Part shown: piece after piece, positions 1 through 24,896 of the stretch
How the letters are laid out: every line of letters starts with the position of its first letter
Position numbering within the stretch: the first letter of the stretch is position 1
From: a virus
Virus record (IMG/VR): IMGVR_UViG_3300033153_004087
Span: 1-24,896 of that record
Length of the DNA stretch: 24,896 nucleotides
Strand: one strand, 5' to 3'
Position numbers and translations under genes: made by a program
Notes under the pieces: generated by a model
The model's input: the letters and a program-made list of their open reading frames with translations, nothing else
What the model was told of the DNA's origin: nothing
Database searches by the model: none

Positions 1-1187
1 GCTTTTGTAGTTCTCCTCAGATTTTGAATCTATAGGGCCACCGCGAATACCTCTTGGTTTTAAGTCAATAGCTATACGCCGATCCTTCATATAACTTTCA
101 AAATCTAATAGCTCTGCATCCTTAATTGGCTTTAATATAGTAGCAAGTCCATCTGACATCTTCTCATTTGTTAAAGGGTGATGTATACCTTCTTCAACAT
201 AGAAACTAGCTATATCTGCTACACCTGCAGAGACTCTAGATAATCTATAGACATCCTTTTGATAAGGTACTACATGATTACCATAGATATTGCCCATTAA
301 ATTCTTTAGAGGTAACTTCTGATCTTGAATCTGAGCTCTTGTTTTAAGAATTCTCTCAGCAATAGTTCCTTTAGTTGCTGCTTCAGTTCTACCTTGTGAA
401 GCTTTACTTCTTTCTCTAGGAGATTGGACTAGTATATCAGAGAATACTGACTCAAGATTAGCTATACCATTCTTTAGTTCAGGGAAATCTTCCAGTCTTC
501 TATTGAACTCATTATGAAAATTAGGTGCCAATTCAGTAGCAAGCTCTGGATTAGTTAACCTCAGTCTCATATACTCAGCCCTGCCTTCTTCGCGTCTTCT
601 TAGAGTAGGTGAACCGGGGCTAGCCTGATCTTTAGATAAGTTGAATAACTCGGCATCAAAATCTGATAAGGTCCCTTTGTTGAGCCCCATCATATTAGAT
701 ACACCATGACCAACTTCATGAGCTATGGTAGTTAGATCTTCTTTGAATTTAGTTCTGATAGTTCTAGGGCCGCGCTTATGAATACCCAATACAGATTTAT
801 CTTTCTGCTCCATCTGTCCAATAGGTATCTTAAGGTCATTCTCTACTACCTTCACTGCGTCTCTAATCCTTCTTGATGTGTCTCTAACTACAGAAGGGTC
901 GGTTTCTAAATTAGTTGGCAACTCTATAAATTGTGAGAAATCACGAGGCTGAACAACTCTAGATTCCCTTTTCTTAGGTTCCTTCTTAGGTTTACTTGGC
1001 TCCGCATTTGGGTCTGTGAAGAAGTCTGAATTAGGATCCGGCTCTACGGAAATAGGTGGGGCCGTTGGCTCAGTGATAGTGGACGTATCAATGGACTGGT
1101 CAGCCGCAAGCCCCGCATCTAAATCTTCTCTCAAGGCTTGAGGTGCACCCGGCACTTCTACTTGTGCATCAGGCTGTACTGCTGCAT
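1..1187 (-). pseudogene. C-terminal part of a giant ejection protein with HExxH motif, cut off by a frameshift (partial at left edge)
   Basis: The minus-strand frame whose codons start at position 1 is open from the left edge to beyond 1187, about 395 codons without a stop. It has no convincing start of its own. It continues the protein encoded at 1158-3113: both frames read the same peptide through the 77-bp tandem repeat, so removing one copy would fuse them into one gene of more than 1030 codons. The fragment starts with a Pro/Asp/Glu-rich linker, then basic and helical sequence, and contains HEVGH (706-720) in the context TIAHEVGHG, the HExxH zinc-binding signature of metallopeptidases. 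This gene is last in the leftward structural operon, where podoviruses keep large proteins ejected with the DNA. The peptidase role is inferred from the motif only; the third zinc ligand is not identified. The gene runs off the window, so its true C-terminus is unseen. Confidence 0.75.
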
Positions 1188-1264
1188 CCCCGCATCTAAA
1201 TCTTCTCTCAAGGCTTGAGGTGCACCCGGCACTTCTACTTGTGCATCAGGCTGTACTGCTGCAT
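1111..1264. repeat. 77-bp perfect tandem duplication (two copies)
   Basis: Copy 1 is 1111-1187 and copy 2 is 1188-1264. Both start CCCCGCATCTAAATC and end GTACTGCTGCAT, and I see no mismatch between them. Because 77 is not a multiple of 3, the duplication moves the minus-strand gene from one frame to another and creates a TAG stop at 1158-1160. Both copies encode the same Gln/Asp/Val-rich linker when each is read in its own frame, showing that the duplication is recent or is an assembly error. Confidence 0.93.
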
Positions 1265-3113
1265 CAGGTTGTACATCTACATCCGCATCAGGAATATTGA
1301 AGGCTCTGTTAACTGCCTTAAAGATGATGCCTTCTTTATCCACATTAGGATCGCCGCCAGTAAGCTCATCTATCTGCTGCTCTAATTGATTCCAAGTCCC
1401 ATCATTCACAATAGAGCCAATGAATGTTTGCTGATTTGTTATATTGCGATCACGGACATAAGCTTCATTCTCTAATAGCCTATTGATTTGATCTTCAATC
1501 AGTGGCCTTATGGGATGAACCTCGCCTTGTTCTGCAGCGCCTTCTTTAGAAAGAATCTCTCTCTTGTCTATGGTTCTTTGCTGCCCAGTTATAAGCTTTT
1601 CGATAGCTGCAGCTGGATCGCTAAGTTCAGATATAGGCACACGCTCTAAGAGATGATCATCAAAGCCTGCAACCTTTTCACCTGCTGCCTTAGCCTCGTC
1701 TCTCTGCTTCTGAGCATTCACAATAAGTTGTGCTATATCTGCGGACTTACCTTGTAGAGCCTTCTGGTATGACTCTGTTTTAACTAATTGATTAATACCG
1801 GCACTAGCAGTTTCCATTGATCCTCTTGCCATACCACCGACTATAAAACCAAGAGCTGCTTGAGCACTGGTATCTGCCCATCTATCAGAGTCAGATATCA
1901 TCTCAAGGAATTCATCGAAGCCTTCCATCTCATTGCCGAAAGTCTCAACCCAAGCTTGACCTAATTCAGTAGTGGCCTCACCAATCGCTGCGCCAGTTAT
2001 GCGGCCAGCTGCTGTTGCTAATCCTTTATTAACTCCTTTAGATGCAGCAAATTGTGTAATACCTCGACCTAATCTCTGTGCTCTTTCGCCTTTTGTTAGG
2101 AAGCCAACACCCGCACGCTCTAATAGACCAGCAAAAGTACCAACAGTCATTGATCTAGCTAATTGCTCTGCCGAACTTCTAGGATCTATAATACCTTGCT
2201 CTTGTAGAATCCTCTGGGCTTTATCAGATCTTGCTGCAGAAGTAACCGCAAAGTAACTAGCGCCTAAACCCTTACCTACAACAGGCACACTCTCTAGCGT
2301 GGCAGAGGCAGCGATATCAACACCTAGTTGATTAATGGCAGTACCAATATTGACAGCACTAACATTATCTGAGAATTCTCTAATAATATTTAGCCCCTGA
2401 GCCTTTGGATCTGCCGCTATTTCCTCTTGTGCCTTAGCTCGAATATCCTCAAACTTAGCAGCAACTTCTTCATGCTCTATAGTGCGCTGTATATTAGCTT
2501 CTCTCACAGATGAGTATATATCATTTAGACTTTGTGCCGCCAATTCAGTATTGCCCCCACTTCTGCGGAGTATATTATTCATAATAGCCGGTGCAAATTG
2601 CTTCTGACCAGAAGGTAATTTCTTTATATCTTGTATATCTAATTGGCGATCTCCACGGGAAAGAGTCTCACGTATAAGATTAAGTTGCTCCTCCCCAAAA
2701 CTCTCAGGCTTTATATTCATGCCTAATGTCTTAGCTACAGTAGCGCCTAACCCTGCAAGCTCTTCCTTCATTGGAGTGAGTGGATCTCTAGTTAAGGCAC
2801 TTCCGAATACTTTTATGGCTGAGAATTTATCTACTTCTTCCTTAAGGGCTGAGTTAATTATCTCAATCTCTGAGTCGAATTCTGGCCCTCTCACTCCTGT
2901 CTCATTTAGATAATTAGCAACCTCATTCCTATAATCACCAAGAACTAATGCTTTTTGATGGACATCTAAATCTTGATATCCTTGATGAGTTGTCACCTCT
3001 TCTAATGTAGGTAGTGGAAGTGTATCCTCTTCACCTAAAGTAGCAAATTTCTCAGTCGGCCCTAAGTCTATTGGTTGATTAATCTGAAGACCAGTTAGAT
3101 CTATTTCAGCCAT
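1158..3113 (-). CDS. N-terminal part of a giant ejection (internal virion) protein, ending early through frameshift
   Basis: A 651-residue reading frame starting at ATG 3113, which overlaps the TAA of the upstream 646-residue gene (TAATG), so the two are translationally coupled. The N-terminus is acidic, followed by long helical stretches and two weakly hydrophobic Gly/Ala-rich stretches near residues 265-340 and 365-440 that could act on membranes. It lacks cysteine-rich or catalytic signatures. The last nine residues are read out of the original frame: after the LREDLDAG linker of repeat copy 2, the shift gives MQQYSLMHK and a TAG stop. The original protein continued into the HExxH region on its left. 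Length, position at the end of the virion operon and composition resemble the largest ejection proteins of podoviruses (T7 gp16-like role), but no family is recognised with certainty. Confidence 0.7.
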   Translation of the reverse strand: MAEIDLTGLQINQPIDLGPTEKFATLGEEDTLPLPTLEEVTTHQGYQDLDVHQKALVLGDYRNEVANYLNETGVRGPEFDSEIEIINSALKEEVDKFSAIKVFGSALTRDPLTPMKEELAGLGATVAKTLGMNIKPESFGEEQLNLIRETLSRGDRQLDIQDIKKLPSGQKQFAPAIMNNILRRSGGNTELAAQSLNDIYSSVREANIQRTIEHEEVAAKFEDIRAKAQEEIAADPKAQGLNIIREFSDNVSAVNIGTAINQLGVDIAASATLESVPVVGKGLGASYFAVTSAARSDKAQRILQEQGIIDPRSSAEQLARSMTVGTFAGLLERAGVGFLTKGERAQRLGRGITQFAASKGVNKGLATAAGRITGAAIGEATTELGQAWVETFGNEMEGFDEFLEMISDSDRWADTSAQAALGFIVGGMARGSMETASAGINQLVKTESYQKALQGKSADIAQLIVNAQKQRDEAKAAGEKVAGFDDHLLERVPISELSDPAAAIEKLITGQQRTIDKREILSKEGAAEQGEVHPIRPLIEDQINRLLENEAYVRDRNITNQQTFIGSIVNDGTWNQLEQQIDELTGGDPNVDKEGIIFKAVNRAFNIPDADVDVQPDAAVQPDAQVEVPGAPQALREDLDAGMQQYSLMHK

Positions 3114-5053
3114 TATTGCTGTCTCCTCTTAATGAGTTGTTCAGCAGTTGTAGGTTGTCTCTTTTCTGGTGCTGGTGGCTCAAGGGTTACAAATTCAGTT
3201 CTAGCTGTGCGTCTACCAGCGAAATCATCAACGGCATCCTCGCCATTCATCTTAGATCTCAATCCATCCATGAGCTTTCTAAACTCTCCAGGATTCCTAA
3301 GTTGCCTCATGTACCTTCTGGCTTGTTCCTCTGTAGCGGCCTTGCCGTCTGCGCTATTAGGGTCGAATTTATTTCGTGCCCACCATTTACTAGCTCGCTC
3401 AATCTTCTGGTTAATACTGTCGAGAGTAGGCTCAGCGCCTCTTTTCTTCTTATCCCTTTTCTCCCAGTTATCCTTCTCAACTTCTAGGATAGCCTGAGGG
3501 CTTTCATTTATATAGATATCTGGCTTTATATCAATATCGAACTTTCTCTTAAATCTCTTTTCCCAAACATCTTGCTTTGCACTCTTAGCTCGGTTCTCTG
3601 CTACCTGCATAACACCCGCTTGAGCAGCAGGTTTTAATGTGTGACCTCCTGTAGGATTAGGAGTAGTGAAGTCATTATCAGGTATATTAAATGAATACTC
3701 ACTTACAGCTTCTACCATAGGAATATCAGCACTTAAAGACTGCACAGCTTTACGCCTTTGAGTAGATCCTATCTGACTCTTAACACCTGCCTGTCTTAAC
3801 TGCTCTCTAGTAGCGGCCTGCTCCCTAAATCCTAAAGCTTCTCTCTTGGCCTGTCTATTACGTTTATTCATAGAGTCAGCCTGACTGAGCCATTTATCCT
3901 TTAGTGAAGTCAATCCAGATCTATTGAATATCTTCTGAACTAGAGCCTCATCAACTTTAACTAAGCCGGTGCCATCAATAACATTAATAGTCTGACTTTC
4001 ATTGTTATATCTATTTACGAATTCATTAAATCCCTTAGCATCTATATAAAATTCACCATTAGGATCAGGGTGATATTTAACACCACCTTTATCAAGTATA
4101 TCACTTATTGCAGATAACTCATATTTGATATGATCAGGATCTTTGCTTTTAAGAATACGATCCATGCCATGAGCAATAGTTAAATTCCTACCAAGAAAAT
4201 CATTGCCCTGAACTTCATCTAAATATCCTTGAGCGAACTTACCTAACTGCCCAGTCTTTAAATCAAGCATCTCACTCATACCTTGGTACATTGTATCTTC
4301 TGCAGCATACCCAATTAAGTTTCTAGTCCTAAAGTGATGTTCATAATTCTTCCTAACAGCCTCAACCTCAGCATGAGCAGCGTCCTTAATTTTCTGAGCT
4401 GAAGCGATCTCCACAGGGAATATACCATAGTCAGTTTTGATCCTTGCTGGCTTATCACCTTGGGCAGGGATATATTCATTACCTAACTCCAGCCCAATAA
4501 CTCTCTGCATTCTATTTGCTGCGGCCTTTTCTGCGGGGCTGTCTGAAGTAATAGATCGGTGTAAAGAGAATAGATAAGCATCAGTCAAAGCCAATTCCTT
4601 AGAGGCTCTAGTTCTAGTATCGATCAACTTACCTTGTATTTCATTTATACCATAACTTAGAGCGCCATCAGTTTCCAACTTCTTTGTAGCTTTAGAGATA
4701 TTCTCTTTTTGGTAGCGCATCATATTAGGTTTATTTATACTCATGATCGCATCAAGCTCTTGCTTAAAATCTGATACAACCCCCTGATCCTCTCTCTGTT
4801 GAATCCTAGCGCGCTGCTCTTGTATGCCAAGCTCACCGGCTTCTATGCGCTGTTGAGTGAGTATGTCTCTTTGCTGGAGTTGCCTATCCTGAATAGCTCT
4901 TTGGCGCTCACGCTCTCTCTGTTGCTCAACCGTAGCCAATCCTGCACCAAATCCTACACCTATATTAGACGTAGCTGCACCTGCGGCTGCTCCAGATAGG
5001 ACAGATAAAGCCGCTTTACCAAAATCAAAATCTCCACTGTCCTGAGTAGCCAT
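3113..5053 (-). CDS. Large coiled-coil internal virion (ejection) protein
   Basis: A 646-residue protein starting at ATG 5053 directly after the TAA of the upstream GNAT gene. Residues about 10-45 are Gly/Ala-rich and mildly hydrophobic (AALSVLSGAAAGAATSNIG), followed by a strongly charged Gln/Arg/Glu helix (residues 45-90) typical of coiled coil. The rest is long, hydrophilic and helical, with many Lys/Arg/Glu runs and a Pro-rich C-terminus. There is no catalytic motif. Its size and its place between two small Gln-rich internal proteins and the giant HExxH protein match the second-largest ejected protein of podoviruses (T7 gp15-like or P22 gp20-like role). This is an inference from context and composition, not from a recognised domain. 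Confidence 0.7.
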   Translation of the reverse strand: MATQDSGDFDFGKAALSVLSGAAAGAATSNIGVGFGAGLATVEQQRERERQRAIQDRQLQQRDILTQQRIEAGELGIQEQRARIQQREDQGVVSDFKQELDAIMSINKPNMMRYQKENISKATKKLETDGALSYGINEIQGKLIDTRTRASKELALTDAYLFSLHRSITSDSPAEKAAANRMQRVIGLELGNEYIPAQGDKPARIKTDYGIFPVEIASAQKIKDAAHAEVEAVRKNYEHHFRTRNLIGYAAEDTMYQGMSEMLDLKTGQLGKFAQGYLDEVQGNDFLGRNLTIAHGMDRILKSKDPDHIKYELSAISDILDKGGVKYHPDPNGEFYIDAKGFNEFVNRYNNESQTINVIDGTGLVKVDEALVQKIFNRSGLTSLKDKWLSQADSMNKRNRQAKREALGFREQAATREQLRQAGVKSQIGSTQRRKAVQSLSADIPMVEAVSEYSFNIPDNDFTTPNPTGGHTLKPAAQAGVMQVAENRAKSAKQDVWEKRFKRKFDIDIKPDIYINESPQAILEVEKDNWEKRDKKKRGAEPTLDSINQKIERASKWWARNKFDPNSADGKAATEEQARRYMRQLRNPGEFRKLMDGLRSKMNGEDAVDDFAGRRTARTEFVTLEPPAPEKRQPTTAEQLIKRRQQ

Positions 5054-5485
5054 TTACTTAATCTCCAAAATATACTTATCTTTTTTAAATCTCTTAAAGC
5101 CAGCAGCACTAACAAGAATCTTAGCCGGTTTATTATGCTCTAATATATCAGCAAAGAATCTAGTTACACCTAAGTCTTTTCTAATTTGTTCTACAGTTAA
5201 CTCTAAAGCCTCTAGAGCTATCCTTCCTCTACACTCTTTAAAGAAGTAGAAATCACCATCAAAGTCTATTGTTTCATAAACTTTTAAATCTCTTCCATGC
5301 AGACATCCAAGGACGGTATCCCCTTCCATTGCAACATATACATGGTAACTACCTGAGTTCCATAAAGTTAAAGTCTGAAATAATGTATAGTAATCTCTAT
5401 AGCCTGAGTTGTGATCAGGCGCTGTGTATATATTAGAGAAGAATACTATACCATCTTTATTCGGCTTTAATTTTATTATCTTCAT
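5054..5485 (-). CDS. GNAT-family N-acetyltransferase-like protein
   Basis: A 143-residue protein whose ATG (5485) overlaps the TAA of the preceding gene by one base (TAATG). The layout is that of a GNAT fold: a short N-terminal strand and helix region, a central beta section (YHVYVAMEGDTVLGCLHGR), then ECRGRIALEALELTVEQI, which resembles the acetyl-CoA pyrophosphate-binding loop and helix (R/Q-x-x-G-x-G/A), and a C-terminal HNKPAKILVSAAGFKRF segment like the usual GNAT N-x-x-A-x-x-x-x-x-x-x-G-F motif. The family moves an acetyl group from acetyl-CoA to an amine. The substrate is unknown. Its position inside the internal-virion-protein genes suggests that it modifies a virion protein or is carried by the same late transcript to act on the host. 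Confidence 0.65.
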   Translation of the reverse strand: MKIIKLKPNKDGIVFFSNIYTAPDHNSGYRDYYTLFQTLTLWNSGSYHVYVAMEGDTVLGCLHGRDLKVYETIDFDGDFYFFKECRGRIALEALELTVEQIRKDLGVTRFFADILEHNKPAKILVSAAGFKRFKKDKYILEIK

Positions 5486-6162
5486 TAAAATCCTGTCAAT
5501 GGGTTATTCGCTAAGAAGCTGGCTTGATTTGGGGCTAAAGAAATATTCTGCCCCGCTTGGAAGTTAGGGCCTTGTGCACCACCACCAAAAGAACTTAATA
5601 ACATACCAGCACCAGCACCGAGTGCACCACCTAATGCACCTAAGCCTTGACCACCTTGCTCTTGTTGAGGTTGAACTATAGTGGGAGTACCTGCAGTTGT
5701 AGCTTGAGGAGCTTGAGATAATAATGCGCTTACGCCAGCTTGCCTTACACCTTGCTCTTGCTGTGTAGCTCTATTGCGCTGTAGTTGAGCTTGATTAGCC
5801 TGTTGCATTGCCGCTAATCTTGCACCACTAAATGCTTGCTCTTGAGCTTGAGCACCTAACTCTTGTACTTTAGTTTGAGCTGCTTGCTGAACATCTTCAC
5901 CAAAACCTCGCTGCAATAACTGTTGAGCCAACATATTATTCTGAGGGTCTGTGCTAAACATTCCGTCAAGCCTATCAGTAAGATCGCCAAGTGTAGCAAA
6001 TTCTTTATTCAATTCAAACTTAGCTGTAGCCTGATGATATTCTTGAAGATTAGGTACAGTAAAATCCTGATAGAATTGCTCTCTAGCTTTAAGGATCTTT
6101 GTCTGCTCCTTAGATAACTCAGTTTCAATTACTTCAGTCTTTGTTTTCTTTTCTTTACCCAC
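5485..6162 (-). CDS. Gln/Gly-rich internal virion protein, paralogue 2
   Basis: A 225-residue protein overlapping the end of the upstream paralogue by 8 bases. It starts with a basic stretch, then SKEQTKILKAREQFYQDF (about residues 17-34), a helical Gln/Ala-rich middle (residues 75-145), LLSQAPQATTAG, and a Gly/Ala-rich tail that could insert in membranes. The neighbouring gene at 6155-6811 has the same order of blocks, so the pair arose by duplication. Such small Gln-rich proteins with a Gly-rich hydrophobic end sit beside the large ejection proteins in podoviruses (T7 gp14-like or P22 gp7-like role: first protein out of the virion, forming a channel in the outer membrane). The role is inferred from context and composition. 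Confidence 0.65.
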   Translation of the reverse strand: MGKEKKTKTEVIETELSKEQTKILKAREQFYQDFTVPNLQEYHQATAKFELNKEFATLGDLTDRLDGMFSTDPQNNMLAQQLLQRGFGEDVQQAAQTKVQELGAQAQEQAFSGARLAAMQQANQAQLQRNRATQQEQGVRQAGVSALLSQAPQATTAGTPTIVQPQQEQGGQGLGALGGALGAGAGMLLSSFGGGAQGPNFQAGQNISLAPNQASFLANNPLTGF

Positions 6163-6811
6163 CGAACATTCCTCCTAATCCACTACCAAGTTGGGATCCA
6201 ATGCCACCGCCAACGCCCGGCGCAATAAAACTACCAGCTAATCCACCAAGGGCACCACCAAGGGCACCACCAAACCCACCACCACCGCCTTCTTGCGTCT
6301 GAACTACCTGTTGAGGCGCAGCAGTTGTTGGTCTTGGAGCTAATGATAACAATTGACCTAAAGCACTACCTTGCATTTGTTGCTCTGATAATGCAGCTTG
6401 ATTTAAATTCTGTATTCTTTGATCTTGGGCTTGAGCCTCTTGGATTAGCGCTTGTCCAGCAGCACCCCTCAAGCTCTCTCTACGTCCAGCCTCTAACTGA
6501 GCTAATGAACTAGCCTCAATACCAGATCCTTCCAACCCTCTCTGAGCTAAGCCAATAGACATCTGCTCTCTCTGAAGATTAGCGACATCACCGATCTGCG
6601 CAGCCTGACCTCTAAATAGATCCGTGAAAGTGGGTGCTTCAAAGTCCCTACCGAGCTCTATTTGTTTAGTCTGCTCAAAGAAATTCTCTAATGCTGGTTG
6701 TCCGAAGTCCTGAAAGAACTGCTCTCTGGATCTAAGAATTTTTAATTGCTCTCTAGAAAGAGGTGTTTCAACAACCTCAGGACTAGAGCTTCCTCCTCCT
6801 GATTTACCCAT
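6155..6811 (-). CDS. Gln/Gly-rich internal virion protein, paralogue 1
   Basis: A 218-residue protein that overlaps the holin-like gene upstream by 8 bases and the paralogue downstream by 8 bases. It has a Gly/Ser start, then SREQLKILRSREQFFQDF (about residues 18-35) closely matching the paralogue, a Gln/Ala/Glu helix, LLSLAPRPTTAA, and a glycine-dominated C-terminus (GGGGGFGGALGGALGG and further repeats). The C-terminus resembles glycine-zipper membrane segments. The likely role is a small ejection protein that helps form the DNA passage through the cell envelope. Glycine-zipper and coiled-coil features are visible; the function is inferred. Confidence 0.65.
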   Translation of the reverse strand: MGKSGGGSSSPEVVETPLSREQLKILRSREQFFQDFGQPALENFFEQTKQIELGRDFEAPTFTDLFRGQAAQIGDVANLQREQMSIGLAQRGLEGSGIEASSLAQLEAGRRESLRGAAGQALIQEAQAQDQRIQNLNQAALSEQQMQGSALGQLLSLAPRPTTAAPQQVVQTQEGGGGGFGGALGGALGGLAGSFIAPGVGGGIGSQLGSGLGGMFGG

Positions 6812-7124
6812 CTTTCAATCTCTCCATTTTTTCCATAGCTTCCTTTAAGACTTCATTATTCTTATCATAAGATGCTACTACTTTATATAGAACTTCTTTA
6901 GTCTGGCCCATGTTACCACGGGTATCATTTATTAATTCTATACAGTACTTATTGGTGGCGGCAACATCCTTACTAGTATTAAGTAACTCTTCTCTACAAA
7001 AGACTTCAAGAGATGTAAACTTTTCTTCTTGGGTTTTCTTTTCCTTAGAATTCTGCCAAACAAAATAAATAACTAATGCTGTTGGTAAACCTACCGTCTT
7101 AATTAACTCAAAGAGCTCTTGCAT
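6804..7124 (-). CDS. Small membrane protein with one N-terminal helix and coiled coil, holin-like (BhlA/UviB-like) or spanin-like
   Basis: A 106-residue protein; its ATG (7124) overlaps the TAA of the nozzle gene. Residues 8-24 (IKTVGLPTALVIYFVWQ) form one transmembrane helix, followed directly by a Lys/Glu-rich region and a long hydrophilic helix to the end. This shape is seen in BhlA/UviB-type putative holins and also in i-spanins (Rz). No endolysin gene is recognised next to it, so the lysis role is uncertain. It could instead be a membrane part of the DNA-ejection apparatus, since it lies directly before the ejection proteins. Confidence 0.5.
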   Translation of the reverse strand: MQELFELIKTVGLPTALVIYFVWQNSKEKKTQEEKFTSLEVFCREELLNTSKDVAATNKYCIELINDTRGNMGQTKEVLYKVVASYDKNNEVLKEAMEKMERLKDG

Positions 7125-8647
7125 TATAGTCTCCTAGTAATGTACTCATAACTAATCCCCCTAAGAGTACCTGTCCCGGTAATCTTAACTTGTATCCGCC
7201 TACCTTCAACAAGAGGGCTAATGAATTCCCTCCTATGGTTAGACCCTTTGTGAGCAAGTATATTGCTCCATACTTCTACACCATCAGCATAGAATGTGAG
7301 ATTTAAAGCGCTATCTGAATCCGCAGCCATACGACCGAATTGTTTTAGCTTCTGCATATCTTCTGCAATAAATTCTGGCGATAGATAAGTCCATTCTAAT
7401 TCAGGGCCACCTTCAGCATTAAAATATACTGAGTCTTTTTTTCCAACTAAGATATCATCATCCTTATCATACCAGCCCCAATCAAACTTCCAGTCTAGTT
7501 TATAGATCTTAAGACCATCAACAAAATCAAAGGCGATTGTTTCTTCTTCATAGAAGAGATAATAAACTTCATTAGCGACTGTAGCGTAAAGGGCATCTTT
7601 AGGAATATTAAATAAATTCTCAGTCAGTACTGATATCTTACGCCCAGATCTATTATCATATGGCTGATAAGCACATAAACCATCATTAGAGAGCCATACA
7701 GGCATATTCTTAACTCTAGATACAGTTTGCCAATTAAGTACGCCTTGAGCATCTGGAATCTCTTCCTTAAATATATCTATCTCAGAATCGCCAGTTAATT
7801 TATAAGCTCTATTTCTAGTGAAGACCATTGTGAAAGTCTCAGTGGATATCGTGCCAGTGACCGTATCGTCAAAGGTAACAAAGCTTAGAGCTCCATACTG
7901 ATGAGGATTAGCAGGCTCTGAAAAGAAGACCTTATCATCAACCGCAAGATAAAATACACTATTTCTTTCTGTTAGGTATCTCCCTGACTCTGGTTTACCT
8001 GCCGCTGCTGCTAGATTATATTGTTCATTTAATAATATATCTGCATCAGGAGTTTCATCAGAGTATTCAAAGTCACCATTATTAGCCCAGCGCTCAAGAG
8101 TTCCTGAGAGATAATATACTGACCCTCCGTCCGCTGTTCGCCAAATCTCTAAATCAGATACATAATCTGGTATATTAGGATCAAATCCAGTTAGTACTAT
8201 ACTACCAAGATCATTACCAGTTACTGTAAACTCCGTAATATCTGTTGTGGAGAATGGGGCGCTTCTAAAGCCATCTGCAGTGACCCAAGTATAAAACCAC
8301 TTATAAGAAGTCCCATTAGGGAATCTACCACCCGGGATACCCTGAGCAGCAGTAGCTTTATTTGTAGGAGTCTCAACACCAAGATAACCTAAGCTAGAAT
8401 CAAGCTCACCAGTTATATTATCTGACCAATAATATACACCGCCATATTTAACTACAGACCTTGTGCCTGTCTGATAAATTAAACCGGGATCTGGTATATC
8501 TAAAACAGCTGGTGAATTAGCACTAGATATAGAGCCGTTCTGAATTTTACAATTACGTAAATCTTTTGCAAAGTTAGGCTGAAGTAGGTGAGAGTCAATT
8601 ACATTATTGATCCCGCCATTGAATAAAACTGTGCTAATTTCTGGCAT
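7124..8647 (-). CDS. Tail nozzle / hub protein, P22 gp10- or T7 gp12-like
   Basis: A 507-residue, beta-rich, acidic protein. It opens with LFNGGINNVIDSHLLQPNFA and repeats short blade-like units with Trp/Tyr (GGVYYWSDN, SYKWFYTWVTADGF, LEIWRTADGGSVYYLSG, MPVWLSNDGLCAY, DWGWYDKDDD), as expected of a beta-propeller. This matches the nozzle proteins of podovirus tails (P22 gp10 'packaged DNA stabilisation' protein, T7 gp12 tail tubular protein B), which close the tail tip and connect to the needle or fibres. Gene order after adaptor and fibres supports it. It starts 10 bases after the upstream fibre gene in the same operon. The exact family was not checked against profiles. Confidence 0.65.
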   Translation of the reverse strand: MPEISTVLFNGGINNVIDSHLLQPNFAKDLRNCKIQNGSISSANSPAVLDIPDPGLIYQTGTRSVVKYGGVYYWSDNITGELDSSLGYLGVETPTNKATAAQGIPGGRFPNGTSYKWFYTWVTADGFRSAPFSTTDITEFTVTGNDLGSIVLTGFDPNIPDYVSDLEIWRTADGGSVYYLSGTLERWANNGDFEYSDETPDADILLNEQYNLAAAAGKPESGRYLTERNSVFYLAVDDKVFFSEPANPHQYGALSFVTFDDTVTGTISTETFTMVFTRNRAYKLTGDSEIDIFKEEIPDAQGVLNWQTVSRVKNMPVWLSNDGLCAYQPYDNRSGRKISVLTENLFNIPKDALYATVANEVYYLFYEEETIAFDFVDGLKIYKLDWKFDWGWYDKDDDILVGKKDSVYFNAEGGPELEWTYLSPEFIAEDMQKLKQFGRMAADSDSALNLTFYADGVEVWSNILAHKGSNHRREFISPLVEGRRIQVKITGTGTLRGISYEYITRRL

Positions 8648-8657
8648 AATTCAAACC

Positions 8658-9605
8658 TTATAGAGAGTAGCGTATACACCACATTACATTAACATTTCTT
8701 GGCCTAGATTCACTGCCACCTTTAAGGTCAGTTGAGCTTAATCCTGTGTTCTGAACATAGTTTTCCCTATCATTCAAACTGTGAGAAGTTCCTCTTGTAA
8801 ACTCTGCTAAATCTCTTGGGCCTTGATTAAATCCTGTTTCATGGAAGTGGCTCTTTATCTCATCTGCCTGCTTTGTACCAATATTATCCCCAGTAGTTAC
8901 GCCATCGCCGCGGTCTGTACGAGATCCAGCATCAGGATCATTCCCTGCTCCATGATCCCATCCACGAAGGAATTCACCTCTATAGTCAGGAAGATTAAAG
9001 GTAGTTGATCCATCACCTTCCCCGTATTGAGTTCCAATTAATCCAAATAAATCAGAGTAGGTAACTCTAGATACAGCGAAACCATTACATTCAAGGAAGC
9101 CTGTAGGAGGTGCATTTGTAGGAAATCCTATAATAGTACCAACAGGAAGGATGTTTCCAATATTGGTTATGGCATCTATTTGATCCTGAGTTAATCCTAC
9201 TATCTGTTGTAATTTAGTCCTCTCAGAATCTGTTATGATATTGCCTGAGCCAGTATCTATAATCCTATTAAGTTTATCTCTTTCCTGCTCAGTGATTATT
9301 GCTCCAGACCCAAAAGAGCCAATACCATCTAATATATCTTGGTTCTCAAACTTATGAATACTTGCTAAGCTAGCGCATATTTGAGTTATAGCAGCATCTA
9401 CTTCCTCTGCATTCATTTGCACTTGATCATAAAGCTCAAGAGTTCTTGTCGCTAGAAGTAAAGGTAGATGTGAAGCATTTAGCCCTCTAATATTTTGGAA
9501 TGCACCTATAGAAGTCTTCCTTGCAAAAGAAGCATCTACACCACCAGTATCAAAAAACGTATCTTCAAAACCAATTAGATCTTTACTGTATGTATTATCT
9601 GCCAT
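8658..9605 (-). CDS. Short tail fibre with collar domain
   Basis: A 315-residue protein. Residues 1-55 match the N-terminus of the fibre at 10052-11338 (ADNTYSKDLIGFED versus PDNTYEKDLAGVED, then NIRGLNASHLP versus SITKVNARHIP), so both dock to the same virion site. Residues 100-137 hold two copies of a GSG-IIT-ER-KL repeat, a likely fibrous shaft. Residues 152-215 are a phage tail collar domain (LPVGTIIGFP, PPTGFLECNG, TTFNLPDYRGEFLRGWD). The end RPRNVNVMWCIRYSL is the conserved collar-family C-terminus. The segment between (GDNIGTKQADEIKSHFHETG) is the usual tip with a metal-binding HxH. It probably recognises the host surface. It starts at ATG 9605, overlapping the stop of the preceding gene. 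Confidence 0.85.
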   Translation of the reverse strand: MADNTYSKDLIGFEDTFFDTGGVDASFARKTSIGAFQNIRGLNASHLPLLLATRTLELYDQVQMNAEEVDAAITQICASLASIHKFENQDILDGIGSFGSGAIITEQERDKLNRIIDTGSGNIITDSERTKLQQIVGLTQDQIDAITNIGNILPVGTIIGFPTNAPPTGFLECNGFAVSRVTYSDLFGLIGTQYGEGDGSTTFNLPDYRGEFLRGWDHGAGNDPDAGSRTDRGDGVTTGDNIGTKQADEIKSHFHETGFNQGPRDLAEFTRGTSHSLNDRENYVQNTGLSSTDLKGGSESRPRNVNVMWCIRYSL

Positions 9606-10042
9606 TACAATGCCTCTATTGCTGCTATATAATCATCATATATAAGGGCGCATTTCTTTGTACCCTCTTCTAGAACCTGCTTTAACTCAGCTAAAGTAAG
9701 AGTGTAAACTATATATCCTTGGATCCATTTACAGTCAGCTTTACCTTCGAGCTCCATTTCTCTAATCTTACCAGCTATATTCTGCTCTTCTGTAGGATTC
9801 GCCCAAATAACTCTCCCACCTACAGTAACAGTAACCTCAGATAATGCTTTATTGCGGGCAGCTTTAAGATTTATTTTAATTTGCTCCTCAGGAGATATAC
9901 CACTAAAAGGCTCGATAGTATTGCCTTCTTCTACCCACGGCTGCACTTCCTCTTTATATACTCGACTACCTACAGGTATAGATCTAAAGGGGGCATTTAG
10001 TTCTGAGATTATGGTGTTTTCTTTATTTCCAAATTTATACAT
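9605..10042 (-). CDS. Probable tail-fibre assembly protein (DUF4376-like)
   Basis: A 145-residue protein between two fibre genes. The N-terminal part is short and loop-rich (Pro/Trp), and the middle, about residues 55-115, has helix AARNKALSEV followed by VTVGGRVIWANPTEEQNIAGKI and a WIQGY strand. This resembles the DUF4376 and tail-fibre-assembly type proteins often found directly beside phage fibre genes, where they act as chaperones or as small tail parts. The stop overlaps the ATG of the downstream fibre, so the two are made together. The assignment rests on pattern and position. Confidence 0.5.
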   Translation of the reverse strand: MYKFGNKENTIISELNAPFRSIPVGSRVYKEEVQPWVEEGNTIEPFSGISPEEQIKINLKAARNKALSEVTVTVGGRVIWANPTEEQNIAGKIREMELEGKADCKWIQGYIVYTLTLAELKQVLEEGTKKCALIYDDYIAAIEAL

Positions 10043-10051
10043 GATATTTCC

Positions 10052-11338
10052 TTATAATCTTGAGTCAGCTTCCCAATGGGCTCTAAGAACGACATTCTCA
10101 CCAACAGCAACAGAGGGTGAGAATCTTGCCGCTGCAGAAGAGTTTCCAATAACTGTTAGATCACCCGGCCTATCAACCCCAGCACCTACATCTCTTATAT
10201 GCCCACTAGCTCCTGAGTCTGGTGAATATATTGTCATCGTTGGTATCGATATCATTCTATCTTTAAATGAAAAAGTTTGCGCAGCTTGAGTGGATAGTGC
10301 TGTAACTGATAGCCATTGCTGAGCACCTGATGTTGCTGCCCCACCCGGAAGAGTTCCGTCTGAGTAAGAGTTTTGATAGTATGGATTAATCCTTGCTCTT
10401 TCACCAGTATCAACAAGCCAAGATCCATTAAATGGACTGGATCCTTGGACACACGATATATTAGCATAGTCAACCGTAGCTGATACTCCACTAGGCAGAA
10501 ATATACCTATTTGAATAAAATCATCTGAACCTATCGTCTTACCAGACACACTTGGTACATCTATAGATACAGTAAATTCCTGCCAAGATGTAGTTACATT
10601 AAAGGTATCAGAGTTAACTGAAACCGCAGAGGATCCGCCAGGTCCAAAATCTTGATGCCATTGAACGAAGAAATTATTTATGATATTGTTAGCTTTTAAA
10701 AAAATACTAAATGTAACCTTCTCACCAGAAAATGTAGTTGAGTTTTTTAATCTAAATAGTAATCCAGCACTTCCTGTTGGTGATGTGTAGGTGGAACGAT
10801 GAAAGTATTTTGGGTTGCCGGGAACATCTGATTGCCCTACTGCAAAAGATTCTCTAGTCGCACTAAAAGTCCCTCCTGAAGAATCAACTCTTGCCATTGT
10901 TGAAGTGTAACCATCAGTCACAAATGGGCCAGATCCAAAATCCCAGTGATTAAATTGACCATCTATAATGAGATTATTGCCTGCTTTAGTTATAATATCA
11001 TCAAGTGAAACACCTGCATCTTTTAGCTTTCTTGTATTACCGTCTGCTAATACTAGGTTATCACTAACGAATGCGTCATCTGCAGTAACTAGTGGATCTT
11101 CACTCTGAGCTCCATCTACATTAAGAACTGCAATTATCTTAGACAAGAAATCTTCTACACTTTCTGCACCAAGGAATGTCAATGCATTAGTTACAGGTAT
11201 ATGCCTAGCATTAACTTTAGTAATACTCTGACTACCACCTGTAGAAGTACCTCTATTAAATTGCTCATTATTTCGATTAGTATCAAAGGATATATCTTCA
11301 ACACCAGCTAAATCTTTTTCATAAGTATTATCAGGCAT
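10052..11338 (-). CDS. Tail fibre / receptor-binding protein with carbohydrate-binding-like domain
   Basis: A 428-residue protein. An upstream GTG at 11344 is in frame, but ATG 11338 is chosen because it has AGAGG five bases upstream and gives MPDNTYEKDL, matching the start MADNTYSKDL of the second fibre. Residues 1-75 are the shared anchor region. From about residue 115 the pattern NLIIDGQFNHWDFG...YTSTMARVD is typical of fibre domains with a galactose-binding-like (CBM4/9-type) jelly roll, followed by beta strands to about 310 (SWQEFTVSIDVP). The C-terminus has further beta strands and ends VVLRAHWEADSRL. It lacks a collar domain. It likely binds a surface sugar of the host. The gene overlaps the end of the adaptor gene by 8 bases. 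Confidence 0.7.
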   Translation of the reverse strand: MPDNTYEKDLAGVEDISFDTNRNNEQFNRGTSTGGSQSITKVNARHIPVTNALTFLGAESVEDFLSKIIAVLNVDGAQSEDPLVTADDAFVSDNLVLADGNTRKLKDAGVSLDDIITKAGNNLIIDGQFNHWDFGSGPFVTDGYTSTMARVDSSGGTFSATRESFAVGQSDVPGNPKYFHRSTYTSPTGSAGLLFRLKNSTTFSGEKVTFSIFLKANNIINNFFVQWHQDFGPGGSSAVSVNSDTFNVTTSWQEFTVSIDVPSVSGKTIGSDDFIQIGIFLPSGVSATVDYANISCVQGSSPFNGSWLVDTGERARINPYYQNSYSDGTLPGGAATSGAQQWLSVTALSTQAAQTFSFKDRMISIPTMTIYSPDSGASGHIRDVGAGVDRPGDLTVIGNSSAAARFSPSVAVGENVVLRAHWEADSRL

Positions 11339-12215
11339 AGACACCTCTCACTGACATTGCGGCGTTTTGCCCAGAAGCTACTCTGCCTATTTCTCTATTA
11401 ACTCTCTCTTGGTATTTACTCTCATACAAAAGAGAAGATTGCAAATTTTGTTGCGGGCCGTCTTTCTCATAGCACTTATGGAGGGTGTAGTTATATAATG
11501 CTTGATCATCATCTATCTCAAGCTTACCTACTCTTGGATATCTAGAATACCAAACCCTAAACTTTTTATCTGTGCTTAATACTGCAGTAACGGCACCTTC
11601 TTCATAGTTAAATGTATTAGTATCTTCCCCATCATCATTTAATAAAGTGGAATCTATAGTTACACCAAGCTCTGAATCAAAATCTTCAGGCGTAGCATTA
11701 GCAATATATAATGGGTCAGACTCATCATATACCTGTACTCCATCTACTACTAAGGGTTCTATATTAACCTCATCCACAGATATAACTGCACCAAGCTCAC
11801 CAGTGAAATCTGTATACTCTGATAAGACTTGATTTGTAGGTATAGGAAAGAATCTTAATTGTCTCTGTCCATCGAGGTCTTGATAATAATGAGTGACGCT
11901 ACCTCTGGAGATTCGGTATCTAGGGCCAAACTCTCTAAGGATATCTCTTGAAGTAGTCTTCTGAATAACACATCCGTCATGTCTCTCAATGCGATCTACA
12001 TTAAAACAATCATCTGGAAGTGTATATATTTCTGTATTCTCACGTGTTGTAAGGGGGCCTTCAGACCGGAGAATAAAAGTCTTCTCACAGTATTCCCGCT
12101 GGCCCTCATTGATATAATCAATAAGCTCATCTTTAGACCAGTAGATGAAATTTACATCACCCGTTACTCTTGTGACTTTGCCTATGACTTTATCAAATTC
12201 ATGTGGTAGTGCCAT
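11331..12215 (-). CDS. Head-to-tail adaptor (tail tubular protein A / P22 gp4-like)
   Basis: A 294-residue protein. The N-terminus is helical with LIDYINEGQREYCEKT (about residues 31-46), the usual helix pattern of podovirus adaptors, followed by a beta-rich centre (TEIYTLPDDCFNVDRIE, LRFFPIPTNQ) and a C-terminal helix bundle (LYNYTLHKCYEKDGPQQNLQSSLLYESKYQERVNREI). Adaptors of this class form a dodecameric ring under the portal and receive the nozzle. An acidic insert around residues 140-210 looks variable. The gene order portal, scaffold, capsid, small capsid protein, adaptor is standard. It ends in TGA inside the start of the first fibre gene. Confidence 0.65.
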   Translation of the reverse strand: MALPHEFDKVIGKVTRVTGDVNFIYWSKDELIDYINEGQREYCEKTFILRSEGPLTTRENTEIYTLPDDCFNVDRIERHDGCVIQKTTSRDILREFGPRYRISRGSVTHYYQDLDGQRQLRFFPIPTNQVLSEYTDFTGELGAVISVDEVNIEPLVVDGVQVYDESDPLYIANATPEDFDSELGVTIDSTLLNDDGEDTNTFNYEEGAVTAVLSTDKKFRVWYSRYPRVGKLEIDDDQALYNYTLHKCYEKDGPQQNLQSSLLYESKYQERVNREIGRVASGQNAAMSVRGVYA

Positions 12216-12233
12216 CTTTAGACCCCCTTAGTT

Positions 12234-12659
12234 TTAGCTTAGTTCTTGAATATAGTACTCAGCAGAGACCATAACTTTAGCGGTATCAAGATCCGCTGAA
12301 GGAACGATATTAATAGTCGTTAAGTTATTGTAACGAGTGCCTTGAGTTACTAGAGCGCCAGATGCCTTGATAATACCACCTAAAGCATTAGCATCAACAG
12401 CAGATAGATAACCATCAGCATCACTATCGTTACCGATATCAAGAGTGGCAACACCACCCTCTACAGTTAGTACTTCGACCAATACGCTTGTAACAATTGC
12501 ATTGTCCGGCATAATAAGAGCCTGAACGACATCGGAAGCCGCAACATCAAGACCATCAAGTGAGAAGTCAAGGACATTCTCAGAGACCATTTTATGTCCA
12601 CCGATATGAGCTAAAGGAGCGTTAGCAGCACCTTTTAAGTGTTTAGTAATAGTAGCCAT
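12234..12659 (-). CDS. Small capsid-associated protein (possible decoration or head-completion protein)
   Basis: A 141-residue, beta-rich, Ala/Val/Asp-rich protein directly after the major capsid gene. ATG 12659 has AAGGAA upstream. The sequence alternates short strands (DVVQALIMPDNAIVTSVLVEVLTVEGGVATLDIGNDSDADGY) and ends AKVMVSAEYYIQELS. Similar small beta proteins follow capsid genes in many marine podoviruses; they are thought to be decoration or head-completion proteins. A hairpin between the two genes (12690-12709) may lower its expression relative to the capsid. The function is inferred from position. Confidence 0.5.
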   Translation of the reverse strand: MATITKHLKGAANAPLAHIGGHKMVSENVLDFSLDGLDVAASDVVQALIMPDNAIVTSVLVEVLTVEGGVATLDIGNDSDADGYLSAVDANALGGIIKASGALVTQGTRYNNLTTINIVPSADLDTAKVMVSAEYYIQELS

Positions 12660-12689
12660 TTTTGCTATTCCTTATTTAATTGAAGTAAA

Positions 12690-12709
12690 GAGGGTCAGAA
12701 TTGACCCTC
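12690..12709 (-). terminator. Hairpin after the major capsid gene, possible partial terminator or mRNA stabiliser
   Basis: On the minus strand GAGGGTCA and TGACCCTC form a perfect 8-bp stem with loop ATTC, followed by TTTACTTC. It lies 7 bases beyond the capsid stop codon and upstream of the ribosome-binding site of the next gene. The weak T tract suggests partial termination or protection of the capsid mRNA. Confidence 0.55.
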
Positions 12710-12715
12710 GATAAA

Positions 12716-13774
12716 TTAGCTTACAACTGAAGCTGTGTAGAATTGGATAACAGCGTTATCGTCCTGAAGACCAGTGTTGTCACGATTGAAACGGATTTTA
12801 ATAACACCTTTGATATCACCAACAGCGATACCTAGCTGATGACCGTAATCAAAATCCTTCTCAGTCCACTGAATGTGACCGCGCTGACCATTCATAAGAG
12901 GAGCACCTGCCCAGTTAACAGCACATGCACCAGCACCTACAAGTAGGTTACGAGCAACAAATACTGAACCAGCATTCTCTTCACGTTTGATCTTATCACA
13001 TTCGATAATTGTAACACCATCGATATCAGTGATACCACCTTCGAAGAAAGCAGCACGACCTTTACCTTCTTCCTTAGCATAAGCCTCATAATCAGGATCT
13101 GCTTTAAGATCTTGTAGTGACCAAGGATCAAGGAATAGTAGGAAAGATTGCTTACCGAATTCAGCATCTTTGAAAGGCTTAATCTTTTCAGCAGCATTGG
13201 CGTTACCAGTGATTGCATGAAGTTTAAGTCTACGGATACCTTTAACCGTACAGATGTCAGTAGTTGCGATATCATCGATACCAGCAGCAGGAACTGAAGC
13301 ACTGTGAGTAGCTGTAGAGTCTGCAGCAAGCTCACGGTTAGCAGTAGGAGTAGTGGACATTGCATCAAACATTGCGTTATCAGTCTCTTGAGTCTTCCAA
13401 TCTAGAAGGATCTCACGAGCATTCATAGCGTGATTGATAGAAGTACGCTGGTCACTCATACCAAGACGGAAACGAACAGCATTACGCTTTTCGATAGCTG
13501 TCAAAGTCTGATCACCGTAGTTCATGTCCTGCTCTTTACCTTCTAGAGTAACAGAGCCAGTAACACCGGAATCTTGATCAAGAAGATAAGACTTAGGAAG
13601 AGTTAGCTTATCGCCAGCTTCTTTCTCTAATTCTCTTTTAACGATAACAGGAGCTTTCATACTCTCGCCCATAAAAGGCATAAAGTATAGTTCTTCAACA
13701 TGCTCCTTGAACATTTCATTTGACCACTGTTGCTGGGTCAAATTGTGATTTGTTGGGATATCTAAAATAGACAT
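12716..13774 (-). CDS. Major capsid protein (N4 gp56 / DUF4043-like)
   Basis: A 352-residue protein following the scaffold gene by 16 bases. The N-terminus carries WSNEMFKEHVEELYFMPFMG (residues 17-36), then GDKLTLPKSYLLDQDSGVTG and LEGKEQDMNYGDQTLTAIEKR, the pattern of the N4 gp56-type capsid family with HK97-like fold. Residues 95-140 hold MSDQRTSINHAMNAREILLDW, the long spine-helix region. The C-terminus is beta-rich (FDYGHQLGIAVGDIKGVIKIRF). Length and operon position fit. The gene appears richer in GC and more regular in codon use than its neighbours, as expected for the most highly expressed phage gene. Confidence 0.85.
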   Translation of the reverse strand: MSILDIPTNHNLTQQQWSNEMFKEHVEELYFMPFMGESMKAPVIVKRELEKEAGDKLTLPKSYLLDQDSGVTGSVTLEGKEQDMNYGDQTLTAIEKRNAVRFRLGMSDQRTSINHAMNAREILLDWKTQETDNAMFDAMSTTPTANRELAADSTATHSASVPAAGIDDIATTDICTVKGIRRLKLHAITGNANAAEKIKPFKDAEFGKQSFLLFLDPWSLQDLKADPDYEAYAKEEGKGRAAFFEGGITDIDGVTIIECDKIKREENAGSVFVARNLLVGAGACAVNWAGAPLMNGQRGHIQWTEKDFDYGHQLGIAVGDIKGVIKIRFNRDNTGLQDDNAVIQFYTASVVS

Positions 13775-13790
13775 TGTGACTTACCTTATT

Positions 13791-14642
13791 TTAGCGTCTA
13801 CCTCCCTTCCCAGCTCTAAACATTCCTGACATAGAATCCTTACTCTTAGTAGTAGAGGATGGCTTTACAGGAGCTGAAGAAGGAACTTTACGCAGATTAG
13901 TTCTATTGTTTGTTTTACCTTCTTCCATTTCTTTAAGGATCTCTTCACGGAGTTTTGCTTTTAATGCTTCAGCGTCTACCGGATTGGTATTAGCTTCCTG
14001 AAGCTTCTTGCCTTCCTCGTAGGCTGCTTTAGCTCTATTTGGTGCGGCTTGAATTTTAGCAATTACCTCAGGATGATAAGCTTGTACTTTAAGAAGATTG
14101 CTGATTACATCATCGTAATCCTCATGCATTGCTCTCTGGACTCCCTCATCAATAGCTAATTGATTATTCTGAGGTGCGGCTGGTTGTTGTGGCTCGGTAT
14201 AACCTAATTTACCTGCCATAACTTTAAACCACTCTTCAGGGTTAGAGTACTGTAGATCGCTCAACTCTTCTTGAGTATATTCTTTTTCTTTAGGTTGCTC
14301 TTCAGCTTTCTTGAAACTATCAAGCTGCTGTTGAAGCTCATTGTAGCGGCGATCATTGTAGGATTGATTATCCCGATGCTGCTTTTCAATACGCTCTTTA
14401 TCAAGCCTGGTAGATTCATATAAAGCCTTGTAGTCAACCTCATCCTGTGTAGATTCTCCTGCTGTCTCAGTTTGAGCCGATGACTCTACTTCAACATTAG
14501 GTGTTTCTTCTACTTGGGTTTGCTCAAGTCCAGATTCTTCAGAAGGTAATACATCCTCTAGGGTAGCTTGCGCATCCGTGGTTGCTTCCACTCCTGTTGT
14601 CTTGTTACTTCCTGCTGTGAACAGGTCATCAAGTTCTGGCAT
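13791..14642 (-). CDS. Scaffolding protein
   Basis: A 283-residue, very acidic, low-complexity protein. Residues 1-75 are Glu/Thr/Ser/Gln-rich and disordered. Residues 75-125 are charged coiled coil (RLDKERIEKQHRDNQSYNDR). The middle has LSDLQYSNPEEWFKVMAGKLGY, and there is a second helix near residues 195-235. The C-terminus is short and basic (GMFRAGKGGRR), as in other scaffolds, where such an end binds the capsid protein. It lies between portal and capsid genes as in most podoviruses. A 19-bp repeat links its 5' coding end to its own leader. Confidence 0.8.
   Translation of the reverse strand: MPELDDLFTAGSNKTTGVEATTDAQATLEDVLPSEESGLEQTQVEETPNVEVESSAQTETAGESTQDEVDYKALYESTRLDKERIEKQHRDNQSYNDRRYNELQQQLDSFKKAEEQPKEKEYTQEELSDLQYSNPEEWFKVMAGKLGYTEPQQPAAPQNNQLAIDEGVQRAMHEDYDDVISNLLKVQAYHPEVIAKIQAAPNRAKAAYEEGKKLQEANTNPVDAEALKAKLREEILKEMEEGKTNNRTNLRKVPSSAPVKPSSTTKSKDSMSGMFRAGKGGRR
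14559..14577. repeat. 19-bp direct repeat, copy in the scaffold gene
   Basis: TAGGGTAGCTTGCGCATCC occurs here and again, identical, at 14661-14679. On the minus strand this copy encodes DAQATL inside the N-terminal disordered part of the scaffold protein. The spacing between copies is 102 bp. Confidence 0.85.
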
Positions 14643-14660
14643 TTTTTATAACTCCGTGAT

Positions 14661-14679
14661 TAGGGTAGCTTGCGCATCC
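14661..14679. repeat. 19-bp direct repeat, copy in the portal-scaffold spacer
   Basis: Identical to 14559-14577. It lies in the 53-bp spacer after the portal stop and before the scaffold ATG. On the minus strand it creates the mini reading frame ATGCGCAAGCTACCCTAA (M-R-K-L-P), preceded by ACAGG. It may be a leftover of a local duplication that moved the scaffold start, or a leader minigene. Confidence 0.85.
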
Positions 14680-14695
14680 TGTTTTATTTATGGGC

Positions 14696-16408
14696 TTAGG
14701 AGGTAGGTTGTCCATCTCCACCCGGCGGCGGTGGCAATACTGCCTGTGCCAATTGTTCCTTGTTTGGAAGATCTGTTGTTTTGATAATCTCTGCTAAGAA
14801 TGTCGCGTTATTTTGTAATGCTGGTGCAACTTTAGTCATTTCAACTAGACTATTAAGGGTTGCTTCGTTCGCGTTTGCTGACTTAGCAGATTCTGTTATA
14901 ACTATATCGTACTTAAATATTTCACTCAGCTCATTAACTCTGGCTTTAATGATATTGCCATCGTCATCTATACCTTCTTCTGTAGTGGCATTGAGTTCTG
15001 CTTGAGCTATCTGACCATTAGGGAGCTTGTAGCGCATGATCTCTTTGTTCTTCATGTATTGTGCCATGAGATAAACATATATCTCCGCTGCTTTCTTTTT
15101 GGTCTTTTCTAAACAATCGTAAAGCGATGTGAGTACTGTGTTACCCTGCCTCAGCCTCATTGAGATAGCCGTGCCTGATCTTGCATTTGTATGCAGGCCT
15201 TGTAATTCAGGGTTAACTCCAGATACTCTATGCATCGCACTTACACCTATATCGAAGTGTTGGAATGCCATTTGCGCATCTCCGCGATTCTCTTCAATCC
15301 TAATCTTACTAGATGAAAGAGCACCATCTTCAAAATCATTAATAACCGCATCAGGCTTACATATTTCTTCTTGGACTTTAGCGACATTTGCTAGTGCGCC
15401 CTTCTCTGCAAGAATTTGCCTCGTACCTAGTATGTGCATTGATTTTGAGAAGGATCTATTTATAACATCTTGTGGATCAATAAGATCCTTAACTAGTCCG
15501 TATGCGTCACCTTGACGATCTCTATTGTAATAAGTGAATATAATTGGGAATTGATTATGCTTTCTCCCAAATGGGCTTGGTGATTCAATGAAGATAGAAT
15601 CTGAGAATACACAGTTATACATCTCTGATTTATTTGTCTCAGGGTTTCTGTAGTAATACCAGCCCTCAATAATCTTAACTCTCTCTCTGTCGGTATCCAC
15701 CCATTTCTTAGGGTCATCAATTAGGTCATCAAAGTATTCTTTCTTTTCGTGAGTACGATTAACATTATCGTTTTCATCAACACTTGCAGAGTGAACTAGA
15801 CGTTTAAGTTCTTGCTCTTTATCCGGCCAAGCTTCTATTGCCACATCTAAATCAATCCACTTGGCCCTAAAGATGTGTCTTGCATCTTTATAATCAACTC
15901 TCTTACTACAGGCATCTACAAATATTTCTTCCCATTCGATATACTCACGGAATATCTCCTTATCATCGGAATCCCAGTCAACATAAAAGTTGCCCCTCCC
16001 ACCAATCACACCATCCTGAAAAGCTCTAGTTACTTCATAAGAGAAGTAATCTTCTTCACCTTTCTGACGATATAGATCTGTAAGTAGCTCTGCTGGAACG
16101 GTATCTGAATTCTCAAAGCCGACAAACTTAATATCTGTTCGCCCTTGAATTTCTTGGCCTGTAAGTAAATTAACGATAGATTTCGTGAGATTGAACTTAA
16201 GTGGCGGCTGCTTTCTTGCTATCATTAGCTTCATTATTTCTTCAGAGAGTTGATCTCCGTGGTAATAATCATGCCACATTCTGGCTTTTCTTCGCCAAGT
16301 CCTTTCATTTTCAACTGCGGCTCTATACCAACGGTGGATCTTCTTTAATTGATCCTTCTCCTCAGATGAAGCATTTTCGTTATCTATACTTGTATCTAGG
16401 TTTGGCAT
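14696..16408 (-). CDS. Portal protein (P22-like)
   Basis: A 570-residue protein, first gene of the leftward structural operon. The N-terminus has HRWYRAAVENERTWRRKARMWHDYYHGDQL (residues 25-54), then QPPLKFNLTKSIVNLLTGQE (residues 68-86), a hallmark of P22-type portals. Further signatures are DGVIGGRGNFYVDWD, RIFRAKWIDLDVAIE-like stem sequence and SGVNPELQGLHTNARSGTAISMR. The C-terminal third is helical with an acidic loop and ends in a Pro/Gly tail. The portal forms the dodecameric DNA entry ring and contacts the terminase and adaptor. ATG 16408 has only a weak GGTGA upstream. Transcription probably starts in the divergent region to its right. Confidence 0.85.
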   Translation of the reverse strand: MPNLDTSIDNENASSEEKDQLKKIHRWYRAAVENERTWRRKARMWHDYYHGDQLSEEIMKLMIARKQPPLKFNLTKSIVNLLTGQEIQGRTDIKFVGFENSDTVPAELLTDLYRQKGEEDYFSYEVTRAFQDGVIGGRGNFYVDWDSDDKEIFREYIEWEEIFVDACSKRVDYKDARHIFRAKWIDLDVAIEAWPDKEQELKRLVHSASVDENDNVNRTHEKKEYFDDLIDDPKKWVDTDRERVKIIEGWYYYRNPETNKSEMYNCVFSDSIFIESPSPFGRKHNQFPIIFTYYNRDRQGDAYGLVKDLIDPQDVINRSFSKSMHILGTRQILAEKGALANVAKVQEEICKPDAVINDFEDGALSSSKIRIEENRGDAQMAFQHFDIGVSAMHRVSGVNPELQGLHTNARSGTAISMRLRQGNTVLTSLYDCLEKTKKKAAEIYVYLMAQYMKNKEIMRYKLPNGQIAQAELNATTEEGIDDDGNIIKARVNELSEIFKYDIVITESAKSANANEATLNSLVEMTKVAPALQNNATFLAEIIKTTDLPNKEQLAQAVLPPPPGGDGQPTS

Positions 16409-16439
16409 AGTTCACCGCATTGTAAATTGATTTGTATTG

Positions 16440-16448
16440 ATTATATCA
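16440..16448 (-). promoter_or_regulatory. Extended -10 promoter for the leftward structural operon
   Basis: On the minus strand TGATATAAT is a perfect extended -10 (TGn-TATAAT) about 30 bases before the portal ATG. No good -35 box lies at 15-19 bp, which is usual for extended -10 promoters or for one that needs an activator. Confidence 0.45.
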
Positions 16449-16454
16449 ATAATG

Positions 16455-16475
16455 TATACTAACTTCATTAGTATA
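16455..16475. promoter_or_regulatory. 21-bp inverted repeat in the divergent region, candidate operator
   Basis: TATACTAA (16455-16462) and TTAGTATA (16468-16475) form perfect 8-bp arms around CTTCA. Each arm contains a TATACT -10-like hexamer pointing outward on its own strand: rightward at 16455-16460 (with TTGTAT 17 bp upstream at 16432-16437), leftward at 16470-16475. A dimeric regulator bound here could control both late units at once. Confidence 0.45.
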
Positions 16476-16529
16476 TTCAATGTCTGTCAAGTTTAAAATT
16501 TAATATAATTAAGGATTTAAGGTGAGTGG

Positions 16530-16931
16530 ATGGCTTTAAAAACTGAAGAAAAGAAGCGGCGATCAGGCAAGAAGATGCATGAGGTCTTCGATGAAGAACT
16601 CCTCGTACTATTTGAAGAGGATGAAGTTTTTAGGAAGGAATCCCTAAAGAATTGGGCGAAAGAAGATCCTAAAGGATTTATGCAGATATACGCCAGCCGT
16701 CTTCCACGAGTAGCACCTGTTGATCAAGATCTCTTAAAAAATGAAATATCACTAAAATCAATACTGGTCGATCTCCCTGATGTAGAGGATGTCCTTGGTG
16801 AATATAATAAAGTCAAAGCTGAGAATAGAATGCTCACTACAGAGAATAGTAATCTTAAAGAGCAAGTAGACTTCCTTAATAAGAAAATGCAGAAGATGAG
16901 AGCGAAGAATGTCCAATCAGATAATAACTGA
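16530..16931 (+). CDS. Probable terminase small subunit
   Basis: A 133-residue charged protein directly before the large terminase, overlapping it by 23 bases. The N-terminus is basic (EEKKRRSGKKM), followed by helices, and residues about 85-125 form a coiled coil with heptad leucines and asparagines (YNKVKAENRMLTTENSNLKE). DNA-binding helices followed by a coiled-coil oligomerisation segment are typical of small terminases, which pick the packaging site and feed DNA to TerL. No family profile is recognised with certainty; the call rests on position, size and architecture. ATG 16530 has AAGGTGAG nearby. Confidence 0.55.
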   Translation: MALKTEEKKRRSGKKMHEVFDEELLVLFEEDEVFRKESLKNWAKEDPKGFMQIYASRLPRVAPVDQDLLKNEISLKSILVDLPDVEDVLGEYNKVKAENRMLTTENSNLKEQVDFLNKKMQKMRAKNVQSDNN

Positions 16932-18483
16932 AGGGGGATTAAAAAAGCTCCGTAAGAAGATGCAGATGTATATGAAGTTCTGGCAGAAAGATCCTGTCGC
17001 CTTTATATATATGCTAAAGATTGCGAATATACTCCCCTATCAAGCTGAGATTATTCAGTCTGTTGTAGACAATAAAAGAACTATCGTAAGGTCAGGACAT
17101 GGTCTAGGCAAGACTTTTATCATGGCTCTATCTGCCATCTGGTGGATGTGCACCCACTTTATCAAAGGTGAAGGTTGCTCTATTATCGTAACCTCCCCAT
17201 CTGCATCTAACTTAACTACTGTATTCATGCCTCAGCTATCAAAGTGCATTGACCTCCTCCCTGCTTACTTCAAAGATCACTTCGAGATTACCGCTGAATC
17301 TATCTACCAAGTAGAGGACTCTAGAGGTTGGCGTTTAGATTTACGTACTGCGAGAAAAGAGAATCCTGATGCAATGGCTGGACAACATAATGTTCTATTC
17401 CTTATTGATGAATGGTCTGGTGTTCCCATTGAGATTTACCGGGTAGTAGAAGGTGCAATGTCAGATGAAGGCTCAAGAATACTTGCTATCGGAAACCCTA
17501 TTCGTAGAACCGGCTGGGGATATGAGGCATTCACTAAGAATAAGAAGCTATGGAAGACTTTCCACTTAGATGGCTCGGTTTATACGCATGACAAAGAGTT
17601 CGAAACTGTATGGCATGATGCATTGGGCAACCAACACTCTGATATGAATGTGGGTCGTGTTGACCCTAAAGAGGTTCAGAAGTGGCTGGATATATCTGGC
17701 GGCAATGTAGATGGATATGATTATCGTATTCGTGTTACTGGTGATTTCCCTCTTGCAGGTAAGAATCAATTTATATCTCTTAAGGTTATTGAGCCCTGCT
17801 TTAAGACTGACTTCTATAAAGATCAAGATAAATCACACTCTCTAGCTCTTGACCCTGCAACTAGTGGTGGTGATGATATTGCCTTAGTCCATCGTTGGGG
17901 ATCTAATCTAATGAGTATTAAGACTTGGCAAGAAGCTGATACAAGAAAAATATCCTATCAAGTTCGTGATTGGCTTAGGGCTGAAGGTTCTCAATTTAAA
18001 TTTAAGTTTATTGCTATCGATGCAATCGGTGATGGAAAAGGTGTGTACGACTCTATTAGAGAGATGCATGAGAAAGGTGAGATTAGGAACCTTGAGGCGG
18101 TCTTTCAATACAAGTCATCATTTGAAGCTACCAACAAAGAGAGGTATGATAGATTAAGAGATGAATCATGGGATAAGATGAGGAGCTGGTTTATTAATGA
18201 GAACCCTCATTTCTCAAGATTGTATACTAATCTATGTGAAGAGCTTAGAGAGGAACTTGTAGGATTGACTTCAGATTTTACATTAAGTGGAAAACTTAAA
18301 CTCGAATCTAAAAAAGACCTTAGAAAGAGAGGAATCAAATCACCGAATATTGCCGATGCTTTAGCTATGACATTTAGCAGGCATGACGATATTCAAATGA
18401 CACAAAAGAAAGATAGATATGAGGTAGCTTTAGAGGAGTATGCACGTGGACGCAGTGCCTCTATACCTTGGAATGCAATATAA
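16909..18483 (+). CDS. Terminase large subunit (packaging ATPase and nuclease)
   Basis: A 524-residue protein. The Walker A is GHGLGKT (residues 63-69) preceded by LPYQAEII, the adenine-binding Q motif region. The Walker B is VLFLIDE (residues 162-168) with catalytic Glu168. The coupling motif is AIGNP (193-197). The nuclease half shows LALDPATSGGDD (Asp315), FIAIDAIGDGKG (Asp371) and SPNIADALAM (Asp483), the three acidic metal ligands of the RNase H-like fold. It drives genome packaging at the portal and cuts the DNA. Both domains are complete. Its start overlaps the upstream gene by 23 bases. The terminase genes are on the opposite strand from the portal, which is less common than one continuous operon. 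Confidence 0.93.
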   Translation: MSNQIITEGGLKKLRKKMQMYMKFWQKDPVAFIYMLKIANILPYQAEIIQSVVDNKRTIVRSGHGLGKTFIMALSAIWWMCTHFIKGEGCSIIVTSPSASNLTTVFMPQLSKCIDLLPAYFKDHFEITAESIYQVEDSRGWRLDLRTARKENPDAMAGQHNVLFLIDEWSGVPIEIYRVVEGAMSDEGSRILAIGNPIRRTGWGYEAFTKNKKLWKTFHLDGSVYTHDKEFETVWHDALGNQHSDMNVGRVDPKEVQKWLDISGGNVDGYDYRIRVTGDFPLAGKNQFISLKVIEPCFKTDFYKDQDKSHSLALDPATSGGDDIALVHRWGSNLMSIKTWQEADTRKISYQVRDWLRAEGSQFKFKFIAIDAIGDGKGVYDSIREMHEKGEIRNLEAVFQYKSSFEATNKERYDRLRDESWDKMRSWFINENPHFSRLYTNLCEELREELVGLTSDFTLSGKLKLESKKDLRKRGIKSPNIADALAMTFSRHDDIQMTQKKDRYEVALEEYARGRSASIPWNAI

Positions 18484-18496
18484 ATGGAGACTGGAC

Positions 18497-19072
18497 ATGC
18501 CTAAAGGAAAAATGAGTGATGAGCAAAAACGCAAAATATCCGAAGCGAACAAAAAGCGACACGCCGAAAAGAAAGCCGCGAAAGAAGCCAAAGAAGTAGA
18601 AGCTCCTGAAGTAAGCATTGAGCAAGAGATGGCTGTAATGGATGAAGCTGGGCAAGATGCTATTAAGCAGCAAGTCATTCAAGATGCTATAGCTGCAGCA
18701 CTAGCGGAACTATCTGGAGAGAAATCTAAGGTAAGAATTGATAAGAATAAATGTACCAGGCACCCTCATGAAGATGTGAAGCCGGGCGAGAATTGTCAGA
18801 AGTGTATTGTAGCCTCTCAGAGACATGCACAGAGGATGAAGTTAGCAGGTGTCCTTCCTTGTCCTAAGTGTGGAGATAATGTAAGTGAAAGTCGTGGCGG
18901 AACTATCAAGACTTTTCAAAGTAAGAATGGAATGTATTCTTGCGGCAACTGTGAAATAGACTATACTGTAAAAGGAGAAATATCAACTTGGCAAAGTGGG
19001 GGCGCTCAGCGTCATGTGAGTAATGAGATTCTTTATAGAAAGAGAAGAGGATCCCAAGGCGGTCACTATTGA
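18497..19072 (+). CDS. Zinc-ribbon protein with NUMOD3-like N-terminus
   Basis: A 191-residue protein. The frame is open further upstream inside the terminase gene, but ATG 18497 is chosen because GGAGA lies 6 bases before it. Residues 3-20 (KGKMSDEQKRKISEANKK) resemble the NUMOD3 DNA-binding motif seen in homing endonucleases. Residues 20-70 are an Ala/Glu/Lys helix. Then come two cysteine clusters: Cys86, His89, His91, Cys100, Cys103, and a zinc ribbon with Cys122, Cys125, Cys149, Cys152. The C-terminus is basic. No nuclease core (HNH or GIY-YIG) is visible. It probably binds nucleic acid, perhaps helping packaging or regulating late transcription. Its function is not known. Confidence 0.65.
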   Translation: MPKGKMSDEQKRKISEANKKRHAEKKAAKEAKEVEAPEVSIEQEMAVMDEAGQDAIKQQVIQDAIAAALAELSGEKSKVRIDKNKCTRHPHEDVKPGENCQKCIVASQRHAQRMKLAGVLPCPKCGDNVSESRGGTIKTFQSKNGMYSCGNCEIDYTVKGEISTWQSGGAQRHVSNEILYRKRRGSQGGHY

Positions 19073-19097
19073 TCTTATAGTAATATAAAGATAATAT
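19069..19097 (+). promoter_or_regulatory. Possible sigma70-type promoter before the spike genes
   Basis: TTGATC (19069-19074), 17-bp spacer, TAATAT (19092-19097), in an 87-bp AT-rich spacer between the zinc-ribbon gene and the spike-base-like gene. Each box matches four of six consensus bases. The spacer also has a T7 run (around 19130) without a clear hairpin. Confidence 0.3.
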
Positions 19098-19159
19098 ATA
19101 GAAAAAGAAGAATATAGACTGGTTACTTTTTTTGTGGACGCAATTTAAGGTAATATAAA

Positions 19160-19465
19160 ATGAGCAATGCAGGTAGCTTAGGAAGAAGAGACTTTAGAAA
19201 TGGTGGTGATGAAGAGTTAATAGGATGCGCATCATCTGGCATCCCGTTAGCTGCACCGGCGAACGTAACTTTTGGTGATCCCGCTGTTGGTGATGATTAT
19301 TATGTCCCCCGTTATATGACCGCTAATACCGATGGCACTATAATTGTCACTGGTTGGCATGCTGATGATTTACCTCATACTAGAAATGTAGTTACAGGAC
19401 AAATCATCCACTTTAGACCTAAGGCGATTACCGGCGGTACTGCCGATGTAATTCTGGAGTACTAA
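19160..19465 (+). CDS. Small virion protein resembling head spike-base proteins
   Basis: A 101-residue protein with AAGG about 9 bases before ATG 19160. It is beta-rich: DYYVPRYMTANTDGTIIVTG, then GQIIHFRPKAITGGTADVILEY. This order (strand, Asp-Gly turn, strand, Gly-Gln strand, then a Gly-Thr-Ala turn and a hydrophobic end) resembles the small spike-base proteins known from gene transfer agents and some phages (Rcc01079-like). The next gene encodes a long repeat protein, so the pair could be base and shaft of a head or tail spike. This is a resemblance by eye only. Confidence 0.4.
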   Translation: MSNAGSLGRRDFRNGGDEELIGCASSGIPLAAPANVTFGDPAVGDDYYVPRYMTANTDGTIIVTGWHADDLPHTRNVVTGQIIHFRPKAITGGTADVILEY

Positions 19466-19466
19466 A

Positions 19467-21200
19467 ATGCTACAGGTCGGGCCGCATGTTCGGCCCAATA
19501 GCAACAACTTTGTTACGGTTATTGGTGGTGTACCTCTATTCATACTCTCCTATAACACAGAGCTAAGTGACGGAACCTCCTCGCCATCCCTAAATGCAGT
19601 TCTACCTATGACCGCTGGGCCTGAGGTGGATTGGACTGAGGTGATTAATAATCTTAATAGTCATACCTACGCATCGGGGGACACTTATCAGATAACTATC
19701 GATAATACAAATGCGGATTTTAGGTTCGACAACATTGGTGATAAGATCAAGATCATTGATGTTAGTAAATGCAATGGATTGAACATCACTAACAACTCTG
19801 TGTTTAGAGGATGCGGCAATTTACAATGGTCGGCAACTGATGCCCCTAACATAGTAACCACTAACCTAGACAGTATATTCTTAGGTTGTGGGTCGATGGA
19901 TGGCGATCTCAGTAAGTGGGATGTCAGCAACGCTACTCGCATGGTGAACATGTTCTTCTCTGCCTCATCCTTTACTGGCGGAGGTATAGAGAATTGGAAT
20001 GTAGGTAACTGCGAAAACTTTTTTCAAATGTTCTTTGGTGCGAACTCTTTTAACGCTGCCGAAATAGGTGTTTGGGATATGTCCAGCGCGACCAATATAG
20101 GCGGTATGTTTAGAATTAACAGCGGTTTTAATAAGTACATAGGTGATTGGGTCGTCGATAATGTCACAAACATGAGTCACTTATTTGCTGGCGCTTCTTC
20201 ATTTAATCAAGATATTAGCGGGTGGGACGTGCGGAATAATGTAGTGTTCCACGCTATGCTTGCAAATGCCAATAGTTTTAATCACGATCTAAGCCCTTGG
20301 AGATTCGATTCAGCAAATGATGTATCTTGGATGTTTACAGGAAATCCCGTATTTAATAATGGCGTGGGTGATGGTCAGTTTCCATTAGCCACCAATTTTA
20401 GCAACATGTTTGCTAGTGCGTCAGTCTTCAATTTTGACATAAGCGGCTGGAACACCCCCAACGCCACAAATATGGCTACCATGTTTAAGAACGCTACTTC
20501 ATTCAACAGGAATCTTACTTCTTGGGATGTCGCAAACGTCACAAACATGACTGAAATGTTTTCTGGTGCGAACGGGTTCAACGGGACTATCAACGGCTGG
20601 ACAACAACCTCACTAACTGATATGACTTTTATGTTCCTTAATGCGTGGGCATTCAATCAAGATGTTGATAACTGGGATGTAAGTGGTGTCTCTGATATGT
20701 CAGCTGTATTCGCGGGGGCCATAGGATTCGATAAAAGTGTTAATGCTTGGGATGTAAGCAATGTCACCTTATTCAATAACATGTTTGATTCAGCCACTGT
20801 ATATAATCAGGCGATGAACTCTTGGGTTACTACTAGTGCCACGAACATGACGGAAATGTTTAAAGATTGTGGTGCCTTCAACCAGGACATTAGTAGTTGG
20901 AATGTAAGTAGTGTTACTGATATGTCTGGCATGTTCTTACGGGCAACGGCATTTGATCAAGATTTAACAGGCTGGAATGTTGGTGCTGTCACTTATATGG
21001 CTAATATGCTTGATAATTCTGGCATGAGTACGGCAAATTATGATAATTTCCTTGTCATGTGTAACGCAACTTCCTCTCAAGCCAATGTTGTTGTTGGTGC
21101 TGCTGGTCTAACTTATACATCAGCAGGAGCAGGCGGTACAGCTAGGACAGCATTAATTAATGATCATGGCTGGTCATTTGTAGGAGATAGCGGAGTATGA
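19467..21200 (+). CDS. BspA-like (DUF285) leucine-rich-type repeat protein, probable spike or receptor-binding protein
   Basis: A 577-residue protein starting one base after the TAA of the preceding gene. Residues 1-118 are a beta-rich head. Residues about 119-515 hold 16 repeats of about 25 residues with the pattern W-D-V-S-N-V-T-N-M-x-x-M-F-x-x-A-x-x-F-N-x-D-I-S-x (for example SWDVANVTNMTEMF, SSWNVSSVTDMSGMF), the DUF285/BspA repeat. The C-terminal 62 residues (AGLTYTSAGAGGTARTALIN and HGWSF) are the usual end of this class. There is no signal peptide or anchor, so it is likely a virion part and not a secreted adhesin. BspA-type proteins bind surfaces and matrix proteins; here a role in host attachment is inferred. 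An inverted repeat at 19479-19496 sits in its first codons. Confidence 0.75.
   Translation: MLQVGPHVRPNSNNFVTVIGGVPLFILSYNTELSDGTSSPSLNAVLPMTAGPEVDWTEVINNLNSHTYASGDTYQITIDNTNADFRFDNIGDKIKIIDVSKCNGLNITNNSVFRGCGNLQWSATDAPNIVTTNLDSIFLGCGSMDGDLSKWDVSNATRMVNMFFSASSFTGGGIENWNVGNCENFFQMFFGANSFNAAEIGVWDMSSATNIGGMFRINSGFNKYIGDWVVDNVTNMSHLFAGASSFNQDISGWDVRNNVVFHAMLANANSFNHDLSPWRFDSANDVSWMFTGNPVFNNGVGDGQFPLATNFSNMFASASVFNFDISGWNTPNATNMATMFKNATSFNRNLTSWDVANVTNMTEMFSGANGFNGTINGWTTTSLTDMTFMFLNAWAFNQDVDNWDVSGVSDMSAVFAGAIGFDKSVNAWDVSNVTLFNNMFDSATVYNQAMNSWVTTSATNMTEMFKDCGAFNQDISSWNVSSVTDMSGMFLRATAFDQDLTGWNVGAVTYMANMLDNSGMSTANYDNFLVMCNATSSQANVVVGAAGLTYTSAGAGGTARTALINDHGWSFVGDSGV
19479..19496 (+). promoter_or_regulatory. 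GC-rich hairpin in the first codons of the BspA-like gene
   Basis: GGGCCG, loop CATGTT, CGGCCC form a perfect 6-bp GC stem starting 12 bases after the ATG, with no T tract. In an AT-rich genome this stands out and may slow translation initiation or pause ribosomes. Confidence 0.5.
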
Positions 21201-21535
21201 TAACAGATATTACAGTTAACAATAAATATGTATTAATTTATAGTGGATCTATATATTTATCAGGTAGCTTAACTACAGGCCAAGTCACAAGCCCTCACAC
21301 TGTAGAGGTATTCGATACAGTGCAGGAAATTTTTGACCGTGGTCTAGAATTAGGCCTTACTTGCACTACAAGGGATTTAATTAGAATGATGGAACATGGG
21401 GTGACAATCACTCCTGACGTAGAAACACACTTACTAAGCTACATCTGGGAAGATGAGTATAAGATATTCTGGAGTAGAATGGAAGCTTTAGGATATGAGA
21501 AGCCGGAGGAGGAAGAGATTATCTCAACTGAGTAG
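21197..21535 (+). CDS. Small protein linked to the spike gene (N-terminal part of an amber-interrupted frame)
   Basis: A 112-residue protein starting at ATG 21197 that overlaps the TGA of the repeat protein (ATGA). The start is beta-rich (YVLIYSGSIYLSGSLTTG), the middle helical (VQEIFDRGLELGLTC), and the end very acidic (EKPEEEEIISTE). Small genes after spikes or fibres often encode their assembly factors. It ends at TAG 21533-21535, and the same frame stays open for 159 more codons, which encode a beta-sandwich domain. The product may therefore be a truncated or readthrough form of a 272-codon gene. No family is recognised. Confidence 0.6.
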   Translation: MITDITVNNKYVLIYSGSIYLSGSLTTGQVTSPHTVEVFDTVQEIFDRGLELGLTCTTRDLIRMMEHGVTITPDVETHLLSYIWEDEYKIFWSRMEALGYEKPEEEEIISTE

Positions 21536-22015
21536 GATAGAGATCAATCTGATGTAGATGTAGATGTACAGGGCATAAAGAACGTTACTAATACCAAGGT
21601 ATTTGCTGCTGGCCATGTAACTGGGAACTCCACAGAGACAGTTATCTCAGCAATAAGTACTCCAGTTAAGATAAATGTAGGATCCACTTGGACTGATATA
21701 GACAAGTCTAGATTTAATTTTGACGCTACTGGAACTTGGACTTATACAGGGAAAGAGACTGTCACAAAATTTATAATGGTACTTGCTAATATCGATCCAG
21801 TCGGTGGAGGTAATGATGAAGTTGGCCTCTACATAGCATTAAATGGAGTTCCTGTAGCTACATCAAAAGGGCAGGCTGCTGCAGGTCAAGGATCACAAAT
21901 TACTGCAATTGGCAATATAACACTAAATACAAACGATACTTTAGAGGCTTGGGTAGAAAACGAGTCTGATACATCTAACTTAATAATAAGCACTGCATCC
22001 TTTGATGTAGGTTAA
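21536..22015 (+). pseudogene. Beta-sandwich fibre domain behind an in-frame amber codon, without its own start
   Basis: In frame with 21197-21535, codons 21536-22012 are open and end at TAA 22013-22015. The encoded domain starts with a DVDVDVQGIKNVT linker, then VKINVGSTWTDIDKSRFNFD, WTYTGKETVTKFIMVLANID, VGLYIALNGVPVATSKGQA and LEAWVENESDTSNLIISTAS. This is the C1q/TNF-like jelly-roll pattern found at the tips of phage fibres and head proteins. No ATG, GTG or TTG occurs in this frame before ATG 21776, and that one falls inside a beta strand, so it would give a broken domain. Either ribosomes read through the amber codon, or this is a remnant of a fibre gene. Confidence 0.6.
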
Positions 22016-22045
22016 TTTCCTCAGTACGTATCGAGCTGAGGGCTG

Positions 22046-22075
22046 GGTCACTCCTTTATGGGGTGGCCTTTTTCT
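22046..22075 (+). terminator. Rho-independent terminator after the spike genes
   Basis: GGTCACTCC (22046-22054) pairs with GGGGTGGCC (22060-22068) around TTTAT, with two G-T pairs, and is followed by TTTTTCTTT. A second stem CCTCAG/CTGAGG lies just before it (22019-22041). Confidence 0.8.
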
Positions 22076-22092
22076 TTATATAGCTGTATAAT
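22064..22092 (+). promoter_or_regulatory. Possible promoter for the phospholipase gene cluster
   Basis: A perfect TATAAT lies at 22087-22092, 24 bases before the next ATG, with a poor -35 (TGGCCT, three of six) at 17 bp. Its place directly behind a strong terminator supports a fresh transcription start. Confidence 0.4.
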
Positions 22093-22115
22093 AACAATTT
22101 AAGAAGGAAAATTAT

Positions 22116-22478
22116 ATGGAACCTTACGACCCTAATAAAAGATACTTTGGCCCTCAAGGAAGTCCTCTCTGTAAATTAATTCCAGAAGCGCCTCCTACAG
22201 TCCCACAATTAGAACCTGTATTTAATAGATCTGCCTATAATCATGATGTTGGTTATTCCGGGAAAAGAAAGAGTGGATTATTTGGATACGTTAAAGACTT
22301 CTTTGAAAGGAAGCGCATAGATGAAAAGTTCTTAGATGATATGGAGCTTGGCATTATGCAGTACCTAGCAGAAGATAAGATCACCGAAGAACAAGCAGAT
22401 ATCGCCCTCTTGTATGCAAAGATAGCATATAAGGCAGTTAGAAAATGGGGCTGGACATTCTATAGAAAAGGAGAATAA
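22116..22478 (+). CDS. Phospholipase A2-like protein (parvovirus VP1u-type domain)
   Basis: A 120-residue protein with AAGAAGGA before ATG 22116. YFGPQG (residues 10-15) resembles the YLGPG calcium-binding loop of parvoviral phospholipase A2. FNRSAYNHDVGY (residues 36-47) contains the catalytic HDxxY motif (His43, Asp44, Tyr47). A later helix with IDEKFLDDM (residues 68-76) matches the ADxxF position, and ALLYAKIAYKAVRKWGW forms the C-terminal helix. Secreted PLA2 enzymes use His and Asp with calcium to hydrolyse the sn-2 ester of phospholipids. The cysteines of animal enzymes are absent, as in viral ones. In a phage it could open membranes at entry or at lysis; a nearby lipoprotein gene and the late position favour lysis. 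The domain call is by motif and spacing. Confidence 0.65.
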   Translation: MEPYDPNKRYFGPQGSPLCKLIPEAPPTVPQLEPVFNRSAYNHDVGYSGKRKSGLFGYVKDFFERKRIDEKFLDDMELGIMQYLAEDKITEEQADIALLYAKIAYKAVRKWGWTFYRKGE

Positions 22479-22479
22479 C

Positions 22480-22788
22480 ATGTTAAAAGCAGAGCTATAC
22501 GCCGCCCTTATTGAAAGGGGATACTCAGACGACCAATTAGAAGGAAAGTTAAAATCTGAACTACAGGATCTATATGATCAACAAGAGATCACAGTTGAGG
22601 CGATACCCGAAGAAGTACCTGTATCTGAAGTCAAGTATATCATCTCCAAGAGAGATAAAGAATACTGGTGCTTGGATGGATCGAAAATCCCTTTCAGAGA
22701 ATTTGATAAGCCAGCTGGATATCTCAAGCCTTTTCCGAAAGCAGGAGATGAAGTAAAGAAGACTGGCGATAAGTGGGTATTAGTATGA
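22480..22788 (+). CDS. Hypothetical protein with SAP/HeH-like N-terminus
   Basis: A 102-residue protein one base after the stop of the phospholipase gene, with AAAGGAG before the ATG. Residues 1-35 (KAELYAALIERGYSDDQLEGKLKSELQDLYD) form two helices joined by a turn, like short SAP/HeH domains found in phage proteins. Then comes an acidic Pro/Val linker (EAIPEEVPVSEV) and a C-terminal beta part with YWCLDGSKIPFREFDKPAGYLKPFPKAGD. Operon position links it to the lipoprotein and phospholipase genes. Function unknown. Confidence 0.6.
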   Translation: MLKAELYAALIERGYSDDQLEGKLKSELQDLYDQQEITVEAIPEEVPVSEVKYIISKRDKEYWCLDGSKIPFREFDKPAGYLKPFPKAGDEVKKTGDKWVLV

Positions 22789-22997
22789 TCAATACAAAGA
22801 TTAAGGCTCTATTGATAATATCAATGATTGGCTCGGGCTGCATGACCTACAAGAAAGTATCGAACCATTATACCGCAAATCTTGGATCTAAGATAGAAGT
22901 AAAAGAGAGCCCAAATAAAGTATCTGGCTCTGATGCGCAAGATTCCTTAAATGGAAACGATGTAAAGCCTGAGGTATCCTTGCCAATGTTGCCTTGA
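22785..22997 (+). CDS. Small lipoprotein, possible outer-membrane spanin
   Basis: A 70-residue protein. An in-frame GTG at 22773 exists, but ATG 22785 is chosen: it overlaps the TGA of the preceding gene (ATGA) and opens a clean signal peptide MINTKIKALLIISMIGSGC. Cys19 would be the lipidated residue, although Gly at -3 is unusual for a lipobox. The mature part is short, hydrophilic and ends with Pro residues (KPEVSLPMLP). Phage lipoproteins of this size at the end of a late operon are often o-spanins (Rz1-like), which help disrupt the outer membrane. No i-spanin is seen directly next to it. The -35 box of the downstream RNA promoter lies in its last codons. Confidence 0.6.
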   Translation: MINTKIKALLIISMIGSGCMTYKKVSNHYTANLGSKIEVKESPNKVSGSDAQDSLNGNDVKPEVSLPMLP

Positions 22998-23008
22998 GGT
23001 TATATAAT
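22980..23008 (+). promoter_or_regulatory. Near-consensus sigma70 promoter of a small RNA
   Basis: TTGCCA (22980-22985), exactly 17 bp, TATAAT (23003-23008). Eleven of twelve bases match consensus. It lies across the end of the lipoprotein gene, and no gene follows on this strand before the terminator at 23062-23094. Confidence 0.6.
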
Positions 23009-23014
23009 AAGTAA

Positions 23015-23096
23015 TGAATTAGCGGATTATCCCTTTCTCCCTTGTTCATTTACTCCCTTGGCCCGGTGGTTACTCCCTTTTCCACCGGGTTTTTCT
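23015..23096 (+). ncRNA. Candidate small RNA of about 80 nt with three CUCCCUU motifs
   Basis: The segment is bounded by a near-consensus promoter (start predicted near 23015) and a strong intrinsic terminator. It has no reading frame of note (ATG-AAT-TAG only). CTCCCTT occurs at 23037-23043, 23053-23059 and 23073-23079, the last inside the terminator loop. The second and third are part of an identical TTACTCCCTT. Such C-rich unpaired motifs are used by several bacterial small RNAs to bind Shine-Dalgarno sequences. Its target is proposed to be the leftward small-gene operon. Prediction only. Confidence 0.5.
23062..23094 (+). terminator. Strong intrinsic terminator of the rightward unit and small RNA
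   Basis: CCCGGTGG (23062-23069) and CCACCGGG (23082-23089) form a perfect 8-bp GC-rich stem with a 12-base loop, followed by TTTTTCTTT. Confidence 0.9.
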
Positions 23097-23102
23097 TTGC
23101 AC

Positions 23103-23133
23103 AAAAAAGCCCCAACTGACTAGGCTGGGGCTT
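23103..23133 (-). terminator. Intrinsic terminator of the leftward small-gene operon
   Basis: On the minus strand AAGCCCCA and TGGGGCTT form an 8-bp stem (23126-23133 and 23107-23114) with an 11-base loop, followed by a run of T (complement of A 23103-23108). It lies back to back with the rightward terminator. Confidence 0.9.
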
Positions 23134-23141
23134 ATACGTAA

Positions 23142-23252
23142 TTAATAATAAGACTCAGATGAAATCACTCCCCAATATCCATTAAGGTTATTGTTGAATT
23201 CTGAGCTTACAAAAATAAGATAAGTAAACAGAGAAACAAAAAATATCCGCAA
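23142..23252 (-). CDS. Small secreted or membrane peptide with TTG start
   Basis: A 36-residue reading frame starting at TTG 23252, with a perfect AGGAGG eight bases upstream. The product MRIFFVSLFTYLIFVSSEFN and following residues is a basic start, a hydrophobic stretch of about 14 residues and a short polar tail (NGYWGVISSESYY), like a signal peptide or single-helix membrane peptide. It ends just before the leftward terminator, so it would be the last gene of that operon. No family is known to me. The excellent ribosome-binding site is the main support. Confidence 0.5.
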   Translation of the reverse strand: MRIFFVSLFTYLIFVSSEFNNNLNGYWGVISSESYY

Positions 23253-23342
23253 TAGACTATCCTCCTGTTCTTTTGTTTATATTAATCTTATATACCAATA
23301 CGACCGATGCCCTATCACACCAGAAGCTCTTACGAGAATGTT

Positions 23343-23642
23343 TTAATCTTTAAATATCCCATCTGTATTAGCAATAACCGGGGTGATTTGATCTGCGTAC
23401 CAGCCTATATACTCCTCAAGAGTATCAAGACTCAAAGAGGGGATATTAGGAGATTCACTTTGAGGTGGATCTATCTTCCTAGATAAACTATCAATAGAAC
23501 CATATATCCTATATATCCTGCCACTAAAAAGCGTAACCTCACAAACCTCATCATCCCATTGCTCTATAGACTCTATTCTGTCAGGCTTAATCCATACGCC
23601 CATAGTATCGCCATTTATATCTGCTTTAAATCTCACCTTCAT
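23343..23642 (-). CDS. Hypothetical small-operon protein
   Basis: A 99-residue acidic protein. The first half is beta-rich: MGVWIKPDRIESIEQWDDEVCEVTLFSGRIYRIYGSID. The pattern of a short strand, 'I-x-P-x-x-I-x-S-I-E', then 'C-x-V-T-L-x-S-G-R-x-Y-x-I-x-G' is seen in small FlbD/LytTR-like beta modules, but this is a loose likeness. The C-terminus is a helix with Trp/Tyr. ATG 23642 is only one base after AAAGGAG, so the GTG two codons later (7 bases from the site) may be the real start. It overlaps the preceding 42-residue gene by 17 bases. Confidence 0.6.
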   Translation of the reverse strand: MKVRFKADINGDTMGVWIKPDRIESIEQWDDEVCEVTLFSGRIYRIYGSIDSLSRKIDPPQSESPNIPSLSLDTLEEYIGWYADQITPVIANTDGIFKD

Positions 23643-23754
23643 ACTCCTTTAGTAAATCCATAACAGATCCTGCAAATTGATATGGATCAATCTGCTCCTC
23701 TGCCTCTTGCTTTAACTCTCTAACAAAAGACTCAACATCTATCTTAGTAATCAT
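23626..23754 (-). CDS. 42-residue hypothetical protein
   Basis: A reading frame that starts at ATG 23754, overlapping the TGA of the upstream gene (ATGA), with GAGGG six bases before it. The product is acidic and helical (DVESFVRELKQEAEEQID, then FAGSVMDLLKEYEGEI). It fills the gap between two annotated-size genes, and it overlaps the next gene by 17 bases. This coupling supports it as real. Function unknown. Confidence 0.6.
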   Translation of the reverse strand: MITKIDVESFVRELKQEAEEQIDPYQFAGSVMDLLKEYEGEI

Positions 23755-24053
23755 TCGTAACCCTCAACTAATTTACTCAACTCTTTTTGTAATGACTTAA
23801 TCCTAGAATCCACCATATCATATAAGGCAGAATCTAAATCACCACACTCATCAGCAAAGATCTCCATAAACCAATTACAGTATCTCTCACTCAAGGAGTT
23901 AATAAACATCTGATTAGTGCTTCCACCATCATCCGCATAAGCATCTACTAACCCAAAGCGATAACCATGAGTTCCATCATAAAGCTTCTTCTGAATAATC
24001 TTAAGCCTATTCAAAGACTCGACTATCTCATTGGCTCTTTCCAACTCTTCCAT
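23751..24053 (-). CDS. Hypothetical helical protein of the small-gene operon
   Basis: An acidic protein of 100 residues if it begins at ATG 24053, or 103 if it begins at ATG 24062. GGGAGGAG lies directly against the first ATG, which leaves the second better spaced. It starts with a helix (MEELERANEIVESLNRLKIIQKKLYDG), then a Gly/Tyr-rich segment (YRFGLVDAYADDGGSTNQMF), and ends with two more helices (FADECGDLDSALYDMVDSRIKSL). It follows the HigA-like gene directly but does not look like a HigB/RelE toxin. Function unknown. Confidence 0.6.
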   Translation of the reverse strand: MEELERANEIVESLNRLKIIQKKLYDGTHGYRFGLVDAYADDGGSTNQMFINSLSERYCNWFMEIFADECGDLDSALYDMVDSRIKSLQKELSKLVEGYE

Positions 24054-24058
24054 ATTAA

Positions 24059-24295
24059 TCATTCATCTCCTCCCAACAAATATAAATCCCATTCACTCTG
24101 CCAAGATAATATATCCTTAGCATCTATCTGTAACGCCTTACCTAAAACCAAAGCAGTCCTAGCAGTAATACGCCTATCCTTATGAATAATCTCAGAGATA
24201 TGAGTCTGGGATAAACCTGTCACCTTACTCAACTTATAAGGATTAACACCACGATCACTTAAGATCTTTAATAAAATAGCTCCGGGTTTAGTCAT
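24059..24295 (-). CDS. HigA-like helix-turn-helix protein (antitoxin or repressor)
   Basis: A 78-residue XRE-type protein. PGAILLKILSDRGVNPYKLSKVTGLSQTHISEIIH is the helix-turn-helix region (about residues 4-38), then RRITARTALVLGKALQI and SWQSEWDLYLL, the very characteristic HigA/VapI ending (RRIT-x-x-TAL ... W-x-x-x-x-x-x-DL). HigA proteins neutralise the HigB ribonuclease and repress their own promoter. Here no HigB-like toxin is next to it. It may regulate the small-gene operon from within, or act against a host toxin. ATG 24295 overlaps the TGA of the upstream 17-residue frame, with AGAGGG eight bases before it. Confidence 0.8.
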   Translation of the reverse strand: MTKPGAILLKILSDRGVNPYKLSKVTGLSQTHISEIIHKDRRITARTALVLGKALQIDAKDILSWQSEWDLYLLGGDE

Positions 24296-24345
24296 TTTAA
24301 TAACCCTCTATCTTTAAGGAATTCTATAGCCTCTCTTTTAGTCAT
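24292..24345 (-). CDS. 17-residue mini reading frame before the HigA-like gene
   Basis: ATG 24345 to TGA 24292, overlapping the TAA-ending frame upstream and the ATG of the HigA-like gene (ATGA). It encodes MTKREAIEFLKDRGLLK, a single amphipathic helix. Its ribosome-binding site is weak, so it would be translated by coupling and may simply link translation of its neighbours. Confidence 0.35.
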   Translation of the reverse strand: MTKREAIEFLKDRGLLK

Positions 24346-24451
24346 AAGCATAAACCGCTTCTGAAGCATAAAGATTAGGTGAACTCATAGCGCCACACTC
24401 TTTCATATAAACATCACAATATAACTTCATGCGGTACTCTTCTCTAGTCAT
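24338..24451 (-). CDS. 37-residue small protein
   Basis: ATG 24451 lies inside the stop of the upstream gene (ATGACTAG), with GGGAGG six bases before it. The product starts MTREEYRMKLYCDVYMKECG and is rich in Tyr, Met and Cys. Good ribosome-binding site and overlaps on both sides support translation. No family recognised. Confidence 0.5.
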   Translation of the reverse strand: MTREEYRMKLYCDVYMKECGAMSSPNLYASEAVYAYD

Positions 24452-24830
24452 CACCTACCTCCCATTCCTCAGTATCAATATTAAACACACCATCATGAGC
24501 AGCCCTCTCTAAGAACTCCTCAACCTCATCAAGAGTATATTGCTTATCATCTCTCAAACCATTAAAAAAACGCTCATAAAAAACAAGATCATCCATCTTA
24601 CCAAATACATAATCAGAACCATAAGAAAAATCAGAAAGACATATATGGACATCCTTTACCTGATCCTCCCTAAATAAAGGACAACGACTCTTCTCACGCC
24701 AACGAAGACGCCAACGAAGATGCAAAGGAAACTTATAAGTAACCCCATTAATATTGAACTCTTGACGACAATCATCATTAGCAAACTTACCCTCTCTCAA
24801 CATCCAATTGCGAGACTCTATATACTGCAT
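24444..24830 (-). CDS. First gene of the small-gene operon, hypothetical
   Basis: A 128-residue protein if it starts at ATG 24830. The frame is open to a GTG at 24836, but AAAGGAG is only three bases from that GTG and nine from the ATG, so the ATG is preferred. It has a Trp/Arg-rich centre (YKFPLHLRWRLRWREKSRCP), an aromatic section (SDFSYGSDYVFGKMDDLVFYERFFNG) and an acidic C-terminal helix (LDEVEEFLERAAHDG). It ends in TAG. Being the first gene behind a strong promoter suggests an early host-takeover protein, but nothing in the sequence gives its action. Confidence 0.65.
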   Translation of the reverse strand: MQYIESRNWMLREGKFANDDCRQEFNINGVTYKFPLHLRWRLRWREKSRCPLFREDQVKDVHICLSDFSYGSDYVFGKMDDLVFYERFFNGLRDDKQYTLDEVEEFLERAAHDGVFNIDTEEWEVGDD

Positions 24831-24862
24831 AATCACTTACTCCTTTGTTAGATTACATATAT

Positions 24863-24891
24863 ATACTACTGCGAAACAATACTATTGGCAA
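24863..24891 (-). promoter_or_regulatory. Sigma70-type promoter of the leftward small-gene operon, with palindrome
   Basis: On the minus strand TTGCCA (24886-24891), 17 bp, TAGTAT (24863-24868), with start near 24856. The -35 equals that of the small RNA promoter at 22980. The 11-bp palindrome CAATACTATTG (24877-24887) touches the -35 and could be an operator. Confidence 0.55.
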
Positions 24892-24896
24892 GTAGG

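Follow-up and report, generated by a model that had tools for sequence, protein, structure and literature searches.

The window analysed here, a 24.9-kb stretch of DNA, is the record of an uncultured virus with matches to portal, major head protein and terminase. The nearest named phages share only ~25–32% identity with it, in terminase, head and portal proteins. Relatives were also looked for among genome contigs, as prophages that would identify the host, and none was found. Some features of the wider window were recorded in passing. On the minus strand, the adjacent proteins encoded at 5485–6162 and 6155–6811 look like tandem paralogues with a common start (VIETELSKEQTKILKAREQFYQDF / VVETPLSREQLKILRSREQFFQDF), and two probable tail proteins (8658–9605 and 10052–11344, minus strand) have a related N-terminal part, MxxNTYxKDLxG..., with cross-matches between the pair visible in a relative. 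The 577-aa protein encoded at 19467–21200 on the plus strand harbors repeats like 'MFxxAxxFNxDIxxWDVSNVTNM', is similar by eye to bacterial surface-repeat proteins and is possibly a host-binding protein.

Near the right end, a rightward operon finishes at 22997 and a converging leftward operon finishes at a terminator found by the terminator scan (23107–23133, minus strand, read from 23133 to 23107). The final gene of the rightward operon (22785–22997, plus strand) encodes a small protein with a lipobox-like N-terminus, for which a search for a family match found none. The segment between the two operons had been read in a first-pass annotation as a free-standing small regulatory RNA, with a promoter of 11 of 12 consensus bases and 17-bp spacing opening onto about 80 bp without a gene and a strong terminator closing it. 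The promoter is indeed present at 22980–23008 on the plus strand (-35 TTGCCA at 22980–22985, 17-bp spacer, -10 TATAAT at 23003–23008). It overlaps the 3' end of the upstream gene: TTGCCA lies inside coding sequence and the -10 is noncoding. Dinucleotide shuffles of the 24.9-kb window give an expectation of 0.86 promoter matches this good, and two were observed; on its own the promoter score is at chance level. The other 11/12 match, TTGACA-18-TAAAAT at 5499 on the minus strand, is located near the start of gene 5054–5485, within the structural operon.

Downstream of this promoter, the segment of ~84 nt (23013–23096) holds no conserved ORF, in agreement with the gene-free stretch of the first reading, and the 5' end of the RNA is predicted at ~23013–23016. 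The RNA would begin with a hairpin (23013–23050, plus strand) in which AATGAAT (23013–23019) pairs with GTTCATT (23044–23050) over 7 bp. This is followed by a single-stranded linker, TACTCCCTT (23051–23059), our proposed toehold for Shine-Dalgarno sequences, and by an intrinsic terminator (23060–23096) consisting of the stem GGCCCGGTGG / CCACCGGGTT (arms 23060–23069 and 23082–23091), the 12-nt loop TTACTCCCTTTT and a U tract. The terminator hairpin was missed by the simple scan because that scan permits loops of 8 at most. The mRNA of gene 22785–22997 would share this terminator as its end. The fold energy of the RNA beat all 200 shuffled sequences (z -3.7, or -4.6 with the start at 23013). 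Rfam at gathering scores and ARAGORN gave no match. The three expected CTCCCTT motifs are all present, at 23037 (5' hairpin loop), 23053 (linker) and 23073 (terminator loop), with a single further copy in the window when both strands are counted. Two of them sit inside an identical sequence, as had been noticed: TTACTCCCTT occurs in the window at 23050 and 23070 only.

Conservation of the motifs and promoter in relatives had been set beforehand as a test of the small-RNA reading. Promoter, linker motif and terminator are kept, at the same genomic place, in two IMG/VR contigs, G001 (44.1 kb; L003, L006) and G002 (28.9 kb; L004, L005). The -35 and -10 hexamers are identical in both. Predicted folds of all three carriers contain the 5' hairpin AAUGAAU/(G or A)UUCAUU, the linker free of pairing and the terminator. 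The 14-mer TTCATTTACTCCCT (23045–23058, plus strand), which spans the hairpin 3' arm and linker and is the complement of GGAGTAAATGA translation starts, is unchanged across the window, G001 and G002. The three CTCCCTT copies did not fare equally: only the linker copy at 23053 is invariant, and neither the 5'-loop copy nor the one in the terminator loop is preserved whole in the relatives. The G002 terminator loop (L005 5938–5952, plus strand) lacks CTCCCTT and contains GTTCATTT, which is the remaining half of the conserved pairing segment, as though a piece of the linker were repeated in each terminator loop.

Three-way identity varies along the element. The promoter (79%), the 5' arm (87%) and the 3' arm plus linker (88%) stand above the hairpin loop (44%), the terminator loop (42%) and the downstream DNA (19%), which is unrelated among the carriers; the neighbouring genes have 58–72%. 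In the G001 terminator stem, pairing is retained through two double, compensatory changes. Covariation counts in this stem do not exceed the shuffled control with three sequences, so that the covariation is consistent rather than significant. The automatic alignment shifts the G002 terminator stem by one column and produces unpaired cells; folded alone, the G002 stem is intact. Such a mosaic is expected of a structured base-pairing RNA and supports the original reading as a free-standing regulatory RNA, as far as sequence can tell.

This distribution bears on two other explanations. The segment may simply be the 3' untranslated region of the rightward operon together with its terminator; the resemblance to a promoter would then be fortuitous, and there would be no regulatory RNA. 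The chance-level promoter score, the position of TTGCCA in coding sequence and the state of a more distant relative, G005 (terminase identity 72%), which has only a terminator at this site and no sRNA, are all consistent with it. A plain terminator, however, does not account for the conservation of the noncoding -10 and of the 5' hairpin arm, nor for a 14-mer that stays invariant next to a diverged loop and downstream DNA, and we consider this explanation improbable. The other explanation is that the segment encodes a short protein, either on the plus strand or, behind AAGGGAGTAAATG, on the minus strand. In its favor, the minus strand of the window does read as a start site with a 53-aa ORF behind it. 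In the relatives, however, that minus-strand frame meets a stop after six (G002) or nine (G001) codons, and a one-base deletion in G002 puts the plus strand out of frame. These early stops and this frameshift contradict coding on either strand, and we give it almost no weight. We conclude that 23013–23096 is very probably (roughly 0.85) a phage sRNA gene with its own promoter and terminator, located where the rightward operon ends. As a noncoding segment flanked by its own predicted promoter and an intrinsic terminator, and conserved in relatives, it has the layout expected of a free-standing trans-acting base-pairing sRNA.

Pattern scans of IMG/VR, with the linker and with the hairpin or promoter plus linker, recovered only G001 and G002, and the remaining 69 stretches from the hairpin-plus-linker scan were unrelated sequence. 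Seven IMG/VR stretches have two TTACTCCCTT copies, none of them from a known relative. A DNA search of phage records for a related element gave short chance matches only.

The reverse complement of the conserved segment, CCAAGGGAGTAAATGAA, resembles a translation start. Within the complement of the 14-mer is GGAGTAAATGA, which constitutes the Shine-Dalgarno sequence and spacer of four G002 genes. In that genome GGAGTAAATGA, with ATG two bases on, opens two genes in each of two operons, promoter-proximal genes among them. The early-type operon 1 contains an Ocr-like anti-restriction gene (L019:7150-7530, minus strand; phrog_2568, E = 1.5e-10), whose start site bears the 11-mer complementary to the sRNA, and a 57-aa gene preceded by TTGACG-17-TAAGAT. 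In operon 2, the first of the two GGAGTAAATGA genes has a weak helix-turn-helix match. In the window, the first predicted target is the GGAGTAAGTGA start site (24833–24843, minus strand; 11 pairs, one G-U) of the first leftward gene (24444–24830). The promoter-like site TTGCCA-17-TAGTAT (24863–24891, minus strand) is directly upstream of it, and this promoter-plus-start arrangement is also found in G002. The second predicted target, the related site GGGAGGAGATGAATG (24059–24077, minus strand), is at the start of gene 23751–24062 in the same leftward operon. G001 was searched for an exact GGAGTAAATGA match, and none was found outside the sRNA locus itself; it has a site with two wobbles at 2041 and, near 16510, a match that is bulged but strong, CCAAGGGCAGTAAAATGAAC, with an energy of -23.8 kcal/mol; the gene that starts there has a response-regulator match below threshold. 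The genes with matching starts differ from relative to relative. At the level of sequence, the RNA also has the conserved, accessible seed, complementary to predicted targets encoded elsewhere, that characterizes a trans-acting base-pairing sRNA.

To judge this pairing statistically, we summed the energy of the best five pairings at predicted start regions and shuffled the seeds around a fixed CUCC core. Shuffled seeds reached the real energy in 5/1000 cases for the window, 3/1000 for G001 and 13/1000 for G002, results that are not independent because the carriers are related; G005, without the sRNA, gave 355/1000. Ranked alongside 57 other phage fragments, the window came 1st, G001 3rd and G002 10th of 61. 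This ranking is supportive, not conclusive, and is conservative because part of the control loci were picked for related motifs. Net interaction energies, with opening costs deducted, were -9 to -12 kcal/mol. The 11-mer GGAGTAAATGA did not occur in 81 other phage loci (823 kb in total) that were not selected for the motif. The start motif AGGAGTAAATGATTATG was found in 49 IMG/VR stretches and so is not private to this phage group; these 49 contigs include phages not known to carry the sRNA. A crude filter of the 48 other contigs with the start-site motif made no second sRNA-like element evident.

A real sRNA could act mainly on host mRNAs, or on many mRNAs broadly, with its CUCCCUU linker mimicking an anti-Shine-Dalgarno sequence and repressing host genes; the matches at phage start sites would then be a by-product of a common ribosome-binding-site sequence. 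The similar CU-rich linkers of LhrC, RsaE and FsrA pair with Shine-Dalgarno sequences of host genes (PMC4132741), and the linker here is conserved while the matching phage genes vary among relatives. Against this, the match runs past the Shine-Dalgarno core into UAAAUGA, the pairing is better than with core-preserving shuffles in all three carriers but not in G005, and the 11-mer is missing from the 823 kb of other phage DNA. We regard mainly host targets as rather unlikely, and somewhat favor phage early start sites as the main targets of the sRNA.

Known RNAs provide models for how such pairing could act. In Listeria, LhrC carries CUCCC in its first loop, linker and terminator loop and pairs with the Shine-Dalgarno region of lapB (PMC4132741). 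The LhrC family (Rfam RF00616) and the phage RNA alike have a 5' hairpin, a single-stranded stretch and a terminator hairpin; CUCCC occupies all three LhrC positions in the window and only the linker in the relatives. Ranked by bits, LhrC was the top Rfam model for each of the three phage RNAs, with 32.1 bits for the window (E = 0.0015) and 21.7 and 20.5 for the relatives (E = 0.22 and 0.37), all far below the curated cut-off of 110 bits. Unlike LhrC, the phage RNA is phage-encoded and single-copy, and its linker motif alone is invariant among relatives. The resemblance is more likely due to convergence than to common descent. On paper, the phage RNA is predicted to work like LhrC, by binding the Shine-Dalgarno sequences of its targets. 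RsaE of S. aureus and FsrA of B. subtilis also use a C-rich single-stranded UCCC motif to bind the Shine-Dalgarno sequence and block initiation (PMC4132741), but they are bacterial housekeeping sRNAs acting on host metabolism, and no sequence match of the phage RNA to either was found in Rfam. Base pairing is also how the phage-encoded RNAs P22 sar, lambda OOP, VpdS of phage VP882 and lambda PreS regulate genes of the phage or the host; in the case of sar, the effect is to disturb translation initiation of ant (PMC12197685). OOP and sar are cis-antisense to a single overlapping gene (PMC12197685), whereas the RNA described here is encoded elsewhere and fits a motif common to several genes: the strand opposite it has no conserved ORF, and the matching starts are elsewhere in the genome.

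Through its unpaired middle the sRNA has complementarity to the sites where ribosomes land on some of the phage's own early genes, and it therefore probably turns those genes down. The most likely mechanism is that of a trans-acting, LhrC-like RNA that would block translation initiation on phage early mRNAs. The sRNA would be transcribed by host RNA polymerase, and its unpaired linker UACUCCCUU would bind first, as a toehold, to the Shine-Dalgarno sequence of those phage early mRNAs that bear GGAGURARUGA. From there, pairing would extend into UUCAU as the 5' hairpin opens, so that the ribosome-binding site would be covered and initiation blocked. Part of UUCAU is itself paired in this hairpin and must be opened for target pairing, which counts against the model. 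Antisense read-through out of the leftward operon may quench the sRNA. Since transcripts of the rightward operon end at the sRNA terminator, late transcription could add sRNA-containing 3' ends, which could help to shut off early genes; this late timing we only infer. A tentative possibility is that one sRNA from the end of the late operon is a translational off-switch for several early and anti-defence genes sharing GGAGURARUGA.

In phage T4, a protein, RegA, acts at translation initiation to shut off a group of early genes late in infection. The proposed sRNA would accomplish the same late shut-off of early genes with an RNA in place of a protein. If this is true, the off-switch sRNA would be an RNA counterpart to protein repressors of early translation such as RegA. 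The phage RNAs best known for acting on phage genes are each antisense to a single gene that they overlap, and targeted searches of an open-access library found no description of a phage RNA matching a start-site motif common to several of its own genes. A trans-acting RNA for the start-site motif of several early genes, including the Ocr-like one, would show post-transcriptional timing of a gene set, by a type of element that is overlooked when viral metagenomes are annotated by their genes.
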